From: Thermoplasma sp. Kam2015
GTDB taxonomy: Archaea; Thermoplasmatota; Thermoplasmata; Thermoplasmatales; Thermoplasmataceae
Reading direction: 5' to 3'
Assembly (NCBI RefSeq): GCF_003205235.1
Contig: NZ_QJSM01000020.1
Span: 1 to 64,000, forward strand
DNA length: 64,000 nucleotides
The position numbers and the translations under genes were made by a program. Below are positions 1-64,000 of the stretch, in pieces. The first letter of the stretch is position 1, and the number at the start of each line of letters is the position of its first letter. The notes beneath the pieces are model-generated. The model searched no databases. It saw only the letters and a program-made list of their open reading frames with translations, and was not told the DNA's origin.

Positions 1-76
1 ATATTATATATAAGAAAAATATAGCATGGTTCAGTAGGACGAGTTTAAGGTTTCTTATTCTGAAAAGATTGATAAT

Positions 77-86
77 ATTTATATGT
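77..86 (+). promoter_or_regulatory. TATA box of the acyl-CoA dehydrogenase gene
   Basis: TTTATATG lies at 78-85, about 24 bases before the ATG at 106. This spacing fits an archaeal TATA box with transcription starting at or next to the start codon (leaderless). I see no ribosome binding site before the ATG. Confidence 0.5.
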
Positions 87-105
87 ATTTTCAGGATCTA
101 TCATT

Positions 106-1761
106 ATGAAATTTGATTTCTCAAATATATTTCTGAGCAAGGGGCTGGATTATTTCTCCGATGATCTGGTTCTGCAAGATGTTCTGAATTATCTGGGATA
201 CGATGCTGATGAGAAACTCTCCGAGATGGGTAGGTACGTCAGCACGGAGATGATAGAGGATTCGATATTCATTGATCATTACGGTGAGCCCGCCCTGCAG
301 ACCTGGGGTATCCTCGATAACCGTACGGATGGAATATGGATATCAAGAACGCATCAGAACATGATCGATAGATTGCTGGATATGGGTGTTGTATCTCGCA
401 TCGTTGAGAAAGACGATCTCATGTACCATTTCATCTCTGGATATCTTATATCTGATTCCGGTCTGTTCTGCACTCTGACACTGACGGGGCAGACTGCATA
501 CGGTCTTAAGAAATACGGAGGAGAGGATCTCGAGGTCTTTCTGAAGCACTATGCTAACCGAGATCACTGGCTTGGTGCCACCTATTACACGGAGATACAG
601 GGTGGAAGTGATCTCGGCGCAAACCAAACCACCGCGGTTAAATCTGGCAAGAAATATATACTGAACGGTGAGAACAAGTACTTCGCAAGCAATGCGGGCC
701 TGGCCGATGGTGCAGTGGTCACAGCAAGAATGCAGGGTGCGAAGCCAGGTGCAAAGGGCATATCAGTCTTCTTCGTGCCCACGATCAGATCCGACGGTAC
801 GCGTAACTATGAGATACGAAGGATAAAGGACAAGCTGGGCACCATAATGGTGCCAACTGGCGAGGTGGTGCTCAAAGATTCTGAAGGATATCTGATTGGC
901 GATGAGAAGAATGGCATATACATAGCGCTGGAGATACTTGAAGTTTCAAGAATAGATGACGCCATAGCTGCGGTGGGTATAGCGCGAAAAGCCCTCTGGG
1001 AGGCATATCTCTATTCCAAAAGAAGGACGGCATTCGGAAAGCCCATAATCGATCATCCCCTCATGCTGAGGGATCTGGCGGAGATGGAATCTGAGGTGGA
1101 GGCATCGACTGTGCTCTCAATGGTTGCGGCCGACATGTTCAGCAGGGCATCACATTTGAAGCCTCCCTACGACGATCAGTACCATATGGCCAGGGCCTTT
1201 ACGCACATGGCAAAGAACGTGGCATCATGGTCCAGCGATTATGTCACAAGATATGCGATGGAGGTCTTTGGTGGAAAGGGCTTCCTGAAGGAATTCCCCA
1301 TAGAGAAGTTCCACAGGGACTCGATCGTTACATCGTTATGGGAGGGGACGAGCAACATCCAGGCGCTTGATTTTCTGGAGCTTATGCAGAAGAAGGGTAT
1401 AGACGAAAAGATCTTCACGCTGATATGGAACATTATGGAGAATCTCTCATCTGACAATGCGGCCATAGTAAAGTCGGCATTCGATTCCGTCCGTGAAAGG
1501 GTTCTGGCATATAGGAACTCTGGAAATGTGGAGTATTTTGCCAAGGACATGCTCAACCTCTTCGGCTACCTCTCCTCTCTCGCGTACATGTTTTCTGTAT
1601 CTGAAAAAACAGGGAATGTTGGAATGCAGATGGCCGCAAGGATATATTACTATAGGCATTTTCTGGGATCATTGCCACCTGATATTCCATTCGGGGATCT
1701 GCACAGGGTCGTTGACTGGATGAACATAGGTGGTGGCGAAAAGGTCATAGAGGTAAAATGA
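106..1761 (+). CDS. AidB-like acyl-CoA dehydrogenase
   Basis: This 551-residue flavoprotein belongs to the acyl-CoA dehydrogenase superfamily and should oxidise an acyl-CoA thioester with FAD. Seen: the middle-domain segment YTEIQGGSDLGANQT (about residues 160-175), a C-terminal helical domain with RRTAFGKPI (about 305-313), and the family signature LWEGTSNIQ, whose Glu413 is at the AidB/isovaleryl-type position for the catalytic base. The length exceeds the usual 380 residues and matches the longer AidB-type branch. The extra N-terminal 100 residues and C-terminal 100 residues fit that branch. It is followed after 10 bases by a MoaD-like gene, so the two are probably cotranscribed. The substrate cannot be read from the sequence; branched-chain or fatty acyl-CoA are both possible. 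The family is certain, the reaction less so. Confidence 0.88.
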   Translation: MKFDFSNIFLSKGLDYFSDDLVLQDVLNYLGYDADEKLSEMGRYVSTEMIEDSIFIDHYGEPALQTWGILDNRTDGIWISRTHQNMIDRLLDMGVVSRIVEKDDLMYHFISGYLISDSGLFCTLTLTGQTAYGLKKYGGEDLEVFLKHYANRDHWLGATYYTEIQGGSDLGANQTTAVKSGKKYILNGENKYFASNAGLADGAVVTARMQGAKPGAKGISVFFVPTIRSDGTRNYEIRRIKDKLGTIMVPTGEVVLKDSEGYLIGDEKNGIYIALEILEVSRIDDAIAAVGIARKALWEAYLYSKRRTAFGKPIIDHPLMLRDLAEMESEVEASTVLSMVAADMFSRASHLKPPYDDQYHMARAFTHMAKNVASWSSDYVTRYAMEVFGGKGFLKEFPIEKFHRDSIVTSLWEGTSNIQALDFLELMQKKGIDEKIFTLIWNIMENLSSDNAAIVKSAFDSVRERVLAYRNSGNVEYFAKDMLNLFGYLSSLAYMFSVSEKTGNVGMQMAARIYYYRHFLGSLPPDIPFGDLHRVVDWMNIGGGEKVIEVK

Positions 1762-1771
1762 TTGCAGAATC

Positions 1772-2014
1772 ATGCGAATAAGGATACGAGTATTATCCCA
1801 TTTTTCCATCGCTTTGGGTTTCGATGAATCATCCTTCATTGTGCCAGAAGGCATTACATTCGGTGAGATGAAGGAAACCCTGATTGATCGCTTCAGTACT
1901 TTTATACGTCCAATAGAAATTGGAATGTATGCAAACATGAGGCCAGAAGACGATCAGTATGTGCTTAAGGACGGCGATACCATATACATATTCCCAAGAT
2001 CTTCTACACCCTGA
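1772..2014 (+). CDS. MoaD/ThiS-like beta-grasp protein without terminal Gly-Gly
   Basis: The 80-residue product has the size and pattern of a ubiquitin-like sulfur carrier: an N-terminal strand (MRIRIRVLSHFSIALG), a central helix, and the late segment LKDGDTIYIFPRSSTP, which corresponds to the DGDEVAFFPPVSGG ending of MoaD. The C-terminal Gly-Gly that E1-like enzymes adenylate is missing; the protein ends SSTP. It may therefore not work as a sulfur carrier, and could be a degenerate relative or a regulator. It starts 10 bases after the acyl-CoA dehydrogenase and is likely in its operon. No molybdopterin gene lies nearby. Confidence 0.6.
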   Translation: MRIRIRVLSHFSIALGFDESSFIVPEGITFGEMKETLIDRFSTFIRPIEIGMYANMRPEDDQYVLKDGDTIYIFPRSSTP

Positions 2015-2060
2015 TTGCAGGAACGGTTATATGAGCAGTTACGTGTGATCCTAATGCGCA

Positions 2061-2071
2061 TAAATTTATAT
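2061..2071 (+). promoter_or_regulatory. TATA box of the SMP-30 gene
   Basis: TAAATTTATAT is centred about 25 bases before the ATG at 2091, as in a leaderless archaeal promoter. Confidence 0.5.
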
Positions 2072-2090
2072 CAAACAGGCATACTTATGC

Positions 2091-2939
2091 ATGGATCCAG
2101 AAATTATTTTTAAGAAGATAGACGATCTGGGCGAAGGCCCTACTTTTGACGAAAAGAGGAACAGAGTTTACTGGGTTGACATAAGAGGTAAGAAATTTCA
2201 CTACCTGAATCTTGATAATTCTGAGATGAAGACTTTCGCTTCCATCGGGATGATATCGTCCATAGTGCCAACTGACAGCAATATGATGGCTGCCACAGTC
2301 GATCATGGTTTGTATCTTATTGACGATAACGGAAAGCACACACTGCTGATTGAGGTTGAAAAGGAACAGAAGTCCACAAGGTTCAACGACGGCAAGGCAG
2401 ATCCGTTCGGTAACTATGTTGCCGGCACCATGGATCTTGAGGAAAAGAGGCCCATAGGATCACTCTACGTTCTGACAGGAAAGACCATCAGGCGTATTCT
2501 CGATAATCTGACGATATCAAACGGCATAGCTTGGAACACGAAGAAGAAAGTATTCTATCACATCGATACGCCGAAGAGAAGGGTCGAGGCCTACTCATAT
2601 GACAGCAGGATGAACATAGAGAGGATGGGTACGGCTGTGGATTTCAGAAACGAGGTGGGAAATCCAGACGGCATGACCATCGATGCTGAAGGTAATCTAT
2701 GGGTTGCGCACTGGGGGGGTAACAGGATAACGGTTCATGATCCGGAAAAGCAGAAAAAGATAGATGAGATAAAGTTCCCAGCCCAGAATATAACATCATG
2801 CGTGTTTGCAGGTGATGGGCTGCATGACCTTTACGTTTCATCCGCTTCAAATGGAAATGCGGACGATCTCGGTGGAAGTCTCTTCCGCGTGAAAACTGAA
2901 TACACAGGATCAAGGACCTTTGTATTCAGCGTTCCCTGA
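2091..2939 (+). CDS. SMP-30/gluconolactonase family protein
   Basis: This 282-residue six-bladed beta-propeller of the SMP-30/LRE family probably hydrolyses a sugar lactone such as gluconolactone to the aldonic acid. Visible metal and active-site segments are GEGPTF near residue 17 (Glu ligand), RFNDGKADPFG near 97-107 (Asn and Asp), ISNGIAWN near 143-150 (Asn) and NPDGMTIDAEGNLWVAHWGG near 191-210 (Asp ligand). Thermoplasma degrades glucose through glucose dehydrogenase, gluconate and 2-keto-3-deoxygluconate, and a gluconolactonase would fit there (inference). It has its own promoter. Its 3' end overlaps the end of the convergent argH gene by 30 bases. Some family members act on other lactones or organophosphates, so the substrate is open. 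Confidence 0.82.
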   Translation: MDPEIIFKKIDDLGEGPTFDEKRNRVYWVDIRGKKFHYLNLDNSEMKTFASIGMISSIVPTDSNMMAATVDHGLYLIDDNGKHTLLIEVEKEQKSTRFNDGKADPFGNYVAGTMDLEEKRPIGSLYVLTGKTIRRILDNLTISNGIAWNTKKKVFYHIDTPKRRVEAYSYDSRMNIERMGTAVDFRNEVGNPDGMTIDAEGNLWVAHWGGNRITVHDPEKQKKIDEIKFPAQNITSCVFAGDGLHDLYVSSASNGNADDLGGSLFRVKTEYTGSRTFVFSVP

Positions 2940-4238
2940 AATTCCTTCTGCAAATTTTTCGGCCTTTTCTATGAGGTTTTCCCATTTTTTCAATATGTCG
3001 GAATACTTTTCCGCGATCGTCTCAAGATCCTGCATCTCCACCACGTCGATGTAATTCTCGGGTTCATAGGGTTTTATATTCGCACCATCTTTCAACATTT
3101 TTCCTATGTCAATATAGCTTTCTCTCCAGTCATGCTTTATCTTGAAGGCGTTCCACGCATTTCCGGTTGCAAAGATCTCATCCGGGAGCTTCTGTATATT
3201 AGAGATGAAGCGAATGTTTTCTATAAGTGTCTTGAAATGCGATAGGGCATCTGAAAAATAATCAATGAATTCTACAAATGAATCTTTCATTATCTGAAAA
3301 TCTCTATGATATCCGGAGGTCTTGTTCAAAAACGTGGACCAGATCATAACCGCATTTGACATTGAAAGTGAGGCTATACCCTGAAGAAGTTCTAAATAAT
3401 CAGGATTTCTCTTGTTTGGCATCAGTGAGCTCCCCGTTGTGAATGCATCAGGCAAAGTAACGTAACCCATTCTATAATAATCAATGAGATCCATCGCGAT
3501 CCTAGAGATGAACACCGCGGTCTGCGTTATTGAATTCACGACTGATGTGAACACGTACTGGTAAAGAGATGCGGCAAACATAGGGTTTTTATGAGGCTGT
3601 CCAAGTCCAAGCATCACAGCCATGGTGTAAAGCGATCCGGAGAAAGGGCTTCCATACCCGGATCCATATCCGTAGGCAAGATCAGAGACGATGGATACGG
3701 AATGATCGATCGCTTTGATATGGAAAGCAAGCGATTCCTCTATGTAGTTGAGATAGGTTCTGGCAGATATCGGCATCGCTGGCATAAAATGTGTAGATCC
3801 AGGCAGCAAAGCATCTGTTTCCAGTTTTTCTAGCACTTTTATGCACTGCAGCATATCCGAAACAATCTTAGCAGTTCTCTCAACCGTGAACATGAGAACG
3901 TTGTTGTGAACCTGTTCATTCCTTGAGAGATAGAGACGAAGATTATGACCTAGTTTTCCGCACCCGTCCTCAACTGCATTCTCAACAACGGTATGTGCAT
4001 CCTCATAGTCGATGGTGATCGACGGTGGATCCCTCAGAATATATAGGAGCGTATGAATGATGCATATTGATTCATCCCTGTCGATGGCGCATTTCTCATA
4101 AAGATCCAGATGATAGGCTATCAGCGATAGTATTTCATACTTCAACAGCTGGCGTTCTGCATCGATATCGCGTTTCACAAAAGGCTCCGTCGCGTTCCAT
4201 CCATGATCCTTATGCAATCCCCCTTCCCAGAGCTTCAT
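2910..4238 (-). CDS. argH: argininosuccinate lyase
   Basis: The 442-residue product is a member of the fumarase/aspartase superfamily. It carries the signature loop GSSLMPNKRNP at about residues 268-278, with the catalytic serine region, and the ArgH-type segment STHFMPAMPI, in place of the usual GYTHxQxAQP. It should split argininosuccinate into arginine and fumarate, the last step of arginine synthesis. It lies 30 bases after argG on the same strand, so the two form an argG-argH operon. Identity as ArgH rests on the signature plus this neighbour. The protein is somewhat diverged from bacterial ArgH (STHFMP in place of STHLQ-type sequence). The 3' end overlaps the convergent SMP-30 gene. Confidence 0.87.
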   Translation of the reverse strand: MKLWEGGLHKDHGWNATEPFVKRDIDAERQLLKYEILSLIAYHLDLYEKCAIDRDESICIIHTLLYILRDPPSITIDYEDAHTVVENAVEDGCGKLGHNLRLYLSRNEQVHNNVLMFTVERTAKIVSDMLQCIKVLEKLETDALLPGSTHFMPAMPISARTYLNYIEESLAFHIKAIDHSVSIVSDLAYGYGSGYGSPFSGSLYTMAVMLGLGQPHKNPMFAASLYQYVFTSVVNSITQTAVFISRIAMDLIDYYRMGYVTLPDAFTTGSSLMPNKRNPDYLELLQGIASLSMSNAVMIWSTFLNKTSGYHRDFQIMKDSFVEFIDYFSDALSHFKTLIENIRFISNIQKLPDEIFATGNAWNAFKIKHDWRESYIDIGKMLKDGANIKPYEPENYIDVVEMQDLETIAEKYSDILKKWENLIEKAEKFAEGISGNAEYKGP

Positions 4239-4268
4239 TCCATCATCCCGCTAGATTCTTTTTCTTTC

Positions 4269-5477
4269 TTATAGATCAAAATAAGATCCGGCCATCTCTT
4301 GATCAACAGCTGTTTTTCTGTTATGCGAGTGCACGGTGGCATTTCCGTATACCTCTATGAAGCCCTTTGATACCCTCTGATCGAATTTACTGGAACTGTA
4401 GTTTATCAGATCCCTGTTGTATATGAACGTGCTTCCCCAGGCACCCTCATTGAAGATATGTCCACCGAATAGCTTCATCCTAATCTCTCCCGTTATGTCT
4501 CTGTTGAATTCGGCTTCTGCTGCATTTATGGCGTTCATAACTGGATCATGCCAGAGTCCACCATAGACGAATTTTGAAAAATGCCAGTCTAGCATCATCT
4601 TTACCTCTGCTTCATTCCTGTTGAGGATCAGGGACTCCAGATATCTGTGGGCGTGGGTGATCACAGCTGCGGCAGGGCATTCATAAACCTCATGACTCTT
4701 GAGTCCCACGACCCTGTTTTCCACGTGATCGATGAGTCCGATCCCGGCCGATCCAGCGAGGGCATTCAGCTTCATGATCAGATCCGAGAGCTTCATCTTT
4801 TCACCATTCATCTCCGTGGGAATGCCACCGTCGAAGGCAAGCGTGATCTCAACATTCTTTTCCGCCTTCCATGGTGGAACGATCCATTCATAGACATCCT
4901 CAGGCAACCCCTTTCCGATATCTTCAATATCGGGGCCCTCAACGGATCTCCCCCAAATGTTCTCGTCTATGGAATATTTGCCGTCCAGCTTCACAGGTAT
5001 CCCATGGGTTTTTGCGTATTCTATCTCGTCGCTGCGCATCATGTTCCATTCCCTCACAGGAGCCAGAACTTCTATGGAGGGATCAAATGCCTTTATGGAA
5101 ACCTCGAACCTCACCTGATCGTTTCCCCTGCCAGTAGACCCATGGACTATGTATTTGGCTCCAATTTTATGCGCATAATGAACAGCCTCTTCTGCCATGA
5201 GGGGCCTTGCTAAAGCAGTTGAAAGAGGATATCCTTCGTAGTTTCCATTGGACATAATCGATTTTGCGATGAATCTGTCTGCAAATTGATCCTTGGCATC
5301 ATGAACAAAAACTGGATACGCACCCAGCGATTCGGCTTTGGCAGCAATCGCGTTCAAATCCGTATTGCCCACATCAAGAGTGAGCGTTGAGACGCTAAGC
5401 GACAATTTCTCCTGAAGCCAGCTTATCATTACGGATGTATCAAGACCTCCAGAATAAAGCAGAAGAGCTTTTTCCAT
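4269..5477 (-). CDS. argG: argininosuccinate synthase
   Basis: The protein joins citrulline and aspartate with ATP to give argininosuccinate. The N-terminal PP-loop SGGLDTSV is at residues 9-16, and family segments such as YIVHGSTGRGNDQVRFE follow. About 402 residues is the normal ArgG length. I choose the ATG at 5477 because a TATA-like GTTTATATC (5496-5504) is centred 23 bases upstream. An in-frame ATG at 5483 would add two residues. It is the first gene of argG-argH and is divergent from the ACT-domain regulator at 5598, which may control it. Confidence 0.95.
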   Translation of the reverse strand: MEKALLLYSGGLDTSVMISWLQEKLSLSVSTLTLDVGNTDLNAIAAKAESLGAYPVFVHDAKDQFADRFIAKSIMSNGNYEGYPLSTALARPLMAEEAVHYAHKIGAKYIVHGSTGRGNDQVRFEVSIKAFDPSIEVLAPVREWNMMRSDEIEYAKTHGIPVKLDGKYSIDENIWGRSVEGPDIEDIGKGLPEDVYEWIVPPWKAEKNVEITLAFDGGIPTEMNGEKMKLSDLIMKLNALAGSAGIGLIDHVENRVVGLKSHEVYECPAAAVITHAHRYLESLILNRNEAEVKMMLDWHFSKFVYGGLWHDPVMNAINAAEAEFNRDITGEIRMKLFGGHIFNEGAWGSTFIYNRDLINYSSSKFDQRVSKGFIEVYGNATVHSHNRKTAVDQEMAGSYFDL

Positions 5478-5495
5478 GGGCATCCATTTATATTC

Positions 5496-5577
5496 GATAT
5501 AAACAATTTTTCGTTGATATTTGAATTTTTAAAAACAATTCAACATTATTTTGTCATTAAGTAAAAAATATTATATT
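5496..5577. promoter_or_regulatory. divergent argG / ACT-regulator promoter region
   Basis: The 120-base AT-rich gap holds a minus-strand TATA box (5496-5504) for argG and a plus-strand box AAATATTATATT (about 5565-5577) for the gene at 5598. Between them is an inverted repeat TTGAATT / AATTCAA (5521-5527 and 5537-5543). It sits just upstream of the argG box, a possible operator for the divergent regulator. Confidence 0.45.
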
Positions 5578-5597
5578 CAAAACTAATATTACATATT

Positions 5598-6182
5598 ATG
5601 AATAGAAGAATAAGGGGAGATGTGGAAGAGAGGACGATGGATTATCTTGTGAAAAGGCCAGAGATATTCACGTTGCTCAATACCGGCATAGTCAATCTCA
5701 ATGGACTGGCAGCTCTCATAAGCAGAGAAAATGGAGATCTAAATCCGCTTTCGGTCAGGTCGGCGCTGCAGAAGATTATGAAAAGCGGAAGGATAACTGA
5801 TTATCGCAAGGCTACTGATGATCTTTTAAGGAAAAGCAAAGTGACTCTGCAGGATAAGGTATCCGTTATAACGGCCAAGAGGAAGCTAGATATGGATTTT
5901 CTCTCCGTAACGTTCCTTACGGATTCTGTGGTTTATATCGTCGATGAAACAAGATCCAAGAACATACCCCGGGATGCGAATGTTGAAAGGAATGTCAGCC
6001 TGATCCACATCTTTTCGCCCTATGACATAGTTTCCACCCCTGGTTTCGCGTTGAATGTTGTTCAGCGAATATACGCTGCGGGAATAAACATATTGCAGCT
6101 CATATCATGTTCCAATGAGACCATGATAGTCGTAAATAGGGAGGATGCAGTCAAGGCTTATTCTGCGCTGACAGCCTACTGA
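5598..6182 (+). CDS. putative ACT-domain transcriptional regulator
   Basis: The 194-residue protein has a basic, helical N-terminal half (about 1-85) that could be a winged helix. Its C-terminal half resembles aspartate-kinase-type ACT domains: VSLIHIFSPYDIVSTPGFALNVVQRIYAAGINILQLISCSNETMIVVNRED shows the pattern of promoter-like strand, 'TPGFALNVVQRIYAAGINI' helix, and 'ETMIVV' strand. ACT domains bind amino acids. It is divergent from argG-argH, so an amino-acid-sensing regulator of arginine synthesis is a reasonable inference. The DNA-binding part is only suggested by composition. A leaderless promoter precedes it. Confidence 0.6.
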   Translation: MNRRIRGDVEERTMDYLVKRPEIFTLLNTGIVNLNGLAALISRENGDLNPLSVRSALQKIMKSGRITDYRKATDDLLRKSKVTLQDKVSVITAKRKLDMDFLSVTFLTDSVVYIVDETRSKNIPRDANVERNVSLIHIFSPYDIVSTPGFALNVVQRIYAAGINILQLISCSNETMIVVNREDAVKAYSALTAY

Positions 6183-6350
6183 TCGAATTCATTATGCGGC
6201 CGTCATCTTTCTATCGGAATAACAGGATTAAGATCGACGGAGTCTGACAATCTTCGGTCACGGGCTCCACATCTCCTACAATTATGATATATCTTTTCAT
6301 TCAAGGTCTGTCGTCTCCTAAGTTTTCGATTCTTTATTGTTTTTCATTTG

Positions 6351-6386
6351 GTGAAGTTAGTTTAAAAAAATTTAAATAAACTTCAC
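6351..6386. promoter_or_regulatory. 36-bp palindromic operator over the cobalamin operon TATA box
   Basis: The sequence is a symmetric inverted repeat: GTGAAGTT (6351-6358), two bases, TTTAAA (6361-6366), AAAA, TTTAAA (6371-6376), two bases, AACTTCAC (6379-6386). The right half contains the box TTTAAATAA, centred about 26 bases before the ATG at 6400. A dimeric repressor bound here would block TBP, which suggests control by cobalt, B12 or redox state. The regulator is not evident in the window. Confidence 0.7.
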
Positions 6387-6399
6387 AATTCCATCATCC

Positions 6400-7032
6400 A
6401 TGATCATGGACATAAAACTCGATCGACATCCTCTGGTCTTCATAGGCCATGGGCATGAATTTGATGAGAAGATAGTGGCTTTTTCCCAAGAAGCTTCGAT
6501 CATCTATGCATTCACCGATGAGAGGATCGTCGATCCACATGTCTCAGTTGTCTCTGGGAAATTTGAGGATGGAATAGAGACCGTCAGGGATGTTAGGCCC
6601 ATCATCACCTTCATTTCCACCGAGGATGAGGTTCTAGACGCGCAGCTCGCCAGCATGGCATCTCTGTATTCAACCATGGTTTACATACCGGATCGCGTGA
6701 TGCTGAGCGATATAAATCTTTGCGCGTTGATAAAGAAAGGGCCTGTATCGATAGGCATATCGACAAAGGGGAAGAGTCCGGCTATGACCGTCATGATAAA
6801 GAAGAGGCTCAATGCATGCATCGATAAATATGGCATAATCACCAGAGAGGATGCCCTGATGATAGATTTTATCTCCAGAAACAGAACTAAGATAATTTCA
6901 GGAATACGTGACAGAAGAAGGCGCCGCGTTATGATGTACAAGATCGCCGTTGACAGGAACATGAGAAGCATGGTTGCATCTGGTACAGGTGATCCGGATA
7001 AGATGCTGGAAAGTCTGATCGATGGACAATGA
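6400..7032 (+). CDS. precorrin-2 dehydrogenase / ferrochelatase-like (CysG N-terminal, Met8 family)
   Basis: The 210-residue product resembles siroheme synthase N-terminal domains, which oxidise precorrin-2 to sirohydrochlorin with NAD and may insert metal. The best landmark is ISTKGKSPAMTVMIKKRL (about residues 124-141), matching the family's ISTGGKSPxLxxxIRxRIE. The N-terminal dinucleotide loop is unusual: FIGHGHEFDEKIVAF replaces the normal VVGGGxVAxRK. A catalytic Asp near FISTEDEVLDAQ matches the family's ATDDxxLN region in place. It heads the corrin operon and overlaps cobA by 4 bases. The start at 6400 fits a leaderless transcript; 6406 is an alternative. The role may be dehydrogenation plus cobalt or iron insertion, since no separate cobaltochelatase gene is seen. 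Confidence 0.75.
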   Translation: MIMDIKLDRHPLVFIGHGHEFDEKIVAFSQEASIIYAFTDERIVDPHVSVVSGKFEDGIETVRDVRPIITFISTEDEVLDAQLASMASLYSTMVYIPDRVMLSDINLCALIKKGPVSIGISTKGKSPAMTVMIKKRLNACIDKYGIITREDALMIDFISRNRTKIISGIRDRRRRRVMMYKIAVDRNMRSMVASGTGDPDKMLESLIDGQ

Positions 7033-7769
7033 CAGCAAGAAAATACTATATAATAGGCGTTGGACCGGGCGATCCAGATCTAATGAGTATTCGCGCCGTC
7101 AGATCTATTCAGGAATCGGATCTCATACTCTACGACAGCCTTATTCCAGAAGATATCCTGATCCGTTTCTGCTCAGAAAAGAAGAAGATCCATGTGGGTC
7201 ACAGATCCTCAAAGGACCATCATGACATCATGGAGAGGATATCGGACATCCTCGATAATACTGAAGATGCTGTGGTTGCCCATCTTAAATCCGGCGATCC
7301 TGCAGTATTTTCTCATCTTCATGAGGAGGTCGATATGCTGGTTCATCGCGGTATAAGCTATGAGATCGTTCCCGGCATATCATCGGCGATTGCCGTGCCA
7401 GAGATGGCCGGAATCGCACTTACTGGACGGGGCTTTTCGGAATCGTTCACCATAGTGTCCGCGAGTGATGCCAGCGGAAATTTCAATGAAGCTGAGATAA
7501 GATCGGCTATGGCTGCATCAGGATCCGTGGTCATAATGATGGGTGCGAGATATCTGGGAAAGATCAGGGATCTTCTGGTTTCAATGGATTACCGAAAGCC
7601 TGTCGTCGTAATAGAGAACGGAACGAGGCCGGATCAGAATGTGTCGTTCTTCAGACAGCCGCTGGATATAACTGCAGAGTATGCAAATTCACCAGCATTG
7701 ATAGTGACCGGTCAGATCATCAACCTCAGGGAGGTGGGTAAGAAAGATGAGGATAAGATACGAAATTGA
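7029..7769 (+). CDS. cobA: uroporphyrinogen-III C-methyltransferase
   Basis: The 246-residue enzyme transfers two methyl groups from S-adenosylmethionine to C2 and C7 of uroporphyrinogen III, giving precorrin-2. Seen: the N-terminal loop VGPGDPDLMSIRA, the SAM-site segment HLKSGDPAVF (family RLKGGDPFVFGRG), the loop PGISSAIAVPEMAGIALTGRGFS, and a C-terminal PALIVTGQI strand. Length and motifs are normal for SUMT. The product feeds both siroheme and cobalamin. It overlaps its upstream neighbour by 4 bases and cbiC by 23, so the genes are translationally coupled. Confidence 0.93.
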   Translation: MTARKYYIIGVGPGDPDLMSIRAVRSIQESDLILYDSLIPEDILIRFCSEKKKIHVGHRSSKDHHDIMERISDILDNTEDAVVAHLKSGDPAVFSHLHEEVDMLVHRGISYEIVPGISSAIAVPEMAGIALTGRGFSESFTIVSASDASGNFNEAEIRSAMAASGSVVIMMGARYLGKIRDLLVSMDYRKPVVVIENGTRPDQNVSFFRQPLDITAEYANSPALIVTGQIINLREVGKKDEDKIRN

Positions 7770-8523
7770 ATTTGATTCCGGATCCATGCGCCTGAGTTCT
7801 CCAAACCATTCCGCGGTGATAAACATGGGATTGAATGCAGTGATTGCCGGAGATCTCGAAAAAATCATATTTGACGCTATATATGCCGAAGTTCTGAATC
7901 AGATGGGAAGCGATCGTAGGGAACATGATTTCAAGATGATAGAGAAGAGAAGCTTTTCCATAATAGATTCGATGCTTCCACGGGATATCGGATATCCCAT
8001 GCGCCATATAGTCATGAAGATTGTGCATTCCACGGCGGACTTCGCCATGGTAAATCTTGTGAGATACAGCGAAGGATTCTTCCAATCCATGGTCTCCAGG
8101 TTGAGAGCAGGAACTACTATAATCGTGGACAGCGAGATGGTGAGGTCCGGCATATACGCTAAACCGGTTCTCAATAAGAACAAGATCGCCTGTTATCTGA
8201 ATGATGATGAAACCGCGGAAATAGCGGAACAGAGAGGTATAACGAGATCCGCCGCTGGGATCATGAAGGGTCTTCTGAAGAACAGGAATTCGGCCATCGT
8301 GATTGGTAATTCTCCAACTGCGCTTGATCAGGCGATAACGATGATCGAAGAAAATGGATGGTATGACGTACCTGTAGTCGGTGTACCCGTCGGATTCGTG
8401 AATGCAAAGAGCGTGAAGGATCGACTCATGTCAAGCTCAATCGAGCATTTCACGGTCTATGGCCACCGTGGTGGTAGTTCCGTAGCAGCTTCCATAGTGA
8501 ATGGATTTGGGAGGTTTCTGTGA
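7747..8523 (+). CDS. cbiC: cobalt-precorrin-8 methylmutase
   Basis: The 258-residue enzyme moves the C11 methyl group to C12, giving cobyrinate. The conserved catalytic histidine lies in VYGHRGGSSVAASIVN (His240), and the family start IEKRSFSIIDSML is at about residue 67. CbiC proteins are usually about 200-210 residues. This one has an extra N-terminal segment of about 65 residues (RIRYEIEFDSGSM...), whose function I cannot name. The start overlaps cobA by 23 bases, and no better internal ATG with a ribosome site is evident. The stop overlaps the cbiH start as TGATG. Confidence 0.9.
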   Translation: MRIRYEIEFDSGSMRLSSPNHSAVINMGLNAVIAGDLEKIIFDAIYAEVLNQMGSDRREHDFKMIEKRSFSIIDSMLPRDIGYPMRHIVMKIVHSTADFAMVNLVRYSEGFFQSMVSRLRAGTTIIVDSEMVRSGIYAKPVLNKNKIACYLNDDETAEIAEQRGITRSAAGIMKGLLKNRNSAIVIGNSPTALDQAITMIEENGWYDVPVVGVPVGFVNAKSVKDRLMSSSIEHFTVYGHRGGSSVAASIVNGFGRFL

Positions 8524-9275
8524 TGTATGGAAAAATATACATAATTGGCATTGGCCCGGGCAGCCCCGATCACATGACGCCCGCGGCAAGGAAGGCGTTA
8601 GCCAGCAGCGATGTTATAATCGGTTTTTCGCTGTACGTCTCCTTCGTGAGGGAAGAATTCCCGGAAAAGAAATACGAGATCAGTGGAATGCAGAACGAGC
8701 TTGCAAGAGCAAGGCGTGCAATCGATCTGGCGGATCAGGGTATGACCGTTGCGGTCATATCAAGTGGCGACGCAGGAATATACGGTATAGCGGCACCAAC
8801 ACTGGAGATGATGCAGAGAAGGGGATCCAATGTTGAAGTGGAAATAGTGCCGGGTATTTCAGCATTATCTTCTGCCGCCTCTCTCCTTGGATCTCCGTTG
8901 ACAAACGACTTTGCGGTCATAAGCATGAGCGATCTGCTGACACCTCTCGAGGTTGTAATGAAACGTGCTGAGATCTTTGCGAAATCAGACATAGTCACCG
9001 TGATATACAACCCGCGAGGTTCCAGATTTCCAGACAACCTTAGGAAGGCAATAGACATATTCGCAAAGTACAGAGATCCGAACACGGTGGTCGGTATAGT
9101 TAGGAATGCCTACAGGGAAGGCCAGTCTGTTAAAATAACGAAGCTCTCTGAGATCGTCCCGGAGGAGATCGATATGCTGACTACCGTCATTGTGGGTAAT
9201 TCTGAGACCTTCGTTTACAGAGATATGATGGCTACTAGGCGTGGATACAGCAAGAAATACAGCATCGACGCATGA
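8523..9275 (+). CDS. cbiH: cobalt-precorrin-3 C17-methyltransferase
   Basis: The 250-residue SAM-dependent enzyme methylates C17 and contracts the ring. It has the corrin methyltransferase fold: GIGPGSPDHMTPAARKAL at the N-terminus, the CbiH/CobJ-specific segment VISSGDAGIYGIA (family VVSSGDPGIYGMA) and VTVIYNPRGSRFP (family VxLYNPxSxxR). I start at the ATG at 8523, which overlaps the cbiC stop as TGATG. A GTG at 8520 would add one residue. Next gene cbiD overlaps by 4 bases. Confidence 0.92.
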   Translation: MYGKIYIIGIGPGSPDHMTPAARKALASSDVIIGFSLYVSFVREEFPEKKYEISGMQNELARARRAIDLADQGMTVAVISSGDAGIYGIAAPTLEMMQRRGSNVEVEIVPGISALSSAASLLGSPLTNDFAVISMSDLLTPLEVVMKRAEIFAKSDIVTVIYNPRGSRFPDNLRKAIDIFAKYRDPNTVVGIVRNAYREGQSVKITKLSEIVPEEIDMLTTVIVGNSETFVYRDMMATRRGYSKKYSIDA

Positions 9276-10393
9276 CTCAGTCAAATCCATTCCAGCAGTA
9301 TGGCATAACCAGCGGATCGGCTGCTGCAGCCGCAGCGAAAGCGTCCGCTCTGGCCGCAGGCGGATCGGTCGTGGAATACGTCGGTATACCGACGCCGATA
9401 GGCATCAGGATAGAGATAAGGGTTGAGATGATGAGACAGCTGAAGACCGGATCAGGTATGGCCCGCGTCAGGAAGTTCTCCGGGGACAACCCGGACATTC
9501 TCAATAACGCGGTATTTCAGAGCGTGGCAGTTCTTCGTTCAGAGGAGGGAATACGTATACATGCAGTGAAAGGTATAGGGAAGGTTGTTTCAGGCGGGCT
9601 TCCTGTTGGCCAAGGTGAATACGCCATCAACCCCATCGCTAGGATGATGATCGAGAATGCAGTTCGCGAAGCGATATCGTCAGGAGGCTGCGACATATTT
9701 CTGTCCGTTCCTGAAGGAGAGGATCTTGCCAGATCCACGATGAATCCAAGGGTCGGAATAATCGGCGGAATATCCATAATTGGAACGACAGGAATCGAGG
9801 AGCCAGTGTCCGGCCCAGATTACTCATCCCATCTTGAATATCTTCTGAAGACAGGCAGGTGCGCCAGCAGCGTAGCAGTATTGTGTCCAGGAAATACCGC
9901 CCTTAAATTTGCGGAAATGTATCTTACACTGCCACCGTCCTCCTTCATTCTGATCGGTGATAGAGTAGGGGACGCAATAACACTTGCTCTAAAAAATGGA
10001 TTCAGAGAGATACTGATATTTGGCCTGCCGGGAAAACTTGTCAAGCTTGCCGCCGGAGTGACGAATACGCACAGTCGCATTGCAGATGCGAGGTTCGAGA
10101 CCATAGCAGCCTATGCGGCTCTGGTGGGGGTGAGCAGGGATACGATTGCGAAAGTATTGGATTCAAACACAGTTGAAAGCGCATTTTCAGTTCTGCGTGA
10201 TGAGGGCGTGATGGATGAGGTAGCCAATCTATTGGTGGATCGCATAGTGCAGAGGCTGCATACTCTTTTCGGAGAGAGTACAGCATTCTCATGCATAATG
10301 ATCGATTCGCATGGAAAGCCGTATGCACTGCGTTTGAGCGACGGTATAAAGGCTCTGGTGAGTAAATATGGATCTGAAGCAATGGGATTATGA
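9272..10393 (+). CDS. cbiD: cobalt-precorrin-5B C1-methyltransferase
   Basis: The 373-residue product matches CbiD in length and landmarks: the N-terminal YGITSGSAAAAAAKASALA (family GYTTGxCAAAAAKAA), VKGIGKVVSGGLPVGQGEYAINPIARMMI (family GxGVVTKPGLPVxxGExAINPVPRxMI), and GIIGGISIIGTTGIEEPVS (family GIVGGISILGTTGIVxPMS). It methylates C1 in the anaerobic cobalt-early route, so its presence shows that route rather than the aerobic one. The 3' end overlaps cbiT by 26 bases. Confidence 0.95.
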   Translation: MTQSNPFQQYGITSGSAAAAAAKASALAAGGSVVEYVGIPTPIGIRIEIRVEMMRQLKTGSGMARVRKFSGDNPDILNNAVFQSVAVLRSEEGIRIHAVKGIGKVVSGGLPVGQGEYAINPIARMMIENAVREAISSGGCDIFLSVPEGEDLARSTMNPRVGIIGGISIIGTTGIEEPVSGPDYSSHLEYLLKTGRCASSVAVLCPGNTALKFAEMYLTLPPSSFILIGDRVGDAITLALKNGFREILIFGLPGKLVKLAAGVTNTHSRIADARFETIAAYAALVGVSRDTIAKVLDSNTVESAFSVLRDEGVMDEVANLLVDRIVQRLHTLFGESTAFSCIMIDSHGKPYALRLSDGIKALVSKYGSEAMGL

Positions 10394-10970
10394 TGTCTAC
10401 GGGATCCCTGACGAGGTTTTTTTCAGATCGGAGGGCATACCGATGACGAAGAGGGAAATACGCATACTTAGCCTTTCGAATCTGATGCTCAGGCGTGGAA
10501 TGAGCGTCATGGATATAGGCTGTGGATCTGGATCGATGACCGTTGAGATATCCAACATCGTGGGTCCGGATGGCAGCGTGATGGGCATAGACATCAGAGA
10601 GGATGCCGTTGATCTGGCCGCTAAAAACTGTGCTGCACTATGTCGCTACAGAAATTACACTGTGGAGATGGCCGATATTTATGACTTTCGAGGCGATAGA
10701 AAGTTCGATGCTGTATTCGTCGGCGGCGGAACGGTCGAAATAGGGAGACTCTTCGATAAGATAACTGAGATAACACATGGTGGTTCCAGGGTTGTTGTGA
10801 ACGCGATCCAGCTTCACACAGCTTATCAATCCCTGGACGAGATGATTAGGCGTGGATACAGCGATGTGGATGTTGTTCAGGCGATGATAAGCAAGGGCAT
10901 GCGCACATCAGAGGGATATGCTATGATAGCGAGGAATCCAATCTTTGTAATATCGGGTGCATCCCCATGA
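10368..10970 (+). CDS. cbiT: cobalt-precorrin-6B C15-methyltransferase (decarboxylating)
   Basis: The 200-residue protein is a class I (Rossmann) methyltransferase. It has GIPDEVFFRSEGIPMTKREIRILSLSNL at the start, as in CbiT, the SAM motif VMDIGCGSGSMTVEIS, and DAVFVGGGTVEIGRL after it. It methylates C15 and removes the C12 acetate carboxyl. In many bacteria CbiT is fused to CbiE (CobL); here it stands alone and CbiE is fused to CbiG. It overlaps cbiD by 26 bases and cbiL by 4. Confidence 0.93.
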   Translation: MDLKQWDYDVYGIPDEVFFRSEGIPMTKREIRILSLSNLMLRRGMSVMDIGCGSGSMTVEISNIVGPDGSVMGIDIREDAVDLAAKNCAALCRYRNYTVEMADIYDFRGDRKFDAVFVGGGTVEIGRLFDKITEITHGGSRVVVNAIQLHTAYQSLDEMIRRGYSDVDVVQAMISKGMRTSEGYAMIARNPIFVISGASP

Positions 10971-11647
10971 AGATGTACGTCGTCGGTCTTGGTCCCGGGG
11001 ATCCCGAGTACATAACCGTGAAAGCTGTAAACGTTCTGAAACAGAGCGATATCATATTCGTACCTGGATCCTCCGCTGATCGCAGCATCTCGAAGAACAT
11101 AATAAGGGATCTTGCGGAAAGGCACGGCTTTTCAGATACTGAAACGGTTGATCTGGAATTCCCCATGACCAGAGATCGAGAGTTCAACAGGATGGCATGG
11201 GAAAGGAACGTTTCAATGATAATTGGAGCGGTTTCCTCTGGCAAAACGGTATCCTATGCTGTACTTGGCAATCCAACGCTTTACAGCACATTCAGCAACA
11301 TACTCGAGGACGTGAGGAAACAGGGCGTGGAGGTTGTATTTGTGGCTGGTGTTAGTTCCCTGGACGCCTGTTCATCAGTTGCAGGCATGAATCTTGCGAA
11401 GGGCGACGAGAGCATAGCCATCATAACGTATAATGATTTCATGAAGCGGCAGCGGCTTGACTTTGATACCGTCATAATCATGAAGGTTCCCGGCGGATCC
11501 GCCATGATTGAGGAGGCCAGAAGGCGGTTTCCAGAATTCAGATCATGCGTCTATGCTAGGAGATGCACGATGCCACAGCAGATCATAAGAGATCAGCCAG
11601 GGGAAGATCAGGCCGATTATTTTTCGATGATCATATTGAGGAGGTGA
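10967..11647 (+). CDS. cbiL: cobalt-precorrin-2 C20-methyltransferase
   Basis: The 226-residue enzyme belongs to the corrin methyltransferase family: MYVVGLGPGDPEYITVKAVNVLKQSDIIFVPGS at the N-terminus is typical of CbiL/CobI, and VSYAVLGNPTLYSTFS matches the CbiL VaflxxGDPxxYSTf segment. It adds the C20 methyl group to cobalt-precorrin-2. It overlaps cbiT by 4 bases; cbiF follows after 4 bases. Confidence 0.92.
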   Translation: MKMYVVGLGPGDPEYITVKAVNVLKQSDIIFVPGSSADRSISKNIIRDLAERHGFSDTETVDLEFPMTRDREFNRMAWERNVSMIIGAVSSGKTVSYAVLGNPTLYSTFSNILEDVRKQGVEVVFVAGVSSLDACSSVAGMNLAKGDESIAIITYNDFMKRQRLDFDTVIIMKVPGGSAMIEEARRRFPEFRSCVYARRCTMPQQIIRDQPGEDQADYFSMIILRR

Positions 11648-11651
11648 TGAA

Positions 11652-12428
11652 ATGGCGAAGGTATACATTGTTGGTGCCGGGCCAGGAGATCCTGATCTCC
11701 TGACCGTCAAGGCAAGGAGAATAATAGAATCGTGTGATGTGATAATATACGCAGGATCTCTGGTGAATCCTGAGATTATAAAGCTCGCAAAGCCAGATGC
11801 GGAGGTTTACAACAGCGCTCAGCTTGACCTTGATCAGATCATGGGGATAATCAGGGAAGCATATGATCGTGGAAAAAACGTAGCAAGGGTTCATTCAGGC
11901 GATCCTCATATATATGGCGCGCTGAAGGATCAGACATCCGTTCTGGAGCAGCTTGGGATACCGTATGAGGTAATTCCTGGCGTGAGCGTCCTGACGTCTG
12001 CAGCGGCGTCGCTTGGCATAGAGCTCACGATGGACGGGATATCGCAGGCCGTGATCATAGCGAGAGGTTCCCTCAGGATACCTGTGCCTGAGAAGGAACA
12101 GATAAAGAATCTGGCCGCGCATGGAAGCACAATGGTCATATTCACTGGTATACACATAATAGATCGCATAGCGAAGGACCTTATGGATGGAGGTTACGAC
12201 CCAGAGACACCCGTTGGCGTTGTATATCGTTCGACATGGCCTGATGAGATCGTGATCAAAGGAAAACTCTCGAATATAGCATCGCTTGTCCATGAGAAGA
12301 GGATATACCGTACGGCCATCATAATCGTGGGCGATGTGGTTGATCCGAAGTTCGTCAGACACAGCAGACTTTACGATCCAGAGTACGTGCATTCATTCCG
12401 TGGTGGTAGGAATGCATCCGGCAGATAA
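11652..12428 (+). CDS. cbiF: cobalt-precorrin-4 C11-methyltransferase
   Basis: The 258-residue product carries the CbiF/CobM landmarks VYIVGAGPGDPDLLTVKARRII, VIIYAGSLVNPEI, VARVHSGDPHIYGALKDQ and PGVSVLTSAAASLGIELT. It methylates C11. The ATG at 11652 follows a GAGGTGATGAA ribosome site. Its 3' end overlaps the start I favour for cbiGE by 17 bases. Confidence 0.95.
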   Translation: MAKVYIVGAGPGDPDLLTVKARRIIESCDVIIYAGSLVNPEIIKLAKPDAEVYNSAQLDLDQIMGIIREAYDRGKNVARVHSGDPHIYGALKDQTSVLEQLGIPYEVIPGVSVLTSAAASLGIELTMDGISQAVIIARGSLRIPVPEKEQIKNLAAHGSTMVIFTGIHIIDRIAKDLMDGGYDPETPVGVVYRSTWPDEIVIKGKLSNIASLVHEKRIYRTAIIIVGDVVDPKFVRHSRLYDPEYVHSFRGGRNASGR

Positions 12429-14118
12429 CGTGAGAAAGGTCCTTATCGTATCTTTATCAAGATCCGGTGCAGAAGTTGCTGCTCGGCTCGCATCCAGGAT
12501 GAGATCGGAAGGCCTAGATGCTAGGGCATTCTGCAGATATGGTAATGAAGAATGCAGAAAACTGGACTCGTCGCTTAAGATATTTCTCATGGAGAATCTG
12601 CGCATGTACGATGCAGCCGTCATGGTAATGTCCCTTCCAGGTTTCTATAGGATCGCATCGGAGATCATGATAGAAAAGAACCATGATATTCCTATCGTGG
12701 TTGTGGACGATGCTTCAAGGTTCGCTGTAGCTGCTGCATCCGGTCATGCGGGCAATTCCAACGGCATCGCCTCATACGTTGCTGGCATCCTTGGATGCAC
12801 AGCCGTCATAACGGACGGAATAGAATCTACTGGAGGCATGTCCGTGGAGAACATAGCAAGGATTACCTACTCCAGCATTGCCAATCCGGAATGCATACTA
12901 ACGGTCAATGCGGCAATAGCCAACGGCGATAATGTGCCAGTTATATTCAGGTCTGAAAAGAGGAGAAAACTCAGGAGTATCTTCGAAGATCGCCAAAGCG
13001 AAGCATACGAGGATGGACCGGCCATAGTGATCACTGATAGGCCGGGTGATGCGGATAACGTATGCTATCTAATACCGGACGACATATCCATAGGCATCGG
13101 CTTCAATTCAAGGGCCGATGAGTCAGCGATGTCCAGCTGCATAGAGAACTTTTTTGATGAAGCCGGGCTCTCATGGGAGGATGTAGATTATATTTCGAGC
13201 ATAAAGGATATTCCGCCTGACATCATTGATGGTCGAAAAACAAGATTCATCAGGATCCAATTGGAGGATCTGAAGGCGATTGATCAGAACGAGATGACAC
13301 ACAATTCACCGAAGGCCATGGAGGTATTTGGTATCCCCGGCGTGGCTGAACCCTGCGCACTTTATTCACTTGGGCCGGCGTCGAGGCTCTTCTATCCGTT
13401 CAGGCCATGCCAAGGAAAGGTAACCATAGCTGCGGCGAGGAGAAGGAAACTATCTGACGGGTTCATATCATTTGTAGGTGTGGGGCCGTCCGATCCGGAT
13501 CTCATGACGATGAAGGCGAGAAAAGCTATAGTTTCCGCTGACATAGTGGCTGGATATGCGACACCACTTGATATAGCCAGAGGCCTCATATGGAACAAAC
13601 CCAAGGTCGTGTTCCACTGGAAGGATCAGCAGAGATATGTGGACCAGATCGTATCGCTGTATAGACAGGGATACAGGATCGCCTATCTTTTCACTGGGGA
13701 TGCGTGTTTCACTGAATCGGAGCTCATGAAAAGATTCACGGGATCCTGCCGCAAATTTGAGATAATTCCCGGGATAAGCTCCGTTCAGGCAGCATGCAGT
13801 ATCACCGGAATGACCCTTGAGATAGCAGGAATCGTCTCATTTCATGTTACGGGAGACATTGAAACACGAAAGAAAGACCTCATCGAAGCCCTGTCAGATA
13901 AGGGTGGTGCTATCGTCATACCGAGGCCATACGATTTCATGCCAAGAGATATCGCTGCATTCCTTTCAGATAAAGGCTTTGGAGATCTTCCCGCAACAGT
14001 GATCGAGAAGGCGACTTCATCCGAAGAGCGCAGATTCGCCGCTCGCATTCGAGAACTTAAGGATATGGAATTCTCCGATCTTTCAATAATGGTCATAGGC
14101 GAACCGGTGATCAGATGA
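12412..14118 (+). CDS. cbiGE: CbiG-CbiE fusion: cobalt-precorrin-5A hydrolase plus C5-methyltransferase
   Basis: Two enzymes are joined in one 568-residue chain. Residues about 1-340 are CbiG, which opens the delta-lactone and releases acetaldehyde: DDASRFAVAAASGHAGNSNGIASYVA (family G.fvIsLLSGHxGGANxLA), then GIGFNSRADE and the late segment GIPGVAEPCAL. Residues about 350-568 are CbiE, the C5-methyltransferase: FVGVGPSDPDLMTMKA, YLFTGDACFTES and PGISSVQAACSITGM. I use the ATG at 12412 (GGTGG upstream); a reading frame from 12334 exists but would overlap cbiF by 95 bases. This fusion order differs from the common CbiE-CbiT fusion. A joint active pathway step (5A hydrolysis, C5 methylation) would make physical linkage sensible. 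Confidence 0.88.
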   Translation: MHPADNVRKVLIVSLSRSGAEVAARLASRMRSEGLDARAFCRYGNEECRKLDSSLKIFLMENLRMYDAAVMVMSLPGFYRIASEIMIEKNHDIPIVVVDDASRFAVAAASGHAGNSNGIASYVAGILGCTAVITDGIESTGGMSVENIARITYSSIANPECILTVNAAIANGDNVPVIFRSEKRRKLRSIFEDRQSEAYEDGPAIVITDRPGDADNVCYLIPDDISIGIGFNSRADESAMSSCIENFFDEAGLSWEDVDYISSIKDIPPDIIDGRKTRFIRIQLEDLKAIDQNEMTHNSPKAMEVFGIPGVAEPCALYSLGPASRLFYPFRPCQGKVTIAAARRRKLSDGFISFVGVGPSDPDLMTMKARKAIVSADIVAGYATPLDIARGLIWNKPKVVFHWKDQQRYVDQIVSLYRQGYRIAYLFTGDACFTESELMKRFTGSCRKFEIIPGISSVQAACSITGMTLEIAGIVSFHVTGDIETRKKDLIEALSDKGGAIVIPRPYDFMPRDIAAFLSDKGFGDLPATVIEKATSSEERRFAARIRELKDMEFSDLSIMVIGEPVIR

Positions 14119-14207
14119 TCATCGTATCGCATAGGGACGAATTGAACGAATATGTCATTGCGAAGACAATATATGAAAAAATTAATCGGTTTATACTGGA
14201 TCGGTAA
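14115..14207 (+). CDS. possible 30-residue protein coupled to cbiGE
   Basis: An ATG at 14115 overlaps the cbiGE stop as ATGA, the same coupling used throughout this operon. It opens a frame of 30 residues beginning MIIVSHRDELNEY and ending NRFILDR. I recognise no family. The overlap geometry is the only support, so it may be chance. Confidence 0.3.
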   Translation: MIIVSHRDELNEYVIAKTIYEKINRFILDR

Positions 14208-14283
14208 TCATGTAGGTTCCCATGGTTGATTGGATCGATAGAAATATTTTTACGAATTTAGTATCAATATTACGAAAACAAAG

Positions 14284-14298
14284 ATTTATCTATTTATG
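14284..14298 (+). promoter_or_regulatory. TATA box of the permease at 14315
   Basis: ATTTATCTATTTATG is centred about 25 bases before the ATG at 14315, which fits a leaderless promoter separate from the cobalamin operon. Confidence 0.4.
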
Positions 14299-14314
14299 AT
14301 TTTTCAGGCCCATC

Positions 14315-15748
14315 ATGGCAAATGTTGTTAATCCTAGCGCAAGGGAGATTGGCACCTGGGATCTTGTCTTTCAGGGTCTTGGACAGATCACGCCCATAAC
14401 GATACTCTCAGGACTCATAGTTAGTATAGTTGGGCTCTCTGGCATAAACGCACCGCTGGCTATGATCATATCATTCTTGGCTGTGGTTATGGCAGCGAAC
14501 ACGATATATCAGTTTTCAGGGATCATCAGCCATTCCGGCGGCTACTATTCCTACGTGGAATACGGCCTCGGAAAACATATTGGAAAGTTCACGGGTCTCC
14601 AGTACCTTCTGTATCAGGCATCCAATCTTGCATTGGAATACCTGATAGTGGTTTGGGGATTCTCTAAGTCCTTGAACTATGCCTTTGGGACTGCATTTCC
14701 TGAATGGACCGGCATAGTCTGGATAGGATCGATGATGGCTCTTTCATACATCCTCATGCGTATGGGGGCAAAACCTTCTCTAAAACTTGCACTGGTTCTC
14801 GGATCGATACAGGTGTCATTTGTGATCCTTCTTTCCTTCATAATAATTCCATCTGCACCAGACAACACAGCTTCTGCTTTCATTCCGTCAGCTGGATCTG
14901 GATGGACCGGAGTATTCCTCGGATTCATAGTGGGCGGGTATCTAGCTTTCGCCGGCTATGGCTCAGTGGTTCCCATGGGCGAGGAAGCTAGATCACCAAG
15001 AAAGACCATAAAAAAGGCGATAATCGCCATAGTTGTGATTGCTGGAATTGTATTCGTGATGGGATCCTACGCCATGATCGTCGGGTTTGGCATCGGCAAT
15101 CTCGGCAATTTCTCATCTGCGGTGATACCAGGTTTGATCGTTGCCAGGAGACTCACAGGCATAGGCGGATCAATAATATTCATTTTGATAAGTACATTCC
15201 TGTCAACATACGGGACTGTCATCGGCATGGGAATGCCCATGACACGTGTGATGTATGCACTGGGGAGGGATGGTGTGCTTCCAGAGAAGATCGGATATCG
15301 AGACGGAAGGGCCGTACCAGTGAAAAGCGTTGACCTCACCTATGCCATAACCGCGGTCTCGGCAGCTGCACTCGGTCTCTACTTCTATCTAGCAGATGGT
15401 TTCTATCTTGGCCTTTATTATGCGTGGGTAATATTCGGGACGATCGCAACTCTCTCAACGTTACTGATACACATGCTTGTGAACACATCCCTCTCCGTAT
15501 CCCATATCAGGACGCGAAGAGGAAATATTATGTTATGGGTGATACTGCCATCGGCCACTACGGTCTTGATGGGCATAGCATACTACTATTCTCTGTTGGG
15601 AATGTCAATGCCCTTCCTGATAGCGCCTCTGATATTCCTGGGATGGATCATTGTATCTATCATGATACTATATTTCAGAAGGAGCCGATATTCTAACATA
15701 GACTTTTCAGATATGGATAAAGCAATGAATTATGAGGCTGGTGCATAA
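14315..15748 (+). CDS. APC-superfamily amino acid permease
   Basis: The 477-residue protein has about 12 hydrophobic segments and the APC first-helix motif (FQGLGQITPITILSGLIVSIVGLSGINAPLA). The loop GYGSVVPMGEEARSPRKTIKKA matches the family's conserved EExxxPxRxxPRA loop. It should carry amino acids or amines into the cell by ion coupling. It is followed after 2 bases by an amidohydrolase, which suggests a linked uptake-and-hydrolysis pair. Substrate unknown. Confidence 0.88.
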   Translation: MANVVNPSAREIGTWDLVFQGLGQITPITILSGLIVSIVGLSGINAPLAMIISFLAVVMAANTIYQFSGIISHSGGYYSYVEYGLGKHIGKFTGLQYLLYQASNLALEYLIVVWGFSKSLNYAFGTAFPEWTGIVWIGSMMALSYILMRMGAKPSLKLALVLGSIQVSFVILLSFIIIPSAPDNTASAFIPSAGSGWTGVFLGFIVGGYLAFAGYGSVVPMGEEARSPRKTIKKAIIAIVVIAGIVFVMGSYAMIVGFGIGNLGNFSSAVIPGLIVARRLTGIGGSIIFILISTFLSTYGTVIGMGMPMTRVMYALGRDGVLPEKIGYRDGRAVPVKSVDLTYAITAVSAAALGLYFYLADGFYLGLYYAWVIFGTIATLSTLLIHMLVNTSLSVSHIRTRRGNIMLWVILPSATTVLMGIAYYYSLLGMSMPFLIAPLIFLGWIIVSIMILYFRRSRYSNIDFSDMDKAMNYEAGA

Positions 15749-15750
15749 TA

Positions 15751-17148
15751 ATGACCATAACATTCGATACCCTGATCACCAACGCTGCTATATTCGGACA
15801 TGAAGATGCCGATGCCATAGCCATAGACCACGGAAGAATCGTTTACATCGGACGCGATAGAGGCATCAGATCCAAGAACACGCTCGATCTTTCAGGTAAG
15901 ATAGTACTTCCTGGCTTCATAGATTCCCATGCTCATTTGATGAGCACTGGTCTTGAACTTTCGAGACTGAATCTCTTCAATGCTCCTGGTAAGAAGGAGG
16001 CTATAGATGAGATAAGATCCTATGCGGAGAAACATGATAAGGTTATTGCATATAGATGGGACGAGTCCAGATGGGATGACGACCGCTCATATCTCACTGC
16101 CCATGATCTGAACAGCATAGAGAAGCCGGTGGTTGCGTTCAGGAGGGATGCCCATATGGCGGTGGTAAACGATGCCGCCATGAGATCAATAGGTCAGTTC
16201 AGGCCGGACGGGGTCTTCAGAGAGGAGGAAATGGTACATCTGAAGGATTTGATCCGGCCAGACTATGAAGAGGCATCAGAAGCCCTCAGCATGGCACTGG
16301 ATACAGCTGTATCGCTTGGAATAACCGGTGTGAGGGATATTGTCGATAGAATGACCTATGATACATATTGTAAGATTAAGATCCCAATAAGGATATTCAA
16401 GGTAATATACTCAAACGAACTCTTCGATGGATTCGGTGCTGATGAATTCGACTGGGGCGTCAAGGAATTCCTTGACGGTTCTCTCGGTTCCAGAACTGCA
16501 GCGCATGGTGGATGGGACGAAAGGAATCTGAAGATGAAAGAAAGAGATTTTGAGGCATTTGCACAGACGATATGGTCCAGAAATCTGCCTCTTGCAGTGC
16601 ATGCCATCGGGGAGATCGCAGTTGAGGTCGCAGCCAAAACGATGCACAGGCATGCCGGAAAGCAGCGAAATTCCATAGAGCATTTTGAACTCGTTGAGGA
16701 TGGTATCCTGGATATGATCGATGATAATACGATAATATCGGCGCAGCCAAACTTCCTGGAATGGGCTGGCCATGGTGGAATGTATGAGGACAGACTGGGC
16801 AGTGAATGGCTGTACAGAAATAATCCTTATAGGGACATACTAGACAGCGGTATTAGGCTAGCGTTCGGATCCGATTCCATGCCCATAGGGCCAATGTACG
16901 GTATTCACTATGCTGTGAACAGTGAGTTCAGACAGCAGCGGTTGACGTTCGAAGAGGCTGTCAGATCCTACAGCGAGGCCGGTTCATATCTGCTCGGTTT
17001 GGAGAAATGGGTGGGGCTGATAGAGACGGGATATTCGGCAGATTTCGCAGTGTTCGATCAGTCTTCACTGTTGGCCCATGAAAAACTGAAGGATGCCAGG
17101 CCGACAATGACCATATTTGAAGGAAAAATAGTGTACTTCAGATCCTAG
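15751..17148 (+). CDS. YtcJ-like metal-dependent amidohydrolase
   Basis: The 465-residue protein is an amidohydrolase of the PF07969/YtcJ type. Seen: the metal site GFIDSHAHLMSTG (about 55-67), HAIGEIAVEVAAKTM (His, about 287), IEHFELVEDG (His, about 309), and FGSDSMPIGPMYGIHYAV (Asp, about 371). It likely hydrolyses an amide or cyclic amide in the cytoplasm. It starts 2 bases after the permease stop. Its stop shares the palindrome CTAG with the stop of the convergent gene at 17145. Confidence 0.82.
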   Translation: MTITFDTLITNAAIFGHEDADAIAIDHGRIVYIGRDRGIRSKNTLDLSGKIVLPGFIDSHAHLMSTGLELSRLNLFNAPGKKEAIDEIRSYAEKHDKVIAYRWDESRWDDDRSYLTAHDLNSIEKPVVAFRRDAHMAVVNDAAMRSIGQFRPDGVFREEEMVHLKDLIRPDYEEASEALSMALDTAVSLGITGVRDIVDRMTYDTYCKIKIPIRIFKVIYSNELFDGFGADEFDWGVKEFLDGSLGSRTAAHGGWDERNLKMKERDFEAFAQTIWSRNLPLAVHAIGEIAVEVAAKTMHRHAGKQRNSIEHFELVEDGILDMIDDNTIISAQPNFLEWAGHGGMYEDRLGSEWLYRNNPYRDILDSGIRLAFGSDSMPIGPMYGIHYAVNSEFRQQRLTFEEAVRSYSEAGSYLLGLEKWVGLIETGYSADFAVFDQSSLLAHEKLKDARPTMTIFEGKIVYFRS

Positions 17149-17495
17149 GACTGGGATCTAGACTTCTCAAAATCAAATATCGCCTTATCCAGTATGGTTG
17201 AGATCTGCGGCCTTACCACAAGGAAATGATATGCCTCTGGATTTGTTGCCTTCTTCACATGTTCAATCTTCTTATTCTCAGAGTCAAAATCTATCAGTCC
17301 TGGTGCCAGTTCGCCCTTTGTCAGTGTTACCAGTATTGTGAGATCATCGCCATCAGCCATCGCTGGCGTATAGTAAGACAGGTACCCTCTGTACGAATAC
17401 ACTGTTGCAATATTCCGCATGGCCATAGCGAATCCAGCTGAGAGAGACATCAATAGATCTTCAGGCGTTTCCATGTATTCGAATTCAAATTTCAT
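17145..17495 (-). CDS. conserved-looking hypothetical protein
   Basis: I do not recognise this 116-residue protein. It is soluble and acidic in the first half (MKFEFEYMETPEDLLMSLSAGFAMAMRN) and has a mixed alpha/beta pattern without membrane segments or cysteines. Start and size look like a real gene with coherent codon use. The next gene downstream on the other strand converges at the CTAG stop. No function is proposed. Confidence 0.6.
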   Translation of the reverse strand: MKFEFEYMETPEDLLMSLSAGFAMAMRNIATVYSYRGYLSYYTPAMADGDDLTILVTLTKGELAPGLIDFDSENKKIEHVKKATNPEAYHFLVVRPQISTILDKAIFDFEKSRSQS

Positions 17496-17540
17496 GGAAA
17501 TCGAAATTTTTGGGAAGATAAAAAATTATCTCATCGATGG

Positions 17541-19295
17541 TTAGCTATGATCCTTCATGAATTTGATCGTTTCAAGATACTGCCTCTTGATATGATCCTT
17601 CTCTGTGAATCCGTGGCCTTCCCTTGGAAAAACCAGCATGCGCACTTCGCAGCCTTTTTCCTTCAGAAATCTATAAAATTCATAATATTGACCTATGGGC
17701 ACGTATGGATCCCGTATACCATGCATCAGCAGAACGGGTGTTTTCGGATCGTGCCTGATCCTTATTGGAGAATATCTGTCATATTTATCGAAGTCCCATG
17801 GATCGGCATCCATATGCAATCTGTCCCAAAGATAAAGATTGCTTGTGCCGTGGAAGGATATCCAATCAGATATTCCGAACAGTGAGACTGATGCCTTGAA
17901 GATATCCGTTTTCATAACGGCGAGAGCGGACATGTATCCTCCGTAGGATCCGCCCGTTATGTATATCCTCTCGGTTCTTATCTTTCCTGATCTTTTCAGA
18001 TGATCTATACCGGAAAGAATATCTTCGAAGTCCATGCCGCCAAGATCGCCGACGTTGAGTTCCGCGAATCTCCTGCCTTTGCCGACGCTTCCCCTGTAGT
18101 TTGGAGCGAATACGCTGAATCCATAGCCAAGATAGATGGATGTGCGATCGATGAAGGATGCATACGAGAACGATGTCGGGCCACCGTGAACGTATACTAT
18201 GAGCGGATCCTCAGGATTCCTGACTCTCAGTATTCCATAAATATCCTCACCATCTGAAGAACGCCACTCTACAATTTCAGCTGGATATGCCGCTATATCG
18301 GCTAGATGAGAATTTAGACTGGATTTTGAGATACCATCTTCAATACGGTATATCTCAGGAGGGTCGGTCGGAGACGAGAATGGGACAACAAATGATCCAT
18401 TTGCTGTGTCGAAGGATGGCGAATACGCGGGATAAACTATACCGAAGCCGTACCATATTTCTCTTTTGTTTGAAATATCCATGATGCTGAACGTTGTTTT
18501 GTCATTTCCAAGCACGTATATAGAATCCCCATGCAGAACCACATGAGAATAGCTAATATTGGATCCGTCGGTTATATTCCTTATTGATCCATCGTAAAGT
18601 ATGACATCACCTGATATGACTCCGCGATCGCTCATCACCGATTCTAGAAAGGCAATGCGTGTTCCATGCGCCGTTATCTTTCCGATCTGCCTTCTACCAG
18701 GGTCGTATATGAGCTCTTGCTTTCCGTCCGCTGTTATCCTGAATACCTTGGACTTGTACCAGCAGCTCTCCTGGGGGCAATCAGATGCTATTGCATATAC
18801 GGCATCGTCTGCTGAAGCAAATTCCCATATCTGCAGATCCTGAGTCAATCGGACTATTCCAGATTCATCAATGCGGTAGAGATCGGTGAACCGATCCTCC
18901 TCCTCAAAGAAATACGCATCGTCGGATCCTTTCTTATCTTCCTTTTCACCCGTGAATATTATCTTTCCACCGAAGAAGCTAACAGAATTTACCTTGATCC
19001 CTGTGCTGTATTTCAGGGGCAGGCCATCCCCTTTCAGCGAGACGATATCCTTACCCTCAGCGAAAAGAACAGATCCGGCAGGTGTGAAGCATAGAGAATG
19101 GAGTCCATATCCTTCGTATTTTGCAATTATTTTGAAGTTTCGGTCAAAGAGGTATACCTCTTTCCTCTGTTCCTTCTTTCTGTATTCTCTGAAATTCTCA
19201 GAGACGATAGCACCAATAAGATCGCCGTCCTTAGACAGTCTAACTTCATCTATGATCCTGAGTCCGAGAAGGTCTTCAAATGTCTGATCCCGCAT
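17541..19295 (-). CDS. S9 family prolyl oligopeptidase / acylaminoacyl peptidase
   Basis: The 584-residue product has an N-terminal beta-propeller (about 1-330) and a C-terminal alpha/beta hydrolase domain. The catalytic serine is in GGSYGGYM (Ser450), the Asp in HGIRDPYVPIG, and the His in PREGHGFTEKDH. The family removes acylated amino acids or short peptides from peptide ends and finishes protein breakdown after the proteasome and tricorn systems. No signal peptide is seen, so it is cytoplasmic. The gene appears single. Acylaminoacyl peptidase is favoured over prolyl oligopeptidase, but specificity is not decided by sequence. Confidence 0.9.
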   Translation of the reverse strand: MRDQTFEDLLGLRIIDEVRLSKDGDLIGAIVSENFREYRKKEQRKEVYLFDRNFKIIAKYEGYGLHSLCFTPAGSVLFAEGKDIVSLKGDGLPLKYSTGIKVNSVSFFGGKIIFTGEKEDKKGSDDAYFFEEEDRFTDLYRIDESGIVRLTQDLQIWEFASADDAVYAIASDCPQESCWYKSKVFRITADGKQELIYDPGRRQIGKITAHGTRIAFLESVMSDRGVISGDVILYDGSIRNITDGSNISYSHVVLHGDSIYVLGNDKTTFSIMDISNKREIWYGFGIVYPAYSPSFDTANGSFVVPFSSPTDPPEIYRIEDGISKSSLNSHLADIAAYPAEIVEWRSSDGEDIYGILRVRNPEDPLIVYVHGGPTSFSYASFIDRTSIYLGYGFSVFAPNYRGSVGKGRRFAELNVGDLGGMDFEDILSGIDHLKRSGKIRTERIYITGGSYGGYMSALAVMKTDIFKASVSLFGISDWISFHGTSNLYLWDRLHMDADPWDFDKYDRYSPIRIRHDPKTPVLLMHGIRDPYVPIGQYYEFYRFLKEKGCEVRMLVFPREGHGFTEKDHIKRQYLETIKFMKDHS

Positions 19296-19476
19296 AGTAT
19301 GATCAAACCAATTCTATATTTAAAAACTTGTAGAATGCAGTGTAATAAAGGGCAGTTCAAGTGTATGATCGAACTCAAATTTCAAGATGCAGAACTCTAT
19401 ATATTTTCAGGAATGCGAAGTTGGTCGGAATAATCAAATCCGATATGATCCAGCAGTATGCAGCTTTCAAATGCAA

Positions 19477-19806
19477 TCAGAGAATATACAACCAGTAGTA
19501 CACCTCACTGGCCTCAAATATACTTATAAGAAATACAGCTTTATATGTTCCCTTGACGAGCACATATGAACCCACGGCCGGTGCTACACCTTGGTAGTAG
19601 ACGGTGACATTTCCGGATGAGGTATTGAGGACAAATATGGAGCCGTTCGATGATTCTATCTCTGAAACTATCTTGCCTTCAAGATAGTAAGTACCTCCAG
19701 ACTTCATATTGTTCGGTGGCGTCGCAAGCAATAGAGGCACGATGCCATACACGATAATTAGTATAGCGATCGCGACAACTATCCCCTCAACGCTTCTTGT
19801 CTTCAT
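19477..19806 (-). CDS. CcmE-like membrane-anchored OB-fold protein
   Basis: The 109-residue protein starts with one membrane helix (VEGIVVAIAILIIVYGIVPLLLA, residues about 7-29). A small beta domain follows with the order expected of an OB fold: GGTYYLEGKIVSEIES, SIFVLNTSSGNVTVYYQGVAPAVGSYVLVKGTYKA. CcmE-type proteins look like this, but the heme-binding His is absent, so a cytochrome maturation role is not supported. A TATA-like stretch (about 19827-19837) stands 26 bases before the start. Confidence 0.55.
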   Translation of the reverse strand: MKTRSVEGIVVAIAILIIVYGIVPLLLATPPNNMKSGGTYYLEGKIVSEIESSNGSIFVLNTSSGNVTVYYQGVAPAVGSYVLVKGTYKAVFLISIFEASEVYYWLYIL

Positions 19807-19921
19807 TATCTTTAGTATGTATCACTATGAATAAATGTTTGCTTCCTTCTATTGCTTGAATTCAGAGTGCAAACCAGATGTATCAGCTACATCTTTGCAG
19901 CATTATTCTTTACAGATGAGC

Positions 19922-21266
19922 GTGAGCTACTCCTCAGCTAAAGCATCGGAGCTTCCTGATTCAACGACCGACATCTGCCTGTACGGATATATTCCATACA
20001 AGCCCGATGTTGCGATCTCCACAGGCGTGAATTCGGATCGCACCGATCCTACTTTTATAAGTCCAATCTTCCTTATGTTCTTGGCGGCATTCAGATCCCT
20101 GTCTATAGTTAGACCGCATACATCACAATGATATATGCGATCTGATAGCTTCAGATCATGCTTTATGTTACCGCATCTTGAACATATCTTAGATGATGGA
20201 TCGAACCTTCCTATTTCGATCATGTTCTTTCCATATTTTTCCGCTTTCCATTCCAGTTTCTGCTTGAAGTAATAGAAAGAAACATCACTTAGACTCTTCG
20301 ATATATGATGGTTCTGCATCATTCCATGTACGTTCAGATCTTCGATGACTATGGTATCGTACTGCTTGGCTATCGCAGTCGATATTTTATCATCGAAGTC
20401 TTCACGCATGTTTCTCAGCTTCATGTACTCCTTCTGTGATTTAAGTATATGCTTGCTTCCATTCTTCGATCCTTTCTGCTTTCTTGATAGCTGTTTTTGA
20501 AGACGCTTTATTCTTTTCTCTACCTTCTTTATGAATCCTGGATTCTCTATTGCTATACCATTCGATAAGGTTGCAAATTTTTCGATGCCTAGATCTATAC
20601 CAACGGAGTTCTCTGAGGATAATGGCTTCTTCTCTGGTAGTTCTTCCTCATTTTCATATATAATAGAGCAGTAGTAGTATCCTGAATCCTTTGTTATTAC
20701 TATCTCATTTATGTCCCTTATTTCTGATAGCTTATCTTTAGATCCCTTGAAGTATATGCCTTCAGAGAACTTTGGGAAATATATTCTGTTTCCTTGAATT
20801 TTGATGTGCTGTGGTACTGCAAAGTATTCGTTAATACCTTTCCTTTTGAATTTAGGATGTTCAGTATTCTTATGGAAGAAGTTCTTGAGTGCATTGTCTA
20901 AAAAGCGTAGAGACATCTGAAGTGATTGGGCGTTGATCTCGTATAACCATGGATGTTCCTTCTTGAGTTCGATGAGCATGTTATTTGTGTCGAAATAGTT
21001 CAGAGAAGATCTCTGTGCATCCCTATGCGTTATATAGTATTCATCCCTCTTTTTTAGAAAGTAATTGTATACGAATCTGCAGCTGCCAAAGTGCTTCTCC
21101 AATAATATTTTCTGTCCTTCGTTTGGATACAGCTTTACTTTGGCAGCTGTTATCACTATCTATAGGTACGGTAAATTGTTTATAATTATTTCCATTGAGG
21201 GAAGTCCGTGTATCTCCTCCCTGAAGGTCGGAGTTTTACTGCTTCCCTCAAACTCCTAACCTTCCT
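19922..21266 (-). mobile_element. IS605-type tnpB-only element, copy 1
   Basis: About 1.35 kb with only a tnpB gene. The ends were found by comparing copies 1-3: the left end begins after GAGTTAT (21267-21273, minus strand), with AGGAAGGTTAGGAG inside. The right end closes with GGAGTAGCTCAC (19922). A left-end hairpin (about 21212-21233) and a right-end hairpin CTCC..GGAG are present. There is no target duplication, as expected for IS200/IS605 transposition. It lies in the 3' end of the DUF488 gene. It needs TnpA from elsewhere, perhaps the element at 42.8 kb, which has the same left hairpin. Confidence 0.88.
19927..21156 (-). CDS. tnpB: TnpB RNA-guided nuclease (IS605 OrfB), copy 1
   Basis: The 409-residue protein has the RuvC-like catalytic residues expected of TnpB: Asp in SVGIDLGIEKFATLSNG, Glu in TIVIEDLNVHGM and Asp in LTIDRDLNAAKNIRK. 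A zinc ribbon, CSRCGN...CDVCGL, is also present, so it appears intact. TnpB is known to be a nuclease guided by RNA from the element's right end. The last residues are encoded inside that right end, the stop lying 5 bases before its end. It is very like copies 2 and 3. Confidence 0.93.
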   Translation of the reverse strand: MITAAKVKLYPNEGQKILLEKHFGSCRFVYNYFLKKRDEYYITHRDAQRSSLNYFDTNNMLIELKKEHPWLYEINAQSLQMSLRFLDNALKNFFHKNTEHPKFKRKGINEYFAVPQHIKIQGNRIYFPKFSEGIYFKGSKDKLSEIRDINEIVITKDSGYYYCSIIYENEEELPEKKPLSSENSVGIDLGIEKFATLSNGIAIENPGFIKKVEKRIKRLQKQLSRKQKGSKNGSKHILKSQKEYMKLRNMREDFDDKISTAIAKQYDTIVIEDLNVHGMMQNHHISKSLSDVSFYYFKQKLEWKAEKYGKNMIEIGRFDPSSKICSRCGNIKHDLKLSDRIYHCDVCGLTIDRDLNAAKNIRKIGLIKVGSVRSEFTPVEIATSGLYGIYPYRQMSVVESGSSDALAEE

Positions 21267-21618
21267 ATAACTCCATGAATTCATTCCAATGTTCCAGTAC
21301 ATCCTTGATAACGGCACCAGCATTCAGATCGCTCTTGGATGCCACAAGCAGTGTGAGATTATCGATCTTTCTGAGCTCATTTAAAGTCTCATTGCCGCAG
21401 AGCTCAGCTTTGTACTTTGATCTGAATTCATCCCATTTTGCCGGATCATGCGAATACCATATTCTCAGCTGATTGCTCGGCGCAAGATCCTTCGCCCACA
21501 GATCCATCCTGAGCTCCTCGCGCCTCATGCCTCTTGGCCATAATCTCTCCACAAATACGCGATACCCATCATCGCTTGAAAATGGTTCGTAAACTCTCTT
21601 CACCCTTATGGTCGTCAT
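21265..21618 (-). CDS. DUF488 family protein with 3' end altered by IS insertion
   Basis: This 117-residue protein matches DUF488 (YeaO type): RVYEPFSSDDGYRVFVERLWPRGMRREE and LRIWYSHDPAKWDEF, with conserved Arg, Trp and Asp residues. Function is not known. Its present TAG stop (21265-21267) is made by the left end of IS copy 1. Removing the element lets the frame continue through about 12 more residues (from 19921 downward) to a TAG. Most of the domain is intact, so the protein may still work. Confidence 0.85.
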   Translation of the reverse strand: MTTIRVKRVYEPFSSDDGYRVFVERLWPRGMRREELRMDLWAKDLAPSNQLRIWYSHDPAKWDEFRSKYKAELCGNETLNELRKIDNLTLLVASKSDLNAGAVIKDVLEHWNEFMEL

Positions 21619-21656
21619 TCTTCATTCCCCTCAAGTATGCGTGCTGTCTTTATATG

Positions 21657-23216
21657 TTATTTATTTTCCTGCACTTTGCCAGCAAACTCGCGAAGGGTCT
21701 TCTTATCTATCTTACCCGTACCGGTCATGGGCATGCTATCCACAAAGATGAAGCGATCCGGGATCCACCATTCCTTGATCGAACCCTTCGATGCGAGATC
21801 GCGAAGATAGGATCTGATGACTTCCTCATCAAGTGGTTTTCCTGTCCGCGTCCTGTAGAATGCAACTGGCCTCTCCACCCATTTTTCGTCCTTTACTCCT
21901 ATTACGGCAACATCGCCTACGTCGCCGATATTGGATATATAGTATTCCAGAAGCGCGCTCGGTATGAATTCTCCACCGCTCTTTATAAGATCCTTGATCC
22001 TATCCCGGATCCTTATCTTTCCATTTTCCGTTACCTCTGCTGAATCACCGGGATAGAACCAACCATCTCTATATGCTTTTTCGCTTTCCGCGTTGAAATA
22101 GCCATCTGGAATCCAGGGAGATCTGAATTTCAGCTCTTTGTTCTCCCCTTCCGTATCGAACTCCGTGAATACAAGGGGGGTGATAGAATTCACAGCGTCT
22201 GCATTTCTGGCTCCGAAATCGTCAGCGATGTCTGAAGTACCTATTCCTGCTGCGAGGCCATCCGTGAAACCGTATATGCCGGTTATCTCTATCCGATGAT
22301 CCGATGCAAAATTGATTATCCCGGATGGTATGGCGGATCCTCCTATCAGTATCTTGAGATGATCCAGTGCATTCTGATCGGTGCCCACTATTGCATTGAA
22401 CATCGTCGGTACCATGCTCATCCACGTCGCTCGATTTTCCTTGATCAATTTTATGGTATTCGTCGGTTCAAATCTTCCGCCGAGAATGTAGTTGGAACCT
22501 ATGAGCGTGGAAATGAACAGCGTACCCCATGACCATAGATGGAAGAAAGGTATCAGCGAAAACACTGTGTCGGATGAGGTCAGTCTTGCCGGTCCAGGGA
22601 AAGCGGAGAGGTTCGTTTCCATAGCCCATATGGTGAGAACAATGTCCCTGTGCCTGTATTTCACGCCCTTGGGTTTTCCAGTGGTTCCACTGGAAAAGAG
22701 TATCGAAGCTGTACGATCTTCATGTATCTCTGGAAGCCAAAGTTTCCCTCCGCCGAAGGTTCCATACTGCGATATGAGGGTTTCCTGATCGAATACTCTG
22801 TCTTCAGGCAGGATACCTGAGCTGACAGCGGCTCCTGCGAGTTTTCTGAAGTCCCTGGAATATATAAGATAACTGCTACCTGCCTCCTTCATAGAAGCGA
22901 TTATCTGATCAGGCGGTTGCCTCACATCAACCGGATGAAGGATATTCCCGGATAACGGTATGGCATATATGAGCAAGGCGAAATTAATGGTATTCCAGTC
23001 CATGACCGATATCACTCTGTTTTCGCCGAAATCCCTATGCAAATTCATAGCAATATTGAGCATCCTATCGTAAAATTCACCATATGTTAGCTCGCTTTTC
23101 CCGTCCTTCAATCCTGTTCCTCTTCCTGTTCTAATCGTCTTGTGAAATAATCTATCAAGAGTCAAACCATGATTCATCAATCTGGGCGATCCCATGCTAT
23201 ATAGATGCATCACCAT
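21657..23216 (-). CDS. AMP-forming acyl-CoA synthetase
   Basis: The roughly 519-residue enzyme activates a carboxylic acid as acyl-AMP and then acyl-CoA. Seen: the P-loop SILFSSGTTGKPKGVKYRHRD, the ITGIYGFTDGLAAG region, the hinge GWFYPGDSAEVTENGKIRIRDRIKDLIKSGGEFI, and C-terminal lysine loop MTGTGKIDKKTLR. Length and motifs fit medium- or long-chain fatty acid ligases. I favour the ATG at 23216 because a TATA-like stretch (about 23231-23243) lies about 24 bases before it; a TTG at 23225 and an ATG at 23195 are alternatives. It could feed the acyl-CoA dehydrogenase at the window's left end, but they are not linked in sequence. Confidence 0.9.
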   Translation of the reverse strand: MVMHLYSMGSPRLMNHGLTLDRLFHKTIRTGRGTGLKDGKSELTYGEFYDRMLNIAMNLHRDFGENRVISVMDWNTINFALLIYAIPLSGNILHPVDVRQPPDQIIASMKEAGSSYLIYSRDFRKLAGAAVSSGILPEDRVFDQETLISQYGTFGGGKLWLPEIHEDRTASILFSSGTTGKPKGVKYRHRDIVLTIWAMETNLSAFPGPARLTSSDTVFSLIPFFHLWSWGTLFISTLIGSNYILGGRFEPTNTIKLIKENRATWMSMVPTMFNAIVGTDQNALDHLKILIGGSAIPSGIINFASDHRIEITGIYGFTDGLAAGIGTSDIADDFGARNADAVNSITPLVFTEFDTEGENKELKFRSPWIPDGYFNAESEKAYRDGWFYPGDSAEVTENGKIRIRDRIKDLIKSGGEFIPSALLEYYISNIGDVGDVAVIGVKDEKWVERPVAFYRTRTGKPLDEEVIRSYLRDLASKGSIKEWWIPDRFIFVDSMPMTGTGKIDKKTLREFAGKVQENK

Positions 23217-23331
23217 ATATATCAATCTTTTCAGATTAATATCTAACTATTATGAATAATTCAATTGAATAAGATCAGTGATAAATATTTCATCAGCAAA
23301 AATGTTATCAATACTTCCCCTATATCAACCC

Positions 23332-24270
23332 ATGCAGTCATTGATTCAGACATTCACAGTACCGATAGAGATCCGCGCGCTAAAGACCGCAAATATATAT
23401 AGAATTGAATCAGATGATTCAGCTTTTCTGATCGACTCTGGAATGTCGGATAACTCAATAAGGTCAATTGAACAGAGCCTTCATAGGATAGATTTCGCCT
23501 TCGTAACGCACCTGCACATAGATCATCTAGGAGGAGTACTCTATATGCATCAAAAATACGGGATTCCGGCATATATGAACCCCCTCGATTATGATCTGAT
23601 AATGAAGGCAAATGAGGATCGTGAAGGTTATATCCGAAGACATGCAGACATATTCAGAATAAATGGTGTACCTGAAGCTATGGTTAATGACATAATAACC
23701 ATGCACCCCATTATAAGGTACTTCGACTATTATTCTAAACTGGATTTTATCCAGGATTATCATAAATTGAAAGTTCAGGAACTGGAATTTGTTGAGGTTC
23801 CAGGTCACAGCCCTGGATCCACGGCAGTCTATATCCATGAGAGCCATGACCTGTTCTCCGGCGATCACATTCTCGATAGAATAACTCCGAACATAAGCGT
23901 ATACGGTGATGAAGACGATCTGGGCAATTATCTCATGAGCCTGGAAAAGATAAAGCAGATGAAGGTTGAAAGGATATTTCCAGGCCACGGGAATGTGATA
24001 ACAGAGCCCCGTCTGAGGATCGAGGAGATAGAGAGGCATCATCAGGAAAGAATGCATGCTATGATATCAGTCCTCAAAACCCCTAAGACGGCCTATGAGG
24101 TTGCAAGGGAAATATCCTGGAGCAAGGGTAGGAAGATGGATACCATGAATTTTATGGAAAGAAATTTTGCCATTCTGGAAACCGTATCTCATCTAAGGCA
24201 TATGGATCGCATCGGTACAATTGAATCAAAGAATGAAGGTGACATAATTAAATATCTATACAGAGAATAA
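23332..24270 (+). CDS. metallo-beta-lactamase-fold hydrolase
   Basis: The protein has the zinc motif THLHIDHLGG, a second ligand VPGHSPGSTAVY, the Asp-containing SGDHILDRI and PGHGNVI, so the two-metal site is complete. A C-terminal helical domain follows. This layout matches LACTB2/glyoxalase-II-like hydrolases. The start is uncertain: 23332, 23302 and a GTG at 23278 are in frame; 23332 gives 312 residues. The substrate may be a thioester or ester. It is head to head with the acyl-CoA synthetase, but nothing in the sequence ties their roles. Confidence 0.8.
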   Translation: MQSLIQTFTVPIEIRALKTANIYRIESDDSAFLIDSGMSDNSIRSIEQSLHRIDFAFVTHLHIDHLGGVLYMHQKYGIPAYMNPLDYDLIMKANEDREGYIRRHADIFRINGVPEAMVNDIITMHPIIRYFDYYSKLDFIQDYHKLKVQELEFVEVPGHSPGSTAVYIHESHDLFSGDHILDRITPNISVYGDEDDLGNYLMSLEKIKQMKVERIFPGHGNVITEPRLRIEEIERHHQERMHAMISVLKTPKTAYEVAREISWSKGRKMDTMNFMERNFAILETVSHLRHMDRIGTIESKNEGDIIKYLYRE

Positions 24271-24285
24271 TTACATATAGCATAA

Positions 24286-25590
<1,305 letters not shown>

Positions 25591-25742
25591 CATGGATAGA
25601 AATAACTAAGAAATACATATCAATTAATACTGATTTTTATTTTGAGTGAAACGACAATTTTTGTAGCCGATACAACGAATGTTTTACGAAATACTGGAAC
25701 ATTAAATACCGAAATGGCATTAAATTTGTATCTATATATGCT

Positions 25743-25808
25743 ACTCGGCTAATATCGTTATTAGCAAAGTCCGAGACAAAACAGTTTTAATATTCTATAC
25801 TTTTATAG
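25743..25808. promoter_or_regulatory. hairpin and promoter before the tetraether synthase gene
   Basis: An inverted repeat, GCTAATA (25748-25754), TCGT, TATTAGC (25759-25765), with outer CTCGG / CCGAG arms (25744-25748 and 25771-25775), stands in the 237-base gap after trpB2. A TATA-like CTATACTTTTATAG (about 25795-25808) and a GGTGA (25812) precede the ATG at 25827. It may be an operator, or a terminator of trpB2, though no T-run follows the hairpin. Confidence 0.4.
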
Positions 25809-25826
25809 TGTTGGTGAATTCAAAAG

Positions 25827-27647
25827 ATGCTGTCTGTTGAGAAGGAAAAATATCCAAACATTAGGTTCGCCAGTGATTTTGAAATAAGCGAAAACGCTCC
25901 ATTTAAGACTGTTGATGAATTTGTGAGTGAAATGGGCCATCTTATAAATGAGGACATGCTCGTTCTGAGGGTTACCGAAAGCCTGTGCCCGGGCTGCGTT
26001 GATGAGGAGAAATTTGATCAGATGAGGATACCCGCCATAGTCTATGAGGAAGCCGGAGAGGTTAAGCTCATAAAGGAATGCCCAGAGCATGGTGTTACCG
26101 TTGAAAAATACTGGGAAGACTACGAGATGTTCGAGGAAGCAAGAAAGTGGCAGGATCCAGGCGTCAAGATACTTAACCCGAACGTGGCATATTACGCCTC
26201 CAAGATAGTATGCCCGACGCACTGCGGTCTCTGTGTGAAACACAAATCACACACAGGTCTGGGCAATATAGTGGTTACTAACAGGTGCGATCTTTCCTGC
26301 TGGTACTGCTTCTTCTATGCGAAGGAGAATGAACCCATATATGAGCCTACTCAGGATCAGATAAGGATGATGCTCCGCCGCATGAAGAATGAGAGGCCGG
26401 TTGGCGCAAACGCCGTCCAGATAACTGGCGGAGAACCAACGATGAGGGATGACATCATAGATATCGTGAGGATCGCAAGGGAGGAAGGCTACGACCACGT
26501 GCAGCTGAACACGAACAGCGTCAGAGCTGCATTTGATCCTGATTTCGTAAGGAGAGTCAGAGAGGCCGGATCAAATGTCATATACACAAGCTTCGATGGG
26601 CCTACACCCAGATCAAATCCAAAGAACTTCTGGGAGATACCGGCTGCCCTGGAGAATTACAAGAAGGCGCCGCTGGGTGTCGTCCTTGTTCCGACGGTCA
26701 TCGGCGGAGTCAACGACATGTATCTTGGAGATATAATAAGATTCGGACTCTCGAATATAGACGTCGTAAGAGCCGTAAACTTCCAGCCTGTGAGTCTCGT
26801 TGGAAGGATGCCTGACAGGGCAAGGGCGAAGCAGAGAATAACGATACCTGGTGCCATAAAGAAGATTGAGCAGCAGACGGACGGACTCATAGGCAGAGAG
26901 GACTTCTTCACCGTTCCTTCTACAGCATCTGTATCAAACTTTGTGGCTGCTCTCAAGGGAAGGCCGACATATAAGTTGTCGATCCACTATGCCTGCGGTA
27001 TGGGAACATACCTGTTCAAGGACGATGAGAAGGTCATACCGGTCACAAGATTCGTGGATGTCAAGGGAATGTTTGAGTACATACAGGAGCTGGCGGACGA
27101 GATCGGTGATTCAACTTTCAAGAGTCTGAGGAAGATGGAGAGCACGGCAAAGTTGCTCTACAACCTCAAGAAGTTCGTGGATTATGAGAAGGCACCCAAG
27201 GATTTCAAGCTGAAGGATATGGTCTACAACGCTTTCACGGAGGGTGATTACCATGGACTTAAGGCATTCCACTACAAGTCCATGTTCATAGGCTTCATGC
27301 ACTTCCAGGATCCATACACGTACGATGTGGATCGTGTGGAGAGATGCGATATACACTATGCCATGCCTGACGGAAGGGTCATACCGTTCTGCGCATTCAA
27401 CGTGATCCCTGAGCTTTACAGAGATTCAACGCAGAGGAAGTATTCGATACCGGCAAAGGTATACGAGGAGAAAACCGGAAGAAGCCTCAAGAAAGAGAAG
27501 TACTTCAGAGAGTACAGCCTTGAGGATAAGAAGAGGATAATAGCCTTCTACGAGAGGAGCATAGGAAGAAAGCTGACAGAGGAAGAGATCGGGCAGAAGC
27601 TTGAAGATCCAGTACCAGTGATATCTTCGCAGAACCCGGATATGTGA
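25827..27647 (+). CDS. tes: radical SAM protein, probable tetraether lipid synthase
   Basis: The 606-residue protein has the radical SAM cluster CDLSCWYC (Cys154, 158, 161) and the SAM-site ITGGEP. It also has the extra cysteines of the Tes family: CPGC (54-57) with CPEHG (85-89), CPTHCGLC (129-136), and a C-terminal MPDGRVIPFCAFNV. That layout matches the archaeal enzymes (MJ0619 family) shown to join the tips of two lipid chains and form glycerol dialkyl glycerol tetraethers. Thermoplasma membranes consist mainly of such lipids, so the function fits. It has a GGTGA ribosome site 10 bases before the ATG and a hairpin terminator after. Other radical SAM roles are not excluded by sequence alone. 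Confidence 0.82.
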   Translation: MLSVEKEKYPNIRFASDFEISENAPFKTVDEFVSEMGHLINEDMLVLRVTESLCPGCVDEEKFDQMRIPAIVYEEAGEVKLIKECPEHGVTVEKYWEDYEMFEEARKWQDPGVKILNPNVAYYASKIVCPTHCGLCVKHKSHTGLGNIVVTNRCDLSCWYCFFYAKENEPIYEPTQDQIRMMLRRMKNERPVGANAVQITGGEPTMRDDIIDIVRIAREEGYDHVQLNTNSVRAAFDPDFVRRVREAGSNVIYTSFDGPTPRSNPKNFWEIPAALENYKKAPLGVVLVPTVIGGVNDMYLGDIIRFGLSNIDVVRAVNFQPVSLVGRMPDRARAKQRITIPGAIKKIEQQTDGLIGREDFFTVPSTASVSNFVAALKGRPTYKLSIHYACGMGTYLFKDDEKVIPVTRFVDVKGMFEYIQELADEIGDSTFKSLRKMESTAKLLYNLKKFVDYEKAPKDFKLKDMVYNAFTEGDYHGLKAFHYKSMFIGFMHFQDPYTYDVDRVERCDIHYAMPDGRVIPFCAFNVIPELYRDSTQRKYSIPAKVYEEKTGRSLKKEKYFREYSLEDKKRIIAFYERSIGRKLTEEEIGQKLEDPVPVISSQNPDM

Positions 27648-27696
27648 TCGATCAGGTCTTTAGGATCTGATTGATGATTTTTTTCTCTTTTTACGT
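27647..27696 (+). terminator. terminator of the tetraether synthase gene
   Basis: A stem ATC-ATCAG (27647-27655, one-base bulge) pairs with CTGAT-GAT (27667-27675), and a T-rich run begins at 27678. Stem plus T-run is the form of an intrinsic stop; archaea mainly use the T-run. Confidence 0.6.
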
Positions 27697-27839
27697 CATC
27701 TTTCAGTATTCTCTTTTGGCATTATGTTCAATTCTATTAATTGTATGAATATCTTTACTCACTCGCCTTAAATAGATGTCAATTAAAAGTTAAGGATGTC
27801 CATTCATATCTCATCTATACATGATACGTCGGTGATGAA

Positions 27840-29279
27840 TTGAGTGAAGAGACATCCCTTAAGGGCAAGGAGCTTGGGCTCTGGACACTTGTGGCGCTCT
27901 CCATGGGCTCCATATATCCACTGGCGTTTGCGGTTTCAAACGGTGCTGGTGCCGTTGTATATGCGGGGTTTGCTGCACCGGTTGTTCCGATATTTGCTGC
28001 ACTTGCAATACTGTTGGTATCCGTTCCAGCGCTCATGTTTTCCAGGCACGTGAGCTTTGCCGGTGGCTATTACGGTTTCGCCGAGAAGGGATTTGGACCA
28101 GCAACTGGTAAATACGTTGCGCTCGTGAACTTATTCTATTACATACTTATGGACGTCGTTTCTGTAGTTGCAGTATCGTACATACTCTCGACAGCTCTAT
28201 CAGAGCTTTATGGATATACTTTGCCGCTGGCAATATACATACTGGTGGCACTCATATCAACATTTCTTATGTTTCTTTTCACGGTTCTGGACATCAAGAT
28301 ATCTGGAATGTCTGTACTAGTGATAGTGGCAGTTCAGATAATCATAGTCCTGATATTTTCTCTGATCACAATAGCCCGCACACCGTATAATAGTATACAG
28401 GCCTTCAATATAGCAAAGGCGCCTGCCGGCATAACAGGCGTGATGTTCGCCTCCGTCACAGCAGGATTCCTGTTTTTCACTGGTTATGGGGCGCCATTCT
28501 ATTTTGCCGAAGAGACAAAGACAAGCGAAAGGACGGTCTGGAGATCCATAATACTCTCAATAGTGATTTTAACCGTAGTCAGCGTGATCGTTACATACGC
28601 TGAGGTGGCAGCGGTCGGTTTGTCTAATGCGTCCTCTCTTTCTACGGACTGGAATCCAGCGGTCGTGGCATTCGGAGAATATGTAGGAAGCATAGGAACG
28701 CTTGCATTCATCATAATTGCGCTTATAGGACAGATGTGGGCCGGCATCGTCGGTGGAATGAGCGGAGCAAGGCTGATATACGCGATGGCACGTGATAGAT
28801 TCCTCTTCCCAAAGAGTTTCTCAAGAACGCATAGAAAATATCATACGCCGGTATATGGGGCGCTGTTCGAGCTCACGGTTACGGCGCTGCTCACCATACT
28901 GAGCCCGATCGTGCTGGTAAGGATCTATGGTTATTCTCAGGGCATCTTCTATTCGCTCTTCCTGTTCGGGGCGCTCACCACGTTCATGTGGATCCTTCAG
29001 CATCTGATAGCAGACGCATCTTCAGTGCCATTCTTCAGGAAACTGCATGGAAAACTGACAGCAAGAGTCGCTGCTTACACGCTCATACCTACCGTCGCAG
29101 CGGCTGCACTGTTCATCTATGCAGATATAACGTCATACGTAGGAATTGGTGAACCGTATCTGGCAGGGCTCTATGTCATCTTTGCGCTGCTCATCGCGTC
29201 ATTGATTTACATAATCTACATGCATATGACGCATCGTCTTGAGAGCATGGTATCGAGCAAAGAGGAGGTGATCGAATGA
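27840..29279 (+). CDS. APC-superfamily permease
   Basis: The 479-residue protein has about 12 hydrophobic segments, a typical APC start (SEETSLKGKELGLWTLVALSMGSIYPLAFAVSNGAGAVVYAGFAAPV) and the loop FYFAEETKTSERTVWRS. It starts with TTG at 27840, with GGTGATGAA directly upstream as ribosome site. It opens a four-gene operon: its stop overlaps the next gene by 4 bases. The operon's other genes (SDR, SelA-like enzyme, aldose epimerase) suggest it may carry an amino sugar or sugar acid rather than a normal amino acid; this is inference. Confidence 0.87.
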   Translation: MSEETSLKGKELGLWTLVALSMGSIYPLAFAVSNGAGAVVYAGFAAPVVPIFAALAILLVSVPALMFSRHVSFAGGYYGFAEKGFGPATGKYVALVNLFYYILMDVVSVVAVSYILSTALSELYGYTLPLAIYILVALISTFLMFLFTVLDIKISGMSVLVIVAVQIIIVLIFSLITIARTPYNSIQAFNIAKAPAGITGVMFASVTAGFLFFTGYGAPFYFAEETKTSERTVWRSIILSIVILTVVSVIVTYAEVAAVGLSNASSLSTDWNPAVVAFGEYVGSIGTLAFIIIALIGQMWAGIVGGMSGARLIYAMARDRFLFPKSFSRTHRKYHTPVYGALFELTVTALLTILSPIVLVRIYGYSQGIFYSLFLFGALTTFMWILQHLIADASSVPFFRKLHGKLTARVAAYTLIPTVAAAALFIYADITSYVGIGEPYLAGLYVIFALLIASLIYIIYMHMTHRLESMVSSKEEVIE

Positions 29280-30064
29280 GCGTTAGTGCGAGGCGAAAGG
29301 ATTTCAGTTTTGATTTTACAGGCCGGATAGCGGTCGTTTCTGGAGCGTTTCAGGGAATAGGGCGATCTGTGGCCGATGCGCTGGTCAGATCGGGTGCCGA
29401 GGTCTTCGGTATCGATCCAAAATTTTCAGAGTCCACCGAGGTGGTGAAGAAATTCCATGGGATACGGGGGAGTGTTGAATCGTCGGAAGATGTAGAACAT
29501 CTTAAAGATTATTTTATGGATAGATGCGATCATGTGGACTTCCTGATTAACAATGCGGGCATCTATTTCTACAAGAGTATAGAGGATTCAACGGATTCTG
29601 ATTTTGAAAGGATAATTAGCATAAATCTCAGAGGATACTTCTTCATGATCAAGAGTATTCTGCCACTTCTTAAAAGATCAGATTCTCCATCGATAGTCAA
29701 TATGGCATCGGTATCGGGACAGCGCCCAGAAGCCGGACATCCGCTCTATTCCATGACAAAGGGCGGCATTCTCGCACTCACCAGGGCTCTGTCAGCCGAT
29801 CTTGGCCGTCTAGGTATAAGGGTTAACAGCGTGAGTCCGGGAAACATTAAAACACCGATGAACGATGCAGATATAGAGGAACAGGCTAGGATCAGAGGGA
29901 TGAAACCAGAGGAAGTCGAGAGGGAATACGCAAGGGAAAGTGTTCTCGGACGACGTGGAGAAGCTGAAGAGGTTGCATCCGTTGTTCTCTTTCTCCTATC
30001 AAGCGCAGCCAGCTATATCAACGGAGCTGATATAATAGTGGATGGAGGCCTGCTTCTAGTATGA
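29276..30064 (+). CDS. short-chain dehydrogenase/reductase
   Basis: The 262-residue protein has the coenzyme loop VVSGAFQGIGRSVAD, NNAG (about residue 97), Ser in NMASVSG, and the YxxxK pair Tyr158/Lys162 (PLYSMTKGG), then SPGNIKTPM. It should oxidise or reduce a carbonyl or alcohol with NAD(P). ATGA overlaps join it to the permease and to the SelA-like gene. Together they look like a catabolic path for a polyhydroxylated acid. Substrate unknown. Confidence 0.9.
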   Translation: MSVSARRKDFSFDFTGRIAVVSGAFQGIGRSVADALVRSGAEVFGIDPKFSESTEVVKKFHGIRGSVESSEDVEHLKDYFMDRCDHVDFLINNAGIYFYKSIEDSTDSDFERIISINLRGYFFMIKSILPLLKRSDSPSIVNMASVSGQRPEAGHPLYSMTKGGILALTRALSADLGRLGIRVNSVSPGNIKTPMNDADIEEQARIRGMKPEEVEREYARESVLGRRGEAEEVASVVLFLLSSAASYINGADIIVDGGLLLV

Positions 30065-31260
30065 ATGATCAGGAAGAACCCATACTGGCAGATTTTCTCA
30101 AATTGGTACGATCGATGAGGGTCATAAACGGCATCGGCACTATGACATTTCTAGGAGGAAACAGGGTATCGGATGAAGTCATTGAATCGATGAAGTATGT
30201 TAACGACATTTTTCTGAACATGCAGGATCTATCAAGGACGGCTGGGGAGTATATTGCCAGGAGGATTGGCGTCGATGCAGCCTGCATAACGGCAGGGGCT
30301 GCCTCTGGCACCGTTCTTGGCATAGCCGCATTGATATACCTCAGAGGGGGTGGAAAATACACCAGGGACATACTGGAACAGGGCAGAAAAATGCTGATTG
30401 CGGTTCAGAAGCCCCATCGTACAGAGTTCAGGGATCTGATATACATTGCCGGACCGGAGCTGAGGGAGTTCGGAGATACGGATATTGTAACGGAGGAATC
30501 CATGAGGAAGGTTATTGAGGATAACCCTGGAAGGATACTGGCGATAATGCACTATGCCTTTGAGCCTATGCCAGGTACGCTGCCTCTGGAATCAGTCCTG
30601 AGAATAGCCCACTCATACGGGATTCCTGTGATCGTGGATGCGGCAGCCGAACTGCCACCGAAGGAGAGTTTAACGCGATATTACAAAATGGGATCGGATA
30701 TTGTTCTCTTCAGCGGTGGGAAGATGCTGGGGGGTCTCAGCAACTCTGGCCTGATGATAGGTAGGAAGGAAATAATCGATGCTGTGCACGAGATTGGGCC
30801 GCTGAACGAGGAGAATACAGATGAGGGAACCAGGATATTCATCGGCCGGCCCATGAAAGTCAGCAAGGAAACGATCGTTTCTACGGTGGCTGCGATAGAG
30901 AACTTTCTCAGGATCGATGAAGATGCATGGCTCTCAAGGATCATAAAGATGGCGGATACCATTGCGGAGATGATATCCGGGATTGATCCTGATATATCTG
31001 CCAGGGTCGTTATGCCACAGTGGAACCATCCCAGGCCTGTTAACATACCAAGAGTACAGGTTAGTTTTCCTCAGGGAATAGTGGCGAAGGAGGTTTCTTT
31101 CAGGTTAAGGAAGTTCAGAATACCCATATACACCTACTGTATGGAGGACAAGCTGTACATCAATCCGCAGTGCCTTGAAGATGACGATATACCATTGATC
31201 ATAGAAGGCCTATCACACGCTCTGCACTCTGAAAAGGAGGAGACTGGATGGAGGAACTGA
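30061..31260 (+). CDS. SelA-like PLP-dependent enzyme
   Basis: The 399-residue protein belongs to the fold-type I PLP family near SelA (selenocysteine synthase) and D-glucosaminate-6-phosphate ammonia-lyase. The PLP lysine is in FSGGKMLGGLSNSG (Lys221), and the aspartate in PVIVDAAAELPP. A GRPMKVSKETI segment is typical of the group, where it reads GRxxKVxKE. No selenocysteine system is expected in Thermoplasma, so the ammonia-lyase (DgaE-like) branch is more likely. Operon partners support sugar-acid metabolism. The ribosome site overlaps the SDR 3' end. The next gene overlaps by 13 bases. Confidence 0.8.
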   Translation: MNDQEEPILADFLKLVRSMRVINGIGTMTFLGGNRVSDEVIESMKYVNDIFLNMQDLSRTAGEYIARRIGVDAACITAGAASGTVLGIAALIYLRGGGKYTRDILEQGRKMLIAVQKPHRTEFRDLIYIAGPELREFGDTDIVTEESMRKVIEDNPGRILAIMHYAFEPMPGTLPLESVLRIAHSYGIPVIVDAAAELPPKESLTRYYKMGSDIVLFSGGKMLGGLSNSGLMIGRKEIIDAVHEIGPLNEENTDEGTRIFIGRPMKVSKETIVSTVAAIENFLRIDEDAWLSRIIKMADTIAEMISGIDPDISARVVMPQWNHPRPVNIPRVQVSFPQGIVAKEVSFRLRKFRIPIYTYCMEDKLYINPQCLEDDDIPLIIEGLSHALHSEKEETGWRN

Positions 31261-32075
31261 GATCCGGCCAGTCTTCCTGCCGTGTATCGAGAAGGGGTGC
31301 ATTCGTCTCCTCCCTCACCCTGCAAGGAATGCAAATTCTGAAACCCGCATCTGATGGATATGTTACGCATGGAGGAATGTCAATACTAGTACCATATGCT
31401 GACATAGTGAAAGGCGCATCCTACGTGTGGGACGGTCAACGATACTTTCTTCCAAGGAACGCGGCCTATGAGAACAATCATGTAGACAGCATACATGGGC
31501 TAGTGAAATCTGCACCATTCTCTGTAGTTTACAATGATGAGGATTCAATTCATCTGAAGTATTCTCTGTTCCACAGCGGATACCCCTCGACTCTGGATGT
31601 TCATGTCCATTATTCGCTTTCACGTGAAGCTTTGAACACCATGATATCGATCGAAAACACTGGCAGAAGAAGCGCTCCTCTTCTTTGCGGTTCGCATCCA
31701 TACTTTCTTTACGAGGATTTCTGGATCATGTACTTCAATGACCAAGTTAGATCTGTATTCGCTGACAGGAGTGATTCAGATGCGCATAGCAGGAATATCA
31801 GTTTTATTCCAAAGAAGACCGACGGTTATTATGACGATGCCTTCATGGGAGGCGGCGAGATCGAACTTGTCACCAGAGATAGGTTAATTCAAATAAGGAG
31901 AAGATCGATGCGGTTCTTTGAGGTGTACGACGGAGTTTATGCAGATGGTGTCTCAGTAGCGGTTGAGCCGATGACGGGATCACCGGATGCTTTCAACAAT
32001 GGTATCGGTCTGATCAGATTGAAACCAGGTGAAACGTTCATCTGCGGTTTTGACATCGAGGCTAGGGGGATCTAA
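31248..32075 (+). CDS. aldose 1-epimerase family protein
   Basis: The 275-residue protein matches galactose mutarotase-like (GalM/YihR) proteins: SIHGLVKSAPF holds the catalytic His/Arg region, GSHPYFLY the second His, and VAVEPMTGSPDAFNNG the acid (Glu) with the family's EPxTxxPDAFN. It interconverts sugar anomers. It is the last gene of the operon starting at 27840 and overlaps the SelA-like gene by 13 bases. Its presence argues that an aldose is made or used in the pathway. A symmetric ATCCCAT / ATGGGAT hairpin follows (32148-32169). Confidence 0.85.
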   Translation: MEELRSGQSSCRVSRRGAFVSSLTLQGMQILKPASDGYVTHGGMSILVPYADIVKGASYVWDGQRYFLPRNAAYENNHVDSIHGLVKSAPFSVVYNDEDSIHLKYSLFHSGYPSTLDVHVHYSLSREALNTMISIENTGRRSAPLLCGSHPYFLYEDFWIMYFNDQVRSVFADRSDSDAHSRNISFIPKKTDGYYDDAFMGGGEIELVTRDRLIQIRRRSMRFFEVYDGVYADGVSVAVEPMTGSPDAFNNGIGLIRLKPGETFICGFDIEARGI

Positions 32076-32384
32076 AGCTTATATCGAAATATGTCGAAAT
32101 TGAGATATGGGGCTTATTGAAAGGTTATGGGCTGGGAAAGCTGTAAAATCCCATAGTCAGCGATGGGATGCAAGAACTTCCTCAATGATAAAGTTCAACA
32201 AAAAGTTTGCAGGATCGATAAAAATAGACCTTGTGTTGTACTAATGCACGTGTGTGAAGACGCTCATGAAGGTATATTAGAACGTCGTGTTTCAGCTATA
32301 CGCTTTTGGAAGATGAATATCCAAATCTTTAGTCTGGGAGAACCTCACATTTTTGATAACAGTCCATTAGTGTTATGCTGAGAA
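32076..32384. other. gene-poor spacer with hairpin and two short frames
   Basis: The spacer contains a perfect inverted repeat ATCCCAT / ATGGGAT with an 8-base loop (32148-32169). Two short open frames overlap: 32107-32244 (45 residues, starting MGLIERLWAGKA) and 32163-32381 (72 residues). I recognise neither. Their overlap in different frames and the lack of ribosome sites suggest a decayed gene or chance. The promoter of the next gene starts at about 32385. Confidence 0.35.
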
Positions 32385-32412
32385 TTTAAGTATATGATTA
32401 TGTTGATCATAT
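32385..32412. promoter_or_regulatory. promoter and autoregulatory-type repeat before the Bat-like gene
   Basis: A TATA-like TTTAAGTATATG begins at 32385. An inverted repeat ATATGAT (32392-32398), seven bases, ATCATAT (32406-32412) overlaps it and runs to the ATG at 32413. A protein bound here would cover the promoter. Confidence 0.45.
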
Positions 32413-33084
32413 ATGAGTTCGGTGTCAAGGGGATTGAAGGATATAGAATTAATTAAGGCTCGATTTATTTACTTGCATGACAATTGTACGTTCAACTTCA
32501 TCGATGAAGGGCTCAGCGTCAAGTTGCTGTGGAGCATGCCGTATAAGGGAGATAGGATGATTACCTATGAAAGCGTGTATCCTACTGAATCTCATATCAT
32601 GGCAAAGTCGATAATAAACAAGGTTCGTGGTAACCCAAAGACTCTCTCCGTATTCGACAGATCTCTGAAAGGTCGCACTTTAACGGTGGGTTATCTTGAA
32701 TGGACGGATAATTCTCCATTCTTCCTGAGCAACAGGATAGGAATGGTATCGTACGATGAATACACGATGGCGGACGGAGACGTCATAACAATTGTTACCG
32801 CTTCGGACAACTTCGATCTGATAAGGGATAATTTATCAAACTACGGAAAGATCATGAAGATTCAGATACAGAGCCTAGATCCCGCATCCATAAACGGGAA
32901 GCCCAGGTTGACAGCAATGCAGGAGAAGGTTCTTGGCAAGGCTCTGGAGATGGGGTTCTTTAACTATCCCAAGGATGTGCATCTTAAGGAGATAGCTGAG
33001 AAAATGGGAGTTTCAGTGGTATCTGTGGATCAATATCTGAGAGAGGCGCAGCGCAAGCTTGCAATGTCCTATCTGAACGGCTAG
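32413..33084 (+). CDS. Bat-type HTH transcriptional regulator
   Basis: The 223-residue protein ends with a bacterio-opsin-activator HTH domain (HTH_10): LTAMQEKVLGKALEMGFFNYPKDVHLKEIAEKMGVSVVSVDQYLREAQRKL, from about residue 167. The front part (1-160) is a mixed alpha/beta sensor domain like those in other archaeal Bat-type regulators. It likely responds to a small signal and controls its neighbours, for example the acylase at 33180, or itself through the repeat over its promoter. Target and ligand are unknown. Confidence 0.82.
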   Translation: MSSVSRGLKDIELIKARFIYLHDNCTFNFIDEGLSVKLLWSMPYKGDRMITYESVYPTESHIMAKSIINKVRGNPKTLSVFDRSLKGRTLTVGYLEWTDNSPFFLSNRIGMVSYDEYTMADGDVITIVTASDNFDLIRDNLSNYGKIMKIQIQSLDPASINGKPRLTAMQEKVLGKALEMGFFNYPKDVHLKEIAEKMGVSVVSVDQYLREAQRKLAMSYLNG

Positions 33085-33149
33085 TATGAATAATTCAAGG
33101 ATTCATAAGTGTTGTTATAATCTATTTTATCCTAACATTTTAACCAAAT

Positions 33150-33161
33150 TTTTATATCTTA
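33150..33161 (+). promoter_or_regulatory. TATA box of the acylase gene
   Basis: TTTTATATCTTA is centred about 25 bases before the ATG at 33180; leaderless layout. Confidence 0.5.
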
Positions 33162-33179
33162 ACTTTGTAATCAATAAAT

Positions 33180-35672
33180 ATGAAAAATTCAATATACATA
33201 ATAGTAGGAGCAATTATTGTCGTTCTCATAGTTATAATCGGAACGATAACGCCTCTGATATCGATACTGAATCCAGGGACAGGAGTTCCAAGAAACACGT
33301 CCAACCTCATAATCGGGAACGAAACGATCTCGATACCAGGACTTCAGCACGAAGTAACGATAATACAGGATAATTACGGCGTGTACCACATATACGCTCA
33401 GGATAACCATGACCTTTTCCTGGCCCTGGGCTTCATTCAGGCTAAGAACAGGCTCTTTGAGATGCAGCTCTTCAAGTTGACGTCCATGGGTCAGCTTGCA
33501 AAGATGCTTGGTTCTGGGTACAGCAACTACGATAGGTTCCAGACGATGACAGGTGCTCCCTTAACGGCCGAAAAGGACTGGAACATCATCTCCGGAAATG
33601 CGAGCGTCAACGCCACTGATCGTCTGACTTATGAAGCAGTGACGGCTTACTCCGAGGGCATAAATGATTACATAAACTATTCAATATCTCATCACGTCCT
33701 CCCCTTTGAATTCAAACTTCTGGGATATACCCCAGGGTACTGGAGTCCCGTAGATACATTCGCGGTTCAGGAATACATGATACAGACCCTTGAGTTCAGC
33801 GACGATCCGCTGTTATATTCGCTTCTCTTCTACAAGCTAGGAAACCTAACGAATGATCTGATCACGCCATTCTCGCCGATTCCGCAGTACTATTATGGTG
33901 GATATAACGGTACACCGAACCAATACGTGATGAAGATGTCAGAAAATACCTATCCGGTCAACGCCACGATGGCTTCACTGGCCTTCAGTGTTGCGAAGAT
34001 CTGGGATCCGCTTCACATATTCCCGCCAAATCCTACAGATCACAGTAATGAATGGGTCGTATCTGGCAACAGAACTTCCACAGGAAAACCCATACTGGTG
34101 GGAGGTCCGGTTCTGGGGTTCTCCCTGCCTTCGATCTGGTTCCAAGTGCAGCTGGTTGATCCATCCTTTGACGTTTACGGAGTTGTGCTACCCGGCGCTC
34201 CCATAATAGTCATAGGATATAACGAACACATAGGATGGACTCTCACGGATACTCAGGCCATATCGTGGGGCACATTCTTCTTCACGCAGACCGTCATGAA
34301 TGGAAAATATCTGTGGAATGGAACGTATTATCCTGTGACCTCGTATGAAATGAATGGCTTCAAGGTTAACTGGACGAATCTTGGCCCGATCATGGCCACC
34401 AATGGAACAACTGCACTGGTCATGGACTGGATGGGTAACAGATTCTCCAATGATATAGGGGCGCTCCTGGAGGTAATGAATGCAACAGACTGGAAACGGT
34501 TCTCATCAGACCTTGAGATATGGAAGGCACCCTATCAGAACTTTGCCTTTGCTGATGTGAACGGAACAATTGCCGACATCTCACCAGCCTATTATCCGAT
34601 ATTTTCCTCCAGCGATCCAATTCCATACAACCCGAACGCTATAATGCCTGGCAATGGCACCCAGTTCATAATCGGTTCCATTCCATACTCGATGGTGCCG
34701 CATTCGGTGAACCCTTCTGACGGCTTCATAGTTAGCTCCAATCAGAGGCAGGTCGGACCGGCATATCCATACTGGTTCGGAGACACCATGACTCCATCTC
34801 CAGGCTTCAGAGCCATGCTAGAGGAATCCTACCTAAGATCTCACAGCAATTTAACAGTTGAGGATATGATGAACCTGCAGGATCATAACTATACGGACTA
34901 TGAGGCGTTTCTTACCGTGCCGTACATCCTGAAGTACATGTCCACGTACAGCAATTCCACGGTTCAGGAAGCTATAACCATGCTGAAAGCATGGAACTAC
35001 AGCATGGATGAGAACTCAAGGGCAGCGAGTGTCTGGTTCTTCACCTATATGTATCTCTTCAATGAGATATTCCACACATTCCTGAAAGATCATGGCGTAT
35101 TTCCAGAATACAGAAGTGTGTTGAACGTCACGGGAATGGGCGGAAGCTTCCCAAACAGCATTGGTATTGCCTCATTTGACCTTGATCTTGCATACATACT
35201 CATAAATGGAAGCGCGAGGCCATTTTCAAATGAAAGCATTACAAGCCTGATAGCGAACGCAATCACAGAGGCCATGAATTATCTTTCAAGTCAGTATCCC
35301 ACCGGAAACTACACATGGGGCCATTTCTATGGCTTCGTATTTCCAAGTCTCCTTGGCGTGAGTCAGCTTAGCATTGGGCCTTTACCAAGAGGTGGTGACT
35401 ACAACACTCCGAACGATGCATCTGGAGTTGGACCATACAACTGGCCAAGCGGCGGTCAGAGCTTCACTATGATACTCAACTTCTCGAATCTTTCTGATTC
35501 ATACGGCGTCTATCCGGGCGGCCAGAGCGAAAATCCAGCGAGTCCGTTTTACTCCAATTACGTTGATTACTGGATAAACGGAGAGTATCTGCCATTGCTC
35601 TTCTATCCTAGCTCATCATCATTCCCTAAGGCGCATGTCCTTGATGTAACCACTTTGGAGGTGATCGGATGA
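33180..35672 (+). CDS. secreted penicillin-acylase-family hydrolase
   Basis: The 830-residue protein starts with a membrane helix or signal anchor (SIYIIVGAIIVVLIVIIGTITPLI, about 4-27). It continues as a penicillin amidase family Ntn-hydrolase: RDNYG-like IIQDNYGVYHIYAQD, QAKNRLFEMQLFK, then the nucleophile Ser289 in DHSNEWVVSG, where the chain should be cut by itself to form the beta subunit. Many N-glycosylation sites (NxS/T) fit a surface protein. It hydrolyses amides such as acylated amino acids or acyl-homoserine-lactone-like compounds outside the cell. The next gene overlaps by 4 bases and encodes a small membrane protein. Confidence 0.9.
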   Translation: MKNSIYIIVGAIIVVLIVIIGTITPLISILNPGTGVPRNTSNLIIGNETISIPGLQHEVTIIQDNYGVYHIYAQDNHDLFLALGFIQAKNRLFEMQLFKLTSMGQLAKMLGSGYSNYDRFQTMTGAPLTAEKDWNIISGNASVNATDRLTYEAVTAYSEGINDYINYSISHHVLPFEFKLLGYTPGYWSPVDTFAVQEYMIQTLEFSDDPLLYSLLFYKLGNLTNDLITPFSPIPQYYYGGYNGTPNQYVMKMSENTYPVNATMASLAFSVAKIWDPLHIFPPNPTDHSNEWVVSGNRTSTGKPILVGGPVLGFSLPSIWFQVQLVDPSFDVYGVVLPGAPIIVIGYNEHIGWTLTDTQAISWGTFFFTQTVMNGKYLWNGTYYPVTSYEMNGFKVNWTNLGPIMATNGTTALVMDWMGNRFSNDIGALLEVMNATDWKRFSSDLEIWKAPYQNFAFADVNGTIADISPAYYPIFSSSDPIPYNPNAIMPGNGTQFIIGSIPYSMVPHSVNPSDGFIVSSNQRQVGPAYPYWFGDTMTPSPGFRAMLEESYLRSHSNLTVEDMMNLQDHNYTDYEAFLTVPYILKYMSTYSNSTVQEAITMLKAWNYSMDENSRAASVWFFTYMYLFNEIFHTFLKDHGVFPEYRSVLNVTGMGGSFPNSIGIASFDLDLAYILINGSARPFSNESITSLIANAITEAMNYLSSQYPTGNYTWGHFYGFVFPSLLGVSQLSIGPLPRGGDYNTPNDASGVGPYNWPSGGQSFTMILNFSNLSDSYGVYPGGQSENPASPFYSNYVDYWINGEYLPLLFYPSSSSFPKAHVLDVTTLEVIG

Positions 35673-36055
35673 ATAGATACTATGAGCTTGTACTGGTCGC
35701 GGTTCTGAGCATCGTGTTCACGATTGTATTCCTTATCTCTGGATTCTGGTACGGTGTGATAGTTGCCGGTTTCCTATCTACCGTATTTTTTGATCTGAAG
35801 CCATATTTATCAATACCGGTATCTACAGTGGCCTCATTGATCGGCCTAATCATCTTCGAAATACCTGAGATCTCTCATGGACTCTTTAGACTGATGTATT
35901 ATGTCGGATCCATAGCAGGAATAAGCGGTAGCATGCTGATACTGATATCATTCCTTCTGGATATGCTTATGGCAGTTGCCGGAGCATTCATCGGTGTTGG
36001 TACATATCGATATTCGCTGGGAAAGAGGAATTACAGTAATGTGTCAAAACATTAA
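35669..36055 (+). CDS. small four-helix membrane protein
   Basis: The 128-residue protein has four hydrophobic segments (about 6-28, 30-60, 75-98 and 88-110) and few charges. I recognise no family. Its ATG overlaps the acylase stop as ATGA, so it is cotranslated and may help anchor or handle the acylase; this is inference. Confidence 0.65.
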   Translation: MNRYYELVLVAVLSIVFTIVFLISGFWYGVIVAGFLSTVFFDLKPYLSIPVSTVASLIGLIIFEIPEISHGLFRLMYYVGSIAGISGSMLILISFLLDMLMAVAGAFIGVGTYRYSLGKRNYSNVSKH

Positions 36056-36136
36056 TTGAATAATAGTATAACTGCGATTATAATTTCATAATATTTTTAA
36101 CCCTCTTTTAATCTTCGATTCATTTTTCAGCTATTG

Positions 36137-36280
36137 TTATTTATCCAAAGTGAGGAAAATTATTCCATCTTGGGATTCGAGTATTAAAGATGTCAAGGAA
36201 AATTTATAATCTGGGTTATAGTCCATTACCATATTTAGGAAAGCCATTGGGCATTTCCCAACAGACAAATCGAGGTTTAT
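36137..36280 (-). pseudogene. possible remainder of the gene cut by IS copy 2
   Basis: On the far side of IS copy 2 a minus-strand frame of about 48 codons reads toward a stop at 36137, ending ESQDGIIFLTLDK. Its direction matches the C69 peptidase start at 37631-37916. However, it is too short to be the rest of that gene, and the frame that joins directly across the IS ends after about 20 residues. It may be a decayed or deleted tail, or unrelated. Confidence 0.3.
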
Positions 36281-37630
36281 AGAAAAGTTAGGAGTTTGAG
36301 GGAAGCAGTAAAACTCTCTCTTCGGACAGGAGATACACGGACTTCCCCCCAATACATAGAAAGATCTATAAATAATCTCATCATATCTATAATCAATGAT
36401 AACAGCTGCCAGAGTGAAGCTGTATCCAAACGAAGGACAGAAAATTTTACTGGAGAAGCACTTTGGCAGCTGTAGATTCGTATACAATTACTTCTTAGCG
36501 AAGAGGGATGAATACTATATAACGCATAAGAATGCTAAAAAATCCTCTTTAAACTATTTAGACACAGCGAACATGCTTATCGAACTTAAAGAGAAGTATC
36601 CATGGTTGTACGAAGTTAATTCGCAATCCTTACAGATGTCTCTACGCTTTTTAGACAATGCATTCAAAAACTTCTTCCATAAGAACGCAGATCATCCAAG
36701 ATTCAAAAGGAAAGGTATTAACGAATACTTTGCAGTACCACAGCACATAAAAATTCAAGGAAACAGGATCTATTTCCCAAAGTTCTCTGAAGGCATATAC
36801 TTCAAGGGATCTAGAGAGAAACTTTCAAAGATCAAAGACGTCAACGAGATAATAATAACAAAGGATTCAGGATACTACTACTGTTCCATAATATATGAGA
36901 TACCAGAAGAGTTCCCAGAGAAGAAACCGTTATCCTCAGAGAACTCCGTTGGCATAGATCTAGGCATCGAGAAATTTGCAACCTTATCGAATGGTATAGC
37001 AATAGAGAATCCAGGATTCATAAAGAAGATAGAAAAAAGAATAAAGCGTCTTCAAAAACAGCTATCGAAGAAGGAGAAGACATCGAACAATAGAAGGAAG
37101 CATATACTTAAATCACAGAAGGAGTACATGAAGCTGAGAAACATGCGTGAAGACTTCGATGATAAAATATCGACTGCGATAGCCAAGCAGTACGATACCA
37201 TAGTCATCGAAGATCTGAACGTACATGGAATGATGCAGAACCATCATATATCGAAGAGTCTAAGTGATGTTTCTTTCTATTACTTCAAGCAGAAACTGGA
37301 ATGGAAAGCGGAAAAATATGGAAAGAACATGATCGAAATAGGAAGGTTCGATCCATCATCTAAGATATGTTCAAGATGCGGTAACATAAAGCATGATCTG
37401 AAGTTATCAGATCGCATATATCGTTGTGATGTATGTGGTCTTATCATAGACAGGGATCACAACGCATCAAAAAATATAAGGAAGATTGGACTTATAAAAG
37501 TAGGATCGGTGCGGTCCGAATTTACGCCTGTGGAGATCGCAACATCGGGCTTGTACGGAATATATCCGTACAGGCAGAGGTCGGTCGGTGAAGCAGGAAG
37601 CTCCGAAGCTTTAGCTGAGGAGTAGCTCAC
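36281..37630 (+). mobile_element. IS605-type tnpB-only element, copy 2
   Basis: About 1.35 kb, plus-strand. The left end follows GGTTTAT (36274-36280) and begins AGAAAAGTTAGGAG; the right end closes with GGAGTAGCTCAC at 37630. Close likeness to copies 1 and 3 marks it as a recent copy. It interrupts a C69 peptidase gene reading on the minus strand. Right-end hairpin AAGCT-CCGA-AGCTT (37601-37614) is present. Confidence 0.88.
36396..37625 (+). CDS. tnpB: TnpB RNA-guided nuclease (IS605 OrfB), copy 2
   Basis: The 409-residue protein is nearly the same as copy 1. Catalytic Asp in SVGIDLGIEKFA, Glu in TIVIEDLNVHGM and Asp in LIIDRDHNASKNIRK are present, as are the zinc-ribbon cysteines CSRCGN...CDVCGL, so it looks active. 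It may cut DNA that carries the empty target site, guided by right-end RNA, and so keep the element in place. Confidence 0.93.
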   Translation: MITAARVKLYPNEGQKILLEKHFGSCRFVYNYFLAKRDEYYITHKNAKKSSLNYLDTANMLIELKEKYPWLYEVNSQSLQMSLRFLDNAFKNFFHKNADHPRFKRKGINEYFAVPQHIKIQGNRIYFPKFSEGIYFKGSREKLSKIKDVNEIIITKDSGYYYCSIIYEIPEEFPEKKPLSSENSVGIDLGIEKFATLSNGIAIENPGFIKKIEKRIKRLQKQLSKKEKTSNNRRKHILKSQKEYMKLRNMREDFDDKISTAIAKQYDTIVIEDLNVHGMMQNHHISKSLSDVSFYYFKQKLEWKAEKYGKNMIEIGRFDPSSKICSRCGNIKHDLKLSDRIYRCDVCGLIIDRDHNASKNIRKIGLIKVGSVRSEFTPVEIATSGLYGIYPYRQRSVGEAGSSEALAEE

Positions 37631-37650
37631 CGAATTTCCTCTTCGTGAAT
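37500..37650 (+). ncRNA. predicted right-end guide RNA (reRNA) of IS copy 2
   Basis: By analogy with known TnpB systems, the RNA should run from the 3' part of tnpB through the right-end hairpin and continue into flanking DNA, where the first bases after 37630 (CGAATTTCCTC...) act as guide. Only the hairpin and element end are seen; transcription is inferred. Confidence 0.4.
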
Positions 37651-37916
37651 ATGGCCTCATTTCCGATGGCAACTCCAAATTCATTGAACCCCATCTCTGC
37701 TCCCCACATCCAGATCGGCCTTGATATAACCACGGCATTTACATCACCATTATACTCGACCTCAGTATATGTGGCCCTGATCGATCCTTTCCGCTCATTA
37801 TGAGGATAATATTCTACAACCTGAATTTCTCCTGGTTCCCTATCGCTATTCTTTCCAAAATACGCTACATCCTTCTCTCCGTTATTCTTTGGCATAGAAA
37901 TAATGGTATCACACAT
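37631..37916 (-). pseudogene. truncated C69-family dipeptidase, cut by IS copy 2
   Basis: About 95 residues match the N-terminus of family C69 peptidases: the catalytic cysteine is at residue 2 (MCDTIISMPK), followed by YFGKNSDREPGE, VISRPIWMWGAEMGFNEFGVAIGNEAIFTKRKFG. The full enzyme is 450-550 residues. The gene is broken where the IS copy 2 right end begins, and only a short stretch remains beyond the IS, so it is not functional. Confidence 0.85.
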
Positions 37917-38033
37917 GATGCTGTATACAAAGACTATCTGTATTTAAATTACTCCCTGTTTTATTGCTTCGGCATGTTCGAAGCTGCGTGAAAATGAAAA
38001 TCCATAATGCAATTTGATCCCCATAGTGAGAAA

Positions 38034-38088
38034 GATCCCTTTATATCGCTTCAAGGGCTGAGATCCGGGGCTGAACTTGGAAGGGATC
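38034..38088. other. 55-base nested hairpin of unknown role
   Basis: GATCCCTT (38034-38041) pairs exactly with AAGGGATC (38081-38088). Inside, TTCAAG (38050-38055) can pair with CTTG(G)AA (38076-38082), partly overlapping the outer arm. The stem and a GC-rich loop stand out from the AT-rich spacer between the broken peptidase and archease genes. It could be an RNA structure or a transposon remnant. Confidence 0.35.
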
Positions 38089-38130
38089 ATTCGAAATTAA
38101 CGCATTTCGACCCAATGATGAAAATTTTTT

Positions 38131-38556
38131 ATGTATTCTGATGATGCCAGTATGTTGAGCTACGAAGTTGTGGATCATGAGAGCGATATCGGCGTGATTG
38201 TCTACGGAAAGAGTTATGAGGAATTATTCTCGAATGCAGTGTATGCAATGGCCGATCTAATACTTGATGTTTCCAGATTGAAGGAAAACAAGAGGATGCA
38301 TGAGGTAATATCCGGTAAAACTCCAGAGGATATAATGGTGAATCTTCTATCGCGCGTACTCTTCTATCTGGATACATATTACATTCTGTATTATCGTATA
38401 ACCTCGAAATACAGTGATGGGGAGCTTGATGTATATTTCTATGGATCTGAGGTACCGGAAGGCATTGAATACAGGAATGTGATAAAGGCTGTAACATACA
38501 GTGATCTTGCCGTCAAGCCAGAAGAAGGCTATGCAAAAATAATATTTGATCTGTGA
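38131..38556 (+). CDS. archease
   Basis: The 141-residue protein matches archease, the activator of the RNA ligase RtcB: YEVVDHESDIGVIVYGKSYEELFSNAVYAMADLI (family HTADxGIxAyG...LFenAaxgm), LLSRVLFYLDTYYILY, and IKAVTYSDLAVKPEEGY. The conserved Asp in HESDIGV and the aspartate in KAVTYSDL are metal ligands in the family. An ATG at 38155 would give 133 residues, nearer the usual start. The gene has no RtcB neighbour here. Confidence 0.87.
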   Translation: MYSDDASMLSYEVVDHESDIGVIVYGKSYEELFSNAVYAMADLILDVSRLKENKRMHEVISGKTPEDIMVNLLSRVLFYLDTYYILYYRITSKYSDGELDVYFYGSEVPEGIEYRNVIKAVTYSDLAVKPEEGYAKIIFDL

Positions 38557-38590
38557 GCACGGTAAAAGGATGCTTATGTGTATATTCAGA

Positions 38591-39712
38591 TTATGATTCC
38601 GTAATCCTGAGATTGATCTTGTTTCTGATCAGATTCTTTATTAGTTGATCGAAGTAGCCCTGCGTTCTTGACAGCACTTCTGGAAAGATCACTCCTGACA
38701 TGGATACGTTTCTGTTCATGAGGTATTCTCCAGTTATGCTGGCCGGCAAAGAGGTGGCAAGATCCATGGCTGTTCTCTTCAATTCGTCTGAATAGTGCAG
38801 CTCCATCTCCGCAGTTCGTTTCAGTTTTCGGCCGGATCGCTCACCGTCCACCTCAACGCGCATCAGCACTACATCACGTACGTCTGGTCTGAATAGGGTA
38901 TTTGACAGAAGACGTTCAGAGATCTCGAACATGCTGAGATTGCATCCGGGTATTCTTTCGCTGGAGAAGTAGCCAAGATCTCTGATTGTAGCCATCTTTT
39001 CTGCGTGGCCCTTATATCTGACGGTTTTTTCGAACATTTCTCCGGTGCATGCAATGTTCCTGATCAGGCTTCTAAGTCCATCAGTGTAAAATGATTCGAG
39101 ATTTTCGTATGTTCCTATACTCAACAGATCGATGCCGGAGAGCGGAGGCACCTGTGTTTTCTTACCATCTTTAACTATATTAACGGGCCGGGTATATTCA
39201 TCAATAAGCCCCTCTATTGACCATGTAATAGTGTAGTCTATCGGCGGAACTGGACGATCCGGTATCCCGCCTACATATATGCGTACATTTTCAACGATAT
39301 CCAGATCTCTCGCGAAGTAACCAACTGTGGCATTTGTAAGACCGGGAGCAAATCCCATATCCGGTATTATGATAGAACCAGAGTTTTCCGCAATACTGTT
39401 AAGCTGATATGGATCCTCTGGCGTATATGAAACGTCCACAATCTTTCTGCTGGTTTTCACGGCATTCTTCAGAAATGTCATGCCGATTCTGCCAGGCAGC
39501 GCGCTCATTATAAGATCGTAATTCCCCAGAATGCCGTATGAAGTATGATCCATTGCATCGAATTCCATTGTCCTAATTTTAGGCATTCTGTCCCTTATCT
39601 TGTTTAGAGAATCCCTGCTTCTGTCTGCGATGTCAACTTCGTAGCCATCATCAATCAGATTCAGAGCTATGCCTGCGCCGATCTTTCCGGCTCCAACCAC
39701 AAGTACGTTCAT
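38591..39712 (-). CDS. saccharopine dehydrogenase-like oxidoreductase
   Basis: The 373-residue protein has an N-terminal Rossmann loop VVGAGKIGAGIALNL, and the order IVDVSYTPEDPYQLN, PDMGFAPGLTN, as in saccharopine dehydrogenase and lysine 6-dehydrogenase-type proteins. It should bind NAD(P) and act on an amino acid. The middle and C-terminal parts match the lysine-dehydrogenase-like branch better than fungal saccharopine reductases. It stands alone and is convergent with archease. Confidence 0.82.
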   Translation of the reverse strand: MNVLVVGAGKIGAGIALNLIDDGYEVDIADRSRDSLNKIRDRMPKIRTMEFDAMDHTSYGILGNYDLIMSALPGRIGMTFLKNAVKTSRKIVDVSYTPEDPYQLNSIAENSGSIIIPDMGFAPGLTNATVGYFARDLDIVENVRIYVGGIPDRPVPPIDYTITWSIEGLIDEYTRPVNIVKDGKKTQVPPLSGIDLLSIGTYENLESFYTDGLRSLIRNIACTGEMFEKTVRYKGHAEKMATIRDLGYFSSERIPGCNLSMFEISERLLSNTLFRPDVRDVVLMRVEVDGERSGRKLKRTAEMELHYSDELKRTAMDLATSLPASITGEYLMNRNVSMSGVIFPEVLSRTQGYFDQLIKNLIRNKINLRITES

Positions 39713-39771
39713 AATAATATAAGATTATGGCATTACATATTACTTTTGAAATAGTCATTTCAGCGTAAGTA

Positions 39772-40431
39772 TCAAGCCTTAACCGAAGTTCTACTAAACA
39801 CAGCGTTCCTGTCGAAGAATCCTATCCAAAGGAGAACGATGCCGATGAATTCTGCATAATAAAGAAAGGCAGGAAATTTCGCTATGTATAGGGTGCCGGC
39901 GATGCTGACTATTACGACCCCCAGAATTATGGAGAACAGCCTGAAATCCCTCTTTCTTCTGTAACTGAGAACAGCCACGGCTATTATGACCACCGCTGCT
40001 GGAAATGTTATCAGTGAAGAGGCGATGGTATCATTCAATGGCAGTGGACCAAATACCACATAATTGAGTACTATTCTCTCCACAGGAAACAGTATAAGCG
40101 ATATTATGAGATAAATTGATACAATCATGGAATAAACGTAATAATAGCTCAACCATTTTCCGCCGGAAATGTTTGCCGAACCAAACGATAAAAAGAGGAC
40201 AAGTTCCGCAACCGCAAAAAGATAAATCTTTATCAAGGACTGATTGAATATACCATAGGCAAAAACTGTTTCCAGCAGAACGGAGAAGGCAAAGAGCCAC
40301 ATTCCTATGGACCAGAAGAGCGAAGATCTTCTGTGATTTCTGACATAGTTGAGTGTGAGAAATATAGATAAAATGGCTGAAAGTATGAATATCAATATCG
40401 TGGAAGCTATGACCACCGCCTGAGCATTCAT
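39772..40431 (-). CDS. seven-helix membrane protein of unknown function
   Basis: The 219-residue protein has about seven hydrophobic helices with short loops and basic residues after several of them. It lacks the lysine-containing seventh helix of rhodopsins (that helix reads FPAFLYYAEFIGIVLLWIGFF). I do not recognise the family. It follows its own start, 60 bases from the neighbouring oxidoreductase. Confidence 0.65.
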   Translation of the reverse strand: MNAQAVVIASTILIFILSAILSIFLTLNYVRNHRRSSLFWSIGMWLFAFSVLLETVFAYGIFNQSLIKIYLFAVAELVLFLSFGSANISGGKWLSYYYVYSMIVSIYLIISLILFPVERIVLNYVVFGPLPLNDTIASSLITFPAAVVIIAVAVLSYRRKRDFRLFSIILGVVIVSIAGTLYIAKFPAFLYYAEFIGIVLLWIGFFDRNAVFSRTSVKA

Positions 40432-40581
40432 AGATATCGCATTTCAAAGAGGCGTATAATATTTCTCATTTTTAGATGCCTCTGATCATTCTGACATTCC
40501 CTCCATCGTTATATACAATGTTTATAATAAATATAGGAATGACATTGAAAATATTTTATACGAAATTAATAAATATATCCA

Positions 40582-42009
40582 TTGAGTTTATCTACCGTGG
40601 ACGAAGAAAAGGTTTCTGTTGTTCATAAAACCGAAGTTAAGAGAAGTCAGGTGAGATGGGTCATAGTTTCTCTGCTGTTCACGGCCATTCTGTTCAACTA
40701 CGCTGACAGAGAGATATGGATCGTGTCAGAGCCTGCCTTTGCCTATGCATTTGGGTGGTCTCATTCAGCAACGGCTCTCACTGCCACTGCAATACACAAT
40801 ATTTCCCTGATACTGTTTTTCTGGTCTCTTTCATACGCAATATTCAATTTTCCTGGTGGCTGGATAGTGGATAAGCTTGGTCTGAGAAAATCCATGACGA
40901 CCATGTTTGCAATCTGGTCAGTTTTCACGGCTCTAACAGCGGCGACATTCAATTTCATCAGCATGGCCATCGTCAGGGTCATAATGGGTGCTGGTGAGGG
41001 GCCTGTCTGGCCCATAAACTCAAAAGTGGTGAAGGGCTGGGCGAACAGATACGACGAATCAAAGTCGTTTACGCTGGCCGGTGCTGGACAGGCGGTTGGG
41101 CCAGTCATCGGCCTTGTTGCCGGAGGCATACTCGTCACGCTCTTTGGTTGGCAGGCAGCCTTCATACTGTTCGGTGTTCTGGGGCTTATCTTTGCCGGCA
41201 TCTGGTATTTCTACGTACGAGATAGACCGGCGGAGGACTCGAAGGTCAACAGCGAGGAGCTAGCGTACATCAGGGAGGGCAAGAGCGAGGAGGAGAAGGA
41301 AGAAAAGGTTCTGCCATCGAGGATCAGCTGGAAGATCTCAGCCAAGATGATATTCGGAACGCAGGCAGGTTGGGGCACATTCCTTGTTTTTCTCTCATTT
41401 GGTTATGTCCTTTTCACCTTCCTGTACTGGCTTCCACCACTGATGTTCTCTACCTTCGCACATACGGTTGAAAAAAGCGGGCTCTATTCCGCAGCCATAG
41501 ATGTGGCTCTAATCGCAGGATTCCTCGGTTCCGGGCCGTTCAACGACGGTCTTCTGAAGAGATTTCCTGACAACAAGCCGCTGGCAAGAAGGCTAGGCGC
41601 TATAATACCCATGGTTCTCATGATCATAATGGTGGGCATGTCCTACTTCACCGGGAAAGCGCATAACCTTGTCGGAACGGCAATATTCCTTGGCATAGGA
41701 AGCGGGCTCATGAATCTCACGGTAGGATCATGGGCTGTGAATGCGGTGGATCTAGCGCCAGCTGGAACCTCCGCTACCGTATACGGAATATACAACGGTT
41801 CGCTCAATTTTGTCGGCGCTTTCAACTCCATAATCGAAGGTGCACTGTTCATCAAGTATGGTCCTGTCCTTGCATTCACCAGCTCTATCATATTCATGCT
41901 GATGTTCCTTGGGGGTTATCTTGGTCTCATAAGGAAGAAGACGTGGGAAAGGGCGATGGAGTACAAGGAGCAACTTTCAAAAGAGGCTTACTCATACCTC
42001 AAGGGGTGA
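40582..42009 (+). CDS. MFS transporter
   Basis: The 475-residue protein has 12 membrane segments, with the major facilitator motif DKLGLRKS between helices 2 and 3. FNYADREIW in the first helix and [11 protein letters not shown] suggest the anion:cation symporter group (hexuronate/phthalate/sialate-like). The start is TTG at 40582, with an ATTTTATA box about 26 bases earlier. deoC begins 4 bases after the stop, so the two are an operon. A sugar or nucleoside-derived compound is a reasonable substrate guess. Confidence 0.88.
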
Positions 42010-42013
42010 ATCT

Positions 42014-42757
42014 TTGAAATACACTGTAGAACAGATCATGCGGCTGGTTGATCACAGCGGGCTTAAGCCGTATCTGACCGAGGACGACATAAGAAACCTC
42101 GTGGAGGAGGCCCATATGATGGGCAATTATGCAGTCTGCATCGAGCCCATATACGGCAAGTTAGCTCTTGATCTCATAAAGTCCAAGAAGTACCATATAA
42201 AGCTTGACGTCACGTTAGATTTCCCATTCGGATCGCTTTCTACAACTTCAAGGAAGAAGATCATAGAGGACATGGATTACGCCGATGAGGTTGACATCGT
42301 CGTTCCTATGGGGTATGTGAAATCCCACCGCTGGGATCTTGTCGATCAGGATCTTAAGGGTATCGTTAGAACTGCAAAGGACATGGGTCTTGTCATAAAG
42401 ATCATAACTGAGGACGGTTATCTGACTCGCGAAGAGAAGGACAGGATCTACGATTCGGTGATAAGATCGAACCCGGATTTCATAAAAACAAGCACCGGCT
42501 TTGCAGATAAGGAGTACTGTAGATCTCTGGGAAATGTCTCTGGTGCAGATCCAGAAAACGTGAGGCTGATGGCTAGCAAGGCCAGCGAACTTGGATCAGA
42601 TATCGGTATAAAGGCCGCAGGCGGCATCCACACGTACAGTGAGGTGGAAAGGATAATAGACGCCAGTGGTAGACCGATCGATCCTGAGAGGCTGAGGATA
42701 GGCATGAGCGGAACAAGGAAGCTCTTTGAGGAGATGCTCGCAATGAAGAAGGCCTGA
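42014..42757 (+). CDS. deoC: deoxyribose-phosphate aldolase
   Basis: The 247-residue enzyme splits 2-deoxyribose 5-phosphate into glyceraldehyde 3-phosphate and acetaldehyde. The Schiff-base lysine is Lys158 in DFIKTSTGF, and the second active-site lysine is Lys200 in IGIKAAGGI. The start is TTG at 42014 after a GGGGTGA ribosome site; MFS transporter precedes it by 4 bases. A T-rich stretch (about 42771-42790) ends the operon. The neighbour suggests use of an imported substrate. Confidence 0.93.
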
Positions 42758-42770
42758 TACTCGACAATTT

Positions 42771-42790
42771 AGTTTTCAATTTTTTTCTTC
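42771..42790 (+). terminator. T-rich stop after deoC
   Basis: A TTTTCAATTTTTTTCTTC run follows the deoC stop, just before the IS element; consistent with an archaeal T-run terminator. Confidence 0.45.
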
Positions 42791-42882
42791 TTACACAAAA
42801 ATGGGCAAGAAAGCTCCGACCTTCAGGGAGGAGATGAATTGCGAAAGGTATATGAATAATAAAGGTATAACGTATTTGGAAG

Positions 42883-43296
42883 ATGGAAATAGCCAACAAG
42901 GAAAAGGAATACCATTATGAAGATCATATGGTGTACAGCTGTCAGTACCATGTAATATTTTGCCCGAAATATAGGAGAAGTGTGCTTAACCCACCAATTG
43001 ATGGTCGGTTGAAACAGTTAATCCTTGAAAAGCAGGATGATTATAGATACAAGGTGCTTGAGATGGAGGTGATGCCAGATCATGTGCATCTTCTTATAGA
43101 CGTGAATCCGAAGAGAGGTGTGTATTATGTTGTGAACAGAATTAAGGGATATACTTCGCATGTACTTAGGGAAGAGTTTCCAGAACTGAAGAGAAAGCTT
43201 CCAACCCTGTGGACACATTCAAAATTCATTTCTTCTGTAGGCGCAGTGACACTTGAGATTGTGAAGAAATATATAGAGGAGCAGAAAGGTGTATGA
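42883..43296 (+). CDS. tnpA: TnpA transposase, Y1 HUH family
   Basis: The 137-residue protein matches IS200/IS605 TnpA. It has the HUH motif in MPDHVHLLID (about residues 65-74) and the catalytic tyrosine in VKKYIEEQKG (about 129). The opening YSCQYHVIFCPKYRR is also typical. It cuts and joins single-stranded DNA at hairpin ends. This is the only tnpA in the window, so it could act for the three tnpB-only copies, whose left hairpin (copy 1) is the same. Confidence 0.95.
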   Translation: MEIANKEKEYHYEDHMVYSCQYHVIFCPKYRRSVLNPPIDGRLKQLILEKQDDYRYKVLEMEVMPDHVHLLIDVNPKRGVYYVVNRIKGYTSHVLREEFPELKRKLPTLWTHSKFISSVGAVTLEIVKKYIEEQKGV

Positions 43297-44345
43297 TCTT
43301 AACATTTAAAATCAAGCATAATAGGGATTTCTCCATCGAATTAAAAAAAGCTAAGCTGATTGCTAATTTTGCGATAAAAACGCATACTCTTTCTTCGAAG
43401 GACGTCAAACAATTCGGTCTGAAGAGCATCATAGCAAACCAGATATTGAGAAAGTATTCGAGGAACAAGAAGATAAAAAATGTTAAGAGCGTGAAACTGA
43501 CGATACCTAACCAAGGGATTCATGTGGATAAGGAGAAGCATGAAATATACATACCCTCTTTGAAACTAACTTTTCCATACATCTTCAGAAATGATTTCGA
43601 AAAAATTAATCAGATTGAGATAGGCGATGTGTACGCTTATGTATCTGTGACCGTGCCTGATAAACGATTAATTGAGCCACAGGTATGGCTTGGGATTGAC
43701 AGGAATACAACAGGACACATTGCTGTCGTTGCCGAACCTCAAACAGGGAAGGTGTGGAAGCTTGGAAAGCGTGCGGAACACATACACAGGAAATACAGGG
43801 AAATTAGGAGGAAGCTTCAGAAAGCAAAGAAATACAGACTGTTGAAGAAGATTAAGAACAGGGAAAGCAGGATAATAAGGGATTTGAACCATAAGGTATC
43901 AAGGAAGATTATAGAAATAGCCAAAGAACAGAACTCTGGAGTGAAACTTGAAAAACTTGATGGCATAAGGAATAACAAGAGACACACCAAATCATTCAAC
44001 TATGGCCTGAACTCATGGTCTTTCTATCAGCTCCAGAAATTCATTGAGTACAAGGCAAAGCTTGACGGTATTCCCATAACCTATGTTGAGCCGAGATACA
44101 CATCGAAAGAGTGTTCTCGGTGTGGAAGCATAGGGATTAGGGAGGACAAATCATTTAAGTGTCCTAATTGTGGACACGTTGACCACGCCGACGCCAACGC
44201 TTCGTTCAATATAGCGTTGCGTCCACCTTTAGTGGAAGACGCAGGTCAATTGCACACAGACAGGGATGCGTGCAAGGGGAGCACTGATACCCCCAGAGGG
44301 GCAACTCCGAGAACGACGGAGACCTCAGAACCTCCGTCGCTTTAG
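43293..44345 (+). CDS. tnpB: TnpB RNA-guided nuclease of the tnpA-tnpB element
   Basis: The 350-residue protein has RuvC catalytic residues Asp in VWLGIDRNTTGHIAVV, Glu in GVKLEKLDGI and Asp in HADANASFNIA, with zinc-ribbon cysteines CSRCGS...CPNCGH. It is clearly different from copies 1-3 and shorter. Its last codons run into the right-end hairpin at 44332-44345. It overlaps tnpA by 4 bases. Confidence 0.92.
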   Translation: MILTFKIKHNRDFSIELKKAKLIANFAIKTHTLSSKDVKQFGLKSIIANQILRKYSRNKKIKNVKSVKLTIPNQGIHVDKEKHEIYIPSLKLTFPYIFRNDFEKINQIEIGDVYAYVSVTVPDKRLIEPQVWLGIDRNTTGHIAVVAEPQTGKVWKLGKRAEHIHRKYREIRRKLQKAKKYRLLKKIKNRESRIIRDLNHKVSRKIIEIAKEQNSGVKLEKLDGIRNNKRHTKSFNYGLNSWSFYQLQKFIEYKAKLDGIPITYVEPRYTSKECSRCGSIGIREDKSFKCPNCGHVDHADANASFNIALRPPLVEDAGQLHTDRDACKGSTDTPRGATPRTTETSEPPSL

Positions 44346-44375
44346 CGAGGAGAGTATGTCAGCTCGTCCTGTAGT
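44250..44375 (+). ncRNA. predicted right-end guide RNA (reRNA) of the tnpA-tnpB element
   Basis: The sequence after about 44250 is rich in foldable GC arms (AGGGGAGCAC..., GCAACTCCGAGAACGACGGAG and the terminal hairpin). This is where TnpB scaffold RNA is encoded in known elements. The guide would lie just after the element end. Transcription is inferred. Confidence 0.4.
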
Positions 44376-44379
44376 ATCA

Positions 44380-44414
44380 GTTATACAATCTGCTATTAGT
44401 ATAAAATTATATCA
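44380..44414 (+). promoter_or_regulatory. trmB promoter with shared operator-like sequence
   Basis: GTTATAC (44380-44386) and CTGCTATTAGTATA (44390-44403) precede a TATA-like AAAATTATAT (44403-44412), with ATG at 44438. The 14-base CTGCTATTAGTATA recurs exactly in the promoter of the solute-binding gene (53503-53516). Confidence 0.65.
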
Positions 44415-44437
44415 AAACTTGTCATATCTGGAACGTC

Positions 44438-45508
44438 ATGACGGACAATGAACTCGGAAGCAATCCAGATCATGCCAACATAATATCGATATTACAGGAT
44501 CTGGGGCTCACAGAGAATGAATCGAGGGTCTATATACTGCTGCTGGAGTATGGCAGCATGGCCGCTCAGGATATACTTAGATATCTCCCGCTCAGACAGC
44601 CTCAACTGTACGATATCACGTCGAGTCTGGAGAGGAAAGGTTTCATAAACATACTGCTGGGCCGTCCGAAAAAATACGAGGCTGTCGATCCAGAGGCTGT
44701 CGTTGAAGCCAGGGAACAGATAATAAGCAGGAACAGAAGATATTTCCTCAACTGGGCCAACCGTGCAATGGAGACAAGGAGGGAGACCACAGCATTGATC
44801 AATGCAAAGAACATCAGGAGTGTGATAAACAACTCTATAGAACTTATCAATGAAGCGAGCAGGACTCTGGAGATAGAGACGACGTGGGAACTCTATGGAT
44901 ACCTAGGCAGCTCAATAGCAAGAAAAGTGAGGGAGGGATGCCGCGTTGAACTTCTCTTCTTCGGTGCGGATATCCATGAATCTGATCTTGAGAATGAATT
45001 CATGGATCTGGATATAGACATAAAATATGTTGCACCTGGCCAGTTCTACACCGTAATATCGGATGAGAAGAACTCTGTTTTCATGCCGAGAAGCGTCGCG
45101 ATGAACATGGAGATCGAAAGGTATGGATACGTTATAAGGGACAAGGACATGTCATGGTTCATCACGCATAATTTCTTTGTGGGATGGTATCGCGGAGAGG
45201 AGATAAGGAGTCACCCTGTTAGGCCTTCATATACCTATTATTCCCAGAGGGTGCTTGTGAATGATCTGAAGAGGCTGTTCAGGAGTGGTAAAAGGATGAA
45301 AGGCGTGCTTGATGGAACGTTCAGATCAACCGGTGATCATTTCAGGTCGGAGGGAGAGGTGATAGGGATAGATTCTGACACGGAGATCATCAACTTCACG
45401 TTTAAAACAGAGAAAGGGCAGTATAAGGTGGGCGGCTATGATTCACAGATAGAGGACATAGTGATGAAGTCGTTCACGGTTATGTCCATAGAGGACGCGA
45501 AACGATGA
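44438..45508 (+). CDS. TrmB-family sugar-responsive transcriptional regulator
   Basis: The 356-residue protein starts with a TrmB winged helix: LGLTENESRVYILLLEYGSMAAQDILRYLPLRQPQLYDITSSLERKGFI (about residues 24-75). A coiled segment (80-110) and a C-terminal sugar-binding type domain follow (about 130-355). TrmB proteins repress or activate sugar transport and breakdown genes according to bound maltose, trehalose or glucose. It faces the ABC transporter operon and shares a promoter sequence with it. Confidence 0.88.
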   Translation: MTDNELGSNPDHANIISILQDLGLTENESRVYILLLEYGSMAAQDILRYLPLRQPQLYDITSSLERKGFINILLGRPKKYEAVDPEAVVEAREQIISRNRRYFLNWANRAMETRRETTALINAKNIRSVINNSIELINEASRTLEIETTWELYGYLGSSIARKVREGCRVELLFFGADIHESDLENEFMDLDIDIKYVAPGQFYTVISDEKNSVFMPRSVAMNMEIERYGYVIRDKDMSWFITHNFFVGWYRGEEIRSHPVRPSYTYYSQRVLVNDLKRLFRSGKRMKGVLDGTFRSTGDHFRSEGEVIGIDSDTEIINFTFKTEKGQYKVGGYDSQIEDIVMKSFTVMSIEDAKR

Positions 45509-45574
45509 ATTCGGCATTCGGATCAGGGATACCTCCACTTGCTTGCTAACCTCGTTTATGCTGGAAGCGGGCCT

Positions 45575-47305
45575 TTAGAATTTGAACATGTACTCCCTTT
45601 CTCTGAACCTGAGATTCCTCAATTCTCCTGTTCCGATCAGGGTGTCAAGCGATCGTCTGTCTGAGGCGAGTCCGTCGCCAGATGCGTGTATTCCCAAAAG
45701 GCCTTCCACTATAGATTCAACGTATATTGCTGCTGACCAGGCTTGAAGATAGCAGCCCTGTGAATTGTTTGCGATCTCCGGGAAGGAGAATGGGGAGAAG
45801 GCACCGAAACTCGCATTCAGCTTCCTGAAGTATTCTGCTGCGTTCTCAACGTCCTTATATTTGGCTGCCGCTATGGCAAACATTCCCGTATTTATTGGCA
45901 TGGAGTTTCCGTGTTCGTCTACCGTTATACCGTATTCCCCTGAAAGTCGTTTGAGCCCCCCCTCTTCAGATGTGAATTTTTTGTAAGTATCGGCATCAGA
46001 TAATCCGGCATAGAATGGTACGATCGATGTCCAGAAACCCATATCCATGGGTACACCATCCGCAATCCTGTTTGCATATGTATTTCGTTCTGGTAGCCAG
46101 AATGAATCAAGCATATTCTTAATATCTTTTATCTTAGCATCGAGTTCGATATCGTCTGCGAACTCAGCTGCCGTTTCAGAGCCATTATCTCTGAATTCTT
46201 TGAGTTTGGAGAGCGATAATAAGGCGAAGGTTATCGTATCAATATCTATACCCTGTCCAGCATTGGCATCTTCCATTATGCCTCTTCCACGATATCCAGA
46301 TTCAAGAAGATATCTGATCGATAGATACGACGTTTCTATGAGATGGGTCGAACCTGCAAGATTACCCGACCATTCCACATATCTTAGGACAGAATATGGG
46401 AAAAGTGCGGTTTCTTCAAGATCCCCCTCGTTGTAAACCTTTCCGCTGGTTATGATCTCATGCGGTATACGACCAGACCTGCTGAATCTGGCGAGTACGT
46501 TGAGGGAACCATAAGCCAGATCGAAGAAGCCAGCATCCATCATCCCATTCATTGAGAGCAGCGTGTCTATTCCGAAATACCATGGAAAATCAGGATGCCC
46601 ACCGGTGATGCCGTATCCGATTCCAGGCACTATAAGCGAAAGTCTGATCATGTTTTCCTTGGCCATACAGAAATTTCTGGTTATATCTTCCTTGCTGGAT
46701 CTGAGTTTAGAATATCTGTATATGTCAGCATATGAATTTATCTTAATGAAAGGTTTCTTTCCATGTACGGTATTACTGTATATTCTCAAAAGTGCATGTC
46801 TTCCTGTGCTGACGATCAATGTATTTCCGTTCAGCGTGAAGTCGTTCCGCGTGGACACTATGATGGAGCTTTCTGGAAACATGTGGCTATGCACAGACAC
46901 TGATCGTTTTCTGACATAGATTGCTGTATAGTTGATACTGAACCAGATGGTCTCGGGGAGGAGATCTATGACAAGATCGCGATCGGATCCGTCGTGGTTT
47001 TCAAGTGCAATGATGAAATCATGATCCCTGTTGAATCCTAGGGTCAGTGTCGATCCTTCATAGAAGAATTTTGCCGATCCGCTCTCTATCACGGTTTTTG
47101 ATGGCGCAGAGATACCATCTGGCCCCCTGAGGTGAATATTCTTCAGCAATCGGACAGGCGGATACCAAAGCCCATTCATCTCACCCTTCTTGTGATATCC
47201 CATACTGTCTGGTATGAGATCTAGGTAGCTGATGAAGTATCCATAGGGACATGATATGGTGAATGGCCGATGATCAGCCTTCTCGACTCTGATCAGGCCC
47301 TTCAT
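45575..47305 (-). CDS. glucan debranching/amylo-alpha-1,6-glucosidase-like hydrolase, second gene
   Basis: The 576-residue protein has an N-terminal beta domain (about 1-200) and an (alpha/alpha)6-barrel domain with PWYFGIDTLLSMNGMMDAG, RFSRSGRIPHEI and NSQGCYLQAWSAAIYVESIVEGLLGI. These features match the glycogen debranching/GH15-GH63-like families. It probably cleaves imported oligosaccharides inside the cell. It is the last gene of the six-gene operon and overlaps the preceding gene by 4 bases. Its relatedness to the upstream gene suggests an old duplication, with different specificity. Confidence 0.75.
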   Translation of the reverse strand: MKGLIRVEKADHRPFTISCPYGYFISYLDLIPDSMGYHKKGEMNGLWYPPVRLLKNIHLRGPDGISAPSKTVIESGSAKFFYEGSTLTLGFNRDHDFIIALENHDGSDRDLVIDLLPETIWFSINYTAIYVRKRSVSVHSHMFPESSIIVSTRNDFTLNGNTLIVSTGRHALLRIYSNTVHGKKPFIKINSYADIYRYSKLRSSKEDITRNFCMAKENMIRLSLIVPGIGYGITGGHPDFPWYFGIDTLLSMNGMMDAGFFDLAYGSLNVLARFSRSGRIPHEIITSGKVYNEGDLEETALFPYSVLRYVEWSGNLAGSTHLIETSYLSIRYLLESGYRGRGIMEDANAGQGIDIDTITFALLSLSKLKEFRDNGSETAAEFADDIELDAKIKDIKNMLDSFWLPERNTYANRIADGVPMDMGFWTSIVPFYAGLSDADTYKKFTSEEGGLKRLSGEYGITVDEHGNSMPINTGMFAIAAAKYKDVENAAEYFRKLNASFGAFSPFSFPEIANNSQGCYLQAWSAAIYVESIVEGLLGIHASGDGLASDRRSLDTLIGTGELRNLRFREREYMFKF

Positions 47306-49251
47306 CTGCTTGCACCCTCTGACGCAGTCTGCGTTATCTCTCTGAACGAGAATGAATCTCTTGTGAAAGTCATATCGAAGATCCTATCCCGCCATGGAAT
47401 GTTGTATACTCTAACCCGATCCCAGTTATCGGGGAGCTGATGGCCTCCGCTGTATCTGGACGGATCGAACTCCATCGGATCCATGTTAAGCATGCCGCGC
47501 ATGACGGACATTACGAACATGGATGATGACCAGCCCTGCGCAAACTGTCCAGTGGGGGTTGGAGACATGGCGTCGTAGGTCTCATTTATTCTACCTGGAT
47601 CTGCGGCTGAAAATGCCAGATCCACGAACGATCTAAGTTGTTCGAATGCCAGATCAGGAGCGCCATTGTTGTATGCGGCCATGACGAACCATCCGGTCAT
47701 CAGTGGCCAGACGGTACCTGTATGGTATCCGCCATCATACATGGGATCGTAGACGGACATTGATCTGATGCCCCATGGCGTCATGACGCCACGCGAAATG
47801 TCCAGTATCCTCTGCTTGACGGACTCATCCTTCATGAATATGCCTGGTACAAATTGCATGGCACTCCTTATTATATGCGATCCTTCGTCAACAAAATCCA
47901 CAGACTGTGCATCTGAGAAGAAGGTGGACATGTATCTGTCTCTGGCCTTCACATACTCTGTACCGCCGAATTTTTTTCCATACAGCCTGAGTACCTCCAG
48001 CCAGAGTGCGTTCACATCAACCGTTTTACCATTTCTGATGTTGGCCCATGTCTCAGGCCATCCTATCAGCCCCCTCTTGAAATCGTTCTCCAGCAGGCCG
48101 TCATTATCCACATCGCATGTCTTGCAGAAGTCAAAAACTACTTTCGCGTCCTGCGATGAAAAGAACCTTCGGCTCCAGTTCTCAAGCGATGCGTTGACCA
48201 TTAGCCAGAGCGGACTGCTGTCTATGGACATGTACATGGTGTTGAATCGAACATCACCTATGCTGTAGCCTTGATCGCCGCCATCTCCAAGCCCTATTTC
48301 GTGCGGAATCCTTCCATGATCGGAATATCTGAAGAGCGTGGACATGTGATTGGCCGTCAGATCCGATAGGCCAACCATATTCGCAGCTAGCGCCATCCAG
48401 AGGCCATCCCTGCCGAAGAACCATGAATACACCGGAAACCCTGCAAACCAACCGCTTCCCTTCTCGGTAATGGAATAGAACTCAAGGAGATCGTGCTTTG
48501 CCCAAAGGAAAAGTTTGTTGAATTTGGGATCCGGTGTTTCCAGCACAGCTATATCTGCAACTTGTTCATGGTACTTCAGCGTTTCATCCATATCCCCGCT
48601 GCCCTCACTATCTGTGTCTGATATGATTATCTCAGCCTCAGTTAGGTCATGAAACGATACAAACACGGTATCATCTGACGCCGTTATTTCGATGCGATCA
48701 GGAGAATTTATTGTGATCGATGTATGAGCGATATCGGACGAAACGGAAACTCGCTTATCATCAATGACAAAATCAAAGGTCTCCGCCGTCGATCTGGAAG
48801 GCCACGCTGCCGAGTGCCCTATCTGGAAGGAGAGCGATAGATTCTGTCTGTCGGAAGATAGCATCTGTATGTGCAGTGATCCGTCCGCCTCGGATATGTA
48901 ATCTATCCTTTCCATCCCGCTATACTGCCTGTATATGTATCCGAGCCCTCTCACATATTTAGAAAAGACTGATGACAGCGGTTTCCCTTTCAGATACCCA
49001 TCCATTGAAGCAATGTGGTTTAGACTCCCCTTCCAGTAACCTACCCTGGATCTGTGCATATCCGATCGAACTATGGTGCCGTTCAGATATGCTATGAAAT
49101 GCGCCTTGGTTCCCTTGATCATGCTGTAATTATAGGACTGCAAGTATTCATGCGGCGTAAAGACCCAGTGTCGCATGTCCCTGTAGTTATCTTCATTATT
49201 CAGGCCTCTGGCCTCCTCAATCAGCTTCCTTGACCTTCCTGGAAGTACCAT
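47302..49251 (-). CDS. amylo-alpha-1,6-glucosidase-like hydrolase, first gene
   Basis: The 649-residue protein matches glycogen debranching enzyme C-terminal type proteins: WFAGFPVYSWFFGRDGLWMALA, HMSTLFRYSDHGRIPHEIG, DSSPLWLMV, ENDFKRGLIGWPETWANIR and GGYHTGTVWPLMTGWFVMAAY. The catalytic acids are expected in the GRD and GTVWP-like segments. I choose the ATG at 49251; a TTG at 49257 is an alternative. It overlaps the ATPase gene by about 35 bases. The role would be hydrolysis of branched or alpha-linked sugars brought in by the ABC transporter. Confidence 0.82.
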   Translation of the reverse strand: MVLPGRSRKLIEEARGLNNEDNYRDMRHWVFTPHEYLQSYNYSMIKGTKAHFIAYLNGTIVRSDMHRSRVGYWKGSLNHIASMDGYLKGKPLSSVFSKYVRGLGYIYRQYSGMERIDYISEADGSLHIQMLSSDRQNLSLSFQIGHSAAWPSRSTAETFDFVIDDKRVSVSSDIAHTSITINSPDRIEITASDDTVFVSFHDLTEAEIIISDTDSEGSGDMDETLKYHEQVADIAVLETPDPKFNKLFLWAKHDLLEFYSITEKGSGWFAGFPVYSWFFGRDGLWMALAANMVGLSDLTANHMSTLFRYSDHGRIPHEIGLGDGGDQGYSIGDVRFNTMYMSIDSSPLWLMVNASLENWSRRFFSSQDAKVVFDFCKTCDVDNDGLLENDFKRGLIGWPETWANIRNGKTVDVNALWLEVLRLYGKKFGGTEYVKARDRYMSTFFSDAQSVDFVDEGSHIIRSAMQFVPGIFMKDESVKQRILDISRGVMTPWGIRSMSVYDPMYDGGYHTGTVWPLMTGWFVMAAYNNGAPDLAFEQLRSFVDLAFSAADPGRINETYDAMSPTPTGQFAQGWSSSMFVMSVMRGMLNMDPMEFDPSRYSGGHQLPDNWDRVRVYNIPWRDRIFDMTFTRDSFSFREITQTASEGASR

Positions 49252-50335
49252 AGTCAACCTCCCTTATCAGCGAACCGCTCATGCGATCGAACAGATACAC
49301 TCTGCCTGGCTTTACCTTTACGTGAAACATTTCACCGTTCTTCAGATCTCTAAGCTCCGAAGATACTTCATCCTTTGGAATAACGGCTCTGATGGGCGTC
49401 TCTCCTATCTTAGCATGGACCTCAACGTTGAGTCCAGAATTTATGGAATAATCGAAAATTGCGGACAATCCGTCCTTTTCAGACATACCCAGTATCTCAG
49501 GTCTGAGGCCAATATATGCCTTGCCGTCAGGGACTATCTCATCAATATCGATGTATCCCGCATTGGAGATGCCTATCCTTGTCCCCTCGTCTTTATGCTC
49601 AAGATCACATTCCAATATATTCATAGGTGGGTTTCCGATGAATCCTGCGACGAATACGTTTGCGGGATGATCATAGAGATCGTCAGGAGTGCCCATCTGC
49701 ATGATCTTTCCCTGGTTCAGGACCAGTATTCTGTCCGCAAGGGCCATGGCCTCATCCTGATCGTGGCACACGTAGATGATCGTCTTCTTGACCTTCTCGT
49801 GAAACGAACGAAGTTCACCCAGCATCTCGCGGCGTAGTTTTGCATCGAGGTTGGACAGCGGTTCGTCCATCAAAAATACTGATGGGTCTCTGACCATCGC
49901 TCTGGCTATCCCAACCCTCTGCTGTTCACCGCCGGAGAGCTGCCTTGGATATTTGTCAAGATGCTGGCTTATGTGCAGGATCTCCGCAACTTCCTCCACC
50001 TTCTTCCTTATCTCTTCCTTTGGTACGTGCTTTATCTTCAGATTGAGGGATATATTATCGAATACCGTCATGTGTGGATAGAGCGCGAAGTTCTGAAAGA
50101 CCATGGCTATGTTGCGATCCGAAGGATACAGATCCGTTACGTCGCTGTCATCGATGTATATTCGCCCAGAATCCACAGGTATCAGACCGGCTATGCTCCT
50201 CAGGAGAGTTGTTTTCCCGCTTCCGGACGATCCAAGGATGACGAAGAATTCGCCGTCATCCACCTTGAGATTGAAATTGCTCAATATCTCTTTATCCCCA
50301 TATCTTACGCTTAGATTCTGAATTATGACGCTCAT
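49217..50335 (-). CDS. sugar ABC transporter ATP-binding protein (MalK/UgpC-like)
   Basis: The 372-residue ATPase has Walker A GSSGSGKTT (about 35-43), the ABC signature LSGGEQQR (about 134-141), Walker B VFLMDEPLSNLD and the His-switch YVCHDQDEAM. The C-terminal part (about 235-372) has the MalK-type OB/TOBE domain. It drives sugar uptake through the two permeases upstream. It starts 4 bases after the malG-like gene. Confidence 0.94.
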   Translation of the reverse strand: MSVIIQNLSVRYGDKEILSNFNLKVDDGEFFVILGSSGSGKTTLLRSIAGLIPVDSGRIYIDDSDVTDLYPSDRNIAMVFQNFALYPHMTVFDNISLNLKIKHVPKEEIRKKVEEVAEILHISQHLDKYPRQLSGGEQQRVGIARAMVRDPSVFLMDEPLSNLDAKLRREMLGELRSFHEKVKKTIIYVCHDQDEAMALADRILVLNQGKIMQMGTPDDLYDHPANVFVAGFIGNPPMNILECDLEHKDEGTRIGISNAGYIDIDEIVPDGKAYIGLRPEILGMSEKDGLSAIFDYSINSGLNVEVHAKIGETPIRAVIPKDEVSSELRDLKNGEMFHVKVKPGRVYLFDRMSGSLIREVDYGTSRKVKEAD

Positions 50336-50339
50336 AAAT

Positions 50340-51212
50340 TCACCTGTAATAATTCATGGATATGCCACTTATGAAGTACTTCTCGAATACGACGAATATG
50401 ACTATAGTAGGTATCATGGTGAGAATGTTTACAGTCATCATCTGATTCCAGTATATCTGCGTTCCATTAGCACCCTTGAAAAAGTTGAGAACCAGAGGAA
50501 GCGTGAACATGTTGAGGCTGTGAACCTCCATGAGAGGCCACAGGAAATTGTTCCATGATCCTATGAACGAGAATATGGTTGCTGCCGCTATTGCCGGTTT
50601 TGCCATTGGCGCGCTCACCCTGAAGAATATCTGCCATGGCCTCATGCCGTCGATCTTCGCAGCCAGCTCCACCTCCTCCGGTATGGTGAGGAAATACTGC
50701 CTCATTATGAAGACATCCAGAGCAGAGGCAATCTGCGGAAGGATCAGACCCTGATACGTGCTGAGCCAGTTCAGGTCAAGCATGAACACGTAGGACGCAA
50801 TGGATATAACTGGGAACGGTATCATCAGTGTAGCCAGGACTGCGTAAAAAAGATAATCCCTTCCAGGAAATCTGAGCCTCGCAAAGGCATATCCAGCAAG
50901 CATTCCCACGAATACGCTTCCAGCTACAACGCATATGGAAACGAAGACGCTGTTGAAATACCACAGTGGGAAGTCGCCAAATCCCCACACAGTTCTAAGA
51001 TTTGTTATGAAATACGATATGCTCGTCTGGCTCAGCGGATCCATATTGGGCGGGAAATTGGCAAATATGCTGTTTCTGAACGCCTTTATCACTGTCCAGT
51101 AAAAGGGAACAAGGTAGACAATGGCAAGAATTATGGAAATGGCATATATAAGATAGGTCTTTGCGGTTTCACCAACGTTCATATTCCTTTTTCTTCGTTC
51201 GCTTCTGAACAC
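50340..51212 (-). CDS. sugar ABC transporter permease (MalG-like)
   Basis: The 290-residue membrane protein has six hydrophobic segments. The EAA loop is EEVELAAKIDGMRPWQIFFRVSAPMAKPA (about residues 184-212), as in binding-protein-dependent permeases of the MalG group. The start is GTG at 51212, after a GGAGGTGGTG ribosome site; malF stops 1 base before. A later ATG (MNVGE) is an alternative. Confidence 0.92.
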   Translation of the reverse strand: MFRSERRKRNMNVGETAKTYLIYAISIILAIVYLVPFYWTVIKAFRNSIFANFPPNMDPLSQTSISYFITNLRTVWGFGDFPLWYFNSVFVSICVVAGSVFVGMLAGYAFARLRFPGRDYLFYAVLATLMIPFPVISIASYVFMLDLNWLSTYQGLILPQIASALDVFIMRQYFLTIPEEVELAAKIDGMRPWQIFFRVSAPMAKPAIAAATIFSFIGSWNNFLWPLMEVHSLNMFTLPLVLNFFKGANGTQIYWNQMMTVNILTMIPTIVIFVVFEKYFISGISMNYYR

Positions 51213-51213
51213 A

Positions 51214-52146
51214 TCACCACCTCCTCTCGGTTATGACTCTTCTCTGGGTGATCGTCAGCACGAGTATGATCACGAAAAGGACAAAGGATGCGGCAGCTGC
51301 AAGCCCTATGTCGCCTATGTAAACGAAGGTTCTGTTGTATATGTACATGAGCGGCACGTAGGTTGCCCTGGCAGGTCCGCCATCCGTTATAACGTATATC
51401 TGATCGAAGAGCTGCATCGCCCCGGTCAACCCAAGGATCACCACAAGTATGGTGGAAAATCTCATCAATGGGAAGTATATGTATCTGAACCTCCTGAGTC
51501 CTGACTTGAGGCCGTCTATCTTGGCCGCGTCCATGACCTCCTGCGGTATGGACTGCAGCCCTGCAGAGTATACGATCATGAAATAGGGTGCGGTTGTGAA
51601 TATATTCATGGCCATTATGGCTGGAAATGCATATCTGGTGCTGAAGAGCCAGTTATGCGGAGGGATTCCAAAGAACGATAATATGTAGTTTACCAGCCCC
51701 GTGTTGGAGAATACCCATATGAATATGATCGACATTGATACCGGCGAGACGACGGCCGGAATGAAAACGATGGCTCTTGCGATTCTGCTTATTCTCGATG
51801 CCGTATTGAACAGCAGAGCATAACCGAAGGCCAAGAAGGTCTGAATCGTGACTACCACTGCGGTGTATATCAGAACATTTATCAATGCGATCAAAAAAGC
51901 TGGATCTCTTACTACATCAACGTAATTGTTGATACCAACAAAATATATGCTGTGGAAGAACGGATCATAATGAAACAGGCTTATGGCAAAAGAATATATC
52001 GCCGGGAAAAAGGTGAAGACCGTTATGAAGATCATGAGCGGGATCACGAATATGATCCCGGTCATCTCCTCCGGGTCCTTGCGTTTTTTCCTCTCTCCCA
52101 CTTTTATGTTTTCCTTATTGTATATATTTGATTCCACAGACCTCAC
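51214..52146 (-). CDS. sugar ABC transporter permease (MalF-like)
   Basis: The 310-residue protein has six membrane segments and the EAA loop QEVMDAAKIDGLKSGLRRFRYIYFPLM. It pairs with the MalG-like protein. The likely start is GTG at 52146 with a CCGGTGAGG site; it follows the binding protein by 5 bases. Confidence 0.9.
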   Translation of the reverse strand: MRSVESNIYNKENIKVGERKKRKDPEEMTGIIFVIPLMIFITVFTFFPAIYSFAISLFHYDPFFHSIYFVGINNYVDVVRDPAFLIALINVLIYTAVVVTIQTFLAFGYALLFNTASRISRIARAIVFIPAVVSPVSMSIIFIWVFSNTGLVNYILSFFGIPPHNWLFSTRYAFPAIMAMNIFTTAPYFMIVYSAGLQSIPQEVMDAAKIDGLKSGLRRFRYIYFPLMRFSTILVVILGLTGAMQLFDQIYVITDGGPARATYVPLMYIYNRTFVYIGDIGLAAAASFVLFVIILVLTITQRRVITERRW

Positions 52147-52151
52147 CGGGG

Positions 52152-53474
52152 TCAGAGTGTGGAAGTACCTTTAAGGTTTGTGTTCGTTTCATTTATGATC
52201 TCATCGTATGCCTGGTTCGGTGTGATCTTCCCTGCAAACAGATCGACTATTATGCTGTGTGCAGCGCTCTCAGTGGCCTGGAAATTGGTTGTGTTGTAGT
52301 TCCATCCGTATGCATGCGGGAACTGCTCTCCGGCAAAGCTCTGTATTGGGAAGTTCGTCTTGTACCAGCTGCTCTCGAGTATCGCGGTTCTTGAAGGCAG
52401 AGCGAGGCCCTTGGATACCCACTGCTTCTCTCCAGATGGTCCGGTGAAGAACATGACGAACTGCTCAGCAGCCCATGTCTGAGCGGGCGTCAGATGGCTG
52501 TTGACCGCAAGGCCCACGTTGAACATCATGGTTGCATTCTGGACATCGTAAGGCATGAAGGCGTATCCTATGGCCGAGGTATCGTTCTTGAAGTATGAAC
52601 CGTTTGCAAGCAGCACAGGTACCGTCCATGTGCCGGTTACGACCATGCCGACCTTTCCTGACGCGAAGTCACCGCCGTTCCATCCGGCGCTCAGATTGGA
52701 GTTGAGGCCGGCCAGACCACTTGAGTAAAGACCATACCAGAAGTTGATAGCTGTCTTCAGGCCAGCGCTGTTGGGCGAAGCTCCGGTGCCTGTCTGGTTT
52801 ATCCACTGCCCACCAGCTTCATGCATGAACGCCAATATCCTTGCGAACTGTGGCCCGACAACCATTGGATAGTACCCGGTTCCACCGTTGGATAGCTTGC
52901 TCTCGTTCTGCTTAAGCATGACCAGCGTGTGCTGTAAAGCTGTCCAGTTCCATGCACTGTAATTGGTGGGATACGGGACATGCTCCGCATTGAATATGTT
53001 CTTGTTAAACAGGACGAACAGTGGGCTCCAGTCCTTAGGCGCAGCGTAGAGCTGGTTGTGCTGCATGAATGTATCCAGTATCTGTGGGGCGAAGCCGGTC
53101 AGATTGTAGGTAGTGTTGGAGCTCAGTACGGGTGTGAGATTCAGCAGATAGCCTCCCTTGACGAATTCCGGCAGAACATCATTCTCCATATAGAACACTG
53201 CAGGCCCGGAATTGGATGCGAGTTCAGTCTCCAGTGTTCCATAATAATTGCTCGTTATTGGCACGAATTTGACGGAGATGTTAGAATGCATGGCATTGAA
53301 TTCATTCACCATCTGTACATCGAATGTGTACTCCTCACCGCTAGAGACCCAGCCAGAAAAGACTATGGAAGTTTTTGCCGGTCCAGAAGTAAGATTATGA
53401 TACTCTATGCCTCCAGCTATAGCAGCTACTGCGACCACAACAACAATGATTGCTATTATTGCTTTCTTATCCAT
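52152..53474 (-). CDS. extracellular sugar-binding protein (MalE-like)
   Basis: The 440-residue protein has an N-terminal anchor (KKAIIAIIVVVVAVAAIAGGIEY, about 2-25) and the family-1 binding protein layout: SIVFSGWVSSGEEYTFDVQMVNEFNAMHSNISVKFVPI, VFYMENDVLPEFVKGGYLLNLTPVL and WNGGDFASGKVGMVVTGTWTVP. Many Asn-X-Ser/Thr sites fit an external protein. It collects sugar for the transporter. It is the first gene of the six-gene operon; its TATA box lies in the operator-like sequence at 53490-53517. Confidence 0.92.
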   Translation of the reverse strand: MDKKAIIAIIVVVVAVAAIAGGIEYHNLTSGPAKTSIVFSGWVSSGEEYTFDVQMVNEFNAMHSNISVKFVPITSNYYGTLETELASNSGPAVFYMENDVLPEFVKGGYLLNLTPVLSSNTTYNLTGFAPQILDTFMQHNQLYAAPKDWSPLFVLFNKNIFNAEHVPYPTNYSAWNWTALQHTLVMLKQNESKLSNGGTGYYPMVVGPQFARILAFMHEAGGQWINQTGTGASPNSAGLKTAINFWYGLYSSGLAGLNSNLSAGWNGGDFASGKVGMVVTGTWTVPVLLANGSYFKNDTSAIGYAFMPYDVQNATMMFNVGLAVNSHLTPAQTWAAEQFVMFFTGPSGEKQWVSKGLALPSRTAILESSWYKTNFPIQSFAGEQFPHAYGWNYNTTNFQATESAAHSIIVDLFAGKITPNQAYDEIINETNTNLKGTSTL

Positions 53475-53489
53475 TTTACAGTCTCCAAC

Positions 53490-53517
53490 AGTTATATACT
53501 AACTGCTATTAGTATAT
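53490..53517 (-). promoter_or_regulatory. promoter and operator-like repeat of the sugar transport operon
   Basis: An inverted repeat, ATATACTAA (53494-53502), six bases, TTAGTATAT (53509-53517), contains the minus-strand TATA sequence AGTATATAAC (53490-53499), about 21 bases from the ATG at 53474. The sequence CTGCTATTAGTATA inside it recurs in front of the trmB gene. Confidence 0.65.
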
Positions 53518-53647
53518 CATAAATCACATACTTAAACCTTGTCAATTATATATATCAATCTAGATCATATATAACTAATCTTAAAATCGGATGCTCATGT
53601 TTGGAAAAGCAGGAATAAAATTAAGTTAGGTATTCCAATATATTATC

Positions 53648-54080
53648 ATGCGTATTCTTGCAATTCAGCTCAGGATAGGATCGAGAGACCTCGATCTGGA
53701 AACATACCGGAACCATTTGGAGGATATTTTCAAGCGTTCTCAACCTGGCGATTTCCTGATCTTTCCTGAGGAAACGGGGCTGCCCATATCCCTGGGACAT
53801 GTAATCGATAAGTTTGGAGTGAAAATAGACGAGAATGCCGATGCAGGAGAATTTCCTAAGTCATCCGATGCAGAAACATTCAGATCTATCTTTTTATCCG
53901 TCGGAGAAGAAACGAGGAATAGCTTTTTATCATTTTTCTCCGAAATGTCGAGAAAGTATCAGGTCTATGCTTTGGCCTGCGGTAATATTCCTGAGGAAAC
54001 AGAAACACCGCGTATATACAACACGGCATATGTTTTCGATACGATGGGAAACGTTGTATTTAGGCAGAGACCGGTTTATG
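53648..54080 (+). pseudogene. truncated nitrilase-family hydrolase
   Basis: About 145 residues match the start of carbon-nitrogen hydrolases: MRILAIQLRIGSRDLDLETYRN and DFLIFPEETGLP (first catalytic Glu), then IYNTAYVFDTMGNVVFRQR. The catalytic Lys and Cys lie further on and are missing, so it cannot work. The break falls at AGGCAGAG (54063-54070), where the 3' end of a tnpB gene begins; the remaining reading frame ends in IS right-end sequence. Confidence 0.85.
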
Positions 54081-54120
54081 AAGCAGGAAGCTCCTAGGCT
54101 TCAGCCGAGAAGTAGCTCAC
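54063..54120 (+). mobile_element. IS605-type right-end scar
   Basis: This 58-base stretch aligns one to one with the end of IS copy 2: AGGCAGAG, GAAGCAGGAAGCTCC, then the hairpin GAAGC-TCCTAG-GCTTC and AGAAGTAGCTCAC. No other part of the element is left. It connects the cut nitrilase with the cut 3' end of the PHP gene, so it marks a deletion. Confidence 0.75.
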
Positions 54121-54489
54121 CATGAAAGTCCGATCCGGCCATACAGCGAATATGAAGCCCAGCGATTAGAAGATCCTTCCAGGCTTTCAATGCCAGCTCA
54201 TCTTCTTCATTCAATGGGCCATTCCAGATTTCAATTGCGTCTGCATTTTCATACGACTCTGATCCCCACATCCAAGAATCGCTCTTGAAGGGATGATTGA
54301 TCGTTACAAACGCGCCTTCATCATGAGCTATCCTCGAGGCCTCGAAGAAGGTTTTGGGCTCCTTTAGAGTATATTTCTTGAAACACCCTACTTCCGGAGC
54401 TATGGGTCTGTATAGGCCTATCATATCCGCGTGTCTCTTGAAATTTTCCCATTCCTCGCCAGGTATCACATATTCCAGAAGATCTTCCG
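54121..54489 (-). pseudogene. PHP-domain protein, 3' part
   Basis: These 123 codons continue the PHP gene interrupted by IS copy 3 (VIPGEEWENFKRH..., then FVTINHPFKSDSWMWG and AIEIWNG, GSDFHG). IPGEE, NHPF and SDFHG are metal-ligand regions. The gene's natural C-terminus is missing: the frame runs into the right-end scar. Not functional as it stands. Confidence 0.85.
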
Positions 54490-55832
54490 ATGAGCTACTC
54501 CTAAGCTAAAGCATCGGAGCTTCCTTCCATCGAAGAGACCTCTGCCTGTACGGATATATTCCGTACAAGCCCGATGTTGCGATCTCCACAGGCGTAAGTT
54601 CGGACCGCACCAGCCCTACTTTTATAAGTCCAATCTTCCTTATATTTTTTGATGCGTTGTGATCCCTGTCTATAGTTAATCCGCATACATTGCAATGATA
54701 TATGCGATCTGATAACTTCAGATCATGCTTTATGTTACCGCATGATGGACATATCTTAGATGATGGATCGAACCTTCCTATTTCGATCATGTTCTTTCCG
54801 TATTTATCGGACTTATAGAGAAGTTTCTGCTTGAAGGAATAGAAGGAAACATCGTTCAGACTCTTCGATATATGATGGTTCTGCATCATTCCATGTACGT
54901 TGAGGTCTTCGATGACTATGGTATTGTACCGCTTGGCTATCGCAGTCGATATTTTATCATCGAAGTCCTCACGCATGTTTCTCAGCTTCATGTACTCCTT
55001 CTGTAATTTAAGTATATGCTTCCTTCTATTCTTCGATCCATTTTCCTTTTTCGATAGCTGTTTTTGAAGACGCTTTATCCTTTTCTCTACCTTCTTTATG
55101 AATCCTGGATTCTCTATCGCTATACCATTCGATAAGGTTGCAAATTTCTCGATGCCTAGATCGATGCCAACGGAGTTATCTTCAGATAATGGTTTCTTCT
55201 CTGGTAGTTCTTCCTCATTTTCATATATAATAGAGCAGTAATAGTATCCTGAATCCTTTGTTATTATTATTTGATTGATGTCTTTGATTTCAGATAACTT
55301 TTCCTTAGATCCCATGAAGTATATGCCTTCAGAGAACTTTGGGAAATAGATCCTGTTTCCTTGAATTTTGATGTGCTGTGGTACTGCGAAGTATTCGTTC
55401 CTTCCCTTGATCCTGAACTTAGGATGTTCTGCGTTCTTATGAAAGAAGTTCCTGAATGCATTATCAAGAAAGCGTAATGACATCTGTAAAGATTGTGAGT
55501 TTATTTCATACAGCCATGGTTTTTCCTTCTTGAGTTCGATGAGCATGTTCGCTGTGTCGAAATAGTTCAGAGAAGATTTTTCATTATTTTTATGCGTTAT
55601 GTAATACTCGTCCCTCTTCGCTAAGAAATGATTGTACACGAATCTGCAGCTGCCAAAGTGTTTCTCCAATAATATTTTCGGTCCTTCGTTTGGATATAGC
55701 TTCACTCTGGCAGCTGTTATCACTATCTATAGATACGGTAAATTGCTTACAAATATTTCCATTGAGGGAAGTCCGTGCATCTCCTGTCCGAAGAAAGAGT
55801 TTTACTGCTTTCCTCTAACTCCTAACCCCTCT
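54490..55832 (-). mobile_element. IS605-type tnpB-only element, copy 3
   Basis: About 1.34 kb on the minus strand. The left end follows GAGTTAT (55833-55839) and begins AGAGGGGTTAGGAG; the right end finishes with GTAGCTCAT (54490). Joining the flanks restores an open PHP frame, which fixes both ends to within one base. Confidence 0.9.
54506..55723 (-). CDS. tnpB: TnpB RNA-guided nuclease (IS605 OrfB), copy 3
   Basis: The 405-residue protein matches copies 1 and 2. Catalytic Asp (VGIDLGIEKFA), Glu (TIVIEDLNVHGM) and Asp (LTIDRDHNASKNIRK) and cysteines CPSCGN...CNVCGL are present. Its last residues differ (RSLRWKEAPML) because of a one-base loss close to the right end. The nuclease core is unchanged. 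Confidence 0.92.
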   Translation of the reverse strand: MITAARVKLYPNEGPKILLEKHFGSCRFVYNHFLAKRDEYYITHKNNEKSSLNYFDTANMLIELKKEKPWLYEINSQSLQMSLRFLDNAFRNFFHKNAEHPKFRIKGRNEYFAVPQHIKIQGNRIYFPKFSEGIYFMGSKEKLSEIKDINQIIITKDSGYYYCSIIYENEEELPEKKPLSEDNSVGIDLGIEKFATLSNGIAIENPGFIKKVEKRIKRLQKQLSKKENGSKNRRKHILKLQKEYMKLRNMREDFDDKISTAIAKRYNTIVIEDLNVHGMMQNHHISKSLNDVSFYSFKQKLLYKSDKYGKNMIEIGRFDPSSKICPSCGNIKHDLKLSDRIYHCNVCGLTIDRDHNASKNIRKIGLIKVGLVRSELTPVEIATSGLYGIYPYRQRSLRWKEAPML

Positions 55833-56061
55833 ATAACTCTTGGACTGTATTGTGATCCGTTATATCAACTATGTCTATACCATCCCTCATTGCCAGATGT
55901 ACAATCTGTCTCGGCGTCAGCATTGCCTTCTTCATTACCAGTCTTTCCAATGGCCATAGGAAAGGATGAAATGCTCCTTCCCCGCTAAGAGGATTGATGG
56001 AAAATTTGGAATGCACATGCATCTGTACATAGGTCAATGCTGACGCATTCGGTTCTTTCAT
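55833..56061 (-). pseudogene. PHP-domain protein, 5' part, interrupted by IS copy 3
   Basis: The frame starts at 56061 with ATGA overlapping the M20 peptidase stop. Residues match the PHP N-terminus: MHVHSKFSINP (HxH metal ligands), TPRQIVHLAMRDGIDIVDITDHNTVQEL. The stop is made by the IS left end, as in the DUF488 gene. Family members are phosphatases or phosphodiesterases; function is lost here. Confidence 0.88.
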
Positions 56062-57248
56062 TTCTTTCCCGCAAAATGCATGGCCACCAAGACATGAGAT
56101 AGTGCTCCATATTTCAGATAATCCTCATCCACGGTGAATCTTGGGCTGTGATTCGGGTAAATTATACCCTTCTTCTCGTTCCTTGTTCCAAGGAAGTAAT
56201 AGGTGCCAGGCGCCTTCTGCAGGAATCTTGAAACATCCTCGCCTCCCATGAGCGGTTCCGTTTCTATGACCTTCATTCCCTTTATACTTTCAAGGACGCT
56301 CCTGACCTCTTCTGTTATCTTCGGATCGTTATAAGTCACCGGATAGGCATTTTCTATAAATTCTGTTTCGGCTCTGGCACCGAATGCTTCTGCCACGCCA
56401 GCGGCAGTATCTCCTATCTTCTTCTTTATGAAGGCGCGAAGATCCTCATCAAGAGTGCGCAGAGTACCGAGCATCTCCAGATTATCCGGTATGATGTTGT
56501 CCTTTGTTCCTGAATGGACTGAACAGACCGATATCGTGACTGGTTTTCTCTGGTCTATGAATCTGGATCTTACGCCGTAGAGTGCATTGATTATGTTGGA
56601 TCCGATGTAAATTGGGTCGATCGCGTCTGCAGGCGCGGATCCATGGCCACCCTTTCCGTGCACAGTTATTTTGAATCCATCTGGTGCTGCCATTATTGCA
56701 CCGCCCCTGATGGCAAAGGTACCCGCTGGAAAATCTCCTAGGACATGAAGACCGAACACATGATCGACATGCGGGTTTTCAAGTGCTCCGTCCTCTATCA
56801 TGGGCAGCGCTCCACCTCTCCCACCGTCCTCTTCGGCCGGCTGGAACAGGAATTTTATGTTTCCATCAAGTTCGTCCCTGTGCTTGGAAAGAATATAGGC
56901 AGCGGCCAGCAGCATTGCTGTATGAGAATCATGGCCGCAGGCATGCATGACCCCCTTATTCTTGGAGGCAAATGGAAGGCCGGTCTGTTCTTCTACAGGC
57001 AGGGCGTCCATATCAGCTCTGAGCCCTATTGTTATTCGACCCGTCTTTCCTCTTATGAGACCAACAACGCCGGTACCTCCAACATGTTCCCTGACCTCCA
57101 CTCCAAAGGATCTAAGTTTGTCAGCAACGTATTTGGCCGTATTGATCTCCTGATATGATAGTTCTGGATTTTCGTGCAGATAGCGTCTCATCTTTATGAG
57201 TTCTTCATTGTATTCTTCCAGCTCCTTTCTGAGAACTTCTGTATTCAT
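56058..57248 (-). CDS. M20 family metallopeptidase/amidohydrolase
   Basis: The roughly 396-residue enzyme resembles hippurate hydrolase/N-acyl-amino-acid amidohydrolase: ADMDALPVEEQTGLPFASKNKGVMHACGHDSHTAMLL (metal ligands Cys/His), FLFQPAEEDGGRGG (catalytic Glu-Glu), a small dimerisation domain with GKGGHGSAP, and MGGEDVSRFLQ. It releases amino acids from acylated forms. I favour the ATG at 57248, 26 bases after AATTTAAAA; 57263 is also possible. It is followed by the PHP gene at an ATGA overlap. Confidence 0.9.
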   Translation of the reverse strand: MNTEVLRKELEEYNEELIKMRRYLHENPELSYQEINTAKYVADKLRSFGVEVREHVGGTGVVGLIRGKTGRITIGLRADMDALPVEEQTGLPFASKNKGVMHACGHDSHTAMLLAAAYILSKHRDELDGNIKFLFQPAEEDGGRGGALPMIEDGALENPHVDHVFGLHVLGDFPAGTFAIRGGAIMAAPDGFKITVHGKGGHGSAPADAIDPIYIGSNIINALYGVRSRFIDQRKPVTISVCSVHSGTKDNIIPDNLEMLGTLRTLDEDLRAFIKKKIGDTAAGVAEAFGARAETEFIENAYPVTYNDPKITEEVRSVLESIKGMKVIETEPLMGGEDVSRFLQKAPGTYYFLGTRNEKKGIIYPNHSPRFTVDEDYLKYGALSHVLVAMHFAGKK

Positions 57249-57458
57249 AGATGTATTATACATACGGAGTTTTTAAATTATTTGAATGTCCATCTTACGT
57301 TATGTCAACCTGTAAAGTCAGCAATATAAGAAGATGGCACAGTGATATGCTGTAATGCATAGGCTCATCTAGATTTTTCATAATCATAAATGTGAGTCTA
57401 TGTCATTTTGAATATTTATGAAGAGATAATGTTTTATTCATGATAGTTATTCTTATCT

Positions 57459-58088
57459 ATGGCAAATGAAATGGCATCATCCAGGGCATCTCTGGAGCAG
57501 GAAGTGTATCTGCGGTCATTGACGGGAAGGCTCGTGGGGATCTATGAGTTTCAGGGATTCAAGAAGGTTGCGATAATAAGCTATCCAGACAGAATCTGCG
57601 AATCGATATCAACCGCTGCGGCAGTAGCCTTCTTCGACAAATATGGATATGAGGAAGGCAAGATCTCAATCTTTGACTATGGCGATGATATAGAGAAGAC
57701 TGCTAAGGAGATCATAGAAAAGGGATTTGACGCGGTTTATACCGCATTCGGCGGTGAGCAGAAGATGAGCGATGTTAGCAGCATGTTCAACAAAACTATT
57801 GCTGCCTTAAAATCCGCTGGATACAAGAAGGCGCTGCTCATTCATGTGCGTGCTTGGCTTGCAACGAAACAGCTGTCGACGCTGATATCGGACAGAGCAA
57901 TGAAGGAATACCTGAAGTCTCTTTCCGAGATAAGGCTATTCACAGCGGATCCTGCCGGCAGAAAATTCTTCTTCCATAGGGTCAGGATAAACGAAGATGG
58001 CTCCATAAAATTGGAAAAATATGCAGAGGAAGAGATAACACAGGAGCATGCAAATCTTCTAAAGATCTCGTTGCCGCCGCCGGAATAA
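57459..58088 (+). CDS. hypothetical alpha/beta protein
   Basis: I do not recognise this 209-residue protein. It is soluble, rich in Lys and Glu, and has a clear alpha/beta alternation (VAIISYPDRICESISTAAAVAFFDKYG, ISIFDYGDDIEKTAKEIIEKGFDAVYTAFGG, ALLIHVRAW), suggesting a Rossmann-like domain. No catalytic motif is evident. It ends at a two-way terminator shared with the permease at 58126. Confidence 0.7.
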   Translation: MANEMASSRASLEQEVYLRSLTGRLVGIYEFQGFKKVAIISYPDRICESISTAAAVAFFDKYGYEEGKISIFDYGDDIEKTAKEIIEKGFDAVYTAFGGEQKMSDVSSMFNKTIAALKSAGYKKALLIHVRAWLATKQLSTLISDRAMKEYLKSLSEIRLFTADPAGRKFFFHRVRINEDGSIKLEKYAEEEITQEHANLLKISLPPPE

Positions 58089-58091
58089 ATT

Positions 58092-58120
58092 AATATTGAT
58101 TGAAAAAATTTTTTGATATT
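58092..58120. terminator. bidirectional A/T-run terminator
   Basis: A near-symmetric AATATT...GAAAAAATTTTTTGATATT lies between two convergent genes and supplies a T-run on each strand. Confidence 0.6.
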
Positions 58121-58125
58121 ATCTT

Positions 58126-59553
58126 TCAAGCTTCGGACGCATAAGGCGATGCATCCTGCATATACATTGCAATCTTGTCCGGGTGTATTTTCATCTCCAC
58201 GAATGTCATAACCGCTGAAATGGGTATCCAGGCTATGCCAACATAGGCAGCGATATTGAACGGATAAGAGGGCGGCGCGGGATACATCGTGAAGAACATG
58301 ACAGCAATCAGCACACCAATGGCTATCGCCGGAAATATAAGGTGCTGGAACAGGTGAAAATCGTTCATCTTCTTGGCATAGAATGGAAGCCCTATGGACG
58401 CCACTATATGCTCTGTATATGCTGAATAGCCGTTGGCGAACAACATTACAAGGCCTCCAGTGACAGGCCCAAAGAGCGCACCGAAAATTATTGCAAGGAG
58501 AAGCGATAAGCCAAATACGAACATGGCTGAAACCGACGGAGATCCGTATTTGCTGTGTATCCTTGACATGGATTTGGGCAGAAAGAGGAGTCCGGACTTC
58601 GCGAAGCTGTAATATATCCTTGAGTTTGCATTGCTTACTGATACGTTGTATCCCATGAAGCTGTTAATGGTTACGACTATGAGCAGTATATAGAGGATGT
58701 AACTTTCCTTTTTGAACAGCATTATCCCAGGATCTGGAGCGGATGCGAATTTTGCCATGTTTGCAGGTCCATATCCGATTGTGAACGCATATGAAACAAG
58801 TATGAGCGTTATGCCCGCTACTATGACAGTCGAAATTAGGGCTTTCCTGACAGCAACATGTGAATTTTTCGTTTCCTCAGCAAGGGACGTTATAGAGAGC
58901 GTAGTTCCGAAGAATAGAACGACGGAATATATCATCGAATAGAACAATTGTGATAGGCCTCCGGGAAGATACTTGGTCGTGAAAACTGCCAAGGTGTTCG
59001 CATGACCGGCAGATATTATGATAGCTATAGATCCCGCTATCAGCACGGATATCTCTATTAAGCCACCGAGAATCTGATAATCCGTTGCTACCTTGATGCC
59101 GAAGTACGTAAACAGAAACGCGATCAGGGCAGCGACAATTGAAATGCTAATCCATACCCATGCACCGCTAAGCGATGGATTGATAAGACTGATGAAGGAA
59201 GCAAGGCCGAGAAATCCAAAGCTGGCATATCCAAGTATTGAATAGAAGAACATGTTCCAAGCCTGAAACACACCAGCAGTCTTTCCAAGAGATTTATACG
59301 TAAAGGTAAAATAGGATCCTGCGGATGATATGTACTTCGAGAACTGATATCCTGTGTTCATTATGAAGAGGTAGAAGACAATGCCAAGAAGGATCGAGAG
59401 CGGCGTTGCGCCAAGAGCAAATAAAGCAACACCAGTAAGCAAATATGCGGCATCTGCGGCGATCGATAGAGTCCCCATGGCCTGCCATATCAGTCTGAAC
59501 TCGCCTATTACATTCTTTTTTAGAGTCGTTTTCGGATTGTCAGATATTTGCAT
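58126..59553 (-). CDS. APC-superfamily permease
   Basis: The 475-residue protein has about 12 hydrophobic segments and the loop SLAEETKNSHVAVRKALIS typical of APC permeases. AATTAATAAAATAATT (59570-59585) stands about 24 bases before the ATG, so the gene is probably leaderless. Substrate unknown, likely an amino acid. Confidence 0.86.
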   Translation of the reverse strand: MQISDNPKTTLKKNVIGEFRLIWQAMGTLSIAADAAYLLTGVALFALGATPLSILLGIVFYLFIMNTGYQFSKYISSAGSYFTFTYKSLGKTAGVFQAWNMFFYSILGYASFGFLGLASFISLINPSLSGAWVWISISIVAALIAFLFTYFGIKVATDYQILGGLIEISVLIAGSIAIIISAGHANTLAVFTTKYLPGGLSQLFYSMIYSVVLFFGTTLSITSLAEETKNSHVAVRKALISTVIVAGITLILVSYAFTIGYGPANMAKFASAPDPGIMLFKKESYILYILLIVVTINSFMGYNVSVSNANSRIYYSFAKSGLLFLPKSMSRIHSKYGSPSVSAMFVFGLSLLLAIIFGALFGPVTGGLVMLFANGYSAYTEHIVASIGLPFYAKKMNDFHLFQHLIFPAIAIGVLIAVMFFTMYPAPPSYPFNIAAYVGIAWIPISAVMTFVEMKIHPDKIAMYMQDASPYASEA

Positions 59554-59585
59554 GCGAGTGAAACAATTATTTTATTAATTAAGAT

Positions 59586-60000
59586 TTTCATCATTTATTG
59601 CAGATTAATATGCAAATATTTGATATCTTGCCATTTAACATAATATTATATGAATAAACATCAGAAATGAGTCTTGAATTCCATAAGGTTTCAATATTAA
59701 AAAAATCATTTATGATGCACGGATATGCCCGAACATTGATCGGGTGGATAAAGGTCAATTGAAGATGGCTGGAGATTATCCATATCAACTAACATTTTCC
59801 ATTTTGGGATTTTTCTGCATTATTGATCATGGCCAAATCGATATTATCAAAGATTCCAAGCGATCCTATAGATGGTAATGATGAAGCTTTTCTTCCTTTT
59901 TGTGTAATGATGGGAATAAATTTTTCGGAACAGATGACGTTATAGATTGATTTATCTGAGCAAACATTGTTTTGAAATATATTTAAAAGGTTAGGAAAGG
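59586..60000. other. gap of about 490 bases between two permeases
   Basis: AT-rich spacer with no recognisable gene. One short frame at 59765-59878 (37 residues, MAGDYPYQLTFSILGFF...) has no ribosome site; I do not call it. T- and A-rich stretches on both strands belong to the promoters at either end. Confidence 0.4.
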
Positions 60001-60002
60001 AG

Positions 60003-60040
60003 TTTAAATAATTCTGATTTCATATTCATGAGGATGGTGA
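60003..60040 (+). promoter_or_regulatory. promoter and ribosome site of the permease at 60045
   Basis: TTTAAATAA (60003-60011) is followed by GGATGGTGATCTG just before the ATG. An earlier ATG at 60030 reads into a stop after five codons, so 60045 is the start. Confidence 0.5.
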
Positions 60041-60044
60041 TCTG

Positions 60045-61532
60045 ATGCATAATAATTCGGAGAATGAGAATCAACTGAGCAAGGGAAGCATAGGTTTACT
60101 TGGGCTAGTGATGATATCTATGGCCGGCGTCTTGGCTATTATAGGCCCAATGGAGGTATCATCGTTCATTGGCAGTGCTGGACCTGCCGCCATGTGGCCG
60201 GTTATTCTTGGTTTCATCCTGTTCTTAATTGTCTCATTGCCCATTCTCGAATATACGAAGATTGTTGGATTTGCGGGAGGATATTATGGCCTTTCTGAGC
60301 TCGGCTTTGGAAGGGCCGTCGGAAAGTTCACGTCTCTTTCAAATTACGTTTTCTATATATTTTGGCAGACGACGAATTTCTTTGCTATGTCTGCGATCAT
60401 TGTTGATACGGTGGATGAGTTATATAACTACATGATCCCGATATGGGGCTGGCTTCTCATAGGGATACTGGTCTTGGTGCTAACCAATCTGATGAGCTCT
60501 CTTCATCCAAAATTATTGAGCCGGATACTTATATATATAACAGTGGGGACCACGATACTTGTCGTGATCTTTATAGCGTATGTGATCGCAAAATCACCCT
60601 ATAACAGCCCATATTATCTGAATCCAGCCAACAGCTATTCAGGCTTCACTGGAATTGCAACAGGTACGGCGATATACGGCTTCTTCCTCTACGTAGGATA
60701 TGGTTCTACACTCTTCTATACGGAGGAGGCTAAGAACGGCAGAAAGGATGCATGGAGGGCAATATACATAGGGCTGGGCTTATCTGCTATAGTCATAGCA
60801 CTTTCAGCTTACTCTATAGTTGCCGCGGTGCCCAAATCGGATCTGTCGACCGTAGCCAGTTCAGCTCTGCCAGAGATTGTTGCATGGATCTATTATTTTC
60901 CGAAATGGGTTCTTCTGGCATTGAGCATTGTGGTCGTCGCTATCTCCATGCTTTCATTTGGCGCTGGAGGTGGAGCACAGAGCAGGCTCATGTGGGCAAT
61001 GGCAAGGGATAGATTCATCTCAAGCAAATGGCTTCTCAAGCTGAGCAAGAAGAATAAAACGCCGGTTAACGCAGTCTTACTGCAGTTCATAACGGTACTG
61101 GTGGTGGCATTCATCGTGGCAGGTATAATGGTGGCAGTATATGGTTATAACATAAATACAGTGACAACGGCGTGGTTTGCTGCTGGCGCCGGTGGTACGA
61201 TAATTTGGTACTTCCATCACTTCATCCCGGAGTTTGGCCTATTCCCATATATAAGCAGGAACAAGGGTATAAAATATTCCAAATTCAGAAAATGGATCGT
61301 TGGATTGATAGTTCCTATCGGAGGTACCGCTTTATTCATATACACTTTCTATCTCGGTATAATATCGGACTTGCTGGAACCATACTTCGCCTTTCTGCTT
61401 GCGGCAGTTTTTGCACTATTTGGAATACTGGTCTATGTACTGTATAAAGCCATGAAGGGTAACATTGGTGAGAGTACTGTTACGTATATGGCTGCGGAAT
61501 CCGAAAAAATACCGATAGCGGACGACAGATGA
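60045..61532 (+). CDS. APC-superfamily permease
   Basis: The 495-residue protein shows about 12 membrane segments and the loop FYTEEAKNGRKDAWRAIYIG. It is related to the permeases at 27840 and 58126. Its start is preceded by GGTGA. A T-run (61565-61582) lies 30 bases after the stop. Substrate unknown. Confidence 0.86.
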   Translation: MHNNSENENQLSKGSIGLLGLVMISMAGVLAIIGPMEVSSFIGSAGPAAMWPVILGFILFLIVSLPILEYTKIVGFAGGYYGLSELGFGRAVGKFTSLSNYVFYIFWQTTNFFAMSAIIVDTVDELYNYMIPIWGWLLIGILVLVLTNLMSSLHPKLLSRILIYITVGTTILVVIFIAYVIAKSPYNSPYYLNPANSYSGFTGIATGTAIYGFFLYVGYGSTLFYTEEAKNGRKDAWRAIYIGLGLSAIVIALSAYSIVAAVPKSDLSTVASSALPEIVAWIYYFPKWVLLALSIVVVAISMLSFGAGGGAQSRLMWAMARDRFISSKWLLKLSKKNKTPVNAVLLQFITVLVVAFIVAGIMVAVYGYNINTVTTAWFAAGAGGTIIWYFHHFIPEFGLFPYISRNKGIKYSKFRKWIVGLIVPIGGTALFIYTFYLGIISDLLEPYFAFLLAAVFALFGILVYVLYKAMKGNIGESTVTYMAAESEKIPIADDR

Positions 61533-61564
61533 TCCATTTTCAAGATCGCGATTGCCAATTTGAT

Positions 61565-61582
61565 AATTTTTTTTAAATTTTT
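61565..61582. terminator. T-run between convergent genes
   Basis: AATTTTTTTTAAATTTTT lies after the permease stop and before the stop of the convergent kinase gene. Confidence 0.45.
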
Positions 61583-61625
61583 CCGCTTAGTCATGCATAA
61601 TATTTTTATGTTAAAGTGTCTGAAA

Positions 61626-62633
61626 TCAGGGTGGCTTAGTCAGTTTCAATATTTCAATGTAATCCGGCAGCGCTGTAACATCAAGATCCATAATGGCCCG
61701 ATCCGTCTGAGAGACGATGCTGTCCCTTAGATTGGTATCGAACTGAATCTTCATATTGTTTAGGAACATGATGATGCCTCCCACCGCAACGTGATATCCA
61801 TAGAAGAGTCTCAATGTTTGGTTTTCAATCAATCTCTTTACAGTATCTGTCAATATTCTACCTGCCATCACCGTTCCACCTACCAATGCCACATCTACCT
61901 GATGATCGAAGAATTCAGTCATTCTCTTCAGGATCCTTGCATCATATTCTCCAGCCTCATCCAGAATTTTCTTTGCTATAGCATCCCCTTTATACGCCAG
62001 CATAGAGATCCTTGGGGCCATCAAAGCAACCTTTCTTTTTGGATGATCCCCTTCGAGATCGTTTATGGCCTGAATGAAATCATTTCCAAAATGTTGTTCA
62101 ACAGCTCTGATCAATGAGTCGCCAGCTATGAGACCATCGTACTGCTCTTCACTCAGAGTTATGGCCCTTTTAGCAATCCAGGAAGCAGATCCCTCGTCAC
62201 CTGCGAACCATCCCCAACCGCCGATCCGATTCAAATGATTCTCTTTCTGATATATTCCTATGCTTCCCGTACCTGGAGCAAATATGAGACCATCGTGAAA
62301 TAGATTTGCCATCCTATAGGCAAATACCCCGTCGTTTTCAATGTAGAAAATACGATTGCCTGCGACAGTTTTTGCCAATCCACGGCCAATGTCATTTGCC
62401 TTCGGAGAGTCCCCGTATCCTGCTATTCCCAATACGAGGTCATAATCATCGGTTCTCCTCAGAGAAGTTGCCATATCTATAGCCTTTCTAATGTTATTAG
62501 CCGCAGTTTCTATAGAAACTGAAAAATAATTGGACGGCCCAGCAATTCCGACTCCAAGAACCTCCTCCGCTTCTGTATCATAATATATGGCAAAAGTCTT
62601 TGTTGCACCGCCATCTACCGAAACGACCTTCAT
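61626..62633 (-). CDS. BadF/BadG-type sugar kinase
   Basis: The 335-residue protein is an ASKHA-fold kinase of the BadF/BadG/BcrA/BcrD ATPase group, which includes N-acetylglucosamine kinases. ATP-binding landmarks are VSVDGGATKTFAIY, LGIAGYGDSPKAND, IFAPGTGSIGI and VALVGGTV. The group also holds a 2-keto-3-deoxygluconate kinase reported from T. acidophilum (established knowledge, recalled). So two candidate substrates are KDG and an amino sugar. It overlaps the SIS gene by 4 bases. Confidence 0.82.
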   Translation of the reverse strand: MKVVSVDGGATKTFAIYYDTEAEEVLGVGIAGPSNYFSVSIETAANNIRKAIDMATSLRRTDDYDLVLGIAGYGDSPKANDIGRGLAKTVAGNRIFYIENDGVFAYRMANLFHDGLIFAPGTGSIGIYQKENHLNRIGGWGWFAGDEGSASWIAKRAITLSEEQYDGLIAGDSLIRAVEQHFGNDFIQAINDLEGDHPKRKVALMAPRISMLAYKGDAIAKKILDEAGEYDARILKRMTEFFDHQVDVALVGGTVMAGRILTDTVKRLIENQTLRLFYGYHVAVGGIIMFLNNMKIQFDTNLRDSIVSQTDRAIMDLDVTALPDYIEILKLTKPP

Positions 62634-63580
62634 TTTACCACCTTGGTGAGTTTCTTTGGATGATCAGGATCTATATTGCGTGCGATTGCGGATCTAAGGG
62701 CCAGAATTTGCAGGGGAATTATATCAGCTATGGCCCGCAATAGAGGATCGTCTAGACCGCTGATGAGATCAGATCCAACGGTATCCACCAACAGAAATTT
62801 GGAAGTATATGTTCTGATCTTATCAGAAGGCACATCGCTAATGCACACCACCAAAGTCTGATCATCTAAGGTCTCTATGTATCCATGTTGGTATTCTCTG
62901 AAAGGAAAGCCCTCTGCATCTATTCCTGCCGTCTCTCGAAGCTTAAGCGCACCCTCCATCGCAGAAACATTGAATATTCCGGATCCAAGAAATATCGCCT
63001 TCTTGAAAGAAAAATCCATACTTATAGAAGCAGATTTTGCAATCAATTCATCTATGGATGCGGAGAGACCGGCGATGTTTATATCAAGCCCTGAAATCAA
63101 GGAATAGATGGCTGAGGAAGCGATTAGGGATCCAGTAAAGCTCTTTGTGGCCGTTATGGCTATTTCCTCCCCAACGTTGTAGCTGAGATTATGGTCTGAC
63201 ATATGGGCCAGCGTATTCGTTTCACCGTTTGTGATGGAGACAAGTTTGAAATTTCTATTCTTGGCAGCTTTAGCGGATGCTATGACATCTGAACTTTCTC
63301 CAGACTGACTGAAGGCAATAACGAGACCATCTCTGTATTCAGAACTTTCGAGCATATCATTGAATAGCGAAGACTGCATCGGCCTGTTGAATATTGACAG
63401 GCGGTCCAGAATAAACGATAAGAAGAGAGCGGAATGATAGCTGCTTCCGCTTCCGATTATGAATATGTCTCTATCGTCGTAGAATAGATCCTTGATCCTT
63501 TCACCATGGTTAATTATCCTATCAAAAGATCTTTTAACAGTGAGAGGCTGTTCCTTTATCTCCGCTTCTAAATGATACAT
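62630..63580 (-). CDS. SIS-domain sugar isomerase/deaminase-like protein
   Basis: The 316-residue protein resembles the isomerase half of glucosamine-6-phosphate synthase: IIGSGSSYHSALFLSFIL, AFSQSGESSDVIASAKAA, ATKSFTGSL, a second SIS domain with GSGIFNVSAMEGALKLRETAGIDAEGFPFREYQHGY. No glutamine-amidotransferase domain is present. This layout matches archaeal glucosamine-6-phosphate deaminases (GlmD) or related isomerases. It starts a leaderless transcript (TATA 63600-63615) and is followed by the sugar kinase, so the pair handles a phosphorylated sugar or amino sugar. Confidence 0.82.
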   Translation of the reverse strand: MYHLEAEIKEQPLTVKRSFDRIINHGERIKDLFYDDRDIFIIGSGSSYHSALFLSFILDRLSIFNRPMQSSLFNDMLESSEYRDGLVIAFSQSGESSDVIASAKAAKNRNFKLVSITNGETNTLAHMSDHNLSYNVGEEIAITATKSFTGSLIASSAIYSLISGLDINIAGLSASIDELIAKSASISMDFSFKKAIFLGSGIFNVSAMEGALKLRETAGIDAEGFPFREYQHGYIETLDDQTLVVCISDVPSDKIRTYTSKFLLVDTVGSDLISGLDDPLLRAIADIIPLQILALRSAIARNIDPDHPKKLTKVVK

Positions 63581-63599
63581 GATCCTGTCATATGGTAGA

Positions 63600-63615
63600 G
63601 TTATTTAAATAAAAC
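63600..63615 (-). promoter_or_regulatory. TATA box of the SIS-kinase operon
   Basis: TTTTATTTAAATAACTC (minus strand) is centred about 27 bases before the ATG at 63580. Confidence 0.5.
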
Positions 63616-63869
63616 TGGTGTTTCATTGCATCCGCAGCATATGGGGCATTGCTTATGAAATTGAATGAGAGATATTTTCCTGCATTTTGATTATGCTTCA
63701 CTCATGAGCTATTGGATATGGAGGTAGTCCATGAAAAGCCGAAGCAGGTCTTAAAAAGTATGAGGAAAACAGCCCTGAAAAATTATGGATCAAGGAAGGT
63801 CTGAGATAAGCCCTACTTACTATGAATAATGTTATTATTTTGTATTCCCATAATGACACTGGTATCAAC
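63616..63869. other. spacer before the partial SDR gene
   Basis: No gene recognised. Short open stretches (for example around 63705-63780) have stops in every useful frame. Confidence 0.3.
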
Positions 63870-64000
63870 ATGAGGCTGTCAAATAAGAATGCGATAATAA
63901 CTGGTGGTGCCGGATCTATAGGATCAGCTGTCGCTGAACGTTTTCTGGAAGAGGGGGCCAATGTGCTCATAGTGGATCTGGATCAAAGATCCATCAATTC
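63870..64000 (+). CDS. short-chain dehydrogenase, start only
   Basis: An ATG at 63870 opens a frame that is still open at the window end. It encodes MRLSNKNAIITGGAGSIGSA, then VAERFLEEGANVLIVDLDQ, the SDR coenzyme-binding loop TGGxGxIG and acidic end of the second strand (VDLD), which favours NAD. The gene is partial. It is divergent from the SIS-kinase pair. Confidence 0.8.
   Translation, partial: MRLSNKNAIITGGAGSIGSAVAERFLEEGANVLIVDLDQRSIN

Follow-up and report, generated by a model that had tools for sequence, protein, structure and literature searches.

What does a palindrome laid over the promoter of a corrin (cbi) operon do in an archaeon of the genus Thermoplasma? In many bacteria the B12 genes are switched by an RNA, the cobalamin riboswitch, and little is established about the corresponding control of B12 synthesis and uptake in archaea. 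The element that we consider lies at 6351 to 6386 (+ strand) of the window, that is, the whole stretch of 64,000 nucleotides of Thermoplasma sp. Kam2015 DNA that was analysed, and re-reading the sequence returns the letters given in the initial annotation, GTGAAGTTAGTTTAAAAAAATTTAAATAAACTTCAC. It overlaps the promoter of the cbi operon, it is conserved, and its motif is found again at the promoters of NiCoT and btuF genes. With the same site recurring before cobalt-uptake and probable B12-uptake genes of related archaea, it is most likely the binding site of a repressor of the B12 genes.

We begin with the surroundings of the element. The first gene of the operon (6400 to 7032, + strand) encodes a precorrin-2 dehydrogenase-like protein of the CysG N-terminal type (Pfam Sirohm_synth_M; NCBIfam CysG below its cut-off). 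It is followed on the same strand (7029 to 14118) by the remaining corrin genes, identified with Pfam and NCBIfam as, in order, a CobA-type methyltransferase, CbiC, CbiH, CbiD, CbiT, CbiL, CbiF and a CbiG-CbiE fusion; this last gene (12334 to 14118, +) joins CbiG, the cobalt-precorrin-5A hydrolase, to CbiE, the C5-methyltransferase. The intergenic gap before the operon measures 217 bases, as had been stated. Within the gap a probable TATA box, TTTAAATA, lies at 6371 to 6378 (+), as judged from its sequence, its position relative to the ATG and the structure of archaeal promoters, and 21 bases separate its end from the ATG at 6400. The first gene is probably leaderless or has a very short leader, as far as can be read from the sequence, and its transcript would start at about 6400. 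On the other side of the gap, between an argininosuccinate synthase-like gene and the corrin operon, lies the gene of a 194-residue ACT-domain protein (5598 to 6182, +) that is probably amino-acid-linked.

The symmetry of the element is lower than was first claimed. It had been described as a perfect symmetry with 32 of 36 positions mirrored; we count 14 of 18 pairs, or 28 of 36 positions, the asymmetry of the central AAAA adding to that of the two 2-base steps. As an inverted repeat it has arms of 16 bp, complementary at 14 of 16 positions, and a spacer of 4 nt. Judged by symmetry alone it is the top 36-bp palindrome of the window, and its full 36-bp pattern, with up to three mismatches, has a single occurrence in the window's own genome. 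Equally symmetric places number 11 in the 1.56 Mb of T. acidophilum, so about 0.45 would be expected per 64 kb by chance, a frequency that would suit a chance palindrome in an AT-rich promoter. The palindrome taken alone is barely beyond chance and is weak evidence; it is conservation that makes the case convincing.

The next question is "does the palindrome stand before the orthologous operons of other species?" The search set contains five Thermoplasma genomes, among them T. acidophilum (1,564,906 bases) and T. volcanium (1,584,804 bases) as single contigs. The first operon gene has orthologues in each of the five and in another genus (G010). The site, whose presence before such operons the initial annotation had made decisive for its reading, is found in every case upstream of the cbi operon. 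It reads GTGAAGTTAATTTAAAAAAATTTAAGTAAACTTCAT in T. acidophilum, GTTAAGTAAACTTACTAAAGTTTAAATATACTTTAG in T. volcanium and GTGAAGTTAATTTAAAAAAATTTAAATTGACTTCAT in G002, to which the copy in G003 is identical, and in the Thermoplasma genomes its end is about 13 to 14 bp from the start codon. The window and T. acidophilum agree at 33 of the 36 bases of the site, against 24 of 100 (aligned without gaps) just upstream of it, which is the chance level.

To look for further members of a regulon, we scanned whole genomes. For the first scan of the T. acidophilum chromosome a matrix was made from three cbi sites; its best place is the cbi operon, and the second, well separated, lies 24 bp before the gene of a NiCoT nickel/cobalt permease (Pfam NicO, 1e-108). 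The NiCoT promoter carries the site in four species, namely T. acidophilum and all three others that possess the gene, which among the five Thermoplasma genomes is missing from T. volcanium. A second matrix, from the cbi and NiCoT sites, leaves the btuF and adenosyltransferase sites outside its training set. In both T. acidophilum and T. volcanium this matrix picked out a divergent btuF/btuC pair, at its btuF-like gene, and it also gave a weaker site before a PduO-type cobalamin adenosyltransferase gene of T. volcanium, where the matrix scan covered 1.19 of 1.58 Mb (to base 1194100), about three quarters of the chromosome. Every Thermoplasma genome of the set of five has the btuF site; the adenosyltransferase site is confined to T. 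volcanium and is absent from the corresponding promoters of the other four. With up to two mismatches, the pattern AAGTNNATTT-N10-AAATNNACTT has just three occurrences across the complete T. acidophilum genome and again just three in that of G002, each time at cbi, NiCoT and btuF; the motif thus recurs at promoters of the same pathway and is rare elsewhere in these two genomes. The regulatory reading of the promoter palindrome in the initial annotation gains support from the sites before the Ni/Co-permease and BtuF-like genes, with repression as its predicted sign. A match at 387225 in T. volcanium was rejected as a site since it lies inside a coding gene. Likewise set aside was a TGAAGT-N18-ACTTCA match before a chlorite-dismutase-like gene (L023), which has a different spacing and whose left half is formed by the end of the preceding ftsZ-like gene.

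Several observations were made around these genes. In the window's own genome (G000) the NiCoT gene (1780 to 2805) and the btuF-like gene (13924 to 14874) each have the operator and are separated by about 11 kb of contig C37; the two genes with the operator are likewise about 11 kb apart on contig C39 of G003, and they are far apart in T. acidophilum. In two Thermoplasma genomes the adenosyltransferase promoter (L175 and L177) has, in place of the operator, an imperfect direct repeat, AAGTCArCTGTAAT ... AAGTTGrCTGTAAT, with its copies some 20 bp apart and located about 55 bp before the start. A second BtuF-like protein of about 260 residues is encoded beside elongation-factor genes in G001 (C1:475382-476173) and has relatives widely conserved in Thermoplasmatales; it appears to lack a signal peptide and is possibly a cytosolic corrinoid-binding protein.

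On the alignment of the sites, a pair of 10-bp palindromic boxes with a spacing of 20 bp describes the element better than a single 36-bp palindrome does. Site alignment, column counts and pattern matches place the upstream box, AAGTTAGTTT (consensus AAGTnnAYTT), at 6354 to 6363 (+) and the downstream box, AAATAAACTT (consensus AARTnnACTT), at 6374 to 6383 (+), the two centres being 20 bp apart; in the window the downstream box overlaps the likely TATA box. Over 29 gene-associated sites, AAGT (columns 1 to 4), TT (9 and 10) and AA (21 and 22) are near-invariant, ACTT (27 to 30) is strong and the centre is variable, counts which describe the motif and are no independent test of it because the search pattern partly fixes them. 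Outside Thermoplasma either box is largely self-palindromic, as in G019 (AAGTCAACTT-CACTTTATTG-AAGTCAACTT).

How far does this architecture extend? When up to one mismatch is allowed, the refined pattern AAGTNNAYTT-N10-AARTNNACTT has 49 places in 41 Thermoplasmatales genomes. Of these, 28 are found upstream of a cbi, NiCoT or btuF gene, at a distance of no more than about 200 bp, the genes having been located independently by protein search; about 21 are without known gene context. Outside Thermoplasma, 16 of 35 places adjoin one of these genes, for which a naive binomial gives P about 1e-53, a value that ignores phylogeny and is obtained with a pattern refined after two of the counted sites (G011 and G027) had been seen. 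The gene-associated sites span many genera and at least two families, and the motif is conserved at orthologous promoters across species, at cbi and, in many genera, at btuF. At the same stringency 18 of 35 btuF-like genes have a site and roughly half are without, so the regulon is common in the order, not universal. Further good operator matches, which are candidates for extra regulon members or for the regulator gene, are found in G004 (T. volcanium; C1:1500040-1500069), G010 (C6:114290-114319), G012 (C1:1558524-1558553), G027 (C4:56047-56076) and G000 (C4:23196 and C41:12363).

These comparisons bear on two of the alternatives. The gap from AAGT to ACTT is exactly 22 bp and is retained across species and genes, and the matches concentrate on cobalt and B12 genes. 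Conservation between species together with recurrence at functionally linked promoters is far beyond chance, and a chance palindrome, to which we give practically no credence, is already contradicted by the comparative data. The palindrome could also work as RNA, in the form of a hairpin, a riboswitch-like leader or a terminator, and the window copy does fold well (-11.9 kcal/mol, z -6.4). The sister sites at NiCoT and btuF, however, fold no better than shuffled sequences, or only marginally so, the centre of the site is asymmetric and variable, and the site lies upstream of the expected transcript start. No Rfam family matches it: a cmscan of 5800 to 7000 gives no cobalamin family up to E = 5, so that the leader contains no covariance-model match to this riboswitch, in accord with the original remark that none is visible in the gap. 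We therefore regard a function as RNA as very improbable.

We turn our attention to the protein that would bind the site. No regulator gene was found among the NikR, ribbon-helix-helix and B12-binding-domain proteins that were searched. The NikR_C domain (PF08753) is absent from all five Thermoplasma genomes and is detected in the controls and in five other Thermoplasmatales. The two conserved ribbon-helix-helix proteins are encoded beside PheT-like and FtsZ-like genes (names read from sequence) and have no B12 link. A search for the DxHxxG motif of a CarH-like B12-binding regulator, covering T. acidophilum and about three quarters of T. volcanium, finds only a protein of 146 to 148 residues that resembles a mutase small subunit. 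The ACT-domain protein next to the operon is not favoured because its gene does not adjoin cbi in T. volcanium. The operator itself is short, well defined and present at three gene sets, so that the regulator could be fished from a T. acidophilum extract.

The site might instead belong to a general metal regulator, a Ni, Fe or Co sensor of, for example, the DtxR type, with free metal ion as the effector and cbi among the targets. Nickel is a possible cargo of NiCoT, and a role with iron or haem is conceivable for the btuF-like gene; its protein scores below the NCBIfam cut-offs for every named substrate and resembles iron/haem-binding proteins too. We consider such a regulator unlikely, since the whole-genome matches in T. 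acidophilum and G002 include cbi, NiCoT and btuF only and no gene that is plainly for an iron or nickel enzyme, cobalt/corrin is what the targets share, and NikR is absent from the genus.

According to the model that we prefer, the element very probably serves as operator for a transcription factor by which Thermoplasmatales regulate their supply of corrinoids and cobalt, with repression as the predicted outcome. A centre-to-centre distance of 20 bp, close to two helical turns, suits the placing of two dimers, or of a single tetramer, along the same side of the helix. In the Thermoplasma promoters, which are predicted to have a short leader or none, the downstream box is merged with the TATA box, so that occupancy should exclude TBP/TFB. 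Two dimers, or a tetramer, would thus bind one DNA face over the BRE/TATA and keep TBP/TFB away, and cbi (corrin synthesis), NiCoT (cobalt uptake) and the btuF/btuC-like ABC transporter (probable corrinoid uptake) would be shut off. The likely signal would be sufficient corrinoid, or cobalt itself. The same overlap with BRE/TATA could also be taken for the site of an activator, or for an extension of the core promoter in which an upstream activating motif joins BRE/TATA, and which would raise transcription, the upstream box being placed where archaeal activators can bind. We give this arrangement little weight: the downstream box covers TATA and the next bases, a typical repressor position, and the motif is largely confined to B12/cobalt genes, not general strong promoters. 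The position over TATA suggests repression. A bolder form of the operator model, the truth of which we hold to be evenly balanced, has an order-wide, protein-run B12/cobalt regulon, in which an unrecognised archaeal regulator on twin TATA-fused AAGTnnACTT boxes senses corrinoid directly and replaces the bacterial B12 riboswitch.

How does this regulon compare with known systems? NikR operators have two half-sites about two helical turns apart, are bound by a tetramer and serve in the control of Ni/Co transporters. The Thermoplasmatales site likewise has two boxes about two helical turns apart at a Ni/Co transporter; its box sequence and spacing differ from what we take to be the E. coli NikR site. 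The gene set, corrin synthesis with cobalt uptake and B12 uptake, is similar to that of the bacterial cobalamin riboswitch (B12 element) regulons, and cobalt transporters under B12-element control are mentioned in PMC2667541. Unlike the RNA leader of those regulons, the Thermoplasma site is a DNA palindrome over the promoter and has no Rfam match. Zhang et al. 2009 (PMC2667541) recorded one NiCoT among four Thermoplasmales with its function unassigned, and noted that BtuFCD are hard to distinguish from iron/haem systems. The operator common to NiCoT and cbi points this NiCoT to cobalt/B12, and it likewise points the btuF/btuC-like transporter, whose substrate the sequence leaves open, to corrinoids. 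Among archaea, a predicted cobalamin regulon, CblR, is cited for Pyrococcus furiosus with its regulator listed as unknown (PMC10746257). This RegPrecise prediction from Thermococcales, a different order, resembles the present case in its description, as a predicted archaeal cobalamin regulon with no named factor. Against the literature, the older part of it covered in part, the Thermoplasmatales regulon appears to be new, though of a familiar kind.
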